Part shown: piece by piece, positions 1 to 64,000 of the stretch
Layout of the letters: every line of letters begins with the position of its first letter
Position numbering within the stretch: the first letter of the stretch is position 1
From: Campylobacter sp. CN_NE2
Lineage (GTDB): Bacteria > Campylobacterota > Campylobacteria > Campylobacterales > Campylobacteraceae
Direction: 5' to 3'
Length of the DNA: 64,000 bases
Assembly: GCF_027797465.1 (NCBI RefSeq)
Contig: NZ_CP115608.1
Coordinates: forward strand, 744,001-808,000
The notes under the pieces: generated by a model
What the model was told of the DNA's origin: nothing
Database searches by the model: none
The model's input: the letters and a program-made list of their open reading frames with translations, nothing else
Translations under genes and position numbers: made by a program

Positions 1-109
1 TGGCTGTTTTATGAAATTAAACGACAAAACATATTCATCGGTTATTAGAAGCGATGACATCGTAACATGCCCGTATTGCGGTAGAATTTTATACAAAGAA
101 GCTGAGTGA
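1..109 (+). CDS. C4-type zinc ribbon protein, C-terminal end only
   Basis: Partial gene entering from the left edge. Its last 35 codons are readable in frame from base 2, with the stop TGA at 107-109. The tail contains CPYCGRILY, the second half of a paired CxxC zinc ribbon, and an earlier Cys lies next to the edge. In C. jejuni a C4-type zinc ribbon protein of unknown role precedes waaA (recalled as Cj0706), and the order is the same here. The stop overlaps the GTG start of waaA (GTGA), so the two are probably translationally coupled. The function is not known to me. Confidence 0.75.
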   Translation, partial: GCFMKLNDKTYSSVIRSDDIVTCPYCGRILYKEAE

Positions 110-1233
110 TTTACAATCTTTTGGCTTGGACGGCTTGGATTTTATCCTTGCCGTTTATTTTTATTTTAAGCTTTAAATCAAAATACACAAAAAGCCTACC
201 TGCTAGGTTTTTTTTATTTAAAAATCCCAAATTTGCACCTTGTGATATACATTTTCACGCTTGTAGCCTTGGCGAAGTAAATGCTATTTCAAATTTGGTA
301 AGCAAATTTGAAAATGTCGCTATCACCACAACGACGGCGACAGGTTTTGCGGCGGCAAAAAAAATCACGCCAAATTCGCGTTTTTTGCCGTTTGAAAATT
401 TGCTTCCTTTTTGGCTAGAAAAATCAAAAATTTGCGTTATTTTTGAAGCAGAACTTTGGCTAAATTTGGTTCGCTACGCAAAGAAAAACGGCTCTTTTGT
501 CGTTTTATTAAATGCACGAATTTCTGATAATTCTTATAAAAATTATCTAAGATTTAAATTTTATTACAAGATGATTTTTGCAAATATTGATTTAGTTTTA
601 GCTCAAAGCCAAACAGACGCCACTAGATTAGCCGAGCTTGGAGCGAAAAATATCCAAATTTGCGGAAATATAAAAAGTGCAAATTTAGCCAAGCCAAACA
701 AAAATTATGCAAAATTTGATAAAAAACTAATCACAATCGCAAGCACTCATGAAGGCGAAGAAGAGCTGATTTTAGCGAATTTAATGCCACAAAGTGGTTG
801 CAAATATATCCTTGCTCCACGCCACCCTGAACGATTTGAAAAAGTAGCTGGGATTTGCGAAAATTTTGCAAAAAAACATAATCTAAGTTTTGAAAAATTT
901 AGCGAAAATTTAGGCTTGAAAAGCGATTTTATCGTCCTTGACACACTTGGCGAACTTATAAATTTTTACGCTATTTCAGATGCCGTGATTTTAGGCGGTA
1001 GTTTTGTGCCTAAAATCGGCGGACACAATCCGATAGAAATAGCACAATTTGGCGTTCCTATCGTAAGTGGCGAGTATTTTCATAACCAAAAAGCACTTTA
1101 TAATTTGGTTGAAAATTTGCAAATTTGCAAAGCCAGCGAAATAAATTCGCATTTAAAAAACCCAAAACCGACAAAAATCACGCAAATTTGTGATTTAGAA
1201 AAAATCATAAATTTATTAAAGGAAAAAATCTAA
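106..1233 (+). CDS. waaA: 3-deoxy-D-manno-octulosonic acid (Kdo) transferase
   Basis: Transfers Kdo from CMP-Kdo to lipid A at the inner face of the inner membrane, the first step of LPS core assembly. The 375 residues fit WaaA. An N-terminal hydrophobic anchor (about residues 3-22) is followed by the family motifs FHACSLGEVNA, VIFEAELWLN, APRHPERF and the C-terminal GGSFVPKIGGHNPIEIAQFG nucleotide-sugar site. The start is a GTG overlapping the upstream stop; no better ATG lies near. It overlaps the following pseudouridine synthase by one base (TAATG), so it belongs to a tight operon. Whether one or two Kdo residues are added cannot be told from sequence. Confidence 0.93.
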   Translation: MIYNLLAWTAWILSLPFIFILSFKSKYTKSLPARFFLFKNPKFAPCDIHFHACSLGEVNAISNLVSKFENVAITTTTATGFAAAKKITPNSRFLPFENLLPFWLEKSKICVIFEAELWLNLVRYAKKNGSFVVLLNARISDNSYKNYLRFKFYYKMIFANIDLVLAQSQTDATRLAELGAKNIQICGNIKSANLAKPNKNYAKFDKKLITIASTHEGEEELILANLMPQSGCKYILAPRHPERFEKVAGICENFAKKHNLSFEKFSENLGLKSDFIVLDTLGELINFYAISDAVILGGSFVPKIGGHNPIEIAQFGVPIVSGEYFHNQKALYNLVENLQICKASEINSHLKNPKPTKITQICDLEKIINLLKEKI

Positions 1234-1982
1234 TGCAAGAAAAAGCTTATAAACTTTTGGCGATTCAAGAAAATATCTCAAACAACGAAGCAAAGGCTCT
1301 CATAGACGACGGACTTGTAAGTGCAAAGGGCGTTAAAATCAAAGTGGCAAGAGAGCTTATGAGCGAAAATACAAAATTCGTCGTGCAGAAAATAGCAAAG
1401 CCTGTGAAAATTTACGAAGATGAAAATTTAATCGCCGCAAATAAGCCAAACTTCGTAACCAGCGAGAGTTTAGAGAAAATTTTTAACGCAAATTTGTTAA
1501 ACCGACTTGACAAAGAGACAAGCGGTGTGATTTTGCTTTACAAAAATGACGAATTTAGGGAAATTGCGATAAAAGAGTTTAAAAATATGAAAGTCAAAAA
1601 GACCTATTTGGCGATTGTTAATGGGATTGTAAGCGAAGAGATCGTAATCGATAGTCCGATTTTAACGCTAAAAACTAAAACAGGAGCGATTTCGAAAATT
1701 TCAAAAGACGGCAAAACGGCGATTACGGAAGTTTTCCCGCTTATGGTAAGCGGTAAAAAATCGCTTGTAAAAATAAATATCCAAACAGGCAGAACTCATC
1801 AAATTCGCGTTCATTTAGCAAGCATTAATCACGCCGTAATCGGTGATGAAAAATATGGAAAAAATCGTAACAAAAGAATGTTTTTGCATGCTTATGAAAC
1901 CGAAATTTTGGGACTTAAATTTAAAGCAAATTTAGATAAAAGCTTTAACGAATTTGGCTTTGAAGTGCCAAAAAATATTTAA
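1233..1982 (+). CDS. RluA/RluD-family pseudouridine synthase with S4 domain
   Basis: Isomerises uridine to pseudouridine in structured RNA, most likely 23S rRNA or tRNA. Residues 1-50 look like an S4 RNA-binding domain. The catalytic segment NRLDKETSG carries the invariant Asp, and the closing motif RTHQIRVHL is intact. At 249 residues it is shorter than E. coli RluD (326), as in the compact epsilonproteobacterial member found beside ffh (recalled as Cj0708). ATG overlaps the waaA stop by one base. The exact target uridine cannot be predicted, so no gene symbol is given. Confidence 0.9.
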   Translation: MQEKAYKLLAIQENISNNEAKALIDDGLVSAKGVKIKVARELMSENTKFVVQKIAKPVKIYEDENLIAANKPNFVTSESLEKIFNANLLNRLDKETSGVILLYKNDEFREIAIKEFKNMKVKKTYLAIVNGIVSEEIVIDSPILTLKTKTGAISKISKDGKTAITEVFPLMVSGKKSLVKINIQTGRTHQIRVHLASINHAVIGDEKYGKNRNKRMFLHAYETEILGLKFKANLDKSFNEFGFEVPKNI

Positions 1983-2026
1983 TTCAATGAGTTTTAAGAT
2001 AGTTTTTGCTAATATAAGCGTTTTGT

Positions 2027-2032
2027 TAGAAT
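2027..2032 (+). promoter_or_regulatory. candidate -10 box (TAGAAT) of ffh
   Basis: GTTAGAATT lies 22 bases before the GTG of ffh, in the only non-coding gap of this operon (1983-2053). Campylobacter sigma-70 promoters depend mainly on an extended -10 box and lack a clear -35. An AAAGG ribosome site follows at about 2042. This suggests ffh and the ribosomal genes can be transcribed separately from waaA. Confidence 0.4.
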
Positions 2033-2053
2033 TTAATTTAGAAAGGCTTAAAA

Positions 2054-3388
2054 GTGTTTGAAGTTATAAGCGAATCGTTTAAAAGTGCCGTTAATAAACT
2101 TAGAATCATAGATGATGAAAAAGCGCTTAAAAATGCGCTTGATACCCTAAAAAAAGCACTTTTAAAAGCCGATGTTCATCACAAAGTAACAAAAGAATTT
2201 TTAAATTTAGTCGAACTTGAACTAAAAGCCACAGGAATCGGACAAAAACAATTTTTAGACGCTATAAAATCAAATTTAACCACTATTTTAACAGCACCCG
2301 GAAATCAAGGCTTTGTATTTGCCGATAAAAACCCGACTGTCGTTTTAATGGCAGGTTTGCAAGGTAGCGGTAAATCAACCACAACAGTAAAACTTGCAAA
2401 CTATCTAAAACTTCGCAAAAAAAAGGTTTTAATCGCAGCTTGCGATTTGCAACGCTTAGCAGCCGTCGAGCAACTAAAACAGCTTTGTGCGACAAACGAG
2501 CTTGAACTTTTTAGCATTGACGGCGAAAGCGATCCGATAAAAGTGGCAAAAGAAGCCTTAAATAAAGCAAATTCTGGTTTATACGATGTTTTACTCGTAG
2601 ATACCGCCGGACGACTTGCCATAGATGAAGCGTTGATGAATCAAATTAGCGAGATTAAAAAAGCTATTAACCCGCATGAAATTTTCTATGTAGCCGATGC
2701 GATGAGCGGTCAAGACGGCGTGAAATCAGCAGGAGCTTTTAACGAAGTTTTGGGCATTACAGGTGTTATTTTATCTAAATTTGACGCCGATACAAAAGGC
2801 GGCGTTGCATTTGGTATCGCAAAACAGCTAAATATACCGCTTAGATTTATAGGAACAGGCGAAAAAGTGGCTGATTTAGAAGGTTTTATTCCGGACCGTG
2901 TTGTAAGTCGCATTATGGGCGAAGGCGATTTGGCGACTTTGGTTGAAAAAACAGCAGCCGTGTTTGACGAAAAAGAAGCAAAAATTTTAAATAAAAAGAT
3001 TAAAAAAGGACAATTTAACTTTAACGATTTTATAAATCAGCTTGAAAGCGTTAAAAAACTAGGAAATATGAAGAATTTAATCGGCATGATTCCGGGGCTT
3101 TCAGGCATGGCAAATAAAATAAATGACATTGATTTGGATAACTCAAAAGAGATTATTCACATTAAAGCGATGATAAATTCTATGACGCCGAAAGAGCGAG
3201 AAAACCCTGATTTGTTAAACAATTCACGCAAACGCCGACTAGCTCAGGGTGCAGGGCTTTCGCAAGTAGAAGTAAATCATTTCTTAAAGCAATTTACAAA
3301 CGCAGCTAAGTTAGCAAAGAAATTTTCAGCCAAAGGCGGTATGCAAGGTCTTGCTTCGATTATGCCAAAGCAAGGTTACCCTAATTAG
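2054..3388 (+). CDS. ffh: signal recognition particle protein (SRP54 GTPase)
   Basis: Binds 4.5S RNA and signal sequences of nascent membrane proteins and delivers ribosomes to FtsY. The 444 residues match Ffh. The N domain (1-85) is followed by the G domain with P-loop GLQGSGKST, DTAGR and TKGG motifs. The C-terminal M domain (about 320-444) holds IPGLSG and an SRKRRLAQGAG RNA-binding helix, but is less Met-rich than in E. coli. The start is GTG behind an AAAGG ribosome site. It heads the ffh-rpsP-khpA-rimM-trmD-rplS run that is conserved across epsilonproteobacteria. Confidence 0.97.
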   Translation: MFEVISESFKSAVNKLRIIDDEKALKNALDTLKKALLKADVHHKVTKEFLNLVELELKATGIGQKQFLDAIKSNLTTILTAPGNQGFVFADKNPTVVLMAGLQGSGKSTTTVKLANYLKLRKKKVLIAACDLQRLAAVEQLKQLCATNELELFSIDGESDPIKVAKEALNKANSGLYDVLLVDTAGRLAIDEALMNQISEIKKAINPHEIFYVADAMSGQDGVKSAGAFNEVLGITGVILSKFDADTKGGVAFGIAKQLNIPLRFIGTGEKVADLEGFIPDRVVSRIMGEGDLATLVEKTAAVFDEKEAKILNKKIKKGQFNFNDFINQLESVKKLGNMKNLIGMIPGLSGMANKINDIDLDNSKEIIHIKAMINSMTPKERENPDLLNNSRKRRLAQGAGLSQVEVNHFLKQFTNAAKLAKKFSAKGGMQGLASIMPKQGYPN

Positions 3389-3397
3389 ATTTAGGGC

Positions 3398-3429
3398 TTT
3401 AAAATGTCTGTATCGGCGGACATTTTAAA
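3398..3429 (+). other. hairpin between ffh and rpsP
   Basis: Perfect 11-bp inverted repeat (TTTAAAATGTC at 3398-3408, partner 3419-3429) around the loop TGTATCGGCG. No T-run follows, so it is a poor intrinsic terminator. It may be a processing or attenuation structure between ffh and the ribosomal-protein part of the operon. Confidence 0.45.
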
Positions 3430-3462
3430 ACTTTAAATTTAAACATTTTTAAGGAGAAAAAA

Positions 3463-3690
3463 ATGACAGTTGTTAGACTAACAAGAATCGGTCGCAAAAA
3501 AAGACCTTTTTATCGTATAGTTGTTACAGATAGCAGAAAAAGAAGAGACGGCGGTTTCATCGAAACTATCGGCTTTTACAATCCTATGAGCGAAGGCGTT
3601 GATGTTAAATTTGATGCCCAAAGACTAGCTTACTGGAAAAGCGTAGGTGCTAAACTTAGCCAAAGAGTTGCTCAAATCACAAGTAAATAA
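3463..3690 (+). CDS. rpsP: 30S ribosomal protein S16
   Basis: Structural protein of the 30S subunit body. It is 75 residues and begins [20 protein letters not shown], the typical S16 opening, with the conserved FYNPM and LSQRVAQ segments. It has a strong AAGGAG ribosome site nine bases before ATG, as expected for a highly expressed gene. The KH protein gene starts two bases after its stop. The C-terminus is short, as in other Campylobacter S16 proteins. Confidence 0.97.
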
Positions 3691-3692
3691 TT

Positions 3693-3935
3693 ATGGTTGA
3701 AAATTTTTTAAAACAATACGCAATAATGATTGCGGATTATCCAAATTCTGTTCGCACAGAAAAAAATGTGAGTGAAGAATTTACGGAAATTATTATCTAT
3801 GCCGATAAAGCCGACACAGGCAAACTCATAGGCAAAGACGGCAAAATGATAAACGCCATAAAAACGGTTATTTTAGGCTACAAAGCCAAAGATCCTACTC
3901 AATACAAAATCACGGTCAAAGCAGCAGATGCCTGA
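3693..3935 (+). CDS. khpA: KH-domain RNA-binding protein KhpA
   Basis: 80-residue single KH domain protein. The signature GKLIGKDGKMINAIKTVI is the GxxG RNA-binding loop with its flanking helices. KhpA proteins bind many RNAs and in some bacteria work with KhpB/Jag; their place between rpsP and rimM is widely conserved. Its last 8 bases overlap the rimM start, so the two are probably translationally coupled. No other domain is present. Confidence 0.9.
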   Translation: MVENFLKQYAIMIADYPNSVRTEKNVSEEFTEIIIYADKADTGKLIGKDGKMINAIKTVILGYKAKDPTQYKITVKAADA

Positions 3936-4458
3936 TGAGCTTTTAGAAGTCGCTAAAATCGGCAAAACTATCGGTCTAAAAGGAGCTTTAAAACTCCACG
4001 ATAAAAGCGACTTCCCTAAGCAGTTTAAAAAAGGTGCTAAATTTTTTCTTGGCACAGGCGAAATTTTAGAAATTTTATCTTTTTCTAGTGCAAATTCTAG
4101 CGTTATCTTTGTCGGCTTTGATAGTATCGAAAAGTCGCAAATGCTCGTAAATCAAACACTTTATCAAAGTAAAGAAGCTACAAAAAAATCGTGCAAACTA
4201 AACAAAGATGAGTTTTTTTATTTTGATATTATGGGGCTTGAAATTTGCGAAAATTCACAAATTTTAGGTATCGTTAGCGATATAATAGAAACCGGCGCAA
4301 ACTATCTTTTTGAAGTAACAACTTCGCAAAATTTAACCCAAAATGGTTTGCCAAAAACTTTTTTTGTCCCTTATATCGATAATTTTGTAGAAAAAATTTG
4401 CCTTGATGAAGGCAAAATTCATACCAAAAACGCAAAAGCGATTTTAGAAAATTCATGA
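3928..4458 (+). CDS. rimM: ribosome maturation factor RimM
   Basis: Binds S19 during 30S maturation, helping the 3' domain of 16S rRNA to fold. The 176 residues contain an N-terminal RimM barrel ([17 protein letters not shown]) and a C-terminal PRC-barrel ([21 protein letters not shown]). Translation starts inside khpA (8-base overlap), and the stop overlaps the trmD start (ATGA). The partnership with rpsP and trmD in one operon is the classical arrangement. Confidence 0.95.
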
Positions 4459-5159
4459 ATTTTATCTTTATCACACTTTTTGAAAATCTTGTAAAGCCCT
4501 ACTTTGGGGATTCTATTTTAAAAAGGGCATGTGAAAAGAATTTGATTTCAACACATTTTTTTAACCCACGCGAATTTACCGCAAACAGATATAAAAAAGT
4601 CGATGAGTATATGATCGGCGGTGGAGCCGGACTTCTTATGCAGTGCGAACCTTTGGCGAATACGATTGAAAAAGTAAAAACTAAATTTGAAAATGTAAAA
4701 TTCATATACCTTACGCCTGTGGGTAAAAAATTCACTCAAAATGACGCAAAACGGCTAAGCAAGGAGCAAAATTTATGCTTTATTTGTGGCAGATACGAAG
4801 GAATCGATGAACGCATTATCGAAAAATATATCAATGAAGTTTTTTGCATAGGCGATTTTGTGCTAACGGGTGGCGAGTTACCGGCACTTTGTATGTGCGA
4901 TAGTATCGCACGAAACATAAAAGGCGTTTTGGGAAATGAAAGTTCGCTTGAAATCGAAAGTTTTGAAAACGAACTTTTAGAAGCACCGTCGTTTGCAAAA
5001 CCTGATAATTTTGCAAATTTGAGTATAATTTCAGAGTTTTTAAAGGGAAATCACGCTAAAATACAAGCTTTGAAATTTAGTATGGCGAACTCAAAAACAA
5101 GGTTCTTTCGCCCCGATATGTTCCGCAAAATCAAGTATCGCCAAAAAGGAAAACTATGA
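4455..5159 (+). CDS. trmD: tRNA (guanine-37-N1) methyltransferase
   Basis: Methylates G37 next to the anticodon of tRNAs reading CNN codons, preventing frameshifts. The 234 residues form a SPOUT fold with the knot motifs [13 protein letters not shown] and [12 protein letters not shown], the S-adenosylmethionine pocket. The C-terminal residues [10 protein letters not shown] belong to the tRNA-binding domain. The start overlaps rimM by four bases and the stop overlaps rplS by four. All catalytic landmarks are present. Confidence 0.96.
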
Positions 5160-5512
5160 GAAATAAATACATCGAAGCATTTGAAAACGCTCAAATCGCT
5201 AGTAAGTCTGTGCCTGAATTTCGTGCAGGCGATACGCTAAAAGTCGCTCTTCGCATTAGAGAAGGAGACAAAAGCAGAGTTCAAAATTTTGAAGGCGTTT
5301 GTATAGCTAGACGCGGAAGTGGCGTAGGCGAAACATTTATTATCCGCAAAATCGGCGCAAACAATGTCGGCGTTGAGAGAATTTTTCCTATTTTTAGCGA
5401 AAGTATCGAAGGTATCGAAGTGCTAAGAAGAGGTCGCGTTAGACGCTCAAAACTATTCTATCTACGCGAAAGACGCGGTAAAGCTGCTAAAATCAAAGAA
5501 CTTAGAAAATAA
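5156..5512 (+). CDS. rplS: 50S ribosomal protein L19
   Basis: 118-residue L19, which lies at the 30S-50S interface. Typical segments are [34 protein letters not shown], the IFP box ([21 protein letters not shown]) and the basic tail [23 protein letters not shown] overlaps the trmD stop (ATGA). It is the last gene of the operon; a strong intrinsic terminator follows within 20 bases. Confidence 0.97.
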
Positions 5513-5530
5513 TTACGAACTTAATCTCAT

Positions 5531-5566
5531 AACCCTTGTGAATTTTCAAATTCGCAAGGGGTTTTT
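5531..5566 (+). terminator. intrinsic terminator of the ffh-rplS operon
   Basis: The stem CCCTTGTGAATTT (5533-5545) pairs with AAATTCGCAAGGG (5548-5560) with one G-T wobble and a two-base loop, followed by GTTTTT. It lies 20 bases after the rplS stop and fits a strong Rho-independent terminator. Confidence 0.85.
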
Positions 5567-5650
5567 AAATTTATTCTCTTTTATACGATTACTGATAAAA
5601 TTTTATAGAAAAATTAGATTTTAAATTTGAATTATTTTGATTGTTTTTAC

Positions 5651-5692
5651 TCGTGAATTACCACGACTTGCTTACGGCAAGTCTTGCGATGA
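5651..5692 (+). repeat. ATTRC..GCRATGACA hairpin repeat, copy 1
   Basis: Outer sequence GTGAATTACCAC and TTGCGATGACA brackets a perfect 7-bp hairpin, GACTTGC (5665-5671) with GCAAGTC (5677-5683), loop TTACG. The reverse complement of 56228-56269 has the same outer words but a different stem (GAATTTGC/GCAAATTC). It resembles the ATTGCCACG..CGCAATGAC repeats scattered in many bacterial genomes. Confidence 0.55.
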
Positions 5693-5744
5693 CAAATTTG
5701 CTTAATTTTCTAAAAAATATTCAAGACAGAATAGGCGTAGTAAT

Positions 5745-5815
5745 TTAAAAAATTTCGCTGTTTCAAGGGAGCTACCTTTATCGGTAGTGACCGCAGAAAT
5801 AGCGAAATTTTTTAA
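5745..5815 (+). repeat. 71-base long-stem inverted repeat with nested hairpin
   Basis: 5745-5764 (TTAAAAAATTTCGCTGTTTC) pairs over 20 bp with 5796-5815, with a single G-T wobble. The 31-base loop holds a second hairpin, CTACC (5772-5776) with GGTAG (5783-5787). The ends are AT-rich, but no T-run follows outside the stem. It could be a small structured RNA, a miniature mobile element or a bidirectional terminator; only one copy is seen here. Confidence 0.55.
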
Positions 5816-5875
5816 TTTAATCCGTTCAAGTTTGGGGAATTAAAAGCTTAGGTTAATTTCAATTACACCAAAATA

Positions 5876-7453
5876 TTATAAAACAGCGTATCGAACCATC
5901 AAACACGCTTCTAACGCACCAAGCTTATCTAATATCTCTTTTGTTATATCTTGATCGACCAAGATAACAGCCAGTGCGTTGCCGTCTTCGCCACGACCCA
6001 AACGGAAATCAGCGATATTGATTTTTGCATCAGCCAAAATTCGGCTAATGTTAGCGATAACGCCCGGAACATCGGTATTTTTGAAAACTATCATTTTGCC
6101 TTTTGGCTTGAAGTCGGTTTTAAAGCCGTTTATGTTGATAATGCGACCTTCACTCTCATCAAAAACCGTTCCGTCGATAGTGGCGACATCTTTGTCGGTT
6201 ACGATTTTAACGCGAACTTTGTTTTTGATACTTGTGCTGTGAATTTCGTTAGCTTCGCAAACTATACCCTTTTCGTCGGCAATAAATTTTGCATTTACAT
6301 AATTTATCAAATCCCCTGCACTATCACGCAAGGCACCTACAATCGCAAAAATAAGCATAGAATTTAGATATTCTACGATTTTACCGCTACCTTCAAGTTT
6401 GATTGATTTAATCGCACCTTTGTTGATTTGCGCAGCAAAATACGCCATTTTTGAAATCAAATTTATATAAGGCTCAATCTCTTGTGGTAAATTTTCTGTG
6501 CGAATCGGTAAATTTAGCGCATTTGGATAACAAATTCCACGAGCTGCATTTATGGCTGCTTCGGCAGCTTCAACTGCGATATTGCTTTGAGATTCAAGCG
6601 TATTAGCCCCTAAATGCGCCGTCGCGGTTACATTTTCAAAATCCAAAAACGGGTGGTTATTTGCCGGTTCTTTATCAAAAACATCGATACCAAGATATGC
6701 GATTTTGCCGTTTTTAAGGTTGTTTATAAGCGCGTTTTCGTTATAAAGCCCACCACGAGCGACATTTATCAAACGAACGCCGTCTTTCATTTTAGCGATT
6801 TCAGGCTCATCAATCATATTTATAGTTTCTTTGTTTTTTGGCGTATGAATCGTAATAAAATCGCATGATAAAATATCTTCGAAATTCGTTGTATATTTCA
6901 CGCCGACATTTGTCGCTTTTGACGGGTCGATATAAGGGTCATACGCGATGACATTCATACCAAAGCCAAGCGCTCTAACGCCAACGCGAGAGCCGATATT
7001 TCCAAAGCCAATAATACCAAGCGTTTTTTTATAAAGCTCTATGCCATACCATTTTTCGCGTTTCCAAATTCGGTTGATTTTTAAATCATTACAAGCATTT
7101 ACATATTTTCGTGCCGAATTTATCAGATGACACATAGTCATCTCAACAGCAGCAATGGTATTTGCCGTAGGGACATTCATCAAAATAATTCCCCGTTTCG
7201 AACAAGCGTCAATGTCGCAGTTATCGACACCAACCCCAGCTCTAACGACGGCTTTTAAATTTTTTCCTGCTTCAAGGAATTTTTCATCAACAGGCGTCGG
7301 GCTTCTTGTGATAGCAACATCGGCATCGCCAAGCATACCTAAAAGCTCGTCTTTTTCCACGCTTGAAGCGTCAATCACTTTAATATCTTTTTCTTTACCT
7401 AAAATTTCAAAACCAATATTGTGAATTGCATCGCATACTATAATAGTCTTCAT
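5876..7453 (-). CDS. serA: D-3-phosphoglycerate dehydrogenase
   Basis: First step of serine synthesis: oxidises 3-phosphoglycerate to 3-phosphohydroxypyruvate with NAD. The 525 residues match the long type. The NAD-binding motif GIIGFGNIGSRVG is followed by catalytic RGG (NVARGG), the conserved Glu (DKEP) and His (AHLGANT). An intervening domain and a C-terminal ACT domain (about 450-525) follow, through which serine often inhibits. An AAAGGA ribosome site precedes the ATG. It lies downstream of rpsA behind a likely terminator, so it may have its own promoter or depend on readthrough. Confidence 0.96.
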   Translation of the reverse strand: MKTIIVCDAIHNIGFEILGKEKDIKVIDASSVEKDELLGMLGDADVAITRSPTPVDEKFLEAGKNLKAVVRAGVGVDNCDIDACSKRGIILMNVPTANTIAAVEMTMCHLINSARKYVNACNDLKINRIWKREKWYGIELYKKTLGIIGFGNIGSRVGVRALGFGMNVIAYDPYIDPSKATNVGVKYTTNFEDILSCDFITIHTPKNKETINMIDEPEIAKMKDGVRLINVARGGLYNENALINNLKNGKIAYLGIDVFDKEPANNHPFLDFENVTATAHLGANTLESQSNIAVEAAEAAINAARGICYPNALNLPIRTENLPQEIEPYINLISKMAYFAAQINKGAIKSIKLEGSGKIVEYLNSMLIFAIVGALRDSAGDLINYVNAKFIADEKGIVCEANEIHSTSIKNKVRVKIVTDKDVATIDGTVFDESEGRIININGFKTDFKPKGKMIVFKNTDVPGVIANISRILADAKINIADFRLGRGEDGNALAVILVDQDITKEILDKLGALEACLMVRYAVL

Positions 7454-7471
7454 AAAGTATCCTTTAAAGGG

Positions 7472-7497
7472 AGAAAAGCCCGAATTTACGGGCTTTA
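7472..7497 (-). terminator. hairpin after rpsA, before serA
   Basis: AAAGCCCG (7475-7482) pairs with CGGGCTTT (7489-7496) around a six-base loop. On the minus strand the GC-rich stem ends in TTTT and lies four bases after the rpsA stop, so it probably terminates or attenuates transcription into serA. Confidence 0.6.
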
Positions 7498-7500
7498 AAT

Positions 7501-9177
7501 TTAATTTGCAAGTTGATCTTTGATAAGATCGCCAAGCGTCATTTTATCGTCGCTTTCGCTGTTGAATTTATCTAAATCTTCACGCTCTTTTTGTTTTGCA
7601 AGGCGTTTAATGCTTAGGCGAATTCTATTTTTCTTTTCATCGATAAATGCAATCGCAGCTTCGATTTCATCGCCTACTTTCAAATTCGCAGGATCAATCG
7701 CGCCTAAATCTTCTTTGCGGATTAGCGCATCGACATTATCGCCAAGTTCGACAAACACACCAAAATCTTTAATATCGCGAATTTTGCCTTTTACGATACT
7801 GCCTTGTGCGTGAGATTTTGCATACTCATTTACAGGGCTATCGGCTAAATCTTTGCGATTTAGAGAGATTTTTTGCGTTTCATTATCGATTTTGATGATT
7901 TTTACTTCTACTTCGTCGCCGACTTTGAATAAATTTTTGCATTTTTCATTTCTATCCCAAGAAGCATCTTCATTATGCAAAAGACCTTCAACGCTTCCGA
8001 TTTTAATAAATGCACCAAAATTTGTGATAGTCGTCACTACGCCTTTGACAACATCGCCTACTTTGTAAGCTTCGTTAAATTCGTCAAATGGTTTAGCTAA
8101 TAAATTTTTAAGGCTTACTCTTAATCTTCTTTCTGCTGCGTTGATTTCAACGACTTCGACATCGATTTCATCGCCTTCTGAAATGAAGTCTTTTGGATTT
8201 TTGATATTTTTATCCCAAGAAATTTCGCTGATATGCAAAAAGCCTTCAATGTCATTTCCCAAATCAACAAACGCACCATAAGGCTCTATGTTGCTAACTG
8301 TTACTTGGATAGTATCGCCGACTTCTAAGCTATCTTTGATTTCGTCCCATGGATCAGGCATTGCGCCTTTGATTGAAAGTGATAAATGTCTTTTGTCATT
8401 GTCATATTTGATAACTTTTACAGGAACCTTGTCGCCTTCTTTGTAAAGCGAATTTGGATTAACAGGACCTTTGTAGCTAATTTCGCTGTAATGAACTAGC
8501 CCATCTACGCCACCGACATCAACAAACATACCATAAGTTGTAATTTTTTTAACGACACCTTCGATGACGCCGTCATTTTCAACGATTTTTGAAATCGCTT
8601 CTTTTTTGACTTTTCTGTCTTCATCTAAAAGTTTTTTGCGAGAAACAACCACGCTTTGCTCGTCTTTGTCGATTTTAATAACTTTTACTTTATATGATTT
8701 GCCGATTACTGAATTTGAGTGTTTAAATGCACTTTGCGAACGAGGCATAAAAAATTCAACACTGTCGGAATTTACGCATACATAGCCACCTTTGTTAAAA
8801 GAAACGATTTTTACATCGAAAATATTTTCTGCATTTTCATCGAATTTTTCGATAAATTCTTTAACTTTTTCTTTTTTAAGTGCTTTTTTGTATGACACTA
8901 GCGGACGACCGCCTCTGCTACCTGTGATAGCAACTTTTATAGAATCGCCTTCTTTAAAAAGCAAATTGCCGTTTTCGTCAGTTATTTCAGAGATTTCTAA
9001 AACACCTTCTGATTTTCTACCGACATCGACAAATACTTCGCTGTCTTTTATAGCGACGATTCTACCCTCGCCAACTTCATCTCTTTCAGTCTTTTTGTAA
9101 GACTCTTCCAACATTGCCGCAAAATCTTCGTTTTCGAATTCTGCGTTATCTTGAACTTTTTCGTTCACCTTAGGCAT
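7501..9177 (-). CDS. rpsA: 30S ribosomal protein S1
   Basis: Binds mRNA and brings it to the 30S subunit. From the ATG at 9177 it has 558 residues with six S1 (OB-fold) repeats; repeats such as GMFVDVGGVDGLVHYSEIS and GAFVDLGNDIEGFLHISEISW are clear. An upstream in-frame start would add 14 residues, but the ATG at 9177 (MPKVNEKVQ) has the proper AAGGAATAAG ribosome site and family length. A -10 box lies at 9228-9233. The leader contains a GCTTTTT/AAAAAGC hairpin (9202-9217) that might serve autoregulation, as known for S1 elsewhere. Confidence 0.96.
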   Translation of the reverse strand: MPKVNEKVQDNAEFENEDFAAMLEESYKKTERDEVGEGRIVAIKDSEVFVDVGRKSEGVLEISEITDENGNLLFKEGDSIKVAITGSRGGRPLVSYKKALKKEKVKEFIEKFDENAENIFDVKIVSFNKGGYVCVNSDSVEFFMPRSQSAFKHSNSVIGKSYKVKVIKIDKDEQSVVVSRKKLLDEDRKVKKEAISKIVENDGVIEGVVKKITTYGMFVDVGGVDGLVHYSEISYKGPVNPNSLYKEGDKVPVKVIKYDNDKRHLSLSIKGAMPDPWDEIKDSLEVGDTIQVTVSNIEPYGAFVDLGNDIEGFLHISEISWDKNIKNPKDFISEGDEIDVEVVEINAAERRLRVSLKNLLAKPFDEFNEAYKVGDVVKGVVTTITNFGAFIKIGSVEGLLHNEDASWDRNEKCKNLFKVGDEVEVKIIKIDNETQKISLNRKDLADSPVNEYAKSHAQGSIVKGKIRDIKDFGVFVELGDNVDALIRKEDLGAIDPANLKVGDEIEAAIAFIDEKKNRIRLSIKRLAKQKEREDLDKFNSESDDKMTLGDLIKDQLAN

Positions 9178-9227
9178 CTTATTCCTTTTAAAATGATTTG
9201 CGCTTTTTAAAAAAAGCACGATTTATA

Positions 9228-9233
9228 ATTATA
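9228..9233 (-). promoter_or_regulatory. -10 box (TATAAT) of rpsA
   Basis: On the minus strand the sequence reads GCAATATAATTAT about 50 bases before the rpsA ATG. It is a perfect TATAAT behind AT-rich DNA, as expected for a Campylobacter sigma-70 promoter. Confidence 0.6.
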
Positions 9234-9316
9234 TTGCAAATTTACTTTATATTTTATAAAAAGAAATGGCTAAATTTTATGATGATATTCTAAAAATTTT
9301 TCTTGTGTTACTTTGC

Positions 9317-9512
9317 GAATTTGGGTTTGAGATTCTTCGCTTCACTTCGTTTCGCTCAGAATGACGAAATGGTGCGTTACAGAAAGGAATAACAAATGCC
9401 GACGATTTGTGGGGCTTTGGAGTGTGAGCGAATGAGACGCACTGTTTGTGCGTCGCAATGAAGCGAACACGAACAATCGCCACAAAGCTAGGCTCATCTC
9501 AATCCCAAATTC
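9317..9512. repeat. composite repeat region with 16-bp inverted ends
   Basis: GAATTTGGGTTTGAGA (9317-9332) is inverted with one mismatch at 9497-9512, bracketing 164 bases. Inside are an ATTCTTCG..CAGAATGAC repeat (9331-9365), of a kind frequent in bacterial intergenic DNA, and the 115-base structured element (9388-9502). The right arm overlaps the ispH stop codon, so the inverted repeat reaches the gene end. No protein gene is visible between rpsA and ispH. Confidence 0.55.
9388..9502. repeat. 115-base structured element, copy 1
   Basis: Shares AATAACAAATGCCGACGA, TTTGTGGGGCTT and ATCGCCACAAAGCTAGGC with copy 2 at 24465-24579; both are exactly 115 bases. Pairings: GCC with GGC (9398-9400, 9491-9493), TTTGTGG with CCACAAA (9406-9412, 9480-9486), GTGTGAGC with GCGAACAC (9422-9429, 9463-9470, tandem GA mismatch), GACGCAC with GTGCGTC (9436-9442, 9448-9454), loop TGTTT. 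The two inner helices differ in sequence between copies but stay paired. It lies just after the ispH stop. The sense strand is unknown. Confidence 0.7.
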
Positions 9513-10347
9513 AAAATTTAAAATTTTCTATTTTTGCTATAACTTTTTGTATAATCCAATCCGGTGTGCTAGCCCCTGCACTAATCCCGCACAAATTTTT
9601 ATTTTCAAACCACGAAATTTCTAGTTCATTTTCATTTTCTATTAGGTAGCTATCTTTGCAAAATTTTTGCGAAATCAAAAAAAGTTGCTTTGTGTTTGAT
9701 GAATTTTTTCCGCCTATGATTATCATTATATCGGCTCTTTCGGCTAGTTCTTTGGCGGCTTCTTGGTTTTCAAGTGTAGCGTTACAAATCGTGTTAAAAA
9801 CGCGAACTTCACGGACTTTTTTAACTAAAAAATCAACTATTTTCATAAAATTTTCTATTTTTTTGGTCGTTTGCGAAACAACGGCAACCTTGCTTTTAAA
9901 TTTGATATTTTCAAGCTCACTCTCATCTAAAACCACAAACACCCTGCTTTGGTCTTTGCCATAAGATTTCACACCTTTTACTTCGGGGTGGTTAGTATCT
10001 CCAAAAATGACTATATCATAGCCGTTTTCGCTCATCTCTTCTACGATTTGTTGTGGTTTGGTTACAAATGGGCATGTTGCGTCGATTAGCTCTTTATTTT
10101 GTGATTTTAAAATTTCCAAATCGTCCTTTGTGATGCCGTGTGTGCGTATGATTAACTTATTTTCATCGGTAATTTCAGAAATTCCGCTAAGGGTTTTGAC
10201 GCCAAATTTATCTTTTAGCCGTTTTATCTCTTCTGCGTTGTGGATTAGTTCGCCGATAGTTGCGGCAGTTCCTGCACTCTCAGCCATTTTTATGGCTCTT
10301 TTTACGCCAAAACAAAATCCACAACTACTAGCAAGTTCAATCTTCAA
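9511..10347 (-). CDS. ispH: 4-hydroxy-3-methylbut-2-enyl diphosphate reductase
   Basis: Last step of the MEP isoprenoid pathway: reduces HMBPP to IPP and DMAPP using a [4Fe-4S] cluster. The 278 residues carry the three cluster cysteines ([28 protein letters not shown]), the conserved His residues (ELIHN, RTHGI, TNHPEV) and the SSNT phosphate-binding motif. The start overlaps the aroA end by 11 bases. A structured repeat begins immediately after the stop. ispDF of the same pathway lies elsewhere in the window (32519). Confidence 0.96.
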
Positions 10348-11614
10348 CTTTTGCTCCGATTTGTCTTAAAATATCTTTGAAATTTGGAAATGAAGTAGCG
10401 ATACACTCGTCATCTTCGATAATCATACCACTTTTTAAGCCCAAAATCGCAAAACTCATCGCAATACGGTGATCGCCGCATGGTGTGATGATGGCAGGTT
10501 GCAACTGGCAACCGCCCGTGATTTCAAAGCCGTCTTCAAACTCCACTATTTCCACGCCGCAAGTTTTTAGTCCCTTAACCATGACACTGATTCTATCGCA
10601 CTCTTTGACACGAAGCTCTTTTGCGTTTCTTAGGCTACTTTTTCCGTTCGCACATGCAAATGCAATCGCTAACGCAGGGGCTTCATCGATCAGCCACGGA
10701 ATATTTTCGCTAACACTCACAGCTTTTAACGGAGCATAGCTAACTTCTATATCGCCGATTTCTTCGTAAATTTCGCTAGTTTTTTTAAATTTTATATCGG
10801 CTCCCATTTGGCGTAAAATTTCATAAGCGTAAGTGCGAGTTTTGTTTAAAAGCATATTTTTTAAAACAATTTTTGAATTTGGAATAATACACGCTGCCAC
10901 GGCATAGAAAAACGCCGAACTTGGGTCATTTGGCACAAAAATTTCAAGCGGTTTGAGTGGTTTTTGCAAAGGTTTCACGCTTAGAGTTAGCCCGTCCCCG
11001 CTGATTTCAGCTCCCATACCTTTTAGCATTCGCTCTGTGTGATCTCTACTAAGCTCAGGCTCACTAAATTTGCAACCATTGCCGTTTAAGCCAGCCAAAA
11101 TAAGGGCAGTTTTAACTTGTGCTGATGAAATTTTGCTCTCATATTCAAAATATTCTAACTTTCCGCCTTGTATGGCTAATGGAGCCTTATCACCGCCGTT
11201 TCGTCCGTAAATTTTAGCTCCGACTTTTGCCAAAGGATCGCCTACTCGCTTCATCGGTCTTTCGTTTAGATATTTATCGCCGCTTAGTACAAAAAAGCCA
11301 TCCAAACTAGCTAAAAGTCCCATAAAAAGGCGCATAGCAGTGCCTGAATTTCCGCATTCGAGTATGCAGTTTGGCTCTTTTGGTTTTTCAGGCGGCGTGA
11401 TACAAACACAATCGTCCTTGATTTCAACCTTTGCACCCAAATTTTCAACGATTTTTAGAGTGCATTTTGTATCTTCGGCAAAAAGATAGTTTTTGATTTT
11501 CGTCGTTCCGCCTGAGAGTAGCGAAAAAATCGCAGCTCTGTGCGAAATCGATTTATCCGAAGCGATATTTGAAATCTCTGCCTTAAAAGCAGAGCTTTGA
11601 GCATAAATTTTCAT
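10337..11614 (-). CDS. aroA: 5-enolpyruvylshikimate-3-phosphate synthase
   Basis: Joins shikimate-3-phosphate and phosphoenolpyruvate in aromatic amino-acid synthesis. The 425 residues contain [11 protein letters not shown] (shikimate-phosphate site), [12 protein letters not shown] (PEP loop, with the sensitive-type NSGTAMR order), [10 protein letters not shown] and the C-terminal [13 protein letters not shown]. It overlaps pheT by four bases upstream and ispH by 11 downstream, so it sits in the pheS-pheT-aroA-ispH run. The motif order suggests a class I or hybrid-type enzyme; I would not rely on class assignment. Confidence 0.95.
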
Positions 11615-13941
11615 CTTAAATTTAGTCCTAATTTTTCATTTAATGCTTTTAAAATTTTATCCATGATACCGGCTATATCATCATCTTCAAGCGTTTTTTC
11701 CATATCTTGGAAATTGAATTTGATTGTCAAAGAAATGCTATCTTTTAAATTCTCGTCTTTATAAATATCAATCGGCAAGAATTCCTTTAAATTCGCAATT
11801 TCTAACGAATTTATACATTTTTTAATCTCTTCAAAACGCATAGATTTTGGCACAACTAGGCTTAAATCTCTACTAATGCTTGGAAATTTAGAATATGCTT
11901 TTGCTTCGATTTTTTCAAATTTTAAAGCAGAAAAATCAATCTCACAAACATAAGTTTTAGCCAAATCTCGCTTAGCTTCAAAAGCATTATCAACTCTGCC
12001 GATAAAGCCCACTTTAACGCCATTTTGCACGATGTTTGCTTGTTCAAATTCGCTTAGGAAAGGCACAAGCGTTTGCGGAACTTCGCAACTAAATTTACCG
12101 ATAACATTTTGAATTAAATTTGCAAAATATATAAAATCAACACTCGCAGGTTTTGCCGAATTTAAAAGCGATTGCTCGTTTTTTAGACCACTGGCGATAA
12201 ATGAAATTTTTTGGCTTTGAACTCCGCCCGCGTCAAAAACGCTTCCAAGCTCAAAAAGCTTAATCGCTCTTTTTGAATTTTTCGTATTTCGCTCGGCACT
12301 GCTTAATAAATGATTTATAAGTGTCGGTCTTAGCGTATTTAGCTCGTTGTTTATCGGATTTAAAATTTCGATTTTGCAAGGTGCATAGCCAAATTCGCTT
12401 AGTTTTTCTTTATCGTCAAAAACATAATGAACGCACTCAAAAAAGCCGTTATCGGCTGCTTTTTGGCGTAAATTTTTTGCATTTTTATAATCAAAAAATG
12501 TTTGATTTAATCGGTTGCTCTCAACAAATTCAAGCGGTTTTGCCTGAATATTATCAATGCCGATTATTCGCACAATCTCTTCACAAATATCTTGCGAATT
12601 TGCTATGTCATGCCTAAATTCAGGCACTTTTACGCTGATTAAATCGCCTTGCGAATTTATCTCAAAACCAAGCCTTTTTAGAATTTTTACAATGTCGCTT
12701 GGCGAAATTTCCATTCCGGCTTTTTTATTGATTTCATTATTTGTAAAGCTTACTATGCTTACTTCGCTTTGCGGGGCGATTTTTTGCGTTCCTGCATACA
12801 AATTTATGCTTTCGTTTTTTGCCAAATTTGCAAAAATCAAATCAAGTCCTAGCTCTAAATTTGGCTCACTTCCCCTGACCGAGCGATAAAGTTGCTCGTC
12901 GCCTTTTAGGCTTTTATCTTCGCCTGTTGCTGTTGCGATAATCTCAGGAAGCGTATAATTTGCTTCAAGTAAGACGGTTTTTGTGTTTTCATCAGCCTTG
13001 AATTCGGCATTTTGCGAAATTCCGGCTAAGGAAATTTGCTTATCACAGCAATAAATTCCGCAATTTCCATATTTTTCTTGATTGATTTTAAGTGCGATTT
13101 TATCGCATTTTTCGCAAATTTTATTATAATCATAAGCCCTTATTAAAACCCCCGTTGTATGCACGGCATAATTTATCAAATTTGCGATAAAATTTGCACC
13201 TAATAAATCCGCAAAACCCAAACGAAGCGAACGCAACAAATCAAACGAAACTTTTTCTTTTATCTCAAACGCACGATACGCAAATTTGGCATTTATTTTA
13301 TCGTCGCTGTGAAGCGAAAGCAACCTTCCGATGCCTAAAAGCCCGTCTTGTTCTTCGTAAATTTTTCTATCTTTCAACGGCAAATCAAGCGCAGCACTTA
13401 AATCTCTTGCAACGCCCCTAATGCTTAGACAATCGCTTCTATTTGGCGTAAGATCGACTTCGATAACATCATCGCTAAAAGCTTTAAATTCACAAAGTTC
13501 TTTGCCAAGAGTTAGTTCGCCTATACTGCTATCAAGCACCATTATGCCGTCATTTAGCTTTGGCAAATTTAGCTCAGTTGCCGAGCAAATCATACCATAA
13601 CTCTCTACGCCACGAAGTTTGGCAGGTTTTATTTCTAGTCCGTTTGGAAGCACGGCTCCGACTAGGCTCACAGCCACAAACTGCCCCGCTGCGACATTTT
13701 TTGCGCCACATACGATTTGCAAAACTTCGCTTCCAATATCAACTTCGCAAACGCTTAGATGATCTGAATTTTCATGAGCTTTTCTGCTTTTTACAAAGCC
13801 AACCACGACCTTTTTTGGGATTTCAATCTTGCGATAACTATCAACTTCTAAGCCTATCGAATTTAGCGTTTTTAAAAGCTCATCGGTGCTAACGCCTGAA
13901 ATATCAATCCACTCTTGTAACCACTCTCTTGTAACTATCAT
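11611..13941 (-). CDS. pheT: phenylalanyl-tRNA synthetase beta subunit
   Basis: Forms the alpha2-beta2 PheRS that charges tRNA-Phe. The 776 residues show the N-terminal EMAP-like tRNA-binding domain (about 40-150, [21 protein letters not shown]), then B3/B4 editing and B5 domains and a C-terminal anticodon-binding FDX-ACB domain (about 680-776, [12 protein letters not shown]). The ATG overlaps the pheS stop (ATGA) and the stop overlaps aroA by four bases. Length and domain order match the bacterial family. Confidence 0.95.
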
Positions 13942-14933
13942 TTAAATTGCTCCAATAATCTAATATCGCCTTCAAATAATGAACGCAAGTCAGGTATGCG
14001 GTGAAGTAGCATTGCAAAACGCTCCACGCCAAGCCCAAAAGCGTATCCGCTGACATTTTTCCAGCCCACAGCTTTAAAAACATTTGGATCAACCACGCCG
14101 CTTCCTAGCACTTCAAGCCAACCTGTTTGTTTGCAAACCCTGCAACCTGCACCTTTACAGAAAATACAACTTATATCAACTTCAGTGCTAGGCTCCGTAA
14201 ATGGGAAAAAGCTAGGTCGAAAGCGAACCTTGACATCGCCAAACATATAAACTAAAAATTTTTGCAAAATATCTTTTAAATTTGCAAAACTTACTTTGTC
14301 GCCTTCTTCTACCACAAGACCTTCAACCTGATGAAACATAGGCGTGTGTGTTAAATCCAAATCCCGTCTAAAAACAGCACCGGGAGCTATCATGCGAATC
14401 GGCGGTTTGCCAAATTTTTCCATTGTGCGAATTTGAACGCCGCTTGTGTGAGTGCGAAGCAAATTTGAATTATTTAGATAAAATGTATCTTGCATATCGC
14501 GCGCAGGGTGGTATTTTGGTAAATTTAACGCTTCGAAATTATGAAAATCATCTTCGATAAGCGGTCCTGTTTCGACGCTAAAATTTTGTGAGATAAAATA
14601 CTCAATAATCTTATCCATAGTCGCCATTACAGGGTGCAATGCGCCGTTTGCAGCGTTTTCGTTAAACATAGTAACATCGATGGCTTCTGCTTTCATCGCT
14701 TCTTTTTGCGCTTTTGTTTCTAAAATCGCCTTTTTTTCGCTGATTAACTCGCCAAAAAAATCTCTTTGTTTGTTTGCGTTTTGTGCAAATTCTCTTTTTT
14801 GTTCGTTTGGAACATTTTTGAGATTATTAAAAAGCTCGGTTATAAGCCCTTTTTTGCCAAAAAGTTCAAGTCTGATTTTTTCAATCTCATCAAGGCTTTC
14901 GGCATTTTTGATTTTCGCTTCATACTCTTGCAA
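13938..14933 (-). CDS. pheS: phenylalanyl-tRNA synthetase alpha subunit
   Basis: Catalytic class II subunit of PheRS. The 331 residues comprise an N-terminal coiled-coil arm (1-90) and the class II core: motif 2 around [21 protein letters not shown] and motif 3 [14 protein letters not shown], with FTEPSTEVD between them. The start is TTG at 14931-14933, seven bases after AAGGA; no ATG gives a proper N-terminus. A Cys-rich insert ([22 protein letters not shown]) is normal for the bacterial alpha subunit. Confidence 0.95.
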
Positions 14934-15032
14934 AGTCTAATCCTTAGTAAAAATTTTCGCTAGATTGTATAAAAAAAATGATAAAAACAAGGTAAAATTT
15001 AAAAAATTTGCCTAGAATTTAGCAAATTTTAG

Positions 15033-15038
15033 TATAAT
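15033..15038 (+). promoter_or_regulatory. -10 box (TATAAT) of hinT
   Basis: TTTTAGTATAATTTTC, with an exact TATAAT, sits 39 bases before the ATG in the gap between divergent pheS and hinT. A GGAG ribosome site follows at about 15066. Confidence 0.6.
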
Positions 15039-15076
15039 TTTCACGCACAAAATATCTTAAAATTTAGGAGCAAAAA

Positions 15077-15433
15077 ATGACAATTTTCGAAAAAATAGTC
15101 GCAGGTGAAATTCCATGCAACAAAGTCCTTGAAACCGATAAATTCCTAGCTTTTCACGATATAAATCCAAAAGCGCCAATCCACATTTTAGCAATCCCAA
15201 AAAAATGCTATGAAAGCTTTCAGGTAATGGACGCCGAGCTTATGGGCGAGATGACAAAATTTATCCAAGAAGTCGCCAAAACAATGGGGCTAGATAAAAC
15301 AGGGTATAGACTTATCTCAAACTGTGGCGAAAACGGCGGACAGGAAGTTCCGCATTTACATTTTCACATTTTAGGCGGCACAAAACTCGCATGGGGGCAT
15401 TTTAGAGACCCAAATACAAAAGATAATTTTTAA
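15077..15433 (+). CDS. hinT: HIT-family purine nucleoside phosphoramidase
   Basis: Cytoplasmic HINT-type hydrolase of purine nucleoside phosphoramidates such as AMP-lysine. The 118 residues end with the HxHxH active site (VPHLHFHILGG), and the N-terminus MTIFEKIVAGEIPCNKV is typical of the branch. In C. jejuni it also lies next to pheS (recalled as Cj0898). It has its own promoter and a good ribosome site. The cellular role in Campylobacter is unclear. Confidence 0.92.
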   Translation: MTIFEKIVAGEIPCNKVLETDKFLAFHDINPKAPIHILAIPKKCYESFQVMDAELMGEMTKFIQEVAKTMGLDKTGYRLISNCGENGGQEVPHLHFHILGGTKLAWGHFRDPNTKDNF

Positions 15434-15448
15434 TCACAAATAAATTTT

Positions 15449-15474
15449 GAGAATTTGCCGTGTGGCAAATTCTC
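15449..15474 (+). terminator. hairpin after hinT (GAGAATTTGCC stem)
   Basis: Perfect 11-bp inverted repeat, GAGAATTTGCC with GGCAAATTCTC, loop GTGT, 16 bases after the hinT stop. No clean T-run follows (CACTACAAAAAATTTT), so termination is uncertain. The core GAATTTGC/GCAAATTC stem recurs at 39537 and 56239 and is part of the commonest word of this window. Confidence 0.5.
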
Positions 15475-15564
15475 ACTACAAAAAATTTTAAACTTGTTAG
15501 CAACTTTAATATAAATAATTTTTAAGTTTCAAAAAGTAATATTTCACAAAGGATTTTTAAAAAG

Positions 15565-16500
15565 ATGATAGGATATTTACGACTTATTTTAGCTTGTGGT
15601 GTAATGCTATATCACATATTTATCGATAGTTTTATACTTTTTGGTCCGTTTTGTGTGATAATATTTTACATTTTGGCAGGTTCTGTTAGCACAAAATTAC
15701 TAAATTTATACTCTCCAAAAGAATATCTTAAAGATAGATTTTTACGCATTTATCCTGTGTTTTTCCTTTATATAAGTTTAGCATTTTTATTTTTTTATTT
15801 TAGTGGTTTTTTGGAATTTGAAACAACTTTTGCAAAAACACTAGCATATTTTGCACTTATCCCAATAAATTATTTTGAGCTAATTGATCTTGAAGTAATA
15901 AATTACAGAATAGGCGTTATTTTCACTCCTGCATTTTCACTTGGACTTGAAGTTCAAATTTATCTAATTTTTGCACTTTTATTTGCCCTGAAAAAAGAGA
16001 AATTTATGAAAATTTTAGCCATTATTTCATTTATCATTTTTGCCATATCAAATTTAGTGATTATAGATAATGAAATAATTTATAATTGGGATTATAGATA
16101 TTTTTGGGGAGTGTTTTTTGTTTTTTATATAGGCAAATTAATCAGAGAAAAGAAACTAAAAGAACTTAGAATTTGGTGGTTAGCTTTGCTTGTAGTTGTA
16201 GTGGCAAATATATATCTTTGTGATGCCTATGCTTTTGAATTACCATTTGCTGTGCTAGTTGGCATTCCGCTTGTATATAAGCTTTCACAACCCAAATTTA
16301 AAGCCAAATTTAATGGTCTTTGTGGAGCTTTGAGCTATCATATTTTTTTAAATCATCTTTTGTTTATTTATATTTCTTTGTGGCATTTTGATAAAATAAA
16401 TATACCATTTGTCATAATCTGCTCGGTTTTATTCGGACTTTTAGCTTATAAATTCATCGAAAAACCTATTGAGAGAATTCGTTTTAAATCTATTTCATAA
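15565..16500 (+). CDS. acyltransferase-3 family integral membrane protein
   Basis: 311-residue membrane protein of the acyltransferase_3 (OafA/NodX-like) family, which O-acylates surface sugars. The family landmarks are RLILACGVMLYH at the N-terminus (Arg and His motif), SLGLEVQIYLIF mid-protein, LSYHIFLNHLLF near the end and a closing IEKPIERIRF. About ten hydrophobic helices are visible. The gene is more AT-rich than its neighbours and stands alone between hinT and a G12 tract, which suggests an accessory or acquired gene. The acyl group and sugar cannot be predicted. A TTTCACAAAGGA ribosome region precedes the ATG. Confidence 0.8.
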   Translation: MIGYLRLILACGVMLYHIFIDSFILFGPFCVIIFYILAGSVSTKLLNLYSPKEYLKDRFLRIYPVFFLYISLAFLFFYFSGFLEFETTFAKTLAYFALIPINYFELIDLEVINYRIGVIFTPAFSLGLEVQIYLIFALLFALKKEKFMKILAIISFIIFAISNLVIIDNEIIYNWDYRYFWGVFFVFYIGKLIREKKLKELRIWWLALLVVVVANIYLCDAYAFELPFAVLVGIPLVYKLSQPKFKAKFNGLCGALSYHIFLNHLLFIYISLWHFDKINIPFVIICSVLFGLLAYKFIEKPIERIRFKSIS

Positions 16501-16622
16501 ACTTCTTTGACAAAAAAAACACAAAATATTTTTTAAATTCTCTATTTTTTTATCAAAATTTAGAAAAAATCATCAAATTTTTCATTTTTTTCAAAAAAAA
16601 TTGAAAATTTAAGTTTTTATTA

Positions 16623-16634
16623 GGGGGGGGGGGG
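16623..16634 (+). repeat. G12 homopolymer tract (candidate phase-variable promoter)
   Basis: Twelve consecutive G residues in otherwise very AT-rich DNA, 48 bases before the ATG of the next gene. Poly-G tracts of this length slip readily in Campylobacter and drive phase variation. This one is not in a reading frame. It lies just upstream of a possible -10 (TATAAAATT at about 16656), so it would change promoter spacing rather than a reading frame. Confidence 0.75.
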
Positions 16635-16681
16635 TAAAATTACGGATAATTTTTTATAAAATTTTCTACAAGGAGTCAAAA

Positions 16682-16939
16682 ATGACAAAAAGTTTTGTAA
16701 AAGTTGGTTTAGCATTAGGCTTATTAATGGGTTCTGCTTCATTTGCTATGGCAGATAGTTGTGAAGCACAACTTGCAAAAAATGATGCAGAATGGCGAGA
16801 GGCTGTTGATCAGCTAATGGAAGAAAACGATAAACTAAAATATGAGAATGAGCAATTGAAAAAGAAGTTGAATCAAAAGAAAAAAACTTCAAGCGATTCA
16901 ACTAAGAAAAGTAAAAAACAAGTAATATTATGTCCGTAA
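16682..16939 (+). CDS. small exported coiled-coil protein
   Basis: 85 residues, unknown family. A clear Sec signal peptide (TKSFVKVGLALGLLMGSASFAMA, cut before DSCEAQ) is followed by a charged coiled coil (about 30-70: EAVDQLMEENDKLKYENEQLKKKL), a Lys/Ser-rich stretch and the end QVILCP. Two Cys, one at each end of the mature chain, could form disulfides. AAGGAG precedes the ATG. The G12 tract just upstream suggests on/off expression, as for surface or periplasmic products. It also resembles small lysis- or envelope-associated coiled-coil proteins, but I make no functional claim. Confidence 0.7.
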   Translation: MTKSFVKVGLALGLLMGSASFAMADSCEAQLAKNDAEWREAVDQLMEENDKLKYENEQLKKKLNQKKKTSSDSTKKSKKQVILCP

Positions 16940-17036
16940 TAAATATTTAATTTAATTATAAATTTATTATAATATAATTATATTTATAAAAAAATAAAAC
17001 TCTGTTTTAGAGAAATCAGATATTAAAATTATTTGA

Positions 17037-17162
17037 TTTCTCATTAACAAAAAGAAAATCAATACTTTTTTGATTACAGGTAATATGAAACAATTTCCAA
17101 AAGATGATTTTATACTAACTCCGAGAGATTTTTTAGATAAAACAAACAAATTAAGAATTTGA
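17037..17162 (+). pseudogene. remnant of a PIN-domain (VapC-like) protein, C-terminus
   Basis: An open stretch without a proper start, bounded upstream by TGA at 17034-17036 and ending TGA at 17160-17162. It reads FLINKKKINTFLITGNMKQF then ILTPRDFLDKTN, which resembles the end of PIN_3-type toxins (LITGNxKHFP...ILTPREFL). The same frame upstream is broken by stops at 16995 and 17034, so any larger gene has decayed. A short ORF from ATG 17085 (25 codons) remains but has no ribosome site. Assignment rests on this one motif and is tentative. Confidence 0.35.
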
Positions 17163-17198
17163 ATATTGATGCTTATTATTTTTAAAAATTCCTAGCAC

Positions 17199-17223
17199 CG
17201 TAGGGTGGGCATCCTTGCCCACC
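17199..17223 (+). repeat. CGTAGGGTGGGC hairpin repeat, copy 1
   Basis: CGTAGGGTGGGCATCC followed by TTGCCCACC forms a 7-bp hairpin (GGTGGGC/GCCCACC). An inverted copy with two mismatches lies at 21100-21124. Similar TAGGGTGGGC..GCCCACC words are scattered through many unrelated bacterial genomes. It lies just after the dps stop on the other strand and may help terminate dps. Confidence 0.6.
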
Positions 17224-17237
17224 AAAATTTCTAAAAA

Positions 17238-17678
17238 CTATTTCGCCAAAGTATTTTTTAGCATCCAAACTTCTTTTTCAAGTTTAGCATACTCGCCTTG
17301 TGCGATTGCGACGGTTGTAGCATCGCCTGCTTTTTCGGCTTCGCTTTCAAGTTTTTTAAACTCAGCGATTAGATATTCATCTGCTTTTAACACAGCTTTT
17401 AACACTTCTTCGCCTTTGTAACTTGCTTTGCTTATAGTCGGAGCTTTTGCTAGTTTTGTAAGCTCATCGACCTTTACAACTGCCTTTCCGCCAAGTTGCA
17501 ACGCTCTTTCTGCCATATCATCAAATAAAGTCGCCATATTTTCATAAGCTTTTTCTGTGTAGGCGTGAATTTGATAAAAATCCATACCTTTTACATTCCA
17601 ATGATAATCATGAAATGCAACAAATAACGCATGAGCGTCAGCTTGGAGTTTGTTTAATTGTTCGATAACCTTTTTCAT
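17238..17678 (-). CDS. dps: Dps-family ferritin, DNA-protecting iron storage protein
   Basis: Forms a 12-subunit shell that oxidises and stores iron and protects against peroxide. The 146 residues hold the ferroxidase residues of the family: His in the first helix (FHDYHWNVKG) and the D..E pair in the second (LFDDMAERALQLGG). There is no Lys-rich N-terminal tail, so strong DNA binding is not expected, as in many Campylobacter/Helicobacter Dps (NapA) proteins. A perfect -10 box lies at 17708-17713 and an AAGGAG ribosome site before the ATG. Confidence 0.95.
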   Translation of the reverse strand: MKKVIEQLNKLQADAHALFVAFHDYHWNVKGMDFYQIHAYTEKAYENMATLFDDMAERALQLGGKAVVKVDELTKLAKAPTISKASYKGEEVLKAVLKADEYLIAEFKKLESEAEKAGDATTVAIAQGEYAKLEKEVWMLKNTLAK

Positions 17679-17707
17679 TTTCTTCTCCTTATGAAATAAT
17701 TTATGAA

Positions 17708-17713
17708 ATTATA
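17708..17713 (-). promoter_or_regulatory. -10 box (TATAAT) of dps
   Basis: The minus strand reads TTTGCTATAATTTC 30 bases before the dps ATG, with an exact TATAAT preceded by TGC, an extended -10. Confidence 0.6.
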
Positions 17714-17781
17714 GCAAATGAAACTTAAAAATAAATTATTTTAATTAATAATTTTTATTAATTAGTAAAAATTATAAAAAT

Positions 17782-17809
17782 TTGGCGATTTTTATAATGA
17801 AATCGCCAA
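17782..17809 (-). terminator. intrinsic terminator of the OB-fold gene
   Basis: TTGGCGATTT (17782-17791) pairs perfectly with AAATCGCCAA (17800-17809), loop of eight. On the minus strand, 13 bases after the gene's stop, the stem is followed by ATTTTTATAATTTTT. Confidence 0.75.
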
Positions 17810-17822
17810 GCAGTGATTTTTG

Positions 17823-18206
17823 TTATTTTAATTTAATAATGCGATAAACTTCGATTTCCGTTCGCTCAAACGGGTCATTGTCGATATAGCCTTCGATTTC
17901 GACAAAATCGTTTGGAGTTACGACTAAGCCTTGCCAAATTTTATCATCGATTTCGGCTAAAATTCGACTTTTTCCGTCTGTAAATTCATACTTTTCGTGT
18001 TTTATTTCACGCACGATTTTTCCGCGTAAAACTGCCCTTGTGTCATCTCTTGCATTTAGCGCTTCTTTTACGCTCATAACTGAAATTTTTGCGTTATCGA
18101 CAAAACCGCCTTTTTGAGCGTGGTTTTGTTCTGCACCGGCAAAACCGCCGTTAGCGGCAAATGCCGTAGCACAGGCTAATGCTAAGCTTAAAATTACCTT
18201 TTTCAT
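17823..18206 (-). CDS. periplasmic OB-fold (BOF/YgiW-type) protein
   Basis: 127-residue exported protein with signal peptide KKVILSLALACATAFAANGG and a bacterial OB-fold: TRAVLRGKIVREIKHEKYEFTDGKSRILAEIDDKIWQG...VEIEGYIDNDPFERTEIEVYRI. The pattern is that of YgiW/YdeI stress-associated periplasmic proteins, which are thought to bind small ligands. It has its own -10 box (18236-18241) and terminator (17782-17809), so it is a single-gene unit. Ligand unknown. Confidence 0.85.
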   Translation of the reverse strand: MKKVILSLALACATAFAANGGFAGAEQNHAQKGGFVDNAKISVMSVKEALNARDDTRAVLRGKIVREIKHEKYEFTDGKSRILAEIDDKIWQGLVVTPNDFVEIEGYIDNDPFERTEIEVYRIIKLK

Positions 18207-18235
18207 CTTTTATCCTTTAAGAAAAAATTTGAAAA

Positions 18236-18241
18236 ATTATA
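18236..18241 (-). promoter_or_regulatory. -10 box (TATAAT) of the OB-fold gene
   Basis: The minus strand reads AAACTATAATTTTTC 30 bases before the ATG, followed by an AAAGGAT ribosome site. Confidence 0.55.
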
Positions 18242-18270
18242 GTTTTATTTCATAAAGAAATCGTTAAGTC

Positions 18271-19494
18271 TCAAATTTGCTCTTTTAAAATCAAAGATTT
18301 TAAAATTCTTTTACCAATTTCCACGCCCGGCTGATCGTAAGTATTTACGCCAAACATAATACCAACAGCACTAGTTAAAAGCTCAAAATAATAAAACAAA
18401 TATCCTAAATTTCGCTCATTTAACTCGCTAACTTCGATCAAATCGACACTAATTCCTTCATTTATGAGCGCGTGCATGGTCGCATCACACTGCAAATTTA
18501 TAATCTCGCTCATGCAAATGCCGTTTGCAAAATCCAAATCATCTAAATTTTCAAGGCTTAAATTTGGAACTTTTTTCTCGCTGTTTTGATCTAAAATTTT
18601 TATGAAGGATACTGTTTTATCACGCGTGCCGTCCATTATGAGCTGTAAAAATGAGTGCTGATCCTTACTTCCTACTAGCCCTATCGGCGTTAGCCCAAAA
18701 CGCGTATGACCAAGCTTTTTGCCCAAGCTTTCAGCCCAAAGCTGAACATACCAGTCATTTAGTCCTGCCAAACGATCGCAGTAGCTAAATAAAACATTTA
18801 TTTTGGCGTATTTGTGCGTGGCATAATGATAGGCTTTTTGCAAAAGAGTATCATCTTTTTCATCAAAAAAATCAGCCTTGCACTGGGCGCCGCCTTGCAA
18901 AAGCGCCTTTGCATCTAGACCTAGCGCTACCATAGGCACAAGCCCAATCGCACTTAAAATGCTAAATCTACCGCCGACATTTTTTGGGATATTAAAAACC
19001 TTTGCATTGTTTTGGTTTGCAAATTTTTCGAGTTTTGAGCCGTTATCGGTGATAAAAATGAAATTTTTGCTAATATCGCTTGGTTTGTAAAAATCCAAAA
19101 TCGCCTTAAAGATCGAAATCGTCTCAACCGTCGTGCCCGATTTGGACGAGATTATAAAAATCGTCTTATCAAATTCGATACTTTGTGTGATTGTATCAAA
19201 TCTAAATCCGTCGATATTATCTAAAATTCGAAGCCTTGCTCGCATTTTTTTGGCTCTTAAAGCCCTTAAAATGGCTCTCACGCCCACACTTGAACCGCCG
19301 ATTCCAACTAGCACGATATTATCGTAAATTTTATCTTTGAAAAAATCTTCGGCTTCTTTGATGATTTCATCGCCAAAATTCGGCAAATCATAATACCCGA
19401 TCTCTCCACTCTCACTCTCGCTATTTAAGCGTTTTGCGTAGGATTTTATCTCGCTAAATTCGGCTTTTTTAAAAAAAAGACTATTTTTTACCAT
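18271..19494 (-). CDS. pgi: glucose-6-phosphate isomerase (short form)
   Basis: Interconverts glucose-6-phosphate and fructose-6-phosphate. In Campylobacter, which usually lacks a working upper glycolysis, it serves gluconeogenesis and sugar-nucleotide supply. The 407 residues are shorter than the usual 550, as expected for the epsilonproteobacterial form. Motifs: VGIGGSSVGVRA, ISSKSGTTVET (phosphate loop), NVGGRFSILS and the late QPGVEIGKRI with the catalytic Lys. The start overlaps galU by 14 bases, and the pairing with galU is a conserved Campylobacter arrangement. Confidence 0.93.
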   Translation of the reverse strand: MVKNSLFFKKAEFSEIKSYAKRLNSESESGEIGYYDLPNFGDEIIKEAEDFFKDKIYDNIVLVGIGGSSVGVRAILRALRAKKMRARLRILDNIDGFRFDTITQSIEFDKTIFIISSKSGTTVETISIFKAILDFYKPSDISKNFIFITDNGSKLEKFANQNNAKVFNIPKNVGGRFSILSAIGLVPMVALGLDAKALLQGGAQCKADFFDEKDDTLLQKAYHYATHKYAKINVLFSYCDRLAGLNDWYVQLWAESLGKKLGHTRFGLTPIGLVGSKDQHSFLQLIMDGTRDKTVSFIKILDQNSEKKVPNLSLENLDDLDFANGICMSEIINLQCDATMHALINEGISVDLIEVSELNERNLGYLFYYFELLTSAVGIMFGVNTYDQPGVEIGKRILKSLILKEQI

Positions 19495-20314
19495 TTTTCA
19501 TCATCTCGTAAAAATATTTTGTCGCTTCGACATAACCATCAACAGAACCACAATCAAAGCGTTTGCCTTTAAATTTATACGCGATTACAACGCCGTTTTT
19601 GGCTTGATTTAAAAGCGCGTCAGTGATTTGAATTTCGCCGTTTTTACCGGGCGCGGTATGCTCTAAAATCTCAAAAATATCAGGCGTTAGGATATAGCGA
19701 CCGATGATTGCCAAATTTGATGGAGCCTCGTCAGGTGCGGGTTTTTCGACCATATCGCTAACCATCATCAAGTCATCTTCTATAAATTTGCCACTAACTA
19801 CGCCGTAGCTTGAAACTTGGTTAGGTTCGACTTCCATAACGGCAACAACCGAACAGCGATATTTTTCATAAACTTTCACCATTTGCGCTAAAACGCCCTC
19901 GCCGTTTTCATTTACGCATAAATCATCAGCCAAAACCACGCCAAACGGCTCATCTCTGACAAGCGTTCTGCCTGTATAAATGGCATGACCTAGACCTTTC
20001 ATCTGGCGTTGCCTAGTAAAAGAAAATGTGCAAGTATTCATCAAATCTCTAATTTCTTGCAACAAATACTCTTTTGAAGAGCCAGAAATTTGGTGTTCTA
20101 ACTCATAGCTAATATCAAAATAATCTTCCAATGCCCTTTTTCCGCGACCACTGACAAACGCCATATTTGTCATACCGGCCTCTAAGGCTTCATCAACGCC
20201 ATAGTGAATCAAAGGCTTCGTTAAAATCGGCAACATCTCTTTTGGCAAAGATTTTGTCGCAGGTAAAAATCTCGTGCCATAACCGGCAGCAGGAAAAAGA
20301 CAAGTTTGTATCAT
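19481..20314 (-). CDS. galU: UTP-glucose-1-phosphate uridylyltransferase
   Basis: Makes UDP-glucose for LOS, glycan and capsule synthesis. The 277 residues open with the nucleotidyltransferase signature AAGYGTRFLPATKSLPKEMLPI, followed by GLGHAIYTGR, VVLADDL and a late EIQITDALL...KGKRFDCGSVDGYVEAT. It is the first gene of a two-gene unit with pgi (14-base overlap). All active-site motifs are present. Confidence 0.95.
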   Translation of the reverse strand: MIQTCLFPAAGYGTRFLPATKSLPKEMLPILTKPLIHYGVDEALEAGMTNMAFVSGRGKRALEDYFDISYELEHQISGSSKEYLLQEIRDLMNTCTFSFTRQRQMKGLGHAIYTGRTLVRDEPFGVVLADDLCVNENGEGVLAQMVKVYEKYRCSVVAVMEVEPNQVSSYGVVSGKFIEDDLMMVSDMVEKPAPDEAPSNLAIIGRYILTPDIFEILEHTAPGKNGEIQITDALLNQAKNGVVIAYKFKGKRFDCGSVDGYVEATKYFYEMMKNGKK

Positions 20315-20381
20315 TTTAAATCCTTAAATTTAATCAAAATTTTTGTATTATATCAAAAAAATATTTTGCAAAAGGTAAAAA

Positions 20382-20984
20382 GTGCAACAAATAACGCAAA
20401 TTTTTGAGATTTCAAATGAAGTAAAAAAATCCAAATTTATCGCATTTTTAACGCCATTTAGCGAATTTGACGCACTTTTATCGCACTTAAAAAACGAGCA
20501 CCCAAAAGCAGCGCATATCGTTTGGGCATATCGAATTTTAAACGAATTTAATCAAATAGTGGAAAATCAATCAGACGACGGCGAACCAAAAGGCACAAGC
20601 GGAACGCCTTGTTTAAATGCTTTGCGTGGGGCTGAGCTTATAAATACGGCAGTTTTAGTCGTGCGGTATTTTGGCGGGATAAAGCTAGGCACAGGCGGAC
20701 TTGTAAGAGCGTATGCTTCAAGCGTGAATTTAGCGATAAATTCGGCAACACTTACGCCTTTTGAATTTAAAAAATCTTGCGAATTTTTTGTGCCGTTTAG
20801 TTTGATTTCAAAATTTGAACACTTTTTTTCAAAACAAAATTTAAAATTTAATGCCGAATTTAACGAGCTTGGCGCAAATTTCAAAGGCGAAATAACACAA
20901 AATGAATTTGAAAATTTAAACAAATTTATCCAAAATTTGCAAAACGAAAGTATTAAATTTAACGAAATTCCGAATTTTAGCTAA
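20382..20984 (+). CDS. yigZ: YigZ/IMPACT family protein
   Basis: 200-residue member of UPF0029 (YigZ/IMPACT). The signature region is complete: HPKAAHIVWAYRI, QSDDGEPKGTSGTPCLNAL and VVRYFGGIKLGTGGLVRAY. The C-terminal part resembles the RNA-binding domain found in YigZ. Translation starts at a GTG (20382) behind an AAAGGT ribosome site; there is no earlier ATG. The biochemical role is uncertain; family members relate to translation-linked regulation. Confidence 0.88.
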   Translation: MQQITQIFEISNEVKKSKFIAFLTPFSEFDALLSHLKNEHPKAAHIVWAYRILNEFNQIVENQSDDGEPKGTSGTPCLNALRGAELINTAVLVVRYFGGIKLGTGGLVRAYASSVNLAINSATLTPFEFKKSCEFFVPFSLISKFEHFFSKQNLKFNAEFNELGANFKGEITQNEFENLNKFIQNLQNESIKFNEIPNFS

Positions 20985-21027
20985 ATTTTATTTTTTAGAA
21001 TTTGTTTGTAAATTTTTGGCTCACAGA

Positions 21028-21222
21028 TTACCATAACGAATTTATTCTCTTGCAACAACAAACATAATAGGGCGATAAAAAGAAATTTACATTATTTTCG
21101 GTGAGCAAGAATGCCCACCCTACGAAGCTAGTTTCATCAATATGTGCTTGAATATTGATAGGCGTAACACCATCTTTTTCAAAAATCGGTTTTGAACCGA
21201 CAAAACTATTTTCTATACTCAT
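21028..21222 (-). CDS. small hypothetical protein, C-terminus supplied by a repeat
   Basis: 64 residues, no family recognised. It starts at an ATG one base after the stop of the upstream membrane-protein gene, with AGGAG inside that gene's end, so translation looks coupled. The first 35 residues (SIENSFVGSKPIFEKDGVTP...HIDETSFVG) look like real protein. The rest is read through the TAGGGTGGGC repeat (21100-21124) and AT-rich DNA and is hydrophobic and Cys-rich (YYVCCCKR). I infer a gene truncated by repeat insertion. Confidence 0.45.
   Translation of the reverse strand: MSIENSFVGSKPIFEKDGVTPINIQAHIDETSFVGWAFLLTENNVNFFLSPYYVCCCKRINSLW
21100..21124 (-). repeat. CGTAGGGTGGGC hairpin repeat, copy 2 (inverted)
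   Basis: Reverse complement of the 17199-17223 word with two substitutions. It lies inside the small ORF 21028-21222 and changes its reading. The two inverted copies bracket dps, the OB-fold gene, pgi, galU and yigZ (3.9 kb). Confidence 0.6.
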
Positions 21223-21223
21223 A

Positions 21224-21661
21224 TTATCTCCTAAAATTAGATTTTTTCAAAGTAAAATAAAAAACGCTCAGTGCGTATAAATTTGGAATTAAAGAAAAAA
21301 TAAGTCTTTTTAAAGCAGTATCTAACATTGATGAAAAATATACCAAAAAAAACATAAATATCATAGGAAGCACGAATAAATATGCTGAAATTTTTTTGAT
21401 ACAATACATAAAATTATCAAATTTAGCATTATCTATGATATTGTAAATAATTAAATTTAAAATAAAAAAGAACAAAAATAAATAAACAAATGTAAAAATT
21501 ATTTTTGCACCAGTTATAATGGCTTCGCCTTTATTATCCACGAGTAAATCTTTGCTTGTAGTAAGCAAATTTAACTCAAAAGTAATAAAAAATAAATAAT
21601 AAAGGGATAATGCTAAAATTACCATATAAAAAGCATTGGCAAAAGATTTAAAAAAAATCAT
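21224..21661 (-). CDS. hypothetical four-helix membrane protein
   Basis: 145 residues, no recognised family. Four hydrophobic segments (about 10-28, 48-70, 86-108 and 115-135) and a basic end (KKSNFRR) suggest an inner-membrane protein. I place the start at ATG 21659-21661 (IFFKSFANAF) because of the AAAAGGAAAAAA ribosome site; an in-frame TTG 54 bases earlier has no ribosome site and reads through a hairpin repeat. It is coupled to the small ORF after it. Low GC suggests an accessory pair between yigZ and the thiamine operon. Confidence 0.6.
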   Translation of the reverse strand: MIFFKSFANAFYMVILALSLYYLFFITFELNLLTTSKDLLVDNKGEAIITGAKIIFTFVYLFLFFFILNLIIYNIIDNAKFDNFMYCIKKISAYLFVLPMIFMFFLVYFSSMLDTALKRLIFSLIPNLYALSVFYFTLKKSNFRR

Positions 21662-21686
21662 TTTTTTCCTTTTAAAAAATTTCCCT

Positions 21687-21733
21687 GCAAATTCAAATTC
21701 GGGTCGTATCGCCAAAGACGATACGAAAAATTT
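21687..21733 (+). repeat. GGTCGTATC..GATACGA hairpin repeat, copy 1
   Basis: GCAAATTCAAATTC, then GGTCGTATCG (stem 21704-21711) paired with CGATACGA (21719-21726). The leading word and stem match the minus strand at 56305-56354 and, in shorter form, 57291-57330. The loops differ in length and sequence. Confidence 0.55.
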
Positions 21734-21788
21734 TTCAATTTACAAATTTAGCTATATTAAAATTTAAAAAAACGAAAGCAGTCTTGGT

Positions 21789-22394
21789 TTAATCCAAAAA
21801 ATTTAAAACAAATTCTTTTACGTTTTCGCATGTCATAGCAGAGCTCATTATGGCGATATTATCGGCTCCACTTTCAATCGCAAAGTGGAAATTACTAGAA
21901 TTTATCCCGCCAAGGGCATAAATTTCGCCACCCCAAAATTCACGCACATTGCGAATCAAATCTAGCCCCTTTGGCTCTAAATTTGCTTTGCAATCTGTCG
22001 GAAAAATATGGCTTAAACAAAGTGCGTTTGCGCCCAAATTTAGGGCAAACCTAGCTTCATCTGTGCTGTGAGCCGAAACTACGATTTTTTCAAATTTACT
22101 TAAATTTTGATTAGAATTTTGCCTGAAATTTTGCAACACGCCCAAAGGAAGCCAGATAAATTTATGCTCCAAATCAAAGGCTAAATCCAAAAAATTATGC
22201 AAAAAAAGGCGAACGCCAAAGCGTTCGCAAATTTGCAAAACTTCGCAAAAAAGCGCGCAGTATTCGCTCACGCTCAAATTTTTCTCACGCAAGATTATTT
22301 CGCTAATCCCGGCTTCGCAAAGGCGTGAAATTTTCTCTTTCAACGCTTCTTTTCCGCCACAAAGCTCTAAATTTGAAATCGCCGTGATTTTCAC
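21789..22394 (-). CDS. tenI: ThiE/TenI-family protein (probable thiazole tautomerase)
   Basis: 201-residue TIM barrel related to thiamine phosphate synthase. Segments such as GISEIILREKNLS, VVSAHSTDEARFA, ANALCLSHIFPTDCK and YALGGINSSNFHFAIESGADNIAIMSS follow the ThiE/TenI pattern. A second, more canonical ThiE is present at 49539-50153. Because this copy ends the thiS-thiF-thiG-thiH run and lacks the usual QLRxK diphosphate loop (LREKN instead), I favour the TenI role: aromatising the thiazole product of ThiG. Its exact activity is an inference. Confidence 0.7.
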   Translation of the reverse strand: MKITAISNLELCGGKEALKEKISRLCEAGISEIILREKNLSVSEYCALFCEVLQICERFGVRLFLHNFLDLAFDLEHKFIWLPLGVLQNFRQNSNQNLSKFEKIVVSAHSTDEARFALNLGANALCLSHIFPTDCKANLEPKGLDLIRNVREFWGGEIYALGGINSSNFHFAIESGADNIAIMSSAMTCENVKEFVLNFLD

Positions 22395-22418
22395 TTTTTT
22401 GCTCCAAATTTCGCAAAT

Positions 22419-23564
22419 TTACAGATAAATATACTCGCTCATCAGTGGCGCTAACCCCGCACCCCTAATCGCAGCACAAACCTCAGCCACGCTTCGTCCG
22501 TCATCTATCTCAAACTGCTCGTCGCCCTTTTTTTGGCTGTGTCCGCCGATACCGACACTAACTCCTGCTGAAATTTTATTTGTGGCGATTTTAATCGCTT
22601 CATCTCTAAAACCAGCCCTTTCGCGCGTCGAAATCGTAATATTCGCACTAGGAATTAGTAGGCGATACGCCGTAATCACCTGCAAAAGCTCCTTTTCATG
22701 GACATCTCGCGGGTTGATTTTATTATTATTTATTATCGGTCGAAGTCTTGGCACCGAAAAGGCGATTTCGGCGTGCGGGTATTTTTGTTGCAACAAATAC
22801 GCGTGCGCGCCCGTAGCAAAGGCGTCCTTGCGAAAATCATCAAGCCCCAAAAGTGCCGCAAAGCCCACTCCGCGCATACCGCCCATTATCGCCCTTTCTT
22901 GGGCATTGAAACGATACGGGAAAATTCGCTTATTGCCTTCTAAATGCAGTTTTGCGTATTTTTCTGTGTTGTATGTCTCTTGAAAAACGGTTACAAAATC
23001 CACGCCTGAGTTATGCAGGGTAGCGTATTCGTCCGAATTTAACGGATAAATTTCCACGCCTACGACCTTGAAATATTTTTTGGCGATTTCACACGCATGA
23101 GCGATATAGCTCACATCGCTATCAACCCTGCTCTCGCCTGTTAGCACCAAAAGCTCTTCAAGTCCGCTCTTTTTTATCGCTTCGTATTCGGCTATTAGCT
23201 CATCATCGCTAAGCTTGGCTCTTTTAATTTGATTTTTTTTGCTAAATCCGCAATACACGCAGTTATTATCGCAATAATTTGAAATGTAAATCGGCGTAAA
23301 AAGCGAGATATTATTGCCAAATTTCGCCCTTGTTTCACTCATACTAGCCCTTGCTAACTCTTCTAAAAATTTCGCCCCGACTACACTTAAAAGTGCGCCA
23401 AAATCGTCTAAATTTCTATTTTTTTTCTCTATCGCCCTTAAAACATCGGCTTCATTATAAGCGTTTGGGTCGTAATTTTGCCTTAAATTTAGCACTTTTT
23501 GCATTAAGCCATCATCGATTTCTTGCATGTGCGCTAGGTATTTCATGTGGTCTATTTTTTCCAT
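22419..23564 (-). CDS. thiH: 2-iminoacetate synthase (radical SAM, tyrosine lyase)
   Basis: Splits tyrosine to dehydroglycine (2-iminoacetate) for the thiazole ring of thiamine, the anaerobic route. The 381 residues contain the radical-SAM cluster motif CDNNCVYCGF (CxxxCxxC) at about 100-112, GESRVDSDVSYI and the C-terminal BATS-type region (TISTRERAGFRDE, GVSVGIGGHS). One base separates it from thiG. Use of ThiH instead of the oxidase ThiO suits an anaerobic or microaerobic organism. Confidence 0.95.
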   Translation of the reverse strand: MEKIDHMKYLAHMQEIDDGLMQKVLNLRQNYDPNAYNEADVLRAIEKKNRNLDDFGALLSVVGAKFLEELARASMSETRAKFGNNISLFTPIYISNYCDNNCVYCGFSKKNQIKRAKLSDDELIAEYEAIKKSGLEELLVLTGESRVDSDVSYIAHACEIAKKYFKVVGVEIYPLNSDEYATLHNSGVDFVTVFQETYNTEKYAKLHLEGNKRIFPYRFNAQERAIMGGMRGVGFAALLGLDDFRKDAFATGAHAYLLQQKYPHAEIAFSVPRLRPIINNNKINPRDVHEKELLQVITAYRLLIPSANITISTRERAGFRDEAIKIATNKISAGVSVGIGGHSQKKGDEQFEIDDGRSVAEVCAAIRGAGLAPLMSEYIYL

Positions 23565-23565
23565 T

Positions 23566-24327
23566 TTAGTCCCTTAAAAAGCCTGTTAGTGGCGAACTTG
23601 CCGCGGCAGTATTTCGCACGGCGCCAAATTTGGCATTATAGGCGTCTCGCCCTGCATTTATCGCATTTGCAAAGGCTTTTGCCATTTGGACTAAATCGCT
23701 AGAAGTGGCGATTGCGGTATTTACCATGACAGCCGCACACCCCATTTCCATGGCTTCACACGCTTGGCTTGGACGCCCTATTCCCGCATCGACGATGATC
23801 GGCAAATCCACTTCGCCGACTAAAATTTCAATCATATCTCTCATCATAAGCCCACGATTTGAGCCAATGGGCGCACCAAGCGGCATCACAGCGGCTGCTC
23901 CTGCGTTTTTTAGGCTACGAGCCACATTTAAATCAGCGTGCATATACGGAAGCACGATAAATCCGTCATTTGCTAAAATTTCGGTCGCTTTAATGGTTTC
24001 GTAATTATCGGGGAATAAAAATTTGCTATCTGTGATAATCTCGATTTTGACGAAGTCCCCACAGCCTAGCTCCCTTGCTAGTTTTGCGATACGCACGGCT
24101 TCTTCTGCGTTTCTGGCGCCACTTGTATTTGGCAAAAGCGTAACGCTTTTTGGTATGAAATTTAAAATATTTCTGTCTTTGCTCTCGCTTACCCTGCGAA
24201 GTGCGAGTGTTACAATCTCACACCCAGCGTTATGGACACAGGCTTCTATCATTTCGTGGTCGAATTTGCCAGAACCCATTATGAAGCGAGATGAAAATTC
24301 CTTACCACCCAAAACTAATTTATCCAT
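23566..24327 (-). CDS. thiG: thiazole synthase
   Basis: Builds the thiazole phosphate from deoxyxylulose-5-phosphate, ThiS-thiocarboxylate and dehydroglycine. The 253-residue TIM barrel has [12 protein letters not shown], the catalytic Lys region ([17 protein letters not shown]), [11 protein letters not shown] and [17 protein letters not shown]. An AAGGAAATTTC site precedes ATG. It is followed directly by thiH. A 248-base gap holding the structured repeat separates it from the upstream thiF, which is unusual in this otherwise gapless operon. Confidence 0.96.
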
Positions 24328-24464
24328 TTGAAATTTCCTTTTGATTTTTTAAATTTTAAGTGAAATTATACATTTTAAATCTGAATTCATTGTAAGATTT
24401 CAAGCAAAAACCAAAAACTAACGAAATATAGCCATAAAATTAGGCTAGTTTCAACGCAAATTTG

Positions 24465-24579
24465 AATAACAAATGCCGACGATTTGTGGGGCTTACGAGT
24501 TTTTACAAGTGAGATAAGGCTGTATGCCTATCGAACGAAGTAAAAACGAAGTATCGCCACAAAGCTAGGCTCAGCTCAA
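24465..24579. repeat. 115-base structured element, copy 2
   Basis: Same length and end sequences as copy 1 (9388-9502). Pairings: GCC with GGC (24475-24477, 24568-24570), TTTGTGG with CCACAAA (24483-24489, 24557-24563), GTTTTTAC with GTAAAAAC (24499-24506, 24540-24547), GATAAGGC with GCCTATC (24513-24520, 24526-24532, one bulged A), loop TGTAT. Its right end contains the thiF stop codon (24576-24578). TCAACGCAAA occurs on both sides (about 24451 and 24576), which might be a target duplication. Confidence 0.7.
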
Positions 24580-25208
24580 CGCAAAATTTCCTGCAAAACA
24601 GCGTTTGCTTGGTGGGCGGCGCATAGCATTACTCTTGGCGAAATTAATCCATTTTCAAGCCCTGCACCGCTTGTGCTGTCGCCACAAATATAAAGATTGC
24701 TTCCAAATTTGCGAGTTTGGATAGAATTTGCTCCCCCAAGACCAGCCATACCCGAAGCGCAAACAAAAATTTTATCTTTATACTCAGCCGATAAATTCGC
24801 TATCATCGCCTTATTTTCGGCTCCGTCGAAGCACTCGCAGATGATTTTTTCGTCCCGTAAAATTTCACGCACATTTTCACTAGTGATTTTTTCGCCGCAA
24901 ATTTGCACTTTTGCGTAAGGGTTAATTTCTAAAATTTGCTCTTTTAAAGCTTCTATTTTTGGGCGTCCTAAATGTTTTAAGGCGTAGTGTTGGCGGTTTA
25001 AATTTGAAATTTCCACTTTATCAAAATCGATAAGTTTTAGCTCACCAATTCCAGCTCGAACTAGCATTATAGCGACATTTGAGCCAAGCCCACCAGCTCC
25101 AAGTATGCAAACTCTTGCATTTCGTAAAATCTCAGCCGTTCCTTTTGGATTTCGCGTAAAAATTTCAGCCCTAAATTCGCTTTCATTTTTTAAATTTTTA
25201 ACTTCCAC
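24576..25208 (-). CDS. thiF: ThiF, adenylyltransferase for ThiS
   Basis: Adenylates the C-terminal glycine of ThiS so that it can receive sulfur. The 210 residues belong to the E1-like ThiF/MoeB family: GAGGLGSNVAIMLVRAG (ATP loop), DFDKVEISNLNRQ, and FDGAENKAMI. It is of the short type, without a rhodanese domain. The start follows the thiS stop by two bases. The stop codon lies inside a dispersed structured repeat, so the last residues (VLQEILR) may have been altered when the element arrived. Confidence 0.92.
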   Translation of the reverse strand: MEVKNLKNESEFRAEIFTRNPKGTAEILRNARVCILGAGGLGSNVAIMLVRAGIGELKLIDFDKVEISNLNRQHYALKHLGRPKIEALKEQILEINPYAKVQICGEKITSENVREILRDEKIICECFDGAENKAMIANLSAEYKDKIFVCASGMAGLGGANSIQTRKFGSNLYICGDSTSGAGLENGLISPRVMLCAAHQANAVLQEILR

Positions 25209-25210
25209 GA

Positions 25211-25414
25211 TCAGCCCCCACCCACAAATTCAACGATTTCATAAACTTTGAAATTTGAAATTTGCGTAGTTTCCCAAAGTGTTTTACTCAAAATCTCGCC
25301 GTCAGCTTCCACAGCGATAAATTTGAGCTCATAACCTTGCGAGTGTAAAAATTCTTCCACGCTCATATCGGCGTCAAATTCGCACTCACGCCCATTTACA
25401 CGCACTTTTATCAT
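25211..25414 (-). CDS. thiS: sulfur carrier protein ThiS
   Basis: 67-residue ubiquitin-like sulfur carrier with a terminal Gly-Gly(-Gly), FVGGG, on which the thiocarboxylate for thiazole is formed. ATG at 25412-25414 overlaps the stop of the ABC-F gene by one base (TGATG) behind GGGAG; a GTG one codon earlier is possible. The strand order thiS-thiF-thiG-thiH-tenI is the thiazole half of thiamine synthesis, with thiC (30938) and thiE (49539) elsewhere in the window. Confidence 0.92.
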   Translation of the reverse strand: MIKVRVNGRECEFDADMSVEEFLHSQGYELKFIAVEADGEILSKTLWETTQISNFKVYEIVEFVGGG

Positions 25415-27000
25415 CACTCTTCTCCCAAACTCGCACGATACTCTTCGTAAGTCCCACGAAAATCCACAATCTCGCCGTTTCCCTTTAAATGCAAAATGCG
25501 GTTCGCAAAAGCGTCTATGAGTTCGCGGTCGTGGCTAACGCAAATCACGCTTCCTGCGAAGTTATACAGCGCTTCGCCAAGAGCAATAATGGCTTCAAGG
25601 TCAAGGTGGTTGTTTGGCTCATCAAGCACTAAAAAATTTGGTTTAGTTAGCATTAGTTTGCTTAGCATTACTCGGTGCTTTTCGCCACCGCTTAACGCAC
25701 CCACGCTTTTTTCTTGCTCAGCGCCACTAAAAAGCATTCGCCCAAGGCACTTGCGAATTTCGTCTAAATCCTTATTTTTGGCGTCTTGCAAATACTCATA
25801 AAGCTTCAAATCGCCCTTAATTTTGTTGTTCGTATCCTGTGCGAAATAGCCACTTTCAATGGTCGCTCCGATATGAATCGTCCCACTATCTTGCCCTATT
25901 TCGCCGTTTATCATACGACAAAGTGTCGTTTTGCCAACGCCGTTTTTGCCGATAATAGCGACCTTGTCGCCTTTTTCAAGCTTAAAATCAAAATCCTTAC
26001 AAATTATCGTTTCACCAAATTTTTTATTTATCCCTTTAAGCTCCAAAATTTCGTTGCCGATCTCGCGACCCAGCTTAAATAAAATGCTCGGATCTCTGCG
26101 AGATGAAGTCGCAATCTCGCTAATATCGAGCTTTTCAAGCAGTTTTTGCCTTGATGTGGCTTGTTTGGCTTTGCTTGCGTTTGCGCTAAAACGAGCGATA
26201 AATTTCTCTAACTCAGCCTTTTCTTTAAGTTGTTTGTCTCGCTCCATTTGGGCTTGTTTGGTTAGCAAATTTGCCGCGATATACCAGTCGTCGTAGTTTC
26301 CGCTAAATTTGCGAATTTTGCGAAAATCCACATCTAAAATGTCCGTGCAAACGCGGTTTAGGAAGTGGCGGTCGTGGCTGATGACCACGAGAGTGCCATC
26401 ATGGCGGTTTAGTTCAAATTCTAGCCACGAAATCGCTTCAATGTCAAGGTTGTTTGTCGGTTCGTCCAAAAACAAAATATCAGGTTTTGGGAACAAAACT
26501 TGCGCGAGTAAGACCTTGAATTTATCGCTAGTTTCGGCCTCGCTCATTTTTTTATCAAATTCATTTAGCCCAAGTGAGCTAAGGATTTTCTCAATCCTGA
26601 TTTCATACTCGTAGCTTGGGTCTTCTTCGGCGCAAATCATCTCTAACTCAGCCAAGCGATTGTTGATTTCGTCGGTAAATTCGGTGCTTTCGTAGAGTTT
26701 TTCTTTTTCTTTGACGGCGTTGTAGAGGCGTTTGTTGCCATAAAGCACGGCATCTTTAAGCGTAAATTCTTCAAATGCAAACTGATCTTGCCCCAAAACC
26801 CCGATTTTCAAGCCACTATCGACGGCGATTTCGCCGCTTGTGTGTTCGACTTCGCCACTTAAAATTTTAAGGAAAGTCGATTTTCCTGCGCCGTTTGCGC
26901 CGATAAGCCCGTATCTGTGCGACCTATCAAGGCTTAAATTTACATTTTCAAACAAAAGCTGTTTGCCAAATCTATGCGTCAAATCTTTGATTTCTATCAT
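25414..27000 (-). CDS. ybiT: ABC-F family ATPase, YbiT type
   Basis: Soluble ribosome-associated protein with two ABC domains and no membrane part. The 528 residues fit YbiT. Walker A boxes GANGAGKST (about 36) and GKNGVGKTT (about 350), Walker B LFLDEPTNNLD and LVLDEPNNHLD, and the charged linker after domain 1 are present. The first signature is the YbiT-like degenerate MSEAETSDKFKVLLAQVL instead of LSGGE; the second is LSGGEKHRV. Members act on translation. Its overlap with thiS means the thiamine genes are probably co-transcribed with it. Confidence 0.88.
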   Translation of the reverse strand: MIEIKDLTHRFGKQLLFENVNLSLDRSHRYGLIGANGAGKSTFLKILSGEVEHTSGEIAVDSGLKIGVLGQDQFAFEEFTLKDAVLYGNKRLYNAVKEKEKLYESTEFTDEINNRLAELEMICAEEDPSYEYEIRIEKILSSLGLNEFDKKMSEAETSDKFKVLLAQVLFPKPDILFLDEPTNNLDIEAISWLEFELNRHDGTLVVISHDRHFLNRVCTDILDVDFRKIRKFSGNYDDWYIAANLLTKQAQMERDKQLKEKAELEKFIARFSANASKAKQATSRQKLLEKLDISEIATSSRRDPSILFKLGREIGNEILELKGINKKFGETIICKDFDFKLEKGDKVAIIGKNGVGKTTLCRMINGEIGQDSGTIHIGATIESGYFAQDTNNKIKGDLKLYEYLQDAKNKDLDEIRKCLGRMLFSGAEQEKSVGALSGGEKHRVMLSKLMLTKPNFLVLDEPNNHLDLEAIIALGEALYNFAGSVICVSHDRELIDAFANRILHLKGNGEIVDFRGTYEEYRASLGEE

Positions 27001-27058
27001 TTTTGTCCTTTTGAAATTTAAAATCTTAATTATACAAAAAAAGGCTAAAATTTCCTAC

Positions 27059-28186
27059 TTATCCGCTATAATCATTATCCAACGCGATTAAGACCTCATA
27101 GTCGCTAAATTCATTTGCCACTTTTGCTACGATTTGGCGATATAGCTCGTCGCGGTCTGGCGCATCAAAGTCGATAATCATATCAAAACTAATGATTTTT
27201 TCGTCCAAATTCACATAAAATCCGTGCATTTGAAGCACAAATTCATTATCTAAAACCAGCTTTTTTATGGCTCTGTGGATCTCTTTTACTTGTGGATTTT
27301 TCAAATTTAGCGCATAAATACCAACCGCGTCAATAACAACGCTAAATTTGGTAAAAATTTCTCTTTGGATTCGCCTAATAAGCGTATCTATTTCACCTGC
27401 GGTCATATCTTCTACCACTTCGATATGAACGCTTCCTAGCATTTTATCAGGACCATAGTCGTGAAACATCAAATCATACGCACCCAAAACGCCATCAATG
27501 GAGCGAATTTCTTTATAAATCGCCTTGATAGTTTCCAAATTCGGACGAGTGCCGAGAATTTTATTTATCGTATCTTTTAGGATTTCGGCTGCCGTTTTGA
27601 TAAGCAGTAGCGAAATTATCACGCCCAAATACGCTTCCAAACTTACGCCAAAAAATATAAAAATAAAAGCAGCCACTAGCGTAGAAAATGAAACCAAAGT
27701 ATCAAATTTAGCTTCAACACCACTAGCGATTAGCGAATCTGAATTTGCTCTAACGCCCATTTTCTGCGTATAAATTCCTAAAAATAGCTTCACAACCACC
27801 GCCACAGCGATGATAATAAGTGAAACATTATCATACTCAGGAAGCTCCGGCGAAATAATTTTTTTTACCGAACTAATAACCGCCGTAAAGCCCGTATATA
27901 GGATAATTACGCCGATAGTAAGCGCTGTGAGATACTCGATTCTGCCATGCCCGTAAGGGTGATCTTTGTCCGGCTTTTTTCCGGCAAGTTTAAGCCCGAT
28001 AATCGTAATCACTGAGCTTAGAGCGTCGCTTATGTTATTTATAGCATCAACCATAATCGCAATCGAATTTGTAAAAAATCCAATCGCACCCTTAAACGCC
28101 GATAAAATCACATTTGTAATAATGCCGATAATGCTTGTTTTTAAGATAATCTTATCTCTGCTGATAATCTTTTCAGGGATTTGCAC
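27059..28186 (-). CDS. cation diffusion facilitator (CDF) metal transporter
   Basis: Inner-membrane proton-driven exporter of divalent metal. 375 residues: about six helices (20-205) and a long cytoplasmic C-terminal domain (210-375). Metal-site motifs are DAINNISD in helix 2 and GVEAKFD in helix 5, where the usual HxxxD is ExxxD; HPYGHGRIEYL lies between. This subfamily, common in anaerobes and Firmicutes, has unproven metal preference; the loss of the zinc-type His points away from a simple Zn/Cd transporter. It is not clearly in an operon with its neighbours. Confidence 0.88.
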   Translation of the reverse strand: MQIPEKIISRDKIILKTSIIGIITNVILSAFKGAIGFFTNSIAIMVDAINNISDALSSVITIIGLKLAGKKPDKDHPYGHGRIEYLTALTIGVIILYTGFTAVISSVKKIISPELPEYDNVSLIIIAVAVVVKLFLGIYTQKMGVRANSDSLIASGVEAKFDTLVSFSTLVAAFIFIFFGVSLEAYLGVIISLLLIKTAAEILKDTINKILGTRPNLETIKAIYKEIRSIDGVLGAYDLMFHDYGPDKMLGSVHIEVVEDMTAGEIDTLIRRIQREIFTKFSVVIDAVGIYALNLKNPQVKEIHRAIKKLVLDNEFVLQMHGFYVNLDEKIISFDMIIDFDAPDRDELYRQIVAKVANEFSDYEVLIALDNDYSG

Positions 28187-28249
28187 CTATTTTCCTTAAA
28201 TTTTTTTAGTGATTTTATCAAAAATATCTTAAATTTGATAAAGTAAAAT

Positions 28250-28780
28250 TTAAATTTGCTTGATTTTTGGATTAAAATTCGCACCATAAGCATAGGTATA
28301 AATTTTAAAATATTCATCAAATTTGGCATTTTTGTGGTTGCTTAAAAGTTCCATTTTTACACCCCAAAGGCTTATTTTTATGCCTGTGTCAAATAATCCA
28401 TTTTTAAGATAAAATCTTTTTCGTTTAAATTTGAGCGAATTTTCTGAGACATTTTCGGTGCTTTCGATTTCGCAAAAAATAGCTTTGTTTTTATAAATTT
28501 GCATTAAATTTGACAAAACTGTCCCGCCGATTTTTTGTGCTTTGAATTTTGGCAAAATCGCCAAATAATCAATCAACACAGCACCAGATGAAATCAAACT
28601 AACACAAAGCCCCACAAATTTGGCATTTTTATAAACGGCATAAATTTCGCCCTTTTGCTCGGCACATGATCGCAAAATCATCGCAAACGGCTTTCTCTCG
28701 CATTTTGGAAAAGAACGCCTATAAAGCGTTTTTATCTTTTTTAACTCGGTTTTGCTAAGTTTTGTTTTTAAATTTATCAT
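28250..28780 (-). CDS. GNAT-fold acetyltransferase-like protein
   Basis: About 176 residues from ATG 28778-28780; a TTG at 28816, overlapping the tautomerase stop, would add 12 residues. The middle (YAVYKNAKFVGLCVSLISSGAVLIDYLAILPKFKAQKIGGTVLSNLMQIY) follows the GNAT pattern: beta strand, YLAILPKF, then a degenerate acetyl-CoA loop (Q/RxxGxG/A appears as AQKIGG). The ending FYLKNGLFDTGI is also GNAT-like. Substrate unknown. Confidence 0.65.
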   Translation of the reverse strand: MINLKTKLSKTELKKIKTLYRRSFPKCERKPFAMILRSCAEQKGEIYAVYKNAKFVGLCVSLISSGAVLIDYLAILPKFKAQKIGGTVLSNLMQIYKNKAIFCEIESTENVSENSLKFKRKRFYLKNGLFDTGIKISLWGVKMELLSNHKNAKFDEYFKIYTYAYGANFNPKIKQI

Positions 28781-28812
28781 TGCCAAATCAACTAAATTTA
28801 TGCCAAATTTAA

Positions 28813-29022
28813 TCAAATTTGCTTTTTTCGAATATTCGTTATCGTCTCGCCGCCGATTGCGTAGTTATCGGTGCTAAGCTCATCGATGATGACGACGCAG
28901 GTTTTCTCACCACGGCCGACGACTTTCACAAAAGCGTTTGTTAATTCCCTAGCTAAATTTTGCTTTTGTTCCACGCTCAAACCGCCATCTTCGATCGTCA
29001 TTTTTACATTTATAAGTGGCAT
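28813..29022 (-). CDS. 4-oxalocrotonate tautomerase family protein
   Basis: 69 residues with the catalytic Pro directly after the initiator Met (PLINVKM), as required in this family, and the conserved Arg-containing segment (VKVVGRGEKTCVVIIDE). Small tautomerases act as trimers or hexamers of short subunits; many in Campylobacter have no known substrate. The stop overlaps the possible TTG start of the following GNAT gene. An AAAGGAT site precedes the ATG. Confidence 0.85.
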   Translation of the reverse strand: MPLINVKMTIEDGGLSVEQKQNLARELTNAFVKVVGRGEKTCVVIIDELSTDNYAIGGETITNIRKKQI

Positions 29023-29073
29023 TTTTATCCTTTATCTTACGCAAACGGCGAAAAATTCGCCGTTTGGTTAAAT

Positions 29074-30141
29074 TTACATTTGCGGTTGGATTGCAGAGTT
29101 ATCAGCTAAATTTTCTCTTTTGATTTTTTCTAATGCTGATATTAAAGCTCTTGCAGCCTGTTCGTAGCGTTTTGAGCTAACCGAATTTGGCTCATAGAAG
29201 CTGATTGGTTTACCCTTGTCGCCACCTTCACGGATTGCGATTTCGATTGGAATTTCCCCTATTACTTCGATTTTGTATTTTTTAGCTAACTCCGCCGCAC
29301 CGCCACGACCGAAAATATCGTATTCTTTGCCGTTATCAGGGCAGATAAATCCGCTCATATTTTCGATAATTCCTGCAATCGGAATATGCAGTTTTTCAAA
29401 CATATCAAGGCTTCTAGCACTATCATCAAGTGCTACGATTTGTGGCGTGGTTACGCAAATTCCAGCACTTACCGGAACGCTTTGAGCTAGTGTGATTTGC
29501 GCATCGCCGGTTCCTGGTGGCATATCGATAAATAAAATATCTAAATCGCTCCACGCAACATCTTTTAAAAGTTGCTCGATTGCTTTCATTATCATAGCAC
29601 CTCGCCAAATAAGCCCCTGCCCCGCTTCAATCAAAACGCCCATGCTCATCATCTCAACGCCGTGAGTTAAAATAGGATTTAAGTGTTGTCCGATGATTGT
29701 TGGTTGTGTGTTTTCTTCGCCTAGCATTCGTGGCATATTTGGTCCGTAAATATCAGCATCTAAAACGCCTACTTTTTTACCCAATTTAGCTGCACTAATA
29801 GCTAAATTTAGCGTAGTCGTGCTTTTACCAACGCCACCTTTACCGCTACTTATCATCACAAAATGTTTGATTTGCGGAGCGATATTTTTACCGCTTCGTG
29901 AGTTGCTTCGTTCTTCCGGGATTTTTGGCGTTTTTATGACGATTTCACACTCGCCTAAAACCTTTGAAATATCGCTTTTTAGCGTGTTTGCTATCTGTGG
30001 ATTTGAACTTGGAATTTCAATTTCCACAAAAACCATATCGCCGACTTCGATATTTTTAACAAAACCAAAATCCACAATGCTTTTTTCAAAGCCCGGATAA
30101 ATCACACTTTTAAGTTTTTCTAAAACTTCGTTTTTATTCAT
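29074..30141 (-). CDS. mrp: Mrp/NBP35-family iron-sulfur cluster carrier ATPase
   Basis: P-loop ATPase that carries and delivers Fe-S clusters. The 355 residues include an N-terminal MIP18-like domain (1-85), the deviant Walker A SSGKGGVGKSTTTLN at about 97 and IDMPPGTGDAQITL. In place of the usual CxxC cluster ligand it has FICPDNGKEYDIFG, a single Cys, so the cluster-bridging pair is incomplete. Synthesis of the nearby cluster enzymes ThiC, ThiH and IspH depends on Fe-S delivery. It has its own ribosome site. Confidence 0.9.
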   Translation of the reverse strand: MNKNEVLEKLKSVIYPGFEKSIVDFGFVKNIEVGDMVFVEIEIPSSNPQIANTLKSDISKVLGECEIVIKTPKIPEERSNSRSGKNIAPQIKHFVMISSGKGGVGKSTTTLNLAISAAKLGKKVGVLDADIYGPNMPRMLGEENTQPTIIGQHLNPILTHGVEMMSMGVLIEAGQGLIWRGAMIMKAIEQLLKDVAWSDLDILFIDMPPGTGDAQITLAQSVPVSAGICVTTPQIVALDDSARSLDMFEKLHIPIAGIIENMSGFICPDNGKEYDIFGRGGAAELAKKYKIEVIGEIPIEIAIREGGDKGKPISFYEPNSVSSKRYEQAARALISALEKIKRENLADNSAIQPQM

Positions 30142-30173
30142 TTTTTCTCACTTTCTATTAAATTTTATCAAAT

Positions 30174-30941
30174 TTAGCCGTTTAAATAGCCTGTAACTTT
30201 GGCTGAAAAAGTGCTTGGCACGAGCCTAGTTAGCAAATTTGCTAAAAGCATAAATTTGCCGTCATACACTAGCGTTTTTCCTTTTTGCATGGCTTCAAAA
30301 GCCCTTTTTGCCACGGCACTAGCGTCATCGCTTCGTGCAAAAATTTTTGCGTTTTTTACATTTGCCCTTTCGCCAAAATTTGTAGCAACCGGACCTGGGC
30401 AAAATGCCGTAACGCTGATATTTTTCCCGCGAAGCTCATCACTAAGAGCTACACTAAAATTTCTCACAAATGCTTTACTAGCATAATATACGCTCATTTT
30501 TGGACCTGCCGTTAAGGCTGCGGCAGAAGCGATGTTTAGAATTTTTCCGCCACCATTATTTAGCATTAAATTTAAAAAATAGTGCGTTAAATTTAGAAAA
30601 CTTGTTATATTCACGGCTATCATTTCGTTTTGTTTTTTTATGTCACATTTGCTAAATTCGTCGTGGTCGCCAAAACCTGCATTATTTATCAAAATGTCAA
30701 TTTTTAGGTCGTTTTCTTTGCAAAATTTGCAAATTTGCTCCACGCTTTGGGATTTAGCTAAATCTGCCCCTATCACAAAAACTCTCACGCCAAATTTAGC
30801 TTCGATTTCGCTTTTTAGGGCATTTAAATTTGCTAAATTTCGCGCTGTGATAACCAAATCATATCTGCTCTCAGCACAAATCCACGCAAATTCCAAGCCC
30901 AAACCGCTACTGGCTCCGGTGATTAAGGCAGTTTTATTCAT
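30174..30941 (-). CDS. short-chain dehydrogenase/reductase
   Basis: 255-residue classical SDR: cofactor motif TGASSGLG at residues 8-15, structural NNAG, catalytic Ser region (NIASAA) and YYASKAF (YxxxK) at about 155. The C-terminal segment [22 protein letters not shown] resembles the DltE/YqjQ-type SDRs that act on unknown, perhaps lipid-like substrates. It overlaps the end of thiC by four bases (ATGA), so it follows thiC in one transcript, though nothing in it points to thiamine. Confidence 0.9.
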
Positions 30942-32284
30942 TTATTCTCTTTTGGAAAGTGTTCGCAATTTTGCTCTGCGATTTGCTTTGAAATCTTGTA
31001 AGCACAAAATTTTGGCCCGCACATAGAGCAAAATTCGGCTTCTTTGAAAACTTCTTGCGGAAGGCTTTCATCGTGAAGCTCTCTTGCTTTTTCAGGGTCA
31101 AGTGCTAGTTCAAACTGCTTGTTCCAGTCAAATTTATACCTAGCGTCGCTCATAGCGTGATCTCGCTCTATCGCCCCGGCTTTGCCAAGTGCGACATCTG
31201 CTGCATGAGCTGCGATTTTATGGGCGATTATGCCATCTCTGACATCTTTTGCGTTTGGCAAACCCAAATGCTCTTTTGGCGTAACATAGCAAAGCATGCT
31301 AGCTCCGTGAAATGCTGCCATCGTCCCACCAATCGCACTTGTGATATGATCATACCCTGCGCCGATGTCTGTCGGAAGCGGTCCAAGTATGTAAAACGGA
31401 GCGTCGTTGCAAAGTCTTTGCTCTTCCTTCATATTAAATTCAATCTGATTAAACGGCACATGACCGGGGCCTTCAATCATAACTTGAACATTTTTTGCGT
31501 TTGCTCTAATTGCAAGTTTGCCAAGCTCGGCAAGTTCGCTCATTTGGGCTTCATCTGTGGCATCATACAAGCAACCGGGCCTTAAACTATCGCCCAGTGA
31601 GAGCGAAACATCGTATTTAGCGCAAATATCGCAAATAGCGTCAAAATTTTCATAAAACGGATTTTCTTTGTGGTGTTTCATCATCCAACTAGCCATCAAA
31701 GAGCCGCCTCTACTTACTATTCCCATTTTGCGTTTGGCAACAAGCGGCATAAATTTAAGCAAAAATCCAGCGTGAATAGTGAAATAATCAACGCCTTGCT
31801 TAGCCTGTTTTTCAATGCAATCAAGCATAATTTGCGGCGTTAGATTGTCTAAATCTTTAATATCATGGATAATTTGATAAATCGGCACCGTGCCGATAGG
31901 AACGGTTGAATTTGCGATAATCGCACGGCGAATTTCATCTAAATCACCGCCCGTGCTTAGATCCATAACCGTATCGGCACCGTATTTGATAGAGATTTTT
32001 AATTTTTCAATCTCTTCGTTTATATCGCTAGCTAGGGCCGATGAGCCGATATTTGAGTTGATTTTGCATTTTAATGCCCTGCCAATGCCCATGGGAACAA
32101 GATTTGCGTGGTTTATATTTGCAGGGATTATTAGTTTTCCTTCTGCGATTTGCGAGCGGATAAATTCAGCTTCCAAGCCTTCGATTTTGGCTACAAATTC
32201 CATTTGCGGAGTGATTACACCCCCTTTTGCGTAATACAGCTGTGTAGGCGTTTTGTCGTTTTTGATTTTATCTTTCCAATCCAT
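30938..32284 (-). CDS. thiC: phosphomethylpyrimidine synthase
   Basis: Radical-SAM enzyme that rearranges aminoimidazole ribotide to HMP phosphate, the pyrimidine half of thiamine. The 448 residues have [39 protein letters not shown] and [11 protein letters not shown]. The C-terminal cluster motif is CSMCGPKFC (CxxCxxxxC). I find no TPP riboswitch in its 234-base upstream gap, which is shared with divergent ispDF. It is followed by an SDR gene with a four-base overlap. Confidence 0.97.
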
Positions 32285-32478
32285 TTTTTACCTTTTATAA
32301 AATTTCGGTTGATATACTACAATAAAAAACCAAAATTTACTCTTTTTTTGTGTTTATTTCTGTAACATCGTTTCAAAAAAAATTTTAAAAAAAATGTAAA
32401 TTTGTAATTTTTATATTAAATTTAAACTTAAAAATTTTAAATTTAGCATTAATTTATGACGATTTTAGTTTTAAAGTG

Positions 32479-32484
32479 TATAAT
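32479..32484 (+). promoter_or_regulatory. -10 box (TATAAT) of ispDF-cemR
   Basis: GTGTATAATTTCG, with an exact TATAAT preceded by TG-like GTG, lies 35 bases before the ispDF ATG. A TTTTAGGAAAA ribosome site follows. It is likely to drive ispDF, cemR and the sulfurylase-like gene, which overlap. Confidence 0.6.
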
Positions 32485-32518
32485 TTCGTAACATTTTCAA
32501 AAATTTTAGGAAAACAAA

Positions 32519-33643
32519 ATGGCTAAAATATCACTCGTTTTACTTGCAGCAGGTAATTCAACTCGCTTTGCTAGCCCCGTAAAAAAGCAGTGGCTACGCA
32601 TAGGAGACGATCCACTTTGGTTACATGTCGCAAAAGATTTGCAAAAAAAAGCAAATTTCGCAAAAATCATAATCGTCGCAAATGAAGCAGATTTAGACTA
32701 TATGCGTAAATTTAGCGATGAATTTGAATTTGCAGTTGGTGGTGATTTACGCCAAATTTCGCTTAAAAATGCGCTTGAAAAAGTAACTAGCGAATTTGTT
32801 TTAGTAAGCGATGTTGCAAGGGCTAAGATTTCATCAAATTTGATAAACTCACTACTTGAAAATTTAGGCAAATTTGACTGCGTAAGCCCATATCTAAGCG
32901 TAAATGATACGGCGTATTTGGGCGAAAATGAGATAAAAAGAGATGAGATTAAGCTAATTCAAACTCCACAGCTTTCACGCACAAATTTGTTAAAAAAAGC
33001 CTTACAAAGCGAGAAAATTTTCACAGATGATAGCTTAGCTATAAAAAGCATGGGCGGGACTTTGGGCTTTGTAAAAGGCGAAATTTCGGCTGCAAAAATC
33101 ACGCGAATTTCAGATTTAGCGAATTTTGATTTTACACCTACTTCAAAAGATATTTTTTGCGGAAATGGCTTTGATGTCCATGCCATGCAAAACGGCGAAT
33201 TTATCACACTTTGTGGTGTGAAAATCCCGTGCGAGTATTCGCTTATAGCTCATAGCGACGGAGATGTGGCGATTCACGCGTTAATTGATGCAATGTGTGG
33301 GGCAGCAGGAATCGGCGATATAGGCGAACTTTTCCCTGACACGGACGACGCTTATAAAGGGATTGATTCAAAAATTTTGTTACAAAAAGTAACAGGTAAG
33401 ATAAATTCTTACGGCTTTGAAATCGTAAATGCCGACATTACAATAATGGCACAAAAACCAAAACTAAGCCCATACAAAGAGCAAATGCGAAAAACTTTGT
33501 GCGAAATTTTAGGCACAAAAAAGGTAAATGTCAAAGCGACCACAACCGAAAAACTAGGCTTTGTAGGGCGAAGCGAGGGCATTGCCGTCATAGCAAATGT
33601 AAATTTAAAATATTTTGATTGGAAAAAATTATGCGAGTTTTGA
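32519..33643 (+). CDS. ispDF: bifunctional MEP cytidylyltransferase / MECDP synthase
   Basis: Fusion of IspD (residues 1-210) and IspF (about 218-374), two non-consecutive steps of the MEP pathway. IspD opens LVLLAAGNSTRFASPVKKQWL; IspF opens GNGFDVHAM (metal-binding DxH) and contains AHSDGDVAIHALIDA, GDIGELFPDTD and ATTTEKLGFVGR. Fusions of this kind are typical of epsilonproteobacteria. It carries the promoter of the cemR unit and overlaps cemR by 13 bases. Confidence 0.97.
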   Translation: MAKISLVLLAAGNSTRFASPVKKQWLRIGDDPLWLHVAKDLQKKANFAKIIIVANEADLDYMRKFSDEFEFAVGGDLRQISLKNALEKVTSEFVLVSDVARAKISSNLINSLLENLGKFDCVSPYLSVNDTAYLGENEIKRDEIKLIQTPQLSRTNLLKKALQSEKIFTDDSLAIKSMGGTLGFVKGEISAAKITRISDLANFDFTPTSKDIFCGNGFDVHAMQNGEFITLCGVKIPCEYSLIAHSDGDVAIHALIDAMCGAAGIGDIGELFPDTDDAYKGIDSKILLQKVTGKINSYGFEIVNADITIMAQKPKLSPYKEQMRKTLCEILGTKKVNVKATTTEKLGFVGRSEGIAVIANVNLKYFDWKKLCEF

Positions 33644-34524
33644 TAGTCGAAAACGAAATTTATCTAGCCCAAAGTATCGCTAGTAAATTAAGCGAAGAAG
33701 GCTATGAGTGCGAAATCGTAAGCAATGTAAAAGACGCTCTAAATACGAAAAATTCAATCGATGCAGTTTTGCTTTCAACTAGTCTAAACGGACAAAATAT
33801 CTACCCGATTATCGAAAAATTTAAGAATTCGATTATCATTTTGCTCATTTCGTATATCAGCAATGACACAGTTTCAAACCCGATAAAAGCAGGAGCCGAT
33901 GATTATATACAAAAGCCGTTTATGATTGAAGAATTAGTTCGTAAAATCAAACATTTTAAGGAATTCAAGGCCCTAAAAATAATGAATAAAACCTGTATGG
34001 ATTATATAAATTCAAATTTCGCAGCCATAAAAACCCCAAATTACGATATAAAAAAGCTTAAATTTCCGCTTGTAATACGCACTGCAAAGCAAATTTATGC
34101 CGACGGATTTGTATTTTCTACGATGAAAGAATTTGATAGAAGTTTTGGTATTGTATCTATGGATAACGAAAACGCTTTTGAACTAATAAAAGAAAAAATC
34201 AGTATGTCGGCACTTTATCTGCAAAATTTTCAGTTAGTTCCGCCAAGTGAGCGAGAAAAAATTTTTAATCTAATATCGAAAAAAATGGTTATAATCTCGA
34301 CAACAGATTTAACAGACACATTTCCTTTTGAAACGCTAAACATCGCTTCTAGCGAAGCCGATTTTGGTCTAAAAGAGATAATGAGCGTTGATGGTTATAT
34401 CAAATTTGTAATATCGACATACCAAAATGTCCTTCCTGATACCGAGCTATCGCAAAAGCTTGGTATGACACGAAAATCACTATGGGAAAAGAGAAAAAAA
34501 TATGGTATCGCAAGAAAAAAATAA
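33631..34524 (+). CDS. cemR: atypical orphan response regulator, HP1021/CemR type
   Basis: 297 residues from ATG 33631; an upstream TTG at 33619 is less likely. The receiver domain (1-115) lacks the phospho-acceptor Asp: the strand reads DAVLLSTSLNG where regulators have LLD. The Lys of strand 5 is kept (IQKPF). The C-terminal helix-turn-helix (ELSQKLGMTRKSLWEKRKKYGI) is Fis/NtrC-like. In H. pylori HP1021 and C. jejuni CemR (Cj1608) this orphan regulator senses redox state and controls metabolism and oriC activity. Its place between ispDF and the sulfurylase-like gene is conserved. Confidence 0.9.
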   Translation: MRVLIVENEIYLAQSIASKLSEEGYECEIVSNVKDALNTKNSIDAVLLSTSLNGQNIYPIIEKFKNSIIILLISYISNDTVSNPIKAGADDYIQKPFMIEELVRKIKHFKEFKALKIMNKTCMDYINSNFAAIKTPNYDIKKLKFPLVIRTAKQIYADGFVFSTMKEFDRSFGIVSMDNENAFELIKEKISMSALYLQNFQLVPPSEREKIFNLISKKMVIISTTDLTDTFPFETLNIASSEADFGLKEIMSVDGYIKFVISTYQNVLPDTELSQKLGMTRKSLWEKRKKYGIARKK

Positions 34525-35680
34525 AATAATCCTAAATCAAGAGATTTTTGGCACACTTTGTCTTATAAAAAACGGTGCTTTGGGGAAATTTACAAAACTG
34601 ATGAATAAAGAGCAAATTTCGCAAAGCCTAATAGATAATAAATTTCAAAATGAACCAATGCCGTTTGTTTTTATGTTTGCGCCAAATGATGAAATTAGCC
34701 AAGAGACGATAAAAAATGCCAAAAAAAATGAGAAAATTCCGCTTTATTTAGGTAAAAAAATCGTAGGCGAAATTATTTGCGAAACTGTTTTTGAGACCAA
34801 AGAGTTTGATGATGTTGTTAGTATTTTTGATATTAGTAACCCGAAAAAAATGACAAATAAAATTCACAGCAAACTAGCACTTAGCGGCGAATTTAACATT
34901 TTTGAAGATAAATTAGCAAATTCGCTCAAAAACATAAATAATCTTAAAAATACTCTTAATGCTCAAAAAATAACGGCGCTTTTTTTGACCGCAGATCCGC
35001 TTCACAGGGTCCATGAAAGGCTTATTAGACTAACGATAGACAAAGCTGATTTTGTAATTATTTTTCTCATACGAAGTCAAAAAACAGATAAACTCCCTTA
35101 TGAACTTCGCCAAAAAACGCTTGAATATTTTGTAAAAACATTTTTGCCGACAAATCGCATATCTATCGTCCCGCTTCACAATACGCACATTTTTACTGAA
35201 CATAAATTCCCTGAACTAGAATGTATCGTCGCCAGAAATTTTGGGGCAAATAAGCTTGTTTTGGGGCAAAACCATGAGCATATCGGAGCGTTTTTTGATT
35301 CCAATAAAATTCACACTATTTTAGACAGCTACAAAAATAGTTTCGATATGGAAATTTTAGTAATGCCTGAGTTTGTATATTGTAACGAGTGCAAAACCCT
35401 TGTTAGCACCAAAAGCTGTCCGCATGGACCTCATCATCACACAAAATACCACACACAAACGCTAAAAGCACTTTTAAGGCAGGGCATTATGCCGCCGTCA
35501 ATCTTTATGCGCAAGGAAATTTCAGCTATGATTTTGAGCGAACTTTTTCCAAATCGTTTTGAAAATTTGCAAAAAATTTACAACGACCTTTTCCCAAATA
35601 ACGGCATCTTGGAAGCACATGATGAAAAAGAATTTTATGAAGAGCTTATGAATTTATATCAAACAAGCTCACTCAAATAA
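34502..35680 (+). CDS. ATP-sulfurylase-like protein
   Basis: 392 residues related to sulfate adenylyltransferase. The nucleotide-binding motif is recognisable but altered (FLTADPLHRVHERL; canonical TRNPIHRAHE), and the second motif GQNHEHIGAFFD resembles GRDHAGVG. A Cys-rich segment follows (CNECKTLVSTKSCPHGPHHH), the usual place of a zinc site in some sulfurylases. The canonical QxRN is missing, and no APS reductase or kinase gene is nearby. C. jejuni has a homologue beside cemR (recalled as Cj1609). Activity is doubtful. The start lies 23 bases inside cemR. Confidence 0.75.
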   Translation: MVSQEKNKIILNQEIFGTLCLIKNGALGKFTKLMNKEQISQSLIDNKFQNEPMPFVFMFAPNDEISQETIKNAKKNEKIPLYLGKKIVGEIICETVFETKEFDDVVSIFDISNPKKMTNKIHSKLALSGEFNIFEDKLANSLKNINNLKNTLNAQKITALFLTADPLHRVHERLIRLTIDKADFVIIFLIRSQKTDKLPYELRQKTLEYFVKTFLPTNRISIVPLHNTHIFTEHKFPELECIVARNFGANKLVLGQNHEHIGAFFDSNKIHTILDSYKNSFDMEILVMPEFVYCNECKTLVSTKSCPHGPHHHTKYHTQTLKALLRQGIMPPSIFMRKEISAMILSELFPNRFENLQKIYNDLFPNNGILEAHDEKEFYEELMNLYQTSSLK

Positions 35681-35704
35681 AATTTAAATAATCATAAAAT
35701 ATCA

Positions 35705-35923
35705 ATATAAAAATTTGCGAAGCAAATTTTTATAAAATCAAATTTTGAAAAAGCAAAAGCTTTTTCAAAATTTGCTACTTCTAGCGTGCAGGGGTTGGGG
35801 GTTTTTAAGGGGGAAGGGGGCGCTTCGCAAAACAAGTGAAGCGGTGCGAGTGCGAAGCACGAAGCAGGTTTCTTGCGAAGCGTAGCGAAGCAGAGCAAGT
35901 CAGCCCACTTCCCCCTTAAAAAA
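35705..35923. repeat. GGGGGAA-stem structured repeat, copy A
   Basis: Ordered hairpins: AAATTTGC/GCAAATTT (about 35711-35730); CAAATTTTGAAAAAGC (35739-35754) with its exact partner at 35759-35774; the constant word ACTTCTAGCGTGCAGGG; then TTTTTAAGGGGGAAG (35802-35816) with CTTCCCCCTTAAAAA (35908-35922). The big loop holds GCTTCGCAA..TTGCGAAGC and more GAAGC words. Copy B at 53055-53207 keeps the order and the constant word but has different stem bases. It fills the gap before pgpA; no real ORF is present. Confidence 0.7.
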
Positions 35924-36015
35924 TAGTTTAAATTTGCAATAAAAATAAATAGTAAAAATCATTGAAAAATTTAAGTATAATAGCACTTTTGATATTTAAA
36001 AATTTAAGGAAATTT

Positions 36016-36546
36016 ATGCAAAAACTTTTTGTAACATTTTTTGGCGTTGGACTTTTAAGGCCGGCTCCCGGCACTTGGGGAAGCATTGCAGGGGCTATTG
36101 TCGCACTGCCGATTTTGATATTTTTGGGCGTAAATACGCTTTTTTTGGTTTCTTGTTTGCTTTTTTTAATCTCAATTAGCATTATAAACGAATATGAAAA
36201 AAAATGTGGCTCTCATGATAACTCAGAAATCGTCATCGACGAAGTTGCAGGAGTTTGGATAGCTATGTCAATCTCAGGCTCGATAGGCGAGATTTTTTCT
36301 TTGAATTTTGCCCCACTTGTGGCGGGATTTAACGGAATTTCATGGCTTGGCGTGATACTTTCGGTTGTATATTTTAGAATTTTTGACATTTGGAAACCAT
36401 CTATCATCGGCAGAGTCGATAAAAGCGTTAAAGGCGGACTTGGCGTTATGAGCGATGATATACTAGCCGGATTTTTTGCAGGAATCGCCGTTTTAATCAC
36501 TATTTCGCTAATGATAAAATTTGGAGCTTCAAATTTGATATTTTAA
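36016..36546 (+). CDS. pgpA: phosphatidylglycerophosphatase A
   Basis: Removes phosphate from phosphatidylglycerol phosphate in phospholipid synthesis. From ATG 36016 (AAGGA site at 36006) it has 176 residues; an earlier in-frame ATG at 35962 would add 18 residues and has no ribosome site. The family opening FFGVGLLRPAPGTWGSIAGA, the middle EIVIDEVAGVWIA and late VDKSVKGGLGVMSDDILAG are all present, with four membrane helices. In C. jejuni it also follows the sulfurylase-like gene. Confidence 0.93.
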   Translation: MQKLFVTFFGVGLLRPAPGTWGSIAGAIVALPILIFLGVNTLFLVSCLLFLISISIINEYEKKCGSHDNSEIVIDEVAGVWIAMSISGSIGEIFSLNFAPLVAGFNGISWLGVILSVVYFRIFDIWKPSIIGRVDKSVKGGLGVMSDDILAGFFAGIAVLITISLMIKFGASNLIF

Positions 36547-36567
36547 AGCAGATTTTTAAGCCAAAAT

Positions 36568-38544
36568 TTACAAATTTTTTATCTTTGCGATTTCATCACG
36601 CAATGCGGCGGCTTTTTCGAATTCCAGCGCAGCAGCGGCTTCTAGCATTTGTTTGCGAAGCTCTTTTATGATTTTGGCGCGTTCAGCGGCTGGCATTTTT
36701 TCTAACTTTTTCGCTTTGGTTAAAATTTCTGCGTTATCATCAATTTTTAGGCTTTCTTCTATGTTTCTGGTTGCCGAGTGTGGCGTTATACCGTGAGTTT
36801 TGTTATACTCATCTTGAAATTTGCGTCTAGCGGTGGTTATGTCAATCGCTTCTTGCATTGAGCGAGTGATTTTTTTGCAAAACATTACAACCTGCCCGTT
36901 TAAATTCCTAGCAGCCCGTCCCATTGTCTGAATTAGGCTAGTTTGCGAACGCAAAAAGCCTTCTTTATCGGCATCAAAAATGGCAATCAAACTAACTTCG
37001 GGCAAATCTAGCCCTTCGCGCAATAAATTTATACCGATTAACATATCAAATTCGCCTGATCTTAGCCCACGAATCAGCTCATTTCGCTCTATTGCGTCGA
37101 TGTCTGAGTGCATATATTTGACCTTGATACCGAGTTCAAGGTAGTATTTGCTAAGCTCTTCTGCCATTTTTTTTGTTAGCACGGTTACTAAAATTCGCTC
37201 GTTTCTAGCTATGACCTTTTTTGCCATGTCGTGCAGGATTTCGACTTGATTGTCGCTATCTTTTATGAGAATTTCGGGGTCTAAAAGCCCTGTCGGACGC
37301 AAAATTTGCTCCACAACCTTTCTGCCACTTAAATTCACTTCGTATTCATTTGGCGTGGCTGAAACGAATAAAAATTTGCCCTTTTTGCTAATAAATTCAT
37401 CAAACATCAAAGGGCGGTTATCAAGTGCGGAAGGCAAGCGAAAGCCGTATTCTACGAGCGTTTCTTTGCGACTTCGATCGCCTGCGAACATACCTCGAAA
37501 CTGCGGCAAAGAAACATGGCTTTCATCGACGATGACTAGGTAGTCTTGTCCCTTGCTTTCGTAGTAATCAAACAGCGAATACGGCGTTTCTCCGGCATTT
37601 TGCCCTGTTAAATATCTCGCATAATTTTCGATCCCTTTGCAAATGCCAGTTGCACTCATCATTTCAAGGTCAAATTCCACGCGCTGTTTTAGGCGTTGGG
37701 CTTCGACGAGTTTATTTTCATTTTCAAAAAATTTTAATCTCTCACCAAGCTCTTCTTCAATGCCTTTAATCGCCGTTTTTAGGCGATTTTCGCCGACGAT
37801 AAACTGACTTGTGGGATAAAGGATAAATTTAGCCACACTTTTTGTTTTTTTATTTTCCAAAACATCGAAATGATACATCGCTTCAAGTTCGTCGCCAAAA
37901 AATTCTAGCCTTATGGCTTCGTCGTTAAAATACGCCGGATAAATATCAATCGTATCGCCGTTAGCGCGGAAATCGCCACGATCAAAAAAATTATCATTGC
38001 GTTTGTAACCCATATCGACGAGTTTGCGAAGTAAAAATTTGCTAGAAAAACTTTGACCAAGTTCTAAATGAAGCACCATGCCTTTGTATTCAGCAGGGTC
38101 GCCCAAGCCGTAGTTTGCCGAAACCGAAGCTATCGTAATGACATCGTCAAAACTAAGCAAACTAGCCGTCGCTGAGAGGCGAAGGCGCTCTAACTCGTCA
38201 TTTATGGAGCTATCTTTTTCGATAAAAAGGTCTTGGCGCGGAATGTAGGCTTCTGGCTGATAATAATCATAATAGCTGATAAAATACTCGACATGATTTT
38301 GCGGAAAAAAGCCCTTAAATTCGCTATAAAGTTGCGCTGCAAGGGATTTGTTGTGTGTCATTATGAGAGTTGGAATTTGCAACTTTGCGATGATATTTGC
38401 CATGGTAAAGGTTTTTCCACTTCCAGTAACACCGAGTAGCGTTTGATATTTTTCGCCGTTTTTGATTCCTTGCACGATTTTTTCTATCGCGTTTTTTTGA
38501 TCTGGGCTTGGACTAAATTTGCTTTTGATTTCAAACTTTTTCAA
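36568..38544 (-). CDS. uvrB: excinuclease ABC subunit B
   Basis: DNA-damage verification helicase of nucleotide excision repair. The 658 residues contain Walker [10 protein letters not shown], the beta-hairpin region [24 protein letters not shown], the helicase motifs VSATPNEYE and TMGRAARN and a C-terminal UVR motif ([14 protein letters not shown]) for UvrC. Slightly shorter than E. coli UvrB (673). It converges with pgpA and diverges from the small-gene trio at 38611, the same order as in C. jejuni. Confidence 0.97.
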
Positions 38545-38610
38545 AACTTTCCTTTAAATTTAAGCGTAAATATGTTAGCATAGCAGAATTATATTAAAAA
38601 AGGTGTAAAA

Positions 38611-38841
38611 ATGGACGAGATTAGACAAAATTCAGCTTTAAGCCAAAAAGTCGGCGAACTTATCAAAAGATATAGAGACTTGCGACTTCAAAATGAAGAG
38701 CTTAGAAACGAATTAGTCGAATTAAAGGCACAAAATGAAGCTTTGTGCATGAATTTAAGCAAACTTGAAGATGGAATTTCAGCGGCAAATTTAAGCGAAA
38801 ACGATCTACTTCAACAAATCCAAAGCGTTTTGGAAGAGTAA
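38611..38841 (+). CDS. small coiled-coil protein
   Basis: 76 residues, almost entirely one predicted coiled coil (RYRDLRLQNEELRNELVELKAQNEALCMNLSKLEDGI). No enzyme motif. First of three overlapping genes divergent from uvrB; its stop shares one base with the next start. A protein of this size and shape occurs at the same place in C. jejuni (recalled as Cj0681). The role is unknown; ZapB- or cell-division-like proteins have a similar build, which is not enough to assign one. Confidence 0.75.
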   Translation: MDEIRQNSALSQKVGELIKRYRDLRLQNEELRNELVELKAQNEALCMNLSKLEDGISAANLSENDLLQQIQSVLEE

Positions 38842-39089
38842 TGAAAGAGATAGTCGTTCAATTTACTGGCAAATCTCTCGCTAAAACCTATACTATCAAT
38901 TTAGAAGATGAATTTGCCAAAATTTTTGAAAAAGATTGGGAACGACTGAGCAAGGGCGAAAAATTTTTAGATGCAGGAGAGCTTTTAGAAGCATATATCC
39001 AAAAGAGTTACGAAAATTTTACTTTAATAAAAGAAATTGAAGAATTTGAAAAAGAAACGCAAAAAAGTTGCGGAAAGGAAGAGATATGA
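38841..39089 (+). CDS. small conserved hypothetical protein
   Basis: 82 acidic residues (KEIVVQFTGKSLAKTYTINLEDEFAKIFEKDWERLSKGEKFLDAGELLEAYIQKSYE). No signal peptide, membrane segment or known motif. It overlaps the preceding gene by one base and the next by four (ATGA), which argues for a real, translated gene working with the pseudopilin-like protein after it. Confidence 0.7.
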   Translation: MKEIVVQFTGKSLAKTYTINLEDEFAKIFEKDWERLSKGEKFLDAGELLEAYIQKSYENFTLIKEIEEFEKETQKSCGKEEI

Positions 39090-39529
39090 AAAAAGGTTTT
39101 AGTGTCGGAGGAATAGTTTTTTTAGCTATTATTGCTATTGTTCTTTTTAAAGTAGTTATACCAAAAATCAATTCTGTAAAAGACGGTGCTCTTGGAATAG
39201 CCTATGCGCAAGAGTTTGAAACGGCTTTAAAGCAAATCAAAGAGGATTTTTTCCTACGCGGTGAATTTAGAGATCTTCGTTCGATGACGACCGTTAGGCA
39301 GTTTGAAGATAGTGTCTTAAATGATAAAATAGAAGTCGGCAAACCGATAAAATTTGGAGTAGGTGTTAAATCAAAAGGAAATATGGAATGGTGTGCCGAA
39401 ATGATTTTAAAGAAGAATGGTTCCAAATACATAATGGAAACTACAGATATAAATCATAAGAAAGAAATTTGTAAAGAATTCCATAGCATGAGTCTTTATC
39501 AAAAACTAAAAACCTTTGAAATGAATTAA
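39086..39529 (+). CDS. pseudopilin-like protein, candidate transformation factor
   Basis: 147 residues from ATG 39086, which overlaps the previous stop (ATGA) behind GGAAAGGAAG. It begins KKGFSVGGIVFLAIIAIVLF, a short basic leader and one hydrophobic helix like type IV/type II pseudopilins, although the Gly-Phe-x-x-x-Glu rule is only partly met (no Glu5). The rest is a soluble domain with Cys at two places (EWCAEM, EICKEF) that could form a disulfide. In C. jejuni genes of the cts transformation set include pseudopilins, and one lies in this neighbourhood as I recall. Functional link tentative. Confidence 0.6.
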   Translation: MKKGFSVGGIVFLAIIAIVLFKVVIPKINSVKDGALGIAYAQEFETALKQIKEDFFLRGEFRDLRSMTTVRQFEDSVLNDKIEVGKPIKFGVGVKSKGNMEWCAEMILKKNGSKYIMETTDINHKKEICKEFHSMSLYQKLKTFEMN

Positions 39530-39536
39530 TCTGAAA

Positions 39537-39570
39537 TTTATAGAATTTGCCTAGTAGCAAATTCTATAAA
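39537..39570. terminator. bidirectional terminator
   Basis: Perfect 14-bp inverted repeat, TTTATAGAATTTGC with GCAAATTCTATAAA, loop CTAGTA, lying between convergent gene ends (39529 on plus, 39584 on minus). AT-rich flanks give U-tracts of modest quality on both strands. Confidence 0.65.
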
Positions 39571-39583
39571 ATATCTTACTATC

Positions 39584-41014
39584 TTATCTAATTATCATTT
39601 TGGCTCTTGTTTTTTTATAAAATAGCGAATTTAGACGGTTTAACTGCTCTTCGCTTAGCGGGGTGGAATTTAAAAATTTGCTTTCTTTGCTTGGTGTAAA
39701 AAATTCGCTAATACCACCATAATTTTTGCCTAGTTGCAAAGGATTTTCGTGGCAAAGTTCGCAGTTTTTAGCCTTTTTGCCTATGGTGTGTGGGCTAAAT
39801 GGAGCAAAAATCTCAAATTTTTTATTCTTTAACGGCGAAATTTGCTTGCCGTCTTTTGAAAAATGAATTAAATTATACTGAAAAATCGGTCTTGAAATTG
39901 CGATTTTACCGCTATTTAAATCATTTAGCAAAAGTAAATTTTCAAACCTACTTAGCGAAAAAACAGCGTGATATTTTTTTGTATTTTTATCAAATTCGAT
40001 TAAATTTTGCCATTTTTTCTCGTCTTTACTCTCATCTTTTATCAAATTTAGCTCATAAAAACTACCTTGCCAGCTCGCATGACAAGCGACGCAAGAAAGC
40101 TTGTCATGGTAATTTGCGTGAGCAAAATTTGGTTTTATTTCGTGGCAACTTTCGCAAGATTTTAGCTCAAAATCACTCTGTTTTTTTGCAAAAAATTCGT
40201 CAAATTTATCGCTAGAATTTTGCTTGTGTGAAGTGTGGCAAGAAATGCACGAAAAGCCCAAATTCGCGTGAATATCAGGGCTTAACTGATGATAAAAATC
40301 TCCGTGAAATTTACTAGGAAAATTTCCGTTAATACCCAATGGTGTGCGAAAATCTTTGTGAGCATCAATTGGAAATTGCCCCGTAAAATCAGCCCCCACA
40401 AAGAATTTATTGTGGCAACTTTGACAAACCCCGTTATCAGCCTTTTTTAGCTCGTGCGTTTTGGAGTGCAGGTTTGTCCCGGCAAACTCGTCTTTACCTT
40501 GATACTTTCCATTGTCTGCATAATGCGTATGACACGCCATGCAGCCTAGCCCCCTAAATGCGCCGTTTTGACCCTGAACGCTCGTATGGCAATTTAGACA
40601 TTTTTGAGAGATTATTTCAATGGCAAGTTTTTGCGTATCGTCTAAATTTTCTTTTTGTAAATTTGCAAATTCTAAAATGCTAGCATTTTTATCAATATCA
40701 AATGCCTTTAAAATCGTGTTTATTTCGTTTTTGTGCGTAAAGTGATTTGAGTTTTTGTAGGATTTTATATGGCTTTCGTGGCACTCGCCACAAAATTCGC
40801 TCATATTTTCATTTGAAGCCGGGTGAGCGATGATTTTAGCGTGATCTGTGCTTAAAATATCGGCTTTTTTTAGATGGCAAGTTTGGCATGAAAAATCGTG
40901 GTTTTTTGCGTCAAATTTTTCGATTTTTTCATGGCACTCGGTGCAATTTGCGTTTAAAAAAACGCTAAAAATCACGCAAAAAAGAGCAAATTTGAATAAA
41001 TTTAATCCATACAT
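39584..41014 (-). CDS. periplasmic decaheme cytochrome c
   Basis: 476 residues with a signal peptide (LFKFALFCVIFSVFLNA) and ten CxxCH heme sites (CTECH, CQTCH, CGECH, CLNCH, CMACH, CQSCH, CISCH, CESCH, CVACH, CELCH). Nine lie in the first 65 percent and one near the C-terminus, after a heme-free stretch of about 130 residues. Not clearly of the NrfA, HAO, MtrA or OTR types. It is the last gene of the operon, overlapping the 12-heme gene by 13 bases. I infer an electron carrier between the quinol/NrfD side and another acceptor or the molybdoenzyme. Confidence 0.85.
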   Translation of the reverse strand: MYGLNLFKFALFCVIFSVFLNANCTECHEKIEKFDAKNHDFSCQTCHLKKADILSTDHAKIIAHPASNENMSEFCGECHESHIKSYKNSNHFTHKNEINTILKAFDIDKNASILEFANLQKENLDDTQKLAIEIISQKCLNCHTSVQGQNGAFRGLGCMACHTHYADNGKYQGKDEFAGTNLHSKTHELKKADNGVCQSCHNKFFVGADFTGQFPIDAHKDFRTPLGINGNFPSKFHGDFYHQLSPDIHANLGFSCISCHTSHKQNSSDKFDEFFAKKQSDFELKSCESCHEIKPNFAHANYHDKLSCVACHASWQGSFYELNLIKDESKDEKKWQNLIEFDKNTKKYHAVFSLSRFENLLLLNDLNSGKIAISRPIFQYNLIHFSKDGKQISPLKNKKFEIFAPFSPHTIGKKAKNCELCHENPLQLGKNYGGISEFFTPSKESKFLNSTPLSEEQLNRLNSLFYKKTRAKMIIR

Positions 41015-42840
41015 TTTGTTAGTCCTTGATTAAATTTATCTTTTGAAAGCTCAAAATTTTCATAAATTTTATCTTCCCATTTGTCGTGGCAAATGACGCA
41101 TTTGTAGGCATTTACGATTTTTTGGATTTGCGTTTTATTTAAAGCTTTATCATTTTTTGAGGCGTGTTGATTTTGTGTTCCGTTTGCTTCCACAAACGCA
41201 TCAATCGAATACGAAAAGCCAAATTTAGTTGCATTTGCTTCAAAATACGGGCTAAATTTCAAATTTTCGTTTTCAAATTCCAAATTTCCACGCCCAAAAC
41301 CAAGTGCAGTAGAGCTAAAATGGCACTCCACGCAGGTTTTTGCAGCCCCCGTCGTATGCGGATCCCAACTAGCCATACTCATAGAGTAAAATTTGCTGAC
41401 ATTTTTATCATACACTGTGCCGATGACTTGACAGCCGGGTGCAAAAGGTGCGATTTTGCCGTCATTTCGCTCTCCAAGTGCAGGGCTTTCAAAACGCAAA
41501 AAACTTCGCATTTCTTGCCACTCGCCGCTTTGAAATTCCTTTTTGTGCCAGTTATATTGCGTGGAATCCTTAAAATACTGCTCGTGGCAACCATAACAGC
41601 TTGGCATTGTGCGTGAATGACAGGCTTGGCAGGTTAGATTTTCGTGGATTTCGCTTTTGTGATAGGGTAAATTTGATAGCGGCACAATTTCATAGCTTTT
41701 GCCGTCCTTTTTGCGATAAATGAGCGTTTTATCGCCGTTTTTTGCGACATTGTAAAGCGGAGAGTTTTTTTTGCGAGTGTAAGCGATTTCATCAAAAATT
41801 TGCAAATTTGGATTTAAATTTGCTAGTTTTTTTGCCGTTTCGTTCGGGGTGTCAAATTTAGGCTCATGGCAATCAACACAACTTATATCAACAGCTTCTC
41901 GCATATTTTTGTGTGCCTTTAAATCGCCCATAACGCCGTAGCTTGTGTGGCAATCAACGCAATCAAGTCCTGCTTTTTTGTGGTGAATATCAGCTTCAAG
42001 CTCGTAAAAATGGCGTCCGTCAGCGAGTGTGTGAGCGCGGTCAAACGGGGCTTTTACGCCTTCGCTTTCAAATTTGCCAAAATACGAAAGCCCGATACGG
42101 GCTGAGCGATTATGACATTGAGTGCAGTTTGAGCTTGGAATTTGTGTTGTAAATTTAGTGTGTGAAGCTTTTAAATTTGGCGAATTTTCTAAATTTGCAG
42201 TGTTTGAGTTTGACAGGTTTTCTAAATTTACTGAGTTTTCTAAATTTGCCAAATTTACGCCATGACAAGCCACGCAACCACCGCCTTTGGCTAAATCTTT
42301 GTTCTCAAAAACTTCTCTTTTTTGATCGATATGACAAGCATTACACGCCCTTTGAAAATGGTTATTAGCTAGGGCTTTTAGCTCAGCCTTGCTTAAATCA
42401 TGGCTTGTAGATTTTTCTACCCAATCTTCGATTAAATTCGCTCGAATTGGGCTTTGCGACTGCATCGGAGAGATCGAAACTCGTGCTATTTGATTTGCAT
42501 GGCAAGAGTTACATTTTTTTTTCGCATTTACTAGGCTTGCGGGATTTTTTATCAAATTTAAATGAGCGATTTTTTCGTTATTTGAATTTACGCCATCATG
42601 GCAATCTATACAGCTTAAATCATCATGCGACGGGCTTGGGGAAGTGAAATTTTCGTGGCAAGTTAGACATAAATTTGATAAATTTGGCAAATTTGAGTTA
42701 TGATTTTTAACGCTAGAATTTGCCAAATTTATCAAATTTGAAGCGTTTTGTGAAGCAAATTTGAAATCAAAAAATTCTAAGCCCGTCCAAACGCACAGGC
42801 TTAGAATCAAAATCGCTAAAATCCCCTTAGCAACCTTCAA
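41002..42840 (-). CDS. dodecaheme cytochrome c
   Basis: 612 residues with an N-terminal signal or anchor helix (AKGILAILILSLCVWTGLEFF) and twelve CxxCH sites (CLTCH, CIDCH, CNSCH, CNACH, CVACH, CTQCH, CVDCH twice, CQACH, CYGCH, CVECH, CVICH). A low-complexity stretch (residues about 200-225, ANLENSVNLENLSNSN) separates hemes 5 and 6 and comes from three copies of TTTTCTAAATTT on the plus strand (42185, 42218, 42236). No catalytic CxxCK or known family was recognised. It overlaps genes on both sides, in the order small periplasmic protein, 12-heme, 10-heme. Confidence 0.85.
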   Translation of the reverse strand: MKVAKGILAILILSLCVWTGLEFFDFKFASQNASNLINLANSSVKNHNSNLPNLSNLCLTCHENFTSPSPSHDDLSCIDCHDGVNSNNEKIAHLNLIKNPASLVNAKKKCNSCHANQIARVSISPMQSQSPIRANLIEDWVEKSTSHDLSKAELKALANNHFQRACNACHIDQKREVFENKDLAKGGGCVACHGVNLANLENSVNLENLSNSNTANLENSPNLKASHTKFTTQIPSSNCTQCHNRSARIGLSYFGKFESEGVKAPFDRAHTLADGRHFYELEADIHHKKAGLDCVDCHTSYGVMGDLKAHKNMREAVDISCVDCHEPKFDTPNETAKKLANLNPNLQIFDEIAYTRKKNSPLYNVAKNGDKTLIYRKKDGKSYEIVPLSNLPYHKSEIHENLTCQACHSRTMPSCYGCHEQYFKDSTQYNWHKKEFQSGEWQEMRSFLRFESPALGERNDGKIAPFAPGCQVIGTVYDKNVSKFYSMSMASWDPHTTGAAKTCVECHFSSTALGFGRGNLEFENENLKFSPYFEANATKFGFSYSIDAFVEANGTQNQHASKNDKALNKTQIQKIVNAYKCVICHDKWEDKIYENFELSKDKFNQGLTKCMD

Positions 42841-43159
42841 ATTGCGCTCCGCCCGTCGGTTTTGGAGCGCTTACTTCGCTTTCATCGGCTTTGGCGCCAA
42901 ATTCGTCTATCATACCTTCATCGGCTAGGCGTTGAATAACATCATCATAGCTTTCCCATGCTTTTTTGTTGTAAGCGTCTGCTTGGATTGCCTTTTTTGC
43001 GTATGCCCTAGCAAGTGTGAGATTGTTTTTTGCCACAGCTTCGCGTGATAAATTTACAAAATGTTCCGCCTGCGCTTTTGAAGTATTGTAGCTTTGCAAA
43101 TTTTCCGCAAAACCAAAACTGCAAAGTAAAACCATGCTTAAAATTATCTTTTTCATCAT
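42827..43159 (-). CDS. small periplasmic TPR-like protein of the respiratory operon
   Basis: 110 residues with a signal peptide (KKIILSMVLLCSFGFA) and one or two TPR-like helix pairs (AEHFVNLSREAVAKNNLTLARAYAKKAIQADAYNKKAWESYDDVI). It ends GGAQFEGC with a terminal Cys. Two ATGs in tandem (43157-43159 and the next codon) both suit the GGAGAAA ribosome site. It overlaps the 12-heme gene by 14 bases. I infer an assembly or docking factor for the cytochromes. Confidence 0.7.
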   Translation of the reverse strand: MMKKIILSMVLLCSFGFAENLQSYNTSKAQAEHFVNLSREAVAKNNLTLARAYAKKAIQADAYNKKAWESYDDVIQRLADEGMIDEFGAKADESEVSAPKPTGGAQFEGC

Positions 43160-43165
43160 TTTCTC

Positions 43166-43762
43166 CTATGAATTTATCGTCACATAATAAACATTTGGTT
43201 CAAGCCCGTCGCTCTCTTTTAAGCGAGTTATACTTGTCGCCTTAGCCAAAATTTGCGAAACATCGCTATTTGGGTCATTTAAATCGCCAAAATTTCGCGA
43301 TTTGCCCACGCAGGTGGTTACACAAGCCGGAAGCAAACCTTTATCCACTCTTGGGGCGCAAAATGTGCATTTATCGACGCTTTGTTTGTGTTCGTCGTAA
43401 TATCTGGCGTTGTAAGGACAGGCTACCATACACGCCTTACAGCCTATGCAAAGGGACGGATCGACGATGACGATGCCGTCTTTTTCACGCTTGAAACTAG
43501 CTTCTGTCGGGCAAACAGCCACGCATGGGGAATTTTCGCAGTGGTTACAAAGAACAGGCAAGAAATTTAAAATCGGATTTCCTGCATTATCTTCGTTTTC
43601 GACTTCAAAAACCCTTGTGCGATACGCTTCTTTGAAAAGCGGCACTTCCCACTCGGTTTTACACGCTACATAACACGCATCGCACCCGATACAGCGATCG
43701 CCGATAATCACCATAGCTAGGTTTTTTTCTTTTTTGTGATTTTTATTTATTAGTGAGTTCAT
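43166..43762 (-). CDS. psrB: four-cluster ferredoxin subunit, PsrB/PhsB type
   Basis: Electron-transfer subunit linking the molybdoenzyme with the membrane subunit. From ATG 43762 (AAAGGGCGTAAG site, one base after the previous stop) it has 198 residues; an in-frame ATG 24 bases earlier would lie inside the catalytic-subunit gene. Cys groups CIGCDACYVACK, CNHCENSPCVAVCP, CIGCKACMVACP and CTFCAPRVDKG...CVTTC make four [4Fe-4S] clusters. No signal peptide: it would be exported with the Tat-dependent catalytic subunit. Confidence 0.9.
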   Translation of the reverse strand: MNSLINKNHKKEKNLAMVIIGDRCIGCDACYVACKTEWEVPLFKEAYRTRVFEVENEDNAGNPILNFLPVLCNHCENSPCVAVCPTEASFKREKDGIVIVDPSLCIGCKACMVACPYNARYYDEHKQSVDKCTFCAPRVDKGLLPACVTTCVGKSRNFGDLNDPNSDVSQILAKATSITRLKESDGLEPNVYYVTINS

Positions 43763-43763
43763 C

Positions 43764-46022
43764 TTACGCCCTTTCAAGTCTAACAAAGCCGTTGTTTAAG
43801 CCGCTACAACCACTTACCGGATCAATGTCATTACTACAAAAATAAACATCGCTAATGCCCTTATCAAAGCCGCTCTTCCACTCTTTGCTAACATGCCCAA
43901 AGCCGTGGTGGATAAAGACATTTCCCTCAGTTATTCGCTTTGTGATTTTTATATTTTGTGGTTTTGATTTGAGCCCTGTTTTAGCATTTATCATTATGAC
44001 TTTATCGCCAGTTTTTAAACCTAAATTTGCCGCGTCATTAGGATTTATCCAAATCGGGCTATCATCTTCAAGTTCGAGTAAGAGCTTGTTATTTTGGCTT
44101 CTTGCATGTGAGTGTGCTGGACCTCTACCAAAAAGCAGTCTAAGCTCGCCTTCTTTTGGCTGTGGCGGTGCTACCCAAGTAGGTAGCGGTGCGCAGACAT
44201 CACCGTATTCTTCATACATTTTTTCCATATCTGGGTTGTATAGATGAATTTTGCCCGTGCTAGTAGGGAAGCTTAGTGGCTTACCGCTATTTTGCGGATA
44301 CGCATCGGCTAAATAATCGCACAAAATGCCGTCTTTTTCAAATTTTTCTTTATCTTCGGGGCTGAGTGAATTTACGAAATTATTTATCGCGTCGCTTGGC
44401 GAAATGGTGAAATACTCGTCCATATCAAAGCGTTTGCAAATCCCACGCACTATGTCAAAAACATGCTTAGTATCGTGCAGTGGCTTGATTGCCGCCTTTC
44501 TTACAGCCACAAACGGCACATCGTATTTTTGGATATATGGCCCGTCGTCTTTTTCTAAATATGTGCTTTCAGGCAAAACTATATCACAATACGCGCAAAA
44601 ATCGTTCATCTGCGTATCGATTGCCATTAAAAAATCTAGCTTTTCGATAGATTTCATAACGCCGTTTGCTTCGACTGCCGTGTGTCCTAGCGGATTTGTA
44701 TCGTAGGTCAGCCACGCTTTTATCGGATATGGCTGTTCGCTTAAAGTCGCGCGATAAATTTCGCCACTTAGCCCTAAATTTGCAGGGTTAAACGGCCACC
44801 TAACCCCAACGCCGTCAGCTCTTGGCTCATTTACGGCTGGTGCTTCATCATCTTTTGGGAGCTTAGCTAAATTTATACTTTGATTTACCCAAGTTCCGCC
44901 TTTTATGCCGTAATTTCCCATAATCGCATTTAAAATCGCAATCGCTCTTGCTGTTTGTGTGTCGTTTGCGTATCTTGAAAATCTACGCGGTGCGATAGCT
45001 AGGACATGTGGGGCAAATTTCGCAAATTCCCACGCTACTTCTTCTATCTCTTCGGCTTTTATACCGCAAATTTCTTCCGCCCATTTTGGGGTGTATTGTT
45101 TGACATGACGAGCAAGTTTATCAAAGCCGTAGCAGTATTTATTGATAAATTCCATATTTGCTAGATTATCTCTAATTATGACATGGATTAGCGCTAGTGC
45201 TAGTGCCATATCGCACCCCGGTTTTATGCGAAGCCATTTGTGCGCTCTAATCGCACTTTCGCTCTGGCGTGGATCTACATAGACGAGTTTTGCGCCGTTT
45301 GCTAGGCCTTCCATAAAATCTCTTGCTTCTCTAACCTGAATCGCTCCTGCCATATTTCTGCCAAATAAAATCATATATTTGGTGTTTGCCATATCGTAGT
45401 TTTCATGTCCGCCGATACCGCCACCGCCAAATGTCAAAGACCAGCCAATCGCTCTACTGCCACGACACTCTGAAAATGAAGCATAGCTTACATTTGGAGT
45501 GCCAAGTAAGGTGGCAAATTTGTGAAAATAGCTCGAACAGCTTCCATGAGCAAAGGCTGCAATGCTTTTTGCGCCGTATTTGTCGATGATTTTTTCTAAA
45601 TTTTCATGCACGAAGTCAAACGCTTCGTCCCAGCTGACTTTTTTCCATTTGCCTTCGCCCCGTTTGCCAACTCTAATCATCGGGTATTTTAAGCGATCTG
45701 GATCGTAAGTAGAATAAACCCCCGCATTTCCCTTAGCGCAAATCGTGCCGTAATTGTATGGATTTAGCTTGTTTCCTTCGATTTTGTGAATTTTGCCGTC
45801 CCTTGTGAAAACATTTACGCCACAATTCCAAAAGCACATTTCGCAGTAATTTGGAGTTTTTACGCCCTCGTCGTATTCTAATAAATTTGAAAGCTCGGGC
45901 GAATTTTTGTGCGTTTTTGCCATTAGTGGATTTGGAAGCCCTGTGATACCTGCCGTGCTGGCAACTGCGACACTAGAAGCCATTTTTAGGAAATTTCGTC
46001 TTGTTATTTTAAGCTCTCTCAT
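43764..46022 (-). CDS. psrA: molybdopterin oxidoreductase catalytic subunit, PsrA/PhsA-like
   Basis: 752 residues with a Tat signal (ITRRNFLKMASSVAVASTAG), an Fe-S motif CEMCFWNCGVNVF...CAKGN and a Cys as probable Mo ligand (SECRGSR, about 195), as in polysulfide/thiosulfate reductases and unlike the Ser (DMSO) or SeCys (formate) enzymes. The C-terminal molybdopterin domain (HHGFGHVSKEWKSG) is complete. Length matches PsrA/PhsA (about 760). Substrate likely polysulfide, thiosulfate or tetrathionate; arsenate is less likely given length. It lies after the NrfD gene, an unusual C-A-B order. Confidence 0.88.
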   Translation of the reverse strand: MRELKITRRNFLKMASSVAVASTAGITGLPNPLMAKTHKNSPELSNLLEYDEGVKTPNYCEMCFWNCGVNVFTRDGKIHKIEGNKLNPYNYGTICAKGNAGVYSTYDPDRLKYPMIRVGKRGEGKWKKVSWDEAFDFVHENLEKIIDKYGAKSIAAFAHGSCSSYFHKFATLLGTPNVSYASFSECRGSRAIGWSLTFGGGGIGGHENYDMANTKYMILFGRNMAGAIQVREARDFMEGLANGAKLVYVDPRQSESAIRAHKWLRIKPGCDMALALALIHVIIRDNLANMEFINKYCYGFDKLARHVKQYTPKWAEEICGIKAEEIEEVAWEFAKFAPHVLAIAPRRFSRYANDTQTARAIAILNAIMGNYGIKGGTWVNQSINLAKLPKDDEAPAVNEPRADGVGVRWPFNPANLGLSGEIYRATLSEQPYPIKAWLTYDTNPLGHTAVEANGVMKSIEKLDFLMAIDTQMNDFCAYCDIVLPESTYLEKDDGPYIQKYDVPFVAVRKAAIKPLHDTKHVFDIVRGICKRFDMDEYFTISPSDAINNFVNSLSPEDKEKFEKDGILCDYLADAYPQNSGKPLSFPTSTGKIHLYNPDMEKMYEEYGDVCAPLPTWVAPPQPKEGELRLLFGRGPAHSHARSQNNKLLLELEDDSPIWINPNDAANLGLKTGDKVIMINAKTGLKSKPQNIKITKRITEGNVFIHHGFGHVSKEWKSGFDKGISDVYFCSNDIDPVSGCSGLNNGFVRLERA

Positions 46023-47149
46023 TTTTCACTCTCCAAATTTAAAAATGTTTTTCCAAGTGCGTAAATAAAGAGCATTACGCCAATGCCTGAGATAAAAATA
46101 GTGATTTCTGCAAGGCTCGGGTAGTATGAGCCAAACTCTATCTTGCCCAAAATCTCGCTCTCAACCCTCACAAGCTGACCACCCACAATGCCGTCAAACC
46201 TAGCAAAAAATACGCCGATAATGGCTAAAATTCCAGCCAAAAATGAAATTTTTAAATTTTGAAATTTAGACAAAATAAGCAAAATCATCGGAAGCAAAAT
46301 TCCAACTAAAATTTCGAAAAAATAGAAATTAAACGACAAATTTCCGTTTGTAAAAACTTCAAAATTTTTGGCTAGATAGCTTCCGCTTCCATACGATGAA
46401 ATCACAATGCCCCAAAAATTTATAAATAAAACAGCCAAAAGTATCAAAAACATAAAAATATTCAAATTTCGCAAAATTCGCTCATTTAGGGCTTTTTTGC
46501 TTAAATTTACAAAGGCAAAAATCACGCTTATGCCGCAAATCAAAGCTCCAAAAATAAATGAAATAGTAAAGCTTGGCGTATGCCAGATTGGTCTAGCTGA
46601 ATTTACGGCAAAGACCATTGATAGTGTGCTAAAAGCGACTATTCCCATTATAAATGCGACAATTCCTGCTAGGAAACTTGATTTTTCGTCGCCTTTTAGC
46701 ATTAAAATTAGCTCGATTATTAAAAGCGGAGTTTCGATAAGATAAAAAGTGCTCATCCACCAAATCGGGCTTTCTACCGCGAAATTAAAGTAATATCGCA
46801 CGAAGCGCAAAACTTGCAGTTTAAAAGGGCTTCCAAGCTCCCAAAAAATCAGCCAAAATGCCGCTAAAAGCGCGCTAATAGCCAAAAGCTGTAAATGGCG
46901 TGAAATTTTAGAAAATGCGTGAAATCCAAAGAGATGATCAGCCGTAGCGATAGTGGCAACTCCTACGCTAATGCCCACAAAAAAGGCATATCCCATAAGC
47001 AAAAGCCCAAACGGAATCTCCCTGCTTACACCATAACTAGCTTCTTGTCCGTTGAAAAATACCAATGCAATGCCGATTAGTCCGATACAGCAAAGTGCCA
47101 GTGCAACAAAAAGAAGCCTAAAATCCTTGTTTTTAGCGATTGTTGTCAT
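46019..47149 (-). CDS. psrC: NrfD/PsrC-type quinol-oxidising membrane subunit
   Basis: 376 residues with nine to ten hydrophobic helices, for example FLLFVALALCCIGLIGIALVFF and GILLPMILLILSKF. Typical NrfD segments are GLLLMGYAFFVGISVGVATIATAD and YLIETPLLIIELILML. NrfD subunits anchor the enzyme and draw electrons from menaquinol. The start overlaps the TorD gene by four bases, the stop overlaps psrA. Placement before the catalytic gene differs from the Wolinella psrABC order. Confidence 0.85.
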   Translation of the reverse strand: MTTIAKNKDFRLLFVALALCCIGLIGIALVFFNGQEASYGVSREIPFGLLLMGYAFFVGISVGVATIATADHLFGFHAFSKISRHLQLLAISALLAAFWLIFWELGSPFKLQVLRFVRYYFNFAVESPIWWMSTFYLIETPLLIIELILMLKGDEKSSFLAGIVAFIMGIVAFSTLSMVFAVNSARPIWHTPSFTISFIFGALICGISVIFAFVNLSKKALNERILRNLNIFMFLILLAVLFINFWGIVISSYGSGSYLAKNFEVFTNGNLSFNFYFFEILVGILLPMILLILSKFQNLKISFLAGILAIIGVFFARFDGIVGGQLVRVESEILGKIEFGSYYPSLAEITIFISGIGVMLFIYALGKTFLNLESEK

Positions 47150-47691
47150 TGTTTGTCCTTTAAATTCGCAATCAAAAACTCAAAAAAACACAAAATAAAC
47201 TCAAAATGAACTAAATTTGGTAAATTTGCCAAATTTGCTTTTAAATCCCCAATCCACGATAAAAATTTGCAAAATTCATTAAATTTTTGAGTTTCTCCGT
47301 TTTCAACTAAAATAGCACAAAATGCAATTAAATTTGATATATGATCGCAGTTTTTTTCTACTTTGTAGCCACAAATTTCATAAAATTTGCAAATTTCATC
47401 GTGGTTTTTGCCAAACATTTTTTTATCTAGCCAAATTCCAGCCATTAATGAAGTGCCAAATTTAGCTGAGTTTAGGTCGAAAAAATTTATATAATCACTA
47501 ATAATCTCATCTAAATTTGGCACTTTTAAATCTTTAAATTTGACATTTGAATTTTCGTCAAAAAACTCGGCAAATTCGCCGTTTGCAAATTCACCGAGTT
47601 CAAAGTATCTCTCGCACCAATTCTGCTCCGGAAAAGCAAACAAATCAGCACACAAATCTAGGCAATCAATCAGAGCCCTATTATTTTTCAT
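47146..47691 (-). CDS. TorD/DmsD-like molybdoenzyme chaperone
   Basis: 181 residues, mainly helical, with the family motif region EKNCDHISNLIAFCAIL (TorD family ExxDHI) and a preceding FGTSLMAGIWLDKK. Such chaperones bind the Tat signal of the molybdoenzyme until the cofactor is inserted. Located directly before psrC-psrA, overlapping psrC by four bases and the rhodanese gene by 11. The family is highly variable, so identity rests on motif plus context. Confidence 0.75.
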   Translation of the reverse strand: MKNNRALIDCLDLCADLFAFPEQNWCERYFELGEFANGEFAEFFDENSNVKFKDLKVPNLDEIISDYINFFDLNSAKFGTSLMAGIWLDKKMFGKNHDEICKFYEICGYKVEKNCDHISNLIAFCAILVENGETQKFNEFCKFLSWIGDLKANLANLPNLVHFEFILCFFEFLIANLKDKQ

Positions 47692-48607
47692 CGCCTTTTA
47701 AAACTTTTCTTTTTGAAAGTTTAGAGTATTCGACCATACTACCTTCATAGTTTTTGACTTTGTCATTTCCCATGATATATTTTGTCGCAAACCAACCACC
47801 GCTTGCATGCCAACCAGTGTTGCAATACCAAATTTGCGGTGCCATCGGATCAACTCCTGCGCCTTTATAAACTTCACCAAGCGCATCTTTATCAGTATTT
47901 ATATAGAAAATTCCGTCATTTTCTTTTGCAATTTTACCAATGAAAATTTGTCCATCAACGCCTTCTAAATGTCCGCCTTTATCGGCTTTTGGGTGAGCTT
48001 TTTCGCCGTTATAAAATGCGTCATTTCTAGCATCGATTAACGCCATATTATTTGTAACAACAGCTTCGTCTATTTGATAAACAGAAGCAACTATATCTGT
48101 GTTAAATTTAGTAATTTTAAAGTCGCTTTTTTCAGGCGCACTCGCTTCTGTACTAAGTTCGCCACCTGCTTTTTTCCAAGCATCAATACCACCATTTAAT
48201 ATAGCTGTATTTGTAAATCCATAGTATTCAGATACAAATACTGCCAAAGTCGAAAGCGTATAATCAGGAGCCGCTTTTGCGTCGTTGTAGAAAACTACCG
48301 CGCTAGTATCTTTGATACCGCTTTTTTGAAATAATCTCTCAACTGTTGTCGGAGAAGCGATAAATCCCGGCATTTCTCCTCTTGCCTCTCTAAAATCAGC
48401 TTCTTTCCATGCAATCGCACCTTTAATATGACCTGCTGCATATCCTTCGCCCTCTTGAAGATCGATCAAAACCAAATCTTTATCGGCTAAATTTGCTTTT
48501 AACCACTCGACATCAACAACCTTGTTTTGTGGTAAATCCAAAGCAAATAAACAAGAAGTTAAAGCAACCACTGCGCTTAATTTTGTAGCAAATTTTGCAA
48601 CACTCAT
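47681..48607 (-). CDS. periplasmic double-rhodanese sulfurtransferase
   Basis: 308 residues, signal peptide (ATKLSAVVALTSCLFA), two rhodanese domains (about 30-140 and 165-300). The second has the active Cys (YCNTGWHASGGWFATKYIMG); the first has Asp-Ala where the Cys would be (YNDAKAAPDYTL), so it is inactive. In Wolinella the periplasmic Sud sulfurtransferase hands polysulfide sulfur to Psr. By analogy this protein could load the molybdoenzyme, though Sud itself is a shorter single-domain protein. First gene of the operon, with AAAGGAG before ATG. Confidence 0.88.
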   Translation of the reverse strand: MSVAKFATKLSAVVALTSCLFALDLPQNKVVDVEWLKANLADKDLVLIDLQEGEGYAAGHIKGAIAWKEADFREARGEMPGFIASPTTVERLFQKSGIKDTSAVVFYNDAKAAPDYTLSTLAVFVSEYYGFTNTAILNGGIDAWKKAGGELSTEASAPEKSDFKITKFNTDIVASVYQIDEAVVTNNMALIDARNDAFYNGEKAHPKADKGGHLEGVDGQIFIGKIAKENDGIFYINTDKDALGEVYKGAGVDPMAPQIWYCNTGWHASGGWFATKYIMGNDKVKNYEGSMVEYSKLSKRKVLKGDEK

Positions 48608-48660
48608 TTTTTTCTCCTTTGCATAAAAAAATTTAAGTTATGACTAACTTTCTTTTTTGA

Positions 48661-48666
48661 ATTCTA
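48661..48666 (-). promoter_or_regulatory. candidate -10 box (TAGAAT) of the psr operon
   Basis: The minus strand reads TATGATAGAATTC 54 bases before the rhodanese ATG. The 168-base gap is the only non-coding DNA of the region and is AT-rich. No recognisable regulator site was found. Confidence 0.35.
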
Positions 48667-48775
48667 TCATAATTTTTACAAATTTTTATGTGATATGGTT
48701 ACAATGAGTTCCCTAAAAATGGGCTTTAATAAGAATTTTTATTATTAAATTAATTTAATTTTTTAGCAAAATTTA

Positions 48776-49552
48776 CTATAAAATTACAACCAAAAACAAA
48801 ATTCCTACGATAATGCGATAAATTCCAAACGGGATAAAGTCAAATTTGCTAACAAAGCTCAAAAACAGCTTGATTGCAATTAGCGCGACCACGAAGGCAA
48901 CCGCGCCACCAAGCAGAAAAATCCAAATATTTTGCGAATTTTGCGCGAAGGTGTCAAGGTTTTTGTAAGTATCATACAAAGTCGCCGCAAACATCGTAGG
49001 AATCGCTAGTAAAAAGCTAAATCGGGCCGCTAAATTTCGGCTAAGCCCACAAAGAAGCCCTGCGATAATGGTCGCTCCCGATCTAGAAGTGCCAGGCACC
49101 ATAGCAAAACACTGCGAAAGCCCGATTATAAAGGCCTGTTTGTATGAAATTTCGCTGAAATGTTCGCTTTCACTTTTAGGCGGATTTTTCTTGCGAAGTA
49201 GCTCGACCACGATAAAAATCACGCCCCAAATGACAAGCATATACGCCGTCGTTGCAGGCGAAAATAGCGATTTTATCGTCTTATACATCAAAAATCCGAT
49301 GATTGCTGTGGGGAAAAATCCGACCATTAGCTTAACCCAAAGCGAAAAATCTTGTTTTAAGCGTTCAAAAAACATAAAAACTACCGCTAAAATCGAGCCT
49401 AGTTGAATTACGACTTCAAAGCATTTTAGCACATCTGTCTGCTCCAAACCCAAAAAATGCGACGCTAAAATCATGTGCCCTGTTGAACTAACAGGTAAAA
49501 ATTCGGTCAAGCCTTCCACTATGCCTAAAATCACGGCGTCAAATGCGTTCAT
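48776..49552 (-). CDS. uppP: undecaprenyl-diphosphatase
   Basis: Integral membrane phosphatase that recycles the peptidoglycan lipid carrier (BacA/UppP). 258 residues, eight helices, with the family motifs VEGLTEFLPVSSTGHMIL near the N-terminus and MVPGTSRSGATI in the middle, both needed for catalysis. The start overlaps the thiE end by 14 bases. Last gene of the run that begins with the amino-acid transporter permease (53017). Confidence 0.95.
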   Translation of the reverse strand: MNAFDAVILGIVEGLTEFLPVSSTGHMILASHFLGLEQTDVLKCFEVVIQLGSILAVVFMFFERLKQDFSLWVKLMVGFFPTAIIGFLMYKTIKSLFSPATTAYMLVIWGVIFIVVELLRKKNPPKSESEHFSEISYKQAFIIGLSQCFAMVPGTSRSGATIIAGLLCGLSRNLAARFSFLLAIPTMFAATLYDTYKNLDTFAQNSQNIWIFLLGGAVAFVVALIAIKLFLSFVSKFDFIPFGIYRIIVGILFLVVIL

Positions 49553-50153
49553 TTATTATACCTTTTAAATTTGAAATATTTTGCGAAATCGAATTTGGCT
49601 TATAAATCGCCTCCACAAGTGCGATAAAATCAGGCTTTAACTCTAAAATTTCGGCTAAATTTTTAGCATTTATACCACCGATAACGCAAAGCGGAATTTG
49701 TAAAATCTCTTTTGCTTTTATTATGATTTGCTCTTCGCAAAGTGGTGCGTTTGGTTTTGTATGACTTGATCTCATTGCGCCAAAACCGACATAACTAGCT
49801 CCATTATTTTGTGCGAATTTTGCCCGTTCTAAATCGCTATAACAAGTTACGCCGATGATTTTATCAGCCCCCAAAAATTCACGCACATTTTTTATTTCGC
49901 CGTCATCTTTGCCGATATGAACGCCATGCGCACCCAGTTTTTTTGCCATTTCCACATTGTCATTGATTATCAAATTTGCGTTAAAATCTTCGCAAAGTGA
50001 AATCAACGAAGCAATTATTTTTTCATCTTGAAACGCTGTTTTAGAACGATACTGCACGAATTTTACGCCACTATCTAAAATTTCACGCACTTGCGAAAAA
50101 ATGGTAGAAATTGGCGTTAGATTATCATCGGTTAATGCGTAAATTTGGCTCAT
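49539..50153 (-). CDS. thiE: thiamine phosphate synthase
   Basis: Couples HMP-diphosphate with thiazole phosphate to thiamine phosphate. The 204 residues show the canonical pattern: VKFVQYRSKTA (the QxRxK diphosphate loop), NLIINDNVEMAKKLGAHGVHIGKDD, VGFGAMRSSHTK and CVIGGINAKN. It is the true ThiE; the copy at 21789 is more divergent. It overlaps the nuclease-like gene by one base and uppP by 14, away from the other thiamine genes. Confidence 0.92.
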   Translation of the reverse strand: MSQIYALTDDNLTPISTIFSQVREILDSGVKFVQYRSKTAFQDEKIIASLISLCEDFNANLIINDNVEMAKKLGAHGVHIGKDDGEIKNVREFLGADKIIGVTCYSDLERAKFAQNNGASYVGFGAMRSSHTKPNAPLCEEQIIIKAKEILQIPLCVIGGINAKNLAEILELKPDFIALVEAIYKPNSISQNISNLKGIINERI

Positions 50154-50764
50154 TAATTTATTTCTATCTTTATTTTATTTTCATTTTTTTGTGGTGCTTG
50201 TGGCGTTTGTGCTTTTGGCTCTTCTTTTATCTCTTCTTTTTTCTTGGAATTTGGAATTTCACCCAAAATGCACTCTGTAACGCTTTCAAATTTAGCACTA
50301 AACATACCTTTTTTGTTTTTAACAGCATCTTCGTAAGCTTCGTGCAAAAGTTTGTGAGCGTTTTTGCTTGGCACGGCAAAGCCCTCTTTGACTAGCACTA
50401 AGCGAAAATTCTTTTTATCGGTGCTAATGTCACAACCAAAATGATCTTTGCTTTTTGAAGAGTTAATTTTTATGAAATAATTTCGCCCCGGCTGCAAAAT
50501 TCGCTCAACCGCACTTTTATGCTCTTTTTCAAATTTTTCAAGCTCTTTTTTATCACTTATACAACTTGGCTTATTTCGTATAGAAATAACGCTTAAATCG
50601 CTAAATTCACAAGCGATTTCTCTTATAGGATTGATTTTAAAGGCAAAATATCTGTCGTCAAAAAATTTCGTAAATTGCATAACTTTTTGCAAATTTTTAT
50701 CGTTTGAAGCACCAAAAGTAGCTCCCAAAAAAATCGCAAAAAATAAAAAAACAAATTTTTTCAT
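50153..50764 (-). CDS. secreted staphylococcal-nuclease-like protein
   Basis: 203 residues from ATG 50762-50764 (AAAGGAAATTTT site; an ATG 27 bases earlier lacks one). Signal peptide KKFVFLFFAIFLGATFG, then a region resembling the SNase fold (KDHFGCDISTDKKNFRLVLVKEGFAVP...AYEDAVKNKKGMFSAKF). The usual DRYGR / catalytic Arg-Glu-Arg set is not clearly kept. The C-terminus is a charged tail (KKKEEIKEEPKAQTPQAPQ). It could be an active secreted nuclease, as known in Campylobacter, or a degenerate member. Confidence 0.65.
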   Translation of the reverse strand: MKKFVFLFFAIFLGATFGASNDKNLQKVMQFTKFFDDRYFAFKINPIREIACEFSDLSVISIRNKPSCISDKKELEKFEKEHKSAVERILQPGRNYFIKINSSKSKDHFGCDISTDKKNFRLVLVKEGFAVPSKNAHKLLHEAYEDAVKNKKGMFSAKFESVTECILGEIPNSKKKEEIKEEPKAQTPQAPQKNENKIKIEIN

Positions 50765-50828
50765 AAAAATTTCCTTTAAAAAATGCGTCAAATTCGGTCA
50801 AATTTGACCAAATTTAACGCAAAAAAGA

Positions 50829-51551
50829 TTATTTCAAATTATATTTTTCCAAAAGTTTATCGTAAGTGCCGTCTTTTTTGACTTCTTCAAGTGCGGCATT
50901 AAATTTAGCGATGACTTCTGGGTATTTGCCTTTATCAAACGCAAATGAAAAGCCTTCGCTGCCGTCTGGTTCAGTAAAAAACTCAGCCAAATCATCGTTT
51001 TGTTTTAGGTATTCATAGCCCACAGACGAATCAACGCAAATCGCATCGACTTTGCTATTTTTAAGCGACATAAACAAAATCGTCATATTTTCATTTGTCG
51101 TAACATCTAAGCCTTGATCCCTAACTGCGGCTTCTTGAACCGTGCCAAGCTGAGCGGCGACCTTTTTGCCTTTTAGATCGTCTTTTGAATTTATGCTAGA
51201 ATCAGCTTTTCTTTTCACATATAAATTCTCTGTCGAATAGTAAGCGTCGGTAAAATCAACCGCATTTCTGCGTTCATCAGTCGCACTCATAGCAGAAGCG
51301 ATAAAGTCGATTTTGCCTGATTTTAACGCAGGAATTAGCCCGTCAAAACTCATATTTAAAATCTCGTATTTTACTTCGGCTCTTTTTGCTAATTCAGCAA
51401 CTAACTCCATATCAAAGCCCGTAATAGTCGTATTTTCATCGACAAATTCAAACGGCGGATACTCGGCATTTGTGCCAAGAACTAAAACATCTTTTGCGTT
51501 TGCAATGCCAAACATTAAAGCAGTCGCAAGTAGAAATTTAAAAAATTTCAT
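50829..51551 (-). CDS. polar amino-acid ABC transporter, substrate-binding protein
   Basis: 240-residue periplasmic binding protein (SBP family 3): signal peptide KFFKFLLATALMFGIANA, then LGTNAEYPPFEFVDENTTITGFDMELVAELAKR, FDGLIPALKSGKIDFIASAMS, the Arg-containing DERRNAVDFTDAYY and GKKVAAQLGTVQE. Family members bind Arg, Gln, His or Cys; the Arg and Asp of the ligand site are present, but the specificity cannot be told. The last gene of a permease-ATPase-SBP set. No lipobox, so it is a soluble protein. Confidence 0.9.
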   Translation of the reverse strand: MKFFKFLLATALMFGIANAKDVLVLGTNAEYPPFEFVDENTTITGFDMELVAELAKRAEVKYEILNMSFDGLIPALKSGKIDFIASAMSATDERRNAVDFTDAYYSTENLYVKRKADSSINSKDDLKGKKVAAQLGTVQEAAVRDQGLDVTTNENMTILFMSLKNSKVDAICVDSSVGYEYLKQNDDLAEFFTEPDGSEGFSFAFDKGKYPEVIAKFNAALEEVKKDGTYDKLLEKYNLK

Positions 51552-51564
51552 TTTTTTCTCCTTA

Positions 51565-52293
51565 TCAATGGTTTAAAACCTTATTTAAAAACTCTTTTAA
51601 TCTCTCATTTTTTGGTTGGCTAAATACCGAATTTGGCGTATCATCGACGGTTATTTTACCGCCGTCCATAAAGAAAATTCGATTTGCCACATTTTTTGCA
51701 AATCCCATTTCATGGGTAACAACTAGCATTGTAATGCCTTCTTTTGCCACCTCTTTCATAATGCCAAGCACTTCGCCTATCATCTCAGGGTCCAATGCAG
51801 AAGTCGGCTCGTCAAATAAAATCACTTCCGGATTCATCGCTAATGCCCTTGCAATAGCTATTCTTTGCTTTTGACCACCTGAAAGCTTGTGCGGAAAGGC
51901 ATCGATTTTATCAAGTAATCCAACTTTTTTTAATAAAACTTTTGCATTTTCTACGGCTTCTTCTTTGCTGCAAAGTCCCGTTTTTACGGGCGCTAGAATT
52001 AAATTATCCAAAACGCTTTTATTTGCAAAAAGATTAAAATGCTGAAAAACCATGCTGACTTTTTGGCGAATTTTGTTTATATCAACGCCCTTTTGTAAAA
52101 TATCTTTTCCGTCAATCTTAATAGTCCCGCCGCTTGGAGTTTCAAGCAAATTTAAACATCTTAAAAATGTGCTTTTTCCGCCACCGCTTGGACCTATGAT
52201 TGCGACAATATCGCCTTTATTAACCTTAACCGAAATGTCGTTTAAAACCTGCAAATCTCCGTAAAATTTGGTTAAATTTGAAACTTCAATCAT
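51565..52293 (-). CDS. polar amino-acid ABC transporter, ATP-binding protein
   Basis: 242 residues of the GlnQ/ArtP type: Walker [10 protein letters not shown] (about 34), Q-loop [15 protein letters not shown], signature [15 protein letters not shown], Walker [16 protein letters not shown] and the switch His (THEMGFA). It overlaps the permease gene by eight bases and precedes the binding protein by 13 bases. It powers uptake of the ligand of the SBP at 50829. Confidence 0.93.
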
Positions 52294-53017
52294 GTCTATT
52301 TAGCCTTTTTTCTAGCAATTTTGCCAAAAGCGAAAAGAATTTTACACTAGCATAGTAAATGACTGCTGCAAAAAGTATCGGCTGAACAGAATACATCGTA
52401 GCTTGCAAACTTTTTGAAAACTGCGTAACATCGATAATGGCAACCATACCCACAACCGAAGTTTCTTTAAAAAGCACGATAAATTCGTTTGCCAAAGCAG
52501 GTAAGATATTTTTTATCGCTTGTGGAAAAACGATTTCCTTCATCGAAGTTTTATAATCCAACCCCATAGCTCTTGCTGCTTCCATTTGTCCGTTATCTAC
52601 GCTGTTTATTCCGCTTCGCACGATTTCGGCGACATAGGCTGAGCTATTTAAGCCAAGTGCGAAAATGGCGGCTATGACATTGTTTTGCCAAGTCGCAAAA
52701 ATAACAAAAACAAAAATCATAAGTTGTATGACTATCGGCGTTCCGCGGATTATGTCGATATATTCGTCGATGATGAAATTTAGCGGTTTTATGCCTAAAA
52801 ATTTGATAAATGCCAAAATAAAACCCAAAATAATGCCGATTAAAACACCGCCCAAAGTCAGCGTCAAAGTAGTTCCGTAAGCCTTGACATAAGCTATTTT
52901 ACGAGCATCATTTAAATTTTCAGGGTAAGTAAAATAAAGCCCAACGCAGATGATAACAATGAAAACAAGAACTTTTAAAACCTTTTCGTTCAATTTTTCA
53001 ACCTTAAATTTAATCAA
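52286..53017 (-). CDS. polar amino-acid ABC transporter, permease
   Basis: 243 residues, five to six helices, of the His/Glu/Gln/Arg/opine permease type. The EAA loop is [42 protein letters not shown]. The N-terminal ending [20 protein letters not shown] is also typical. A single permease, which would act as a homodimer. Upstream lies the divergent gap with repeat copy B and then putP. Confidence 0.92.
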
Positions 53018-53054
53018 GCTAAAAGAATACTAAATTTTTAATATCATTTCGCTT

Positions 53055-53207
53055 AAAAATTTGCAAAGCAAATTTTTACATAAAAAAATTCGCAAATTCA
53101 AAAAGCATTGAAATGCTTTTTGAATTTGCCACTTCTAGCGTGCAGGGTATGGGGGTTGTTAAGGGGGAAAGGGGCGCTTCGCAAGTCAGCCCCTTTCCCC
53201 CTTAAAA
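53055..53207. repeat. GGGGGAA-stem structured repeat, copy B
   Basis: Same order as copy A: AAAAATTTGC/GCAAATTTTT (53055-53077); GCAAATTCAAAAAGCAT (53092-53108) with exact partner 53113-53129; CACTTCTAGCGTGCAGGG; then TTAAGGGGGAAAGGGGC (53159-53175) with exact partner 53189-53205, loop GCTTCGCAAGTCA. All three stems are perfect although bases differ from copy A. It fills the gap between divergent permease and putP, where promoters must also lie. Confidence 0.75.
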
Positions 53208-53339
53208 GAAAAAAATTAAATTTATAAACATTTTGCGTTTCTATGAATATAGTTTTTTCATAAAATTCACAAAGTCAAATTTTATATCTTTTAGTGTAAA
53301 ATAGCGAGTTTATTTTTTAAATTTACAAAAGGAATTTTT

Positions 53340-54836
53340 ATGAGTGTTTGGACATATATTGCCATTGCTATGTATTTTTTGTTTTTGATTTTTGTGGGGC
53401 GTTATTATTACAATAAAAACGCAAATATGAGCGAGTATTTACTTGATAATCGTCGCTTAAATCCGCTTGTAACGGCACTTTCAGCAGGAGCTAGTGATAT
53501 GAGTGGCTGGATGCTACTTGGGCTTCCTGGTGCGCTTTATGCAACCGGAATTTGTAGCATTTGGATAGCCATTGGGCTTAGTATCGGTGCGTGGTGCAAC
53601 TACAAATTTTTAGCAAAAAGGCTTCGAATTTACACAGAAGTTGCGAGTGATAGTATCACAATACCTGATTTCCTAGAAAATCGTTTTAAAGACAAAACCA
53701 AAGCCCTACGCATAATCTCAGGGCTTTTGATTATGATTTTTTTCACGCTTTATGTTTCAAGCGGTATCATCGCAGGGGGCAAAACATTTGAGAGCTTTTT
53801 TGGGCTAAGCTTTACCACAGGGGCAATTGCGACCATTTGTATCGTTGTTTTTTACACATTTTTTGGCGGTTTTAAAGCCGTTTGTATAACAGATGCTTTT
53901 CAAGGAACGCTAATGTTTTTAGTTCTTGTGCTAATACCGATTTCTGCGTATTTAGCGCTTGATATTCCTACTGGTAGCTCGTTTGTGGCTGAAATGTCTA
54001 AATTTAGCGACCACCACTTCGACCTTTTTTATAACCAAAGCTTTTTAGGCATTTTAGGGCTTATGGCGTGGGGTTTGGGCTACTTTGGTCAGCCACATAT
54101 CATCGTGCGTTTTATGGCGATTCGCAGTTCAAAAGAGCTAGATCAGGCTAGACGAATCGGCATTTCGTGGATGGTTTTAGGGCTTGTTGGCGCTGTGGCA
54201 AGTGGTATGATAGGGTATTTATATTTTAACCAAAAAGGAATTCCGTTAAGCGACCCTGAAAAAGTATTTTTGGAGCTTGGTAAAATTTTCTTTCACCCGT
54301 TTGTCGTTGGCGTGATTATTTCGGCTGTTTTGGCTGCCATTATGAGCACCATTTCAAGCCAACTTTTAGTAAGTGCAAGTTCAGTTACAAAAGACTTTAT
54401 TTTCGCATTTTACAAAAAAGAAGTTAGCCCTAGCACACAAGCCCTTTCTAGCCGTTTGGCTGTCGTCGTCGTGGCGATCGTGGCTAGTTTTTTAGCTTTT
54501 ATGTCAAATGATACCATTTTAAATGTCGTCGGAAACGCTTGGGCTGGGTTTGGTGCGAGTTTTGGAGCTGTGCTTTTATTTAGTTTGTATTCAAAAAATA
54601 TGAGCGCACTTTCTGCACTTATCGGTATGCTAGTGGGCGGAATAACCGTCATCGTGTGGATTTTATCAGGGCTTTCAAGCGTAGTTTATGAACTGCTTCC
54701 GGGATTTGTTTTCTCAGCCGTTGCGATTTTGCTAGTAAATCGCTACAACGCAGTTTTAAACAAAATGGCAGACGAGCCAAATTCGCAAGTCATAAGTGCC
54801 GAATTTGATAAAATGGAAAAACGAAATAACGAATAA
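53340..54836 (+). CDS. putP: sodium/proline symporter
   Basis: 498-residue transporter of the solute:sodium symporter family, about 13 helices. The N-terminal VWTYIAIAMYFLFLIFVGRYYYNKNANMSEYLLDNRRLNPLVTALSAGASDMSGWMLLGLPGALYATG is PutP-like, with the sodium-site Ser-Gly region (ASDMSGW) and the later GYFGQPHIIVRFMAIRSSKEL. Proline is a major carbon source for Campylobacter. AAAGGAATTTTT precedes the ATG. No putA lies in the window. Confidence 0.93.
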   Translation: MSVWTYIAIAMYFLFLIFVGRYYYNKNANMSEYLLDNRRLNPLVTALSAGASDMSGWMLLGLPGALYATGICSIWIAIGLSIGAWCNYKFLAKRLRIYTEVASDSITIPDFLENRFKDKTKALRIISGLLIMIFFTLYVSSGIIAGGKTFESFFGLSFTTGAIATICIVVFYTFFGGFKAVCITDAFQGTLMFLVLVLIPISAYLALDIPTGSSFVAEMSKFSDHHFDLFYNQSFLGILGLMAWGLGYFGQPHIIVRFMAIRSSKELDQARRIGISWMVLGLVGAVASGMIGYLYFNQKGIPLSDPEKVFLELGKIFFHPFVVGVIISAVLAAIMSTISSQLLVSASSVTKDFIFAFYKKEVSPSTQALSSRLAVVVVAIVASFLAFMSNDTILNVVGNAWAGFGASFGAVLLFSLYSKNMSALSALIGMLVGGITVIVWILSGLSSVVYELLPGFVFSAVAILLVNRYNAVLNKMADEPNSQVISAEFDKMEKRNNE

Positions 54837-54851
54837 ATTTGGAGAAAAATT

Positions 54852-56201
54852 ATGGAAAATATCATCTGTCCGCATTGTGGCGAAAAATTTAGTCTAGATA
54901 ATGATAACGCTAATCGAATTTTTTCGCAACTGCGAGACGGCGCGTTTAAAGATGAGCTTCAAAGAAGATTAGAAATCGAAAAAGCGAATTTAAACGCCAT
55001 TTTCCAAGAAAAGCTAAATTCGCAAAAAACAAAGCTAAATAGCGAATTTAGCGAACAAATATCAAATTTAAAAAACGATTTGCAAATTTCGCAAAACCAA
55101 AATGCGAATTTGCAAACTCAAATGAATACAAATATCGAAAACGAAAAGCTAAAAATAACGCAACAAAACGCAAATGAAATCGCAAATCTAAGGCAAGAGA
55201 TTTCAAATTTGAAAAATAGATTATCAAACGAATTAAATTTAAAAAGCGTTGAAATTCAAAATGCAAGATTGCAAATTCAAAATGAACTAAATGCCGAATT
55301 TAGCGAAGAAAAAACTGCATTAAATGCCAAAATAGAAAGCTTGAAAAATGAAGTAAATTTAAAGCAAAACGAAGTTGATTTTTACAAAGATTTTAAAGCT
55401 AAACAAAGCATAAAACTTCTTGGCGAGAGCCTAGAACAGCATTGTTTGGTCGAATTTAACAAAGTAAGAAGTATGCTTCCGATGAGCGTTTATTTTGAAA
55501 AAGATAATGAAATAATCGACGGCACTAAGGGCGATTTTATCTACCGAGAGCTTGATGAAAGCGGCGTGGAAGTGATTTCGATTATGTTTGAGATGAAAAA
55601 TGAAGCTGATTTAAGCGCAAATAAAAAGAAAAATGAAGATTTTTTGGATAAGCTTGATAAAGATAGAAAAAAGAAAAACTGCGAATTTGCGGTTTTGGTT
55701 AGTGTGCTAGAACCTGATAATGAGTATTATAACGCAGGAATCGTCGATATTTCGCATAGATATGAAAAAATGTTTGTTATTCGTCCGCAGTTTTTTATAC
55801 CGCTTATTAGCATTTTACGAAATGCGAATTTAACGAGCTTTGCAGCCAAAAAAGCATTAGAATTTGAAAAAAATAGAAATATCGACATTACAAATTTTGA
55901 AGAAAAACTTATCAAATTTAGAGATAGTTTTGCCAAAAACTGCGACAATGCAGCAAAAAATTTCGACGGGGCTATCGAAGAAATCGACAAAGCCATAAAA
56001 AATTTGCAAGATACAAAAGAGAGATTAATCAAGTCGATGAAATGGCTAGATACCGCAAATAGGAAATCTAGCGAAGATTTGACAATCAAAAAACTAACGC
56101 ATAAAAATCCTACGATGAAAAAGGCATTTGCCGAGCTAAATTCAAACGAGCAAAATTCGCAAAATTTGCTAGGATACGACCAAGAAAGCGAGAATTTGTA
56201 A
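54852..56201 (+). CDS. DUF2130 protein with long coiled coil
   Basis: 449 residues. A zinc-ribbon-like start (CPHCGEKF) is followed by a long coiled coil (about 35-175, rich in N, Q, K and L) and the DUF2130 domain (about 185-420; EFNKVRSMLPMSVYFEKDNEI, KGDFIYRELDESGVEVISIMFEMKNEAD, KKKNCEFAVLVSVLEPDNEYYNAGIVDISHRYEKMFVIRP). DUF2130 relates to PD-(D/E)xK-like folds; function unknown. It starts 15 bases after putP. Confidence 0.85.
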   Translation: MENIICPHCGEKFSLDNDNANRIFSQLRDGAFKDELQRRLEIEKANLNAIFQEKLNSQKTKLNSEFSEQISNLKNDLQISQNQNANLQTQMNTNIENEKLKITQQNANEIANLRQEISNLKNRLSNELNLKSVEIQNARLQIQNELNAEFSEEKTALNAKIESLKNEVNLKQNEVDFYKDFKAKQSIKLLGESLEQHCLVEFNKVRSMLPMSVYFEKDNEIIDGTKGDFIYRELDESGVEVISIMFEMKNEADLSANKKKNEDFLDKLDKDRKKKNCEFAVLVSVLEPDNEYYNAGIVDISHRYEKMFVIRPQFFIPLISILRNANLTSFAAKKALEFEKNRNIDITNFEEKLIKFRDSFAKNCDNAAKNFDGAIEEIDKAIKNLQDTKERLIKSMKWLDTANRKSSEDLTIKKLTHKNPTMKKAFAELNSNEQNSQNLLGYDQESENL

Positions 56202-56227
56202 TTTTTATATTGCAAATTTGTTTGATT

Positions 56228-56269
56228 TGTCATTGCGAGAATTTGCATAGCAAATTCGAAGCAATCGCC
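56228..56269 (-). repeat. ATTRC..GCRATGACA hairpin repeat, copy 2
   Basis: TGTCATTGCGA, then GAATTTGC (56239-56246) paired with GCAAATTC (56250-56257), then GAAGCAATCGCC. On the minus strand it matches the outer words of 5651-5692 but has another stem. Lies between the DUF2130 gene and a hypothetical gene. Confidence 0.6.
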
Positions 56270-56304
56270 AAAAATTAAATAACAAATTTGCAAAATCGCA
56301 AATT

Positions 56305-56354
56305 TAAATAAATTCGTATCATAGATAATCGATACGACCTGAATTTGAATTTGC
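56305..56354 (-). repeat. GGTCGTATC..GATACGA hairpin repeat, copy 2
   Basis: The minus strand reads GCAAATTCAAATTC, AGGTCGTATC, a 10-base loop, GATACGAATTTATTTAAA. Stem 56314-56320 with 56331-56337. The first part matches copy 1 (21687), the last part copy 3 (57291). Confidence 0.55.
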
Positions 56355-56407
56355 AAAAGAAATTTACTTTAAAGGATTGAAATTGAAAAATTTTGTAATT
56401 AAAGAGT

Positions 56408-57142
56408 ATGCAAATGGATAAATCGCCTTTGGAATTTATTGTATATTACTTAGCTTTGTTTGTTTTTCTCATTTTGATTAATTTGATATACAAAAAGAAA
56501 ATTAAATTTTCAAAAACAAATATGGAGAGATTTAATAAAATTAAAAATTCTGAAATTTATCAAAGATTTATTGGGAGAGCTTTACTTACAGGTAAAGCAA
56601 TAAGTTTTGTAAATATATTGTTGTATTTTTTTATATTTTATATATTATATACTACTTTTTTAACAGCAACACGCTATAAACCGTTGTCCGAAAACCAGTG
56701 GTATAAAACAGTTGGAATTGTAGATGGAATTTATAAATTAAATGATTTTGGTAAATATCGTAGCGGACCAATCATTACCATATTAACAGACAATAATAAA
56801 ACAATCAATTTTACTTTTAATAAAAAAAATGAAAAAATAAGAAGCCAATATTTAAAAGGTAAAAAAGTAACTATTTATTCTAAATTACCACCATATTATT
56901 CTGATACTTGGTTGATATTTGACACCGAAGCACACGCCAATAAAATAGCAGATGAAAGTGGAAATTTTATAGAGGGTTACGATGGCATGTATGATTATGA
57001 AAAAGCTATGAAAGAATATAAAGAAAAAATATCATACAAACCATTTTTAAAATGTCTATTTATATTACTACTAATATATTTTATAAATGGAAACAAAAAT
57101 TCTAATAAAAATCAAAATTCCCCGAATTTTAACGCATTTTAA
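56408..57142 (+). CDS. hypothetical membrane protein (DUF3592-like)
   Basis: 244 residues. Helices at about 10-28, 62-85 and 218-235 flank a soluble domain (100-190) that begins YKTVGIVDGIYKLNDFGKYRSGPIITILTDNNKTINFTFNKK, reminiscent of DUF3592-type domains, but I cannot confirm this. Two ATGs (56408 and 56414) are possible and neither has a strong ribosome site. Very AT-rich and next to a tRNA gene and repeats, which suggests an accessory gene. Confidence 0.6.
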   Translation: MQMDKSPLEFIVYYLALFVFLILINLIYKKKIKFSKTNMERFNKIKNSEIYQRFIGRALLTGKAISFVNILLYFFIFYILYTTFLTATRYKPLSENQWYKTVGIVDGIYKLNDFGKYRSGPIITILTDNNKTINFTFNKKNEKIRSQYLKGKKVTIYSKLPPYYSDTWLIFDTEAHANKIADESGNFIEGYDGMYDYEKAMKEYKEKISYKPFLKCLFILLLIYFINGNKNSNKNQNSPNFNAF

Positions 57143-57180
57143 GATTATTTAAGTAAAATTGTATTTCTTTTTTAACTTTC

Positions 57181-57257
57181 GGGCTCATAGCTCAGTTGGT
57201 TAGAGCATCCGGCTCATAACCGGATGGTCCCAGGTTCGAGTCCTGGTGAGCCCACCA
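57181..57257 (+). tRNA. tRNA-Met (CAT)
   Basis: 77 bases forming a complete cloverleaf: acceptor GGGCTCA/TGAGCCC, D-arm AGCTCAGTTGGTTAGAGC, anticodon stem CCGG with loop CTCATAA (anticodon CAT), T-arm CCAGGTTCGAGTCCTGG and an encoded CCA. The acceptor G1-C72 pair rules out the initiator type. It is elongator Met unless the C34 is changed to lysidine, when it would read AUA as Ile. CCA is repeated after the encoded 3' end (CCACCACCA), a possible recombination scar. Confidence 0.93.
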
Positions 57258-57290
57258 CCACGAATTTTAAAATCAAAACTTTTATTTTCA

Positions 57291-57330
57291 CAGGTCGTAT
57301 CCACAGATACGAATTTTATTTAAAATTTTG
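57291..57330 (+). repeat. GGTCGTATC..GATACGA hairpin repeat, copy 3
   Basis: AGGTCGTATC (stem 57295-57301), loop CACA, GATACGAATTTTATTTAAA (stem 57306-57312). It matches the reverse of copy 2 closely, including the AT-rich tail. It lies between the two tRNA genes. Confidence 0.55.
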
Positions 57331-57341
57331 TTTTGAAATGT

Positions 57342-57347
57342 TATAAT
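57342..57347 (+). promoter_or_regulatory. -10 box (TATAAT) of the tRNA-Glu-like gene
   Basis: Exact TATAAT preceded by TGT (extended -10 form), 12 bases before the first base of the tRNA-like gene, which suggests that it is transcribed independently of tRNA-Met. Confidence 0.6.
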
Positions 57348-57358
57348 TTCGCCTTTAT

Positions 57359-57435
57359 GAGCCTTTCGTCTAGTGGCCCAGGACGCTGTATCCTCAATGC
57401 AGAAACGCATCGTTCGAATCGTGCAAGGCTCGCCA
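57359..57435 (+). tRNA. tRNA-Glu-like gene with degenerate anticodon and T arms
   Basis: 77 bases resembling tRNA-Glu: acceptor GAGCCTT/AAGGCTC (7 bp, perfect), D-arm GTCTAGTGGCCCAGGAC, encoded GCCA end. The anticodon stem CTGTA/TGCAG carries the loop TCCTCAA, so the anticodon would be CTC, but position 33 is C instead of the nearly universal U. The T stem needs a bulged T (GCATCG against CGTGC). A perfect -10 box is present. Either a rare tRNA-Glu(CTC) or a decaying copy. Confidence 0.6.
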
Positions 57436-57459
57436 GTATCGCTAAGTCCAACGCAAATT

Positions 57460-58197
57460 CTACTCACAAAGCCCCTTTGGGGTAAGAAAATAAATTTTTT
57501 TCGCCACACTAGAAATAAATTCTTTATCGTGCGAAACGATGATTTGGCTAAGGTCAAGCCCTTTTAAAATCTTTGCCAAGTTTTCTTGCATTTTTTCATC
57601 AAGCCCCGTTGTAGGCTCATCTAGCAACAAAATTTGTGGCTCACAGACCAGCACTCCGGCAAGTGCGACAAGCTTTGCTTCGCCGCCAGAGAGATGAAAA
57701 ACGATTTTATCTTTTAAGTGCGAAATTCCCAAATTTTCAAGCACCGCAAGCGTTTTTTCATAAATTTCATCTTTGCTTAGAATTTCTCGTTTCAAAAAAT
57801 GATGCTCTCGTAAATGTTTGTCAAGTTCGCTTTCGATGCTAGAATTTTTTCGCTCTTTTTGCAGGGCTTCGTTTCGCGCAAACAACCCAAATGCGACATC
57901 GTCAAAGACTTTTGGGGCGATGAATTGCTCAAAGCTATTTTGAAATAAAAAGCCGATTTCTCGCCTAAATTTGGCAAATTCGCTTAAATTTGAAATTTTG
58001 TGATGAAAAATTTCGATCTCGCCGCCGTTTTTCTCACGCAAACCGCCTAAAATTTCAAGCATTGTGGTCTTGCCACAGCCGTTTGGTCCGATAATGGCGA
58101 CTTTTTGTTTATGCGAAAGCTCTAAATTTAAATTCTCAAAAAGCACCCTTTCGCCCATTTTAGCGCAAAGATTGGTTATTTTTAGGTTGCAACTCAA
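57460..58197 (-). CDS. nikO: nickel ECF transporter ATPase NikO
   Basis: 245-residue CbiO/NikO-type ATPase: Walker A GPNGCGKTT (about 36), Q-loop FLFQNSFEQFIAPKVFDDVAFGL (typical of ECF importers), signature LSGGEAKLVALAGVL, Walker B ILLLDEPTTGLD and switch SHDKEF. Energises the module with NikQ, NikM, NikL and NikK. It is slightly shorter than usual and ends 24 bases from the tRNA-like gene on the other strand. The nikQ stop overlaps its start by four bases. Confidence 0.88.
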   Translation of the reverse strand: MSCNLKITNLCAKMGERVLFENLNLELSHKQKVAIIGPNGCGKTTMLEILGGLREKNGGEIEIFHHKISNLSEFAKFRREIGFLFQNSFEQFIAPKVFDDVAFGLFARNEALQKERKNSSIESELDKHLREHHFLKREILSKDEIYEKTLAVLENLGISHLKDKIVFHLSGGEAKLVALAGVLVCEPQILLLDEPTTGLDEKMQENLAKILKGLDLSQIIVSHDKEFISSVAKKIYFLTPKGLCE

Positions 58198-58844
58198 ATC
58201 AAAACTCCGAATTTAAAGATGACGCAAAAAGCCACGATTGCCAAAAATGCGATTTCGGCTTTGGCGATTTTTTCTTTTTGCGTGTGATAAAAAATCCCGT
58301 CAAAACCACGAACTATCATAGTTTTTCGCAAATCTTCTGCTTTTTTTAGGGCAAATAAAAACAAAAGCGCGATTAAATTTGCATAAATTTTATATGTAAA
58401 TATCGTTGTTTGCGGAACGAAACCACGCACTTGTAAAACTTTTTTTTGCCTTTCAAACTCCAATTTTAGCGAATTTATAAAATTTAAGCAAAAATAGATT
58501 AACGCAGAGATTTTTTTGCCAAATTTTAGATTATAAAAACCTTGCGAAATATCACTCGTTTGCGAATTTATAAAAAGTAAAATCCCAAAAAGTATTATCA
58601 AATTTGAACGCAAAAAAATCAAAATTCCAAGCGTGAAATTTCCTTCAAAAACCACGCCCAAAACCAAAATAATAATGAAAAAATTTAGATAAACAAGCCT
58701 TGTGAAAATCTCTTTAAATTTATCAAAATTTAAAGCCAAAAGAATTAGCACAGGCAGGAAAAATAAATAATAAATATGCGAAGAAAGCGCAACACCAAAG
58801 CTATAAATAGCAAAGCAAAGTAGCATTATGGCGCAGTTTTTCAT
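58194..58844 (-). CDS. nikQ: nickel ECF transporter membrane coupling protein NikQ
   Basis: 216 residues, four to five helices, related to CbiQ/EcfT. The coupling helix motif in the C-terminal half reads KKAEDLRKTMIVRGFDG (A-R-G type), and an earlier RQKKVLQVRGF provides the second Arg-Gly motif. It transmits ATP hydrolysis from NikO to NikM. Overlaps neighbours by four bases on both sides. Confidence 0.82.
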   Translation of the reverse strand: MKNCAIMLLCFAIYSFGVALSSHIYYLFFLPVLILLALNFDKFKEIFTRLVYLNFFIIILVLGVVFEGNFTLGILIFLRSNLIILFGILLFINSQTSDISQGFYNLKFGKKISALIYFCLNFINSLKLEFERQKKVLQVRGFVPQTTIFTYKIYANLIALLFLFALKKAEDLRKTMIVRGFDGIFYHTQKEKIAKAEIAFLAIVAFCVIFKFGVLI

Positions 58845-59428
58845 CGTTTTTTAACCAAATACAAAACGCCAAAAAAGACAAAGATTATCAAAAACGAAAG
58901 AGCAAATTTGAAAATTTCGCTCTCCCCTGCTTCATCATCTTGCAAATCATCAGAAATCGCCAAATTTGGCGATGAATTTTCTTTTAACGAATTTGCTGAG
59001 TTTTGCGTAAAATTTTCCTTTGAAACGGCATTTTCATTTTGAGTAGAATTTTCATTTAAATTTGTTGAATTTTCAGCCTTTGTTTTACTTTTTTTCTCTA
59101 AATTTTGCGAATTTTCTTGCGAATTTTCTTTTTCGTTTTCTTTTTTTTGAGCTTTAAAATTTATACTTTTTCCATGCCCCAAACCACCATTTACCTGAAT
59201 TTCAAACTCGCTTGATATGGCTTTGAAACTTGCTTTTCCGTTTTCATCTGTTTTTAGCGTTTGTATGATTTCGCCGTTTTTTATTAGCGAAACTTCGCAC
59301 TCTTTACAGGGCGAATTTCCGTAAAAAAACGACTTCAAATTTACAACGCCGTTTTCTTCTTTGGCAAAAACTTTTAGTGAGTGGGCGTTGGCAAAAACGC
59401 AAAATAGGCATAAAATAAGAATTCTCAT
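58841..59428 (-). CDS. nikL: nickel ECF transporter accessory protein NikL, Asn/Ser-rich linker
   Basis: 195 residues: signal peptide (RILILCLFCVFANA), a small beta domain (residues 17-90, HSLKVFAKEENGVVNLKSFFYGNSPCKECEVSLIKNGE) with a His right after the cleavage site, a low-complexity linker of about 65 residues rich in N, S, E, K and Q, and one C-terminal membrane helix (FKFALSFLIIFVFFGVLYLV). NikL in NikKMLQO systems has this build (soluble domain plus one helix). The long linker is unusual. The mature His and CxxC (CKEC) may bind Ni. Confidence 0.75.
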   Translation of the reverse strand: MRILILCLFCVFANAHSLKVFAKEENGVVNLKSFFYGNSPCKECEVSLIKNGEIIQTLKTDENGKASFKAISSEFEIQVNGGLGHGKSINFKAQKKENEKENSQENSQNLEKKSKTKAENSTNLNENSTQNENAVSKENFTQNSANSLKENSSPNLAISDDLQDDEAGESEIFKFALSFLIIFVFFGVLYLVKKR

Positions 59429-60012
59429 CGTGGCAAAATTTCCTTTTTTACTTTATAGATAAAACTAAGCCCAAAAAGCGAAATCACACCTTCGATGAGC
59501 GCTAAACCTGCATTTACGCCAAATGCCAAAACTGCGACTTTAAAAAACTCATCGCCGTTTAGTGCTAAAACAAGCGAAAGAAAAAATGACGACAGCAAAA
59601 TCGGCACAAATCCTGCCAAAAAAAACGAAATTTGCTTTTGAAATTTGCAAACCAGCTTTAAAATATAAAAGCTTAAAACCGCAGGAAATGCGATAATTAA
59701 GGTATTTACGCCCAAAACGCTAAGTCCGCCGTATCCAAAAAATAACGCTTGTAAAAATAACCCGACAAAAATCGCCAAAATCGCTTCAAAGCCAAGAATA
59801 GCGCCGATAAATCCGCTTAAAACTAGATGAATCGAAGTAGGACCTAATGGAAAATGAATAAACGAAGCTACAAAAAAAATCGCACTCAAACAGGCTATTT
59901 TAGGGATTTGCTCGGTTTTTAATTTATATGTTATCACCGCTACCGCACAGGCACTCGCCACCCAGCACGGAAGCAAAATCTCAGGCTTTAAAACCCCTTC
60001 GCTAATATGCAT
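59425..60012 (-). CDS. nikM: nickel ECF transporter substrate-specific protein NikM
   Basis: 195 residues, about six helices, of the CbiM/NikM family. The start is fixed by the absolutely conserved MHISEG: Met-His at the N-terminus is a ligand for Ni in this family, so the ATG at 60012 is correct (AAGGA site), not the codon 42 bases upstream. Further motif HFPLGPTSIHLVLSGF carries ligand His residues. It overlaps nikL by four bases. Confidence 0.88.
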   Translation of the reverse strand: MHISEGVLKPEILLPCWVASACAVAVITYKLKTEQIPKIACLSAIFFVASFIHFPLGPTSIHLVLSGFIGAILGFEAILAIFVGLFLQALFFGYGGLSVLGVNTLIIAFPAVLSFYILKLVCKFQKQISFFLAGFVPILLSSFFLSLVLALNGDEFFKVAVLAFGVNAGLALIEGVISLFGLSFIYKVKKEILPR

Positions 60013-60096
60013 AAAAATCCTTGAAAAATCAAAAATAAAGGGAAAATTTAGCAAAAAATTTCAAAATTTAGACTAAATTTTCCGATTTTAAATTTG

Positions 60097-60852
60097 TTAT
60101 TTTAAATAATCTTTCGTTTCGACCCAAATCACAGCGCCAAGCTCGACAGGGTATTTTTTGCCGTCTTTTTCGATACTCTCATCATCGTCGATGAGCGCCG
60201 CAAATCCCCACCAGCCACTAAGTGGCATAACAAAGCTAAATTCGCCATTTTCGTTGGTTTTAACAACCTGCGTGATATGATCTTCGCTTGGAGCTTTTAA
60301 ATTTTTATCGTTATAAAATTCGACCTCTACCTCAACATTTGCGGCAGGTTTTCCCTTATAAAGGACTTTTGCGCTAAATAAATTTCCTGCGTATAAACCA
60401 AACGGGCGAGTTAAAGGAATAATCTCAGCCTTTGTGCCGATAGCTTCGTCCCAGCCATCGCCGTATCCGTAAGCATCGACAATCGTTTTTGTGATATGGC
60501 GAATAAATTTCTCTTCTGCCGGTTCAAAATATGGTTTTGGATCAAAGTAAAATTGATAAATTCCCGGTTCTTTTACTTCAAATTCGGCTGTGTAAAAAGC
60601 ATTTTCGCCGTTTTTTTGCTCTTTTAAATCTTGCAAAATCGATTTTTTCTCGCCATTAATGGCGACTTCGGCTACATTTGGAAGCTCTAAATTCATCGGC
60701 ATTTTTTCAAACGGATGAGTAAATTCAAGCTTTAAATTTAGCTTCGAATTTGCTTCATCTTCAACTACGCTTTCGCTTGGCAAAATAACGCCAAAATGGG
60801 CAAATGCAAAACTTGCACAAAGCAAACTTGCAACAATAAATTTCTTTTTCAT
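60097..60852 (-). CDS. nikK: periplasmic nickel-binding component NikK (DUF4198)
   Basis: 251 residues with a signal peptide (KKKFIVASLLCASFAFA) leaving HFGVILPS as the mature start, so an N-terminal His is available to bind metal. The remainder is DUF4198: FTHPFEKMPMNLELP, YQFYFDPKPYFEPAEEKFIRHITKT, a terminal beta-sandwich region (VKTNENGEFSFVMPLSGWWGFAALI). First gene of nikK-M-L-Q-O; 84 bases separate it from nikM. A -10 (CATAAT, 60886-60891) lies upstream. Confidence 0.82.
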   Translation of the reverse strand: MKKKFIVASLLCASFAFAHFGVILPSESVVEDEANSKLNLKLEFTHPFEKMPMNLELPNVAEVAINGEKKSILQDLKEQKNGENAFYTAEFEVKEPGIYQFYFDPKPYFEPAEEKFIRHITKTIVDAYGYGDGWDEAIGTKAEIIPLTRPFGLYAGNLFSAKVLYKGKPAANVEVEVEFYNDKNLKAPSEDHITQVVKTNENGEFSFVMPLSGWWGFAALIDDDESIEKDGKKYPVELGAVIWVETKDYLK

Positions 60853-60885
60853 TTATTATCCTTTAATTAAAAATATTACTGCGAA

Positions 60886-60891
60886 ATTATG
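60886..60891 (-). promoter_or_regulatory. candidate -10 box (CATAAT) of nikK
   Basis: The minus strand reads GGCATAATTTCG about 35 bases before the nikK ATG, in the divergent gap with serS. I could not see a clear NikR palindrome. Confidence 0.35.
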
Positions 60892-60968
60892 CCTAAAAAA
60901 GTTTAAATTATTACTTAAAATTTTTGCGTATTATCAAAATAAAAATTTTATTTTATTAAAGGAAATTT

Positions 60969-61046
60969 ATGATAAAATTAAAGTTTATTAAAAAATTTAC
61001 AAGGCAAAATAATGATAAATTTAAAACTAATCGAAACAAATTTTGA
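60969..61046 (+). CDS. possible 25-codon upstream ORF overlapping serS
   Basis: AAAGGAAATTT precedes ATG 60969; the ORF runs 25 codons ([21 protein letters not shown]...) and ends in TGA at 61044-61046, inside serS in another frame. It has a better ribosome site than serS itself, and its first bases resemble the serS start (ATGATAAAATTAAAG, serS ATGATAAATTTAAAA), so it may be a small duplication. Could be a leader peptide or chance. Confidence 0.3.
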
Positions 61047-62265
61047 CGAATTTAATAAAAAACTAATCGCCAAAAAAGTCCCCGCAGACACGCTAAAAAG
61101 CCTACTTGACGCTTATAATGAGTTAAAAGAAAAAAAGACAAATTTGGAAAATTTGCAAGCCGTTCAAAACGCCAAAAGTAAAGAAATGGGCGTCATAGCA
61201 AGACAAGGTGGCGACATGAAAGCCCTAAAAGCCGAGCTTGACGCAAACAAAGCAAAAATCGCGGAACTCAGCGCAGTGGTCGGCGAGTGCGAAGAAAAGC
61301 TAAATACTATCGCAGCCATCGTGCCAAATATCATCGATGATGATGTCCCATTTGGCGCAGATGAAAACGAAAATGTCTGCGTAAAAACCGTGCTAGAACC
61401 GCGTAAATTTGACTTTACGCCAAAAGAGCATTTCGAGCTAGGCGAAAGCCTTGGTTGGCTAGATTTCGAACGAGGCGTGAAGCTTAGCGGTAGCCGTTTT
61501 ACCGCACTTCGTGGGCTTGGTGCGAAACTAAATATGGCGCTGATTAACTACATGATTGATTTTAACAATAGCCGTGGTTTTGAGCTTGTAAATATGCCAT
61601 TTTTGGTGCGTGATGAGATACTTTATGGCACGGGACAGCTACCCAAATTTAAAGACGATCTTTACAAAGTAGATAGCGACGAGCTAAATTTGTATCTCAT
61701 ACCTACTAGCGAAGTTACAGCGACGAATTTATTCAACGATGAGATTATCGAAAGCGCGAATTTGCCGATAAAGCTTACGAGTTACAGCCACTGCTTCCGC
61801 AAAGAGGCAGGGAGTGCTGGGCGCGATACTAGGGGCATGATTCGTCAGCACCAGTTCGAAAAGGTCGAGCTTGTGGCGATTACGAAGCCAGAAGATAGCG
61901 CAAAAATGCTAGATGAAATGGTCTCTTGCGCTAGTGATTTACTAGCTTCTTTGGGCTTACCGCACCGCCACATGGTGCTTTGTAGCGGGGATCTCGGATT
62001 TAGTGCGGCAAAGACAATTGATCTAGAAGTCTGGCTTCCGGGACAAAATAAATATAGAGAGATTAGCTCGATTTCAAATTGTCGTGATTTTCAAGCTAGA
62101 CGCGCGAAAATTCGCTATAAAGATGAAAATAAGAAAAATGCGTTAGTGCATACGCTAAATGGCTCATCTTTGGCAGTGGGTCGAACGCTAATAGCTGTGA
62201 TGGAAAACTACCAACGCGCTGATGGCACTATCGAAATTCCAAAAGTTTTAGAAAAATATATGTAA
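61012..62265 (+). CDS. serS: seryl-tRNA synthetase
   Basis: Charges tRNA-Ser (and tRNA-Sec if present). The 417 residues include the N-terminal tRNA-binding coiled-coil arm (about 25-100), class II motif 2 ([29 protein letters not shown]) and motif 3 ([19 protein letters not shown]). The start at 61012 has an AAGG site at a distance of eight bases. An upstream ORF overlaps the start. All catalytic motifs are intact. Confidence 0.97.
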
Positions 62266-62277
62266 TAAAAATTTACA

Positions 62278-62310
62278 AAATTTAGCTAAAATCACACTTT
62301 TAGCAAATTT
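62278..62310 (+). terminator. weak hairpin after serS
   Basis: AAATTTAGCTAAAA pairs with TTTTAGCAAATTT (one bulged A), loop TCACAC, 13 bases after the serS stop. The stem is AT-rich and no T-run follows, so termination would be weak. Confidence 0.35.
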
Positions 62311-62327
62311 AAAACAAAGGAATTTTT

Positions 62328-62879
62328 ATGAAAAAAACTATTTTAACAGCGATTTTAGCACTATTTTTTGTCGGTTGTTCGCAAACTAGTAGTGTTTTGA
62401 CACTCGATCCATACATGGCGCACGGCATAAAAACAAAAAATCCAAACAGCGTAAGTATCAACAGCGTCCAAGATAAAAGAGAAAACAAAAGCACAATCGC
62501 CACGGTCAAAGACGGCAACGGCAATGTGATGGAATATATAACGCTTCAAAACAGCCTTTCTGCGTGGTTTAGCGACGCTATAAAACAAGAACTTATCGCT
62601 CGTGGCGTAAGCATCGATGAGAGTGCCAAAAGCAAAGTAAATATCGAAATCGGCAAACTAAGGGCGCAAATCGAAGGATATTCAAAAGAAAATATGAGCG
62701 GTTATGGTGAAATTTTTATAACCATTTACAAAGGCAACGAAACGATTACTAGACAGGTAAGACAAACCCAAAGCGAATTTGCTCCGATCCGCACGGGCGG
62801 GGCATTGACACCGTTTGTAAAAGAGTTACTAAATGACTTGGTCGCAAAAAGTGCCGAGCAAATCATAAATTCGCTCTAA
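62328..62879 (+). CDS. YajG-family lipoprotein
   Basis: 183 residues with a lipoprotein signal (KKTILTAILALFFVGC, lipobox FVGC). The rest is a mixed alpha/beta domain (NSVSINSVQDKRENKSTIATVKDGNGNVMEYITLQNSLSAWFSDAIKQELIARGVSI...) of the YajG type, an uncharacterised outer-membrane-associated lipoprotein family. AAAGGAATTTTT precedes the ATG. No functional partner in the neighbourhood. Confidence 0.82.
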   Translation: MKKTILTAILALFFVGCSQTSSVLTLDPYMAHGIKTKNPNSVSINSVQDKRENKSTIATVKDGNGNVMEYITLQNSLSAWFSDAIKQELIARGVSIDESAKSKVNIEIGKLRAQIEGYSKENMSGYGEIFITIYKGNETITRQVRQTQSEFAPIRTGGALTPFVKELLNDLVAKSAEQIINSL

Positions 62880-62920
62880 ATTTGCAAATTTAAACTGGCA
62901 AATTCGCCGAATTTCGCAAA

Positions 62921-63493
62921 ATGAAGTGCGTAAATTGCGAAGCTTTTTCATTTGGCATAATTTGCAAAAATTGTGCCAAAATTTTAAGCGAATTTCGCTT
63001 GTGTGAGCGAAAATTTGGCGAATTTAGCGTTTATTATTTTTACGGATATAGCGAGATCAAACACTTAATCCACTCCAAACACCACGAATACGGACAATTT
63101 GTCTTTAAAAAACTAGCAAATTTAAGTTTTAAAAAATTTGCTAATGAGTTTAAATATAGCGAAATTTGCCTTGCTTTGGGGCTAGATGATACGACCGATA
63201 ACGGCGAATATTCGCACACGGCGATTTTATCAAATTCACTAAAAAGCGAATTTATAAAACCCAAATTCGGCGTTATAAAAGCAAAAAATTCGGTAAAATA
63301 TAGTGGAAAATCACTAGAATTTCGCCTTAAAAACAGAAGGGATTTTGAGATTTTAAAGCCTGTTAAAAACCCGGTAATCTTGGTCGATGACATAGTTACG
63401 ACAGGTTGCAGTATAAATGAAGCCAAAGAAATTTGCGAAAAAAACGGAATTGAAGTTTTATTTGGTTTAGTTTTGGCAAATGCCGAAATTTAA
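62921..63493 (+). CDS. comF: ComF-family phosphoribosyltransferase-like protein
   Basis: 190 residues. Zinc-finger-like start (CVNCEAFSFGIICKNC) and the PRPP-binding loop VILVDDIVTTGCSINEAKEIC at the end, as in ComF (DNA uptake in competent bacteria, ligand unclear). Its length is somewhat shorter than ComF of other bacteria. C. jejuni is naturally competent, so a role in transformation is plausible but not shown. No clear ribosome site upstream. Confidence 0.85.
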   Translation: MKCVNCEAFSFGIICKNCAKILSEFRLCERKFGEFSVYYFYGYSEIKHLIHSKHHEYGQFVFKKLANLSFKKFANEFKYSEICLALGLDDTTDNGEYSHTAILSNSLKSEFIKPKFGVIKAKNSVKYSGKSLEFRLKNRRDFEILKPVKNPVILVDDIVTTGCSINEAKEICEKNGIEVLFGLVLANAEI

Positions 63494-63503
63494 AGGAAAA
63501 AAT

Positions 63504-64000
63504 ATGCAAAAAGTAGTTTTAAAACCGCTTGAAAATAGCGATAAAGAGCAGTTTATAAAAGATAATCAAGAAGCTTTTCTTTACGGAGCTACGATCGAAT
63601 TTGGTCTAAGGGACGAGCATTACGAAGAAAACGGAGAGATTATCTCACGCGAAACGATTGAAAATTCGCTTAAAAGCGGCACGGCATATCGCATATTTTT
63701 TGAAAACAAAAAAGTCGGCGGCGTGGTGCTAAAAATAGATAAACAAGCAAAATTTGGCGAGTTGGAGCTTTTGTTTATAAGCCCAAATTTTCACTCAAAA
63801 GGAATTGGCAAAAAAGCATGGCAAGAAATCGAAAAAATGCACCCTGAGATCAAAATTTGGCAAACTTGCACGCCATATTTTGAAAAGCGAAATATCCATT
63901 TTTACCTGCACTCTTGTGGTTTTAAAATCATTGAATTTTATAATAAATTTAACAAAGACCCAAATTCCAAAGCCGAATTTGATGAAAACGGAAATGAAAT
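63504..64000 (+). CDS. GNAT acetyltransferase, 3' part beyond window
   Basis: Starts at ATG 63504 behind AAAGGAAAAAAT, 10 bases after comF, and stays open to the window end (165 codons). It reads QKVVLKPLENSDKEQFIKDNQEAFLYGA at the start, then ELELLFISPNFHSKGIGKKAWQEIEKM, the GNAT motif A with the Q/RxxGxG/A-like SKGIGK acetyl-CoA loop, followed by HFYLHSCGFKIIEFY. Substrate not predictable. Confidence 0.8.
   Translation, partial: MQKVVLKPLENSDKEQFIKDNQEAFLYGATIEFGLRDEHYEENGEIISRETIENSLKSGTAYRIFFENKKVGGVVLKIDKQAKFGELELLFISPNFHSKGIGKKAWQEIEKMHPEIKIWQTCTPYFEKRNIHFYLHSCGFKIIEFYNKFNKDPNSKAEFDENGNE

Follow-up and report, generated by a model that had tools for sequence, protein, structure and literature searches.

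The two 115-base elements at 9388-9502 and 24465-24579 of the window, the 64,000 nt stretch of Campylobacter sp. CN_NE2 analysed here (NZ_CP115608.1 744,001-808,000, forward strand, from a closed genome of 1.54 Mb), are copies of one repeat family, termed family I, which has about 50 members in a gut Campylobacter. The family appears to be a new branch of the small mobile repeats that take a hairpin shape. The best explanation, held with about even confidence, is that its members are non-autonomous mobile DNA repeats of small size, recognised while folded as single strands, akin to the substrates of the REP and attC systems but belonging to neither. This explanation draws on a shape that is conserved on one strand, with covariation, nearly invariant ends and a loose stem sequence, and on placement at gene boundaries, copy number and a narrow taxonomic range with outliers in another genus. 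It draws also on presence/absence differences between genomes, including an empty site, on swaps of body and of family at orthologous gene ends, and on tandem copies joined through TTCAA.

Family I and its distribution

The coordinates and near-identical ends that an earlier note had given for the two elements are confirmed (Table 1). Its statement that the element is seen twice holds for the window and fails for the genome, where the pattern GCCGACGATTT-N48..78-AAAGCTAGGC finds 44 exact-ended copies against none for a reversed-pattern control. A similarity search of the same closed genome, here G000, returns 58 matches. The invariant-ended core is 99 nt long in both window copies, beginning with ATGCCGACGATTT and finishing with AAAGCTAGGCT; the ends as first described lie 8 nt beyond this core on each side, within the unit of about 130-136 bp that is implied by the empty site described below.

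Family I has conserved end blocks of 13 and 11 nt and two main sizes, class A of about 97-102 nt and class B of 81 nt, together with a larger third one, of about 165-180 nt, in which a second repeat is enclosed by the same family I ends. Tandem copies lie about 26 nt apart and are linked via a TTCAA right end. A metagenome-assembled genome (MAG) of the same species, G073, obtained from roe deer omasum, contains 31 copies. Elsewhere among 153 genomes of the bacterial family, one MAG of the same genus has a single copy and one of another genus has two, with none in 149 other genomes of that family, in viral contigs or in plasmids. A match to the end pattern in Mycolicibacterium (L052) was set aside, its body being unrelated and a few chance matches being estimated for 257 Gb. 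A coding role was likewise rejected: a short reading frame does begin at the ATGCCGACGAT start, but neither its length nor its frame, compared by eye, is consistent across copies. Replication-strand bias is not evident, with 8 copies against 7 in the first chromosome half when the origin is assumed at base 1.

A copy that three genomes of the genus have in common at one gene end (G000:263163, G074:C82 and G075:C1:619412) is probably old, the last of these being the sole family I copy recognised in G075. Two further copies (L012 and L078; G000 851627-851766 and 637965-638086) carry a GCGAAGCGGTGCCACGAAGTGGCAGGTTTC repeat within the outer stem, in opposite orientations.

Table 1. Features of the window associated with the hairpin repeats; gene names are assigned from sequence
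Feature	Position	Strand	Basis or remark
Family II element, ATATTCAAGACAGA...GTTTGGGGAATT	5717..5841	+	same design; 34 nt from serA-like gene stop codon
rpsA-like gene, left of copy 1	7501..9219	-	name from sequence
Probable whole mobile unit, copy 1 (~21 nt left, ~10 nt right of core)	9375..9504	+	analogy with one empty site elsewhere
Family I copy 1, class A core, ATGCCGACGATTT...AAAGCTAGGCT	9396..9494	+	sequence, fold
Copy 1 basal helix GCC/GGC	9398..9400 with 9491..9493	+	fold; invariant in 25 class B copies
Copy 1 outer helix TTTGTGG/CCACAAA	9406..9412 with 9480..9486	+	fold; 98% paired, 77 copies
Copy 1 middle helix GTGTGAGC/GCGAACAC, tandem G.A mismatch	9422..9429 with 9463..9470	+	
Copy 1 apical helix GACGCAC/GTGCGTC	9436..9442 with 9448..9454	+	
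ispH-like gene, stop codon 16 nt from copy 1	9511..10347	-	name from sequence
thiG-like gene, left of copy 2	23566..24327	-	name from sequence
Variable block with copy 2, thiF-thiG boundary	24400..24597	+	
Family I copy 2, class A core	24473..24571	+	
thiF-like gene, TGA stop within copy 2 right arm, 4 nt from core	24576..25208	-	name from sequence

Conserved fold and covariation

On the + strand copies 1 and 2 fold with -40.4 and -37.0 kcal/mol, corresponding to z values of -3.3 and -4.5 against dinucleotide shuffles. The inner helices, which had been described as differing in sequence yet pairing in both copies, do so: the apical helix of copy 1 has its counterpart in GATAaGGC/GCCTATC of copy 2, and the middle helix, with its tandem G.A mismatch, in GTTTTTAC/GTAAAAAC. 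The suggestion that such compensatory change is the mark of a selected structure, RNA or DNA, has survived a covariation check on the additional copies, and the resemblance is not due to chance, given 44 genome copies, a reversed pattern without any match and the strong covariation of the 25 copies that align without gaps. The view that no named family matches also stands, as Rfam returns only below-threshold matches to microRNA precursors and sRNAs at gathering and relaxed thresholds.

The quantitative evidence comes mainly from a gapless alignment of 25 distinct 81-nt class B copies. The hairpin is paired in 96.1% of their cells, compared with 31-42% if the partner is shifted by 1-3 columns. 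Both sides are changed at 17 pairs and in 133 cells, shuffles giving 42 such cells, and covariation scores 0.526 against 0.18 shuffled and at most 0.11 slid; these counts come from related copies and are not probabilities. Several pair positions use three or four of the Watson-Crick pair types. The outer helix of classes A and B can be aligned without gaps from both ends and, across 77 distinct copies, is paired in 98% of cells against 35-60% when slid.

Departures from regular pairing are conserved as well. They comprise a bulged A in GATAAGGC/GCCTATC, a 5/4 internal loop GACGA/GCTA and tandem G.A mismatches. Between close copies, a single compensated pair can be followed from C-G (678337) through T.G (L046) to T-A (1202688).

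The strand that carries the fold

Mismatches can indicate which strand is under selection. When the count is limited to positions enclosed by Watson-Crick pairs and common to the folds of both strands, the + strand of family I has 29 G.T and 5 A.C mismatches (binomial p 4e-5). The + strand is also the more stable in all 46 class A copies with RNA and DNA parameters alike, and in class B in 25 of 31 copies with RNA parameters and 31 of 31 with DNA parameters. The bias of G.T over A.C and the greater stability together point to selection on the fold of the + strand, the strand on which the element was first described. Tolerance of G.T is also expected of an RNA. Position and orientation favour single-stranded DNA over RNA as the selected molecule.

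Family II

A second repeat family, family II, has the same hairpin design in the layout ATATTCAAGACAGA...(stem)...GTATGGGGAATT, with a length of 124-127 nt. The window copy reads ATATTCAAGACAGA...GGGGAATT, and about 22 other distinct copies occur in the fetched loci, many of them at gene 3' ends. The + strand of family II has 21 G.T mismatches against a single A.C and is the more stable in 22 of 23 copies. The two families have apical modules in common, and family II is often found within or beside family I ends.

Placement at gene boundaries

With genes called by open reading frames only, the distance to a gene boundary has a median of 24 nt at the right end of family I and of 163 nt at the left (Wilcoxon p 1e-11). 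For 65 of 82 copies the gene to the right runs on the opposite strand, with its stop codon abutting the element, and in 64 copies such a stop codon lies no more than about 60 nt away, always in the same orientation. About 16 copies instead lie a little upstream of a co-directional gene, mostly 24-31 nt from its start codon, and most of the copies that are not at a stop codon finish just ahead of the ribosome-binding site of such a gene. Both neighbours are transcribed against the + strand in 37 of the 82 copies, and the 60 bases to the left of the copies contain no promoter-like conserved block. These two observations argue against a general role for a + strand RNA, unless each copy has a weak promoter of its own. 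The two window copies have no terminator-like site, and the 150 bases upstream of them on the + strand contain no promoter-like one.

Differences between genomes

G000 and G073 have flanks that are about 95% identical. At the sites that they share the right gene is syntenic, whilst the left side is often different. Some shared sites have the same body (263, 856003, 907051, 1516533, 129835 and 695999), others differ in the body and have flanks that are almost identical (15818, 441710 and 1045321), and at the site of window copy 1 (753396) the two genomes differ in both body and left flank. At some gene ends the two genomes differ in the family present, one having family I and the other family II. 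Where a relative lacks the element at such a gene end, the DNA in its place is unrelated.

One clean filled/empty pair is found, at the start of a cysK-like gene. The inserted unit is about 130-136 bp and extends around 20-26 nt to the left and 8-16 nt to the right of the core, and the empty site reads GTAT|TTAAAGGA with no evident target duplication. The thiF-thiG boundary is variable: the window has the copy 2 element alone, G073 (L100, C20:400-8500) has a stretch of about 6 kb with genes that are kinase-, von Willebrand- or phosphatase-like, named from sequence, and G074 and G075 each have a single gene.

At the six sites where the two genomes have a body in common, it differs between them by 1.3% and nearby coding sequence by 5.1% (Fisher p 1.5e-5), a comparison in which pairs chosen by similarity favour such a result. 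A body four times more conserved than its coding neighbour could indicate a role at the site itself, and more than selfish mobility alone; recent exchange would equally explain the extra conservation.

Comparison with known systems

REP sequences of the GTAG superfamily are palindromes of 20-40 bp with an unpaired GTAG at one end (PMC3733652). Like them, family I consists of high-copy, extragenic and species-specific palindromes lying mostly downstream of genes, with variable stems in which changes are complementary and G-T pairs occur. In contrast to REP and their RAYT enzymes, family I elements are 81-102 nt long, have GACGA/GCTA rather than GTAG at the foot, have end blocks of 13 and 11 nt and are found in a genome with no Y1/RAYT gene. 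The CGTC-tagged REP have CGTC (or TGTC/CCTC) unpaired at one end, a stem of 8-9 bp, a loop of 4-5 bases and a short tail (PMC3733652). This group, which includes dRS3 and the Rickettsia RPE-4 and RPE-6, is similarly palindromic, lacks a known transposase and has a stem with A/T pairs at its base. The stem of family I is far longer, however, and its CGTC lies in an internal loop on the 3' side of the stem, on the opposite strand and enclosed by the GCC/GGC pair.

The likeness to attC sites is one of structure and polarity only. Family I is a strand-specific imperfect hairpin with an unpaired spacer near its base, an extrahelical base, a variable top and a position after stop codons, but there is no integron integrase, core-site consensus, cassette or array. 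The ends of attC sites have the consensus RYYYAAC and GTTRRRY, whereas those of family I, in gene sense, are GCCTAGC and TCGTCGGC. The miniature elements (MITEs) derived from IS200/IS605 resemble family I, on the favoured reading, in a hairpin that is recognised as a single strand and in non-autonomous copies, and may resemble it in insertion beside a short A/T-rich target without evident duplication, as at the one clean site. Such MITEs have two small subterminal hairpins; family I differs in being one large hairpin, and no Y1 transposase is found. Membership in any of these four groups fails on the tested features (PMC3733652, PMC2817692, PMC2727003).

The search for a mobilising enzyme

The Y1 transposase domain (PF01797) is absent from G000 and from the same-species genome, with positive controls; of the 13 genomes of the genus other than G000, 12 have no match and one a fragmentary match. 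No reverse transcriptase is found in the genome. It has two tyrosine recombinases, one XerH-like and the other a phage-type integrase, of which the first scores 78.2 bits against a cut-off of 265 for the integron integrase model TIGR02249 and the second gives no match. A longer, autonomous version of family I was also sought at unpaired 5' and 3' ends, and these prove to have family II inside, to have family II by the right end or to be decayed copies; no transposase gene lies between family I ends among those examined.

A possible mechanism and its rivals

If family I is mobile, the conserved base of the hairpin would be bound and cut by a transposase or recombinase working on single-stranded DNA. 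The stem above would need only its shape, so that its letters could drift by compensated steps and its sequence could also change through the exchange of nested inner segments. Gene boundaries would be tolerated or targeted points of insertion, at which strains may swap different copies, and the moving enzyme may act in trans, reside on another replicon or have been lost. A bolder claim, tentative and rather doubtful in its entirety, is that Campylobacter has an undescribed hairpin transposition or recombination system that recognises the base by shape, inserts in one orientation at gene boundaries, mostly after stop codons, swaps bodies in place and serves both families. Several results count against mobility: no Y1 transposase, reverse transcriptase or enzyme scoring as an integron integrase is found, a single clean empty site without target duplication leaves the exact ends unfixed, shared bodies are more conserved than their coding neighbours, and the tolerance of G.T fits RNA too.

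An unlikely alternative account is that the + strand is transcribed, as a small RNA or as the leader of the downstream gene, and that the fold is selected as RNA. The one-strand bias of G.T over A.C, the tandem G.A mismatches typical of RNA helices, the copies preceding co-directional start codons and the shared bodies with fewer differences than their flanks all suit such an RNA. It is at odds with the 65 copies antisense to the abutting gene and the 37 with both neighbours opposed, with the missing promoter block, with the lack of terminator- and promoter-like sites at the window copies and with Rfam; an intergenic element with strong covariation need not be a regulatory RNA. Somewhat less probable is an element of the 3'-UTR, in which a - strand hairpin behind the stop codon would stabilise, terminate or attenuate the message of the abutting gene, a role that has been proposed for REPs near stop codons. 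The fixed orientation of the 64 copies near a stop codon and the same placement of many family II copies are consistent with this, and ribosomes are reported to stall at REPs that lie within 15 nt of such a codon (PMC12306157, citing earlier work). Many spacings here exceed 15 nt, however, the selected fold belongs to the other strand, about 16 copies lie at gene starts instead, and relatives without the element carry unrelated DNA at the same gene ends.

That the palindromes experience no structural selection, and are kept perfect by arm-to-arm copying (template switching) together with nested segment exchange, is improbable. Inner segments do look like interchangeable modules, chimeras exist (L054) and apical modules are common to both families. 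Yet arm copying would erase the bulged A and the mismatched loops, which persist, it does not account for single compensated pairs with a T.G intermediate between close copies and, being strand-neutral, it cannot give 50 G.T against 6 A.C, so that this rival is already largely contradicted. Slightly more improbable again are integron-like attC sites scattered in the chromosome. The imperfect hairpin, with its unpaired spacer over a short basal helix, one-base bulge and variable upper stem, speaks for them, as do the placement after stop codons and the better folding of the gene-antisense strand, which resembles the attC bottom strand (PMC2727003). Against them are the copies dispersed behind core genes rather than in cassette arrays, ends that differ from the attC core pair, and the score of 78 bits against 265 for the better of the two tyrosine recombinases.

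Palindromic repeats without a known mover, such as the CGTC repeats and the Rickettsia palindromic elements, are a long-standing puzzle. Family I offers useful traits in this respect, namely near-invariant ends, fixed sizes, dozens of varied stems, a functional strand, a sharp boundary preference and recent presence/absence differences, which make the recognised strand, the place of cutting and the enzyme directly testable.

Other repeats in the window

Further repeats are dispersed in the window. Beside copy 1, a CGTCATTCTGAGCGAA...GAATCTC repeat at 9330-9366 (-), present also at 4731-4746, fits the published CGTC-tagged REP type in its part 9351-9366. A palindromic repeat GTCATTGCGAG...GAAGCAATCGCC at 56229-56269 is common in the intergenic regions of this genome, and GGCAAGGATGCCCACC, a dispersed intergenic palindrome, occurs at 17204-17219 (-) and 21104-21119 (+).

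Follow-up and report, generated by a model that had tools for sequence, protein, structure and literature searches.

In Campylobacter sp. CN_NE2, one conserved operon brings together two unsettled matters: the activation and transport of zero-valent sulfur in the periplasm of Campylobacterota, and the function of the ext cytochromes. We analyzed this operon within a window of 64,000 nucleotides (the whole stretch of DNA under study) from a host genome of 1.54 Mb that forms one contig and encodes four PF00384 molybdoenzymes. An earlier note on this DNA had described two large multiheme cytochromes behind a molybdoenzyme of the PsrA/PhsA kind, and had suggested another electron route (from the cytochromes to the molybdoenzyme, or out of the cell) or a substrate other than polysulfide.

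The operon and its PsrABC-type enzyme

As the earlier note had described, eight genes overlap or abut in one direction. The ORFs occupy 39584-48607 on the minus strand, and neighbours overlap by 4-23 bases or are separated by a 6-base gap:

47681..48607, minus strand: two-domain secreted rhodanese (sulfurtransferase); PF00581, E=2e-20, in two stretches
47146..47691, minus strand: TorD/NarJ-type maturation chaperone; PF02613, E=5e-7
46019..47149, minus strand: PsrC/NrfD-type quinone-linked membrane subunit; PF03916, E=2e-21; about 10 hydrophobic segments
43764..46022, minus strand: PsrA-type periplasmic molybdoenzyme; TAT-like RRNFLK start, one 4Fe-4S cluster, Cys Mo ligand, molybdopterin domains
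43166..43786, minus strand: PsrB-type ferredoxin; 16 cluster cysteines for four 4Fe-4S clusters; TtrB/DsrO/NrfC-type matches
42827..43159, minus strand: small secreted protein with a C-terminal Gly-Cys (FEGC) that is kept in relatives; no Pfam or NCBIfam family
41002..42840, minus strand: 12-heme cytochrome, ExtM-like; 12 CXXCH motifs, ExtM model NF040943, hydrophobic N-terminus
39584..41014, minus strand: 10-heme cytochrome, ExtN-like; 10 CXXCH motifs, ExtN model E=8e-28

Because the gene order is conserved in relatives, we do not regard the grouping of the eight genes as due to chance. The motif count over both cytochromes (10 + 12 CXXCH) agrees with the 22 c-type hemes predicted earlier, and Pfam finds multiheme c domains. 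The true start of psrB is likely the ATG near 43762. Promoter and terminator scans gave hits no more frequent than in shuffles. A strong terminator-like hairpin (42773-42808, minus strand; 14 pairs followed by a T-rich stretch) lies within the start of the 12-heme gene and might act as an attenuator of the cytochrome genes.

The assignments of the TorD chaperone, the NrfD subunit, the Cys-ligated molybdoenzyme and the four-cluster ferredoxin were each borne out by Pfam domains, cluster cysteines or the alignment with Thermus thermophilus Psr (2vpw). The rhodanese does have two domains, as the description of a double rhodanese had implied, but its catalytic cysteine (Cys262, in YCNTG) is confined to the C-terminal domain, where it is invariant in seven relatives; the protein also matches ExtH weakly (E=1e-15). 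PsrA has the sequence features of a Cys-ligated Mo-bisPGD subunit with a 4Fe-4S cluster and a TAT signal, and it is accompanied by the four-cluster ferredoxin and the NrfD-type quinone subunit of a CISM reductase. This NrfD protein is the only one of the host genome (a single hit in a search of that genome).

Thermus Psr is the best solved relative of PsrA (E=8e-138), and the Mo-ligand cysteine is aligned between the two. Against the PhsA equivalog model, PsrA scored 506 bits and did not reach the cut-off of 694; on this score it is a family relative of PhsA and not PhsA itself. Our comparison set comprised 397 genomes drawn from the Campylobacterota, a genus sample and a scan of named genomes and MAGs. 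Six of the 397 phylum genomes encode a PsrA with at least 55% identity, and all six also have ExtM; the remaining PsrA/PhsA proteins among the matches listed were at most about 39% identical. In a maximum-likelihood tree (quick search, no bootstrap, built without Wolinella PsrA and SrrA, and with the window protein represented by its 98% identical homologue from genome G011), the ExtMN-linked PsrA proteins formed one clade (SH-aLRT 99), which Thermus Psr and a WOR-3 sequence join (SH-aLRT 97). Salmonella-type PhsA and the other Campylobacterota enzymes fall outside this grouping. In this tree, PsrA is thus a discrete clade that is sister to Thermus Psr; the branch to other PsrA proteins is long, which limits what can be said about the substrate from this kinship.

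The multiheme cytochromes and their genomic contexts

The 12-heme protein matched the ExtM model NF040943 over residues 55-605 (E=2e-72; 244 bits against a cut-off of 800), and an ExtM match was present in all 36 aligned relatives. The 10-heme protein matched both ExtM (N-terminal part) and ExtN, the latter match recurring in 28 of 28 aligned relatives. Because the scores lie far under the cut-offs, we consider the cytochromes relatives of ExtM and ExtN and not members of the curated equivalogs; on these profile matches, both are distant relatives of the Geobacter proteins. The earlier note had held its reading open to challenge should the cytochromes belong to a known family with an unrelated role; the kin found, ExtM and ExtN, are tied to chalcogen reduction and do not count against it in this way. 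The predicted structure of the 12-heme protein (pLDDT 74.5, pTM 0.73) gave zero Foldseek matches in the PDB at E<=0.001, and the 10-heme model was poor (pLDDT 63) and was left out of the structure search. We found neither solved structures related to the ExtM profile nor plasmid relatives of ExtM. Conserved free histidines number 10 for the 12 hemes of the ExtM-like proteins, and strongly conserved ones number six for the 8 core hemes of the ExtN-like proteins, a hint, which proves nothing, at hemes without a His ligand.

Other cytochromes came up in the course of these searches. The 12-heme proteins of about 790 residues in L010, L017, L044 and L045 were treated as a separate family and excluded; those at L017:6826-9195, L044:3890-6268 and L045:7788-10130, distant kin of ExtM, stand alone in their loci, and the type is widespread in other Campylobacterota. 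An octaheme cytochrome (L019:6195-8108), whose genome also encodes a tetraheme NrfH-like partner at another place, is possibly of the Hao/Otr type. The NCBIfam model NF040968 (ExtO, described as an iron-sulfur subunit) has 416 positions, matches 10-heme cytochromes and looks mislabelled.

The earlier note had considered a route out of the cell, in which the operon would be a conduit that reduces solid sulfur or metals outside. ExtMN relatives do occur in the Geobacter ext group of putative conduits, and Pfam gives weak MtrC-type domain matches. However, unlike Geobacter ext, neither the operon nor its annotated relatives contain a porin or outer-membrane lipoprotein gene, and no lipobox was seen on either cytochrome, the hydrophobic N-terminus of the 12-heme protein being a signal or a possible membrane anchor. 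An extracellular conduit is, in our judgement, highly improbable.

Near relatives of the 12-heme gene were present in the genus sample in G009, G010, G011 and G007, and the 12-heme profile gave strong matches in eight of the 397 phylum genomes (the host, G000, and G011, G007, G333, G073, G116, G310 and G107). The operon of G011 has the same eight genes as the window. In G333, ten genes follow the order rhodanese, torD, psrC, psrA, psrB, small gene, Rieske, cytochrome b, ExtM, ExtN; G116 has this order from torD onward, at a contig end, and G073 has it with an inserted methyltransferase-like gene. G007 likewise encodes a Rieske protein and an ExtP-matching cytochrome b, both placed after the small gene and before the 12-heme gene. 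This pair, found in G007, G333, G116 and G073, is absent from the window operon and the G009-G011 loci as far as the contigs reach, several relatives' contigs ending inside the operon, and the simplest reading is that the window lineage has lost it; the host genome encodes one Rieske protein elsewhere. Judged by gene order, the operon is a conserved system across relatives and not a one-off.

At fourfold sites, the window and G011 differ least in psrC, psrA, psrB and the small gene (0.12-0.19), more in the rhodanese gene and torD (about 0.4) and most in the genes for the cytochromes (0.60-0.67); the comparison genes uvrB and pheT gave 0.21 and 0.61. Recombination has probably swapped the catalytic core but not the cytochromes. 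When 43166-47149 of the window was compared with L015, psrC-psrA-psrB-small gene was nearly identical to this other species and the flanking cytochromes about half identical, again likely through recombination. The uvrB gene (36568-38544) also looks exchanged.

These data bear on the possibility that the enzyme is an ordinary Psr/Phs reductase and the cytochromes accessory electron buffers with no special role. PsrABC with TorD is complete by itself, but every genome of the phylum sample that has this PsrA clade also has the 12-heme cytochrome, the heme proteins have been retained despite fast divergence, and Campylobacterota, Desulfobacterota and WOR-3 all have related ExtM loci. We consider this simple reading very unlikely; the view that the operon is not of the classical three-subunit type held, the cytochromes being a conserved part of it and relatives adding the Rieske/cytochrome b pair.

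The scan of named genomes gave 44 ExtM loci, mostly from MAGs of Campylobacterota, of which many seem to be of vent origin; it also gave loci from Sulfurospirillum sp. UBA6810, Desulfurellales/Desulfurellaceae, Desulfobacterota and WOR-3. One locus (L071) is from a MAG of the window's species, from roe deer omasum. Ten or so loci show a second context without Psr, composed of two short YeeE/YedE-type genes (PF04143), the small protein, in most cases a rhodanese, and ExtM and ExtN. Both contexts lie side by side in L047, and in L079 and L088 the ExtMN pair comes after Rieske and cytochrome b genes. In L076, genes of the PsrA and PsrB type come after ExtM and ExtN and an NrfD gene is missing, which suggests direct electron exchange. 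Because nearly all Campylobacterota loci share the rhodanese, the Gly-Cys-tail protein and ExtMN, and Psr and YeeE/YedE alternate, we read the core as a putative unit of sulfur handling and periplasmic electron wire. The only Sulf_transp (YedE-type) gene of the host genome (G000:C1:725141-725494) lies about 10 kb from a molybdopterin gene with an in-frame TGA (G000:C1:734895-736328), a probable selenocysteine formate dehydrogenase.

The kinship of the cytochromes raises the alternative of a respiratory selenite (or tellurite) reductase, with PsrABC like Srr of Bacillus selenitireducens, ExtMN like Geobacter ext, and the rhodanese and small protein handling selenium. Both cytochromes match the ExtM and ExtN models best. 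In Geobacter, the ext cluster includes a rhodanese and a 12-heme/10-heme pair, and deletion of extI lowers selenite and tellurite reduction (PMC5877670). The Srr operon consists of A, B and C subunits, a chaperone and rhodaneses (PMC12481199), and the in-frame TGA of the host molybdopterin gene suggests selenocysteine. However, all members score far under the ExtM cut-off, the Geobacter gene tested encodes the porin ExtI, which has no counterpart here, the relatives' neighbours are sulfur genes (YeeE/YedE and the sox genes described below), and many relatives are MAGs apparently from sulfur-rich vents. Selenite respiration is thus an unlikely role for the operon.

A small protein with a Gly-Cys tail

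The small protein had been called TPR-like in the earlier note. It is small and secreted, but neither Pfam nor NCBIfam gave it a family at E<=0.001 (other profile matches were weak and at chance level), and what stands out is its FEGC C-terminus. Complete relatives end in F/Y/L-E-G-C or FVGC in the Psr context and in D-L/M-G-C in the YeeE context, and an M-G-C-I tail occurs in five genomes without detected ExtM. Four columns are invariant in a 24-row alignment, and two of these are the Gly-Cys, which follows a linker of variable length rich in Ala, Pro, Lys and acids. Within the window, the small protein alone has such an ending (1 of 68 ORFs). The 65 loci compared, some of them duplicate records, contain 854 complete ORFs; 46 of these have GC at the end, or GC and one further residue, and 44 of the 46 belong to the family or are the similar small protein of L079, the others being one transporter and one unrelated protein. 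The transporter (L079:6610-7476, Desulfobacteraceae) is of the YeeE/YedE type with an extra hydrophobic segment and ends in VIIGDDEGC; the small protein beside it ends in VIMGDDEGC. GC-ending ORFs in L076, L086 and L089 were judged chance frames, and the small-protein gene of L087, from a draft MAG, has an in-frame stop. A profile search detected the family at E<1e-13 in 13 of the 397 genomes, including all eight with ExtM.

In G016 and G310, relatives of the small protein lie near soxB-, soxA- and soxZ-like genes, and G016 also has a soxY-like gene whose product ends in GGCGG (assignments made by eye from sequence, with no profile). SoxY carries sulfur on a C-terminal cysteine arm (PMC11237559). 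The small protein has the same kind of arm as SoxY/DsrC-type carriers, with a conserved cysteine in an invariant Gly-Cys behind a variable linker, and Pfam, NCBIfam and profile searches gave no match to SoxY, DsrC or TusE. The invariant Gly-Cys after a variable linker, the sox-adjacent relatives and the same tail on a transporter led us to propose that it is a sulfur carrier, and the analogy suggests a swinging cysteine arm. The C-terminal cysteine could alternatively serve metal binding, a disulfide or attachment. The rhodanese, the YeeE/YedE neighbours and the sox neighbours of small-protein relatives point to sulfane sulfur or thiosulfate.

The sox neighbours also fit a system that works in the other direction, oxidizing or disproportionating carrier-bound sulfane sulfur and passing electrons via PsrAB and/or ExtMN to quinone or periplasmic acceptors. 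A Rieske/cytochrome b pair and multiheme cytochromes are an unusual addition for a reductase, a bidirectional Psr has been proposed in Sulfurospirillum (PMC4794192), and rhodanese, YedE and Psr genes have been noted in sulfur-disproportionating Campylobacterota (PMC9948710). Yet the window lineage looks like an animal-gut anaerobe, there are no sox genes within the 64-kb window, quinol oxidation is the more natural role for the relatives' Rieske/cytochrome b pair, and PsrA groups with a polysulfide reductase. We judge an oxidative role improbable.

A candidate sulfane-sulfur respiration system and its known counterparts

Our leading reading, which we hold tentatively, is that the operon encodes a system for the respiration of periplasmic sulfane sulfur (polysulfide or similar). 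PsrA, PsrB and PsrC are clear CISM reductase subunits with a rhodanese in the same operon, and relatives of the small protein adjoin PF04143 sulfur transporters; polysulfide or sulfane sulfur is the likeliest substrate because of the rhodanese, the PsrA kinship and the sulfur neighbours. In the proposed mechanism, the rhodanese would take up sulfane sulfur and load the cysteine arm of the small protein, which would hand the sulfur to PsrA for release as sulfide. Electrons would reach PsrA from menaquinol through PsrC and PsrB, Psr being the quinone-linked reductase attached to the sulfur-handling core. The ExtM/ExtN-like cytochromes would act as a periplasmic wire next to PsrAB and the carrier, probably quinol-fed in relatives via the Rieske/cytochrome b pair. 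As the window operon has no such pair of its own, its wire must exchange electrons with PsrAB, a Rieske complex elsewhere or another partner; we suggest PsrBC, or the Rieske protein from elsewhere in the genome, as its source.

Several points count against sulfane-sulfur respiration. ExtMN also occurs without Psr, so its primary role need not be to serve PsrA, a quinol-linked Psr has no need of 22 extra hemes, and the Geobacter kinship suggests selenite or tellurite. The interpretation of the earlier note is, as a whole, partly supported. A wider proposal, possible but more doubtful, is that the Gly-Cys-tail proteins represent a new family of sulfur carriers in the periplasm, and that rhodanese, carrier and ExtM/ExtN-like pair form a core sulfur redox machine beyond Campylobacter, coupled by lineage to a quinone-linked Psr or to YeeE/YedE transporters. 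Should the tail of the small protein carry sulfur, the operon would give a gut-type Campylobacter an uncharacterised bacterial way of breathing sulfur compounds, and the candidate carrier offers a single testable cysteine. The operon is also a warning against taking a Psr/Phs or ExtM label at face value, since genes so named can be part of another respiratory machine.

We found no description of a Psr operon with ExtMN, or of the Gly-Cys-tail family, among the open-licence papers searched. With PsrABC, PhsABC and SrrABC (CISM, DMSO reductase family) the operon shares the Cys-ligated Mo subunit, the four-cluster ferredoxin and the NrfD subunit, and with the Srr operon also TorD and a rhodanese (PMC12481199); it adds the two multiheme cytochromes and the Gly-Cys-tail protein, and its PsrA clade is set apart from the other sampled Campylobacterota enzymes by identity and by its Thermus sister. 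Geobacter extHIJKLMNOPQS, linked to selenite and tellurite through the extI mutant (PMC5877670), shares the 12-heme/10-heme pair and the rhodanese, and relatives of the operon also have the Rieske protein and ExtP-like cytochrome b, a gene set found in L079 and L088 as well. The operon differs in having PsrABC, in having no ExtI porin and no other ext cytochrome annotated, and in the low equivalog scores of its cytochromes. The MOLY and YTD clusters of sulfur disproportionators are similar in having MolyA/B with a TorD-like MolyC and a YedE-type transporter, but MOLY is described as MolyABC without cytochromes (PMC12998232), and TusA/DsrE genes were not seen here. Mtr/Pcc conduits combine a porin with an outer-membrane cytochrome, a combination absent from the operon and its annotated relatives. 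The likeness of the small protein to SoxY and DsrC/TusE is one of design only (a cysteine in a flexible C-terminal arm, and a sulfur gene neighbourhood); it differs in its putative helical TPR-like body, in having no SoxZ partner and in sequence. Qrc and alternative complex III also combine a multiheme cytochrome with Mo-type, Fe-S and NrfD subunits, but they contain fewer hemes and their Mo-type subunit is catalytically inactive, whereas the Mo-ligand cysteine is retained here.
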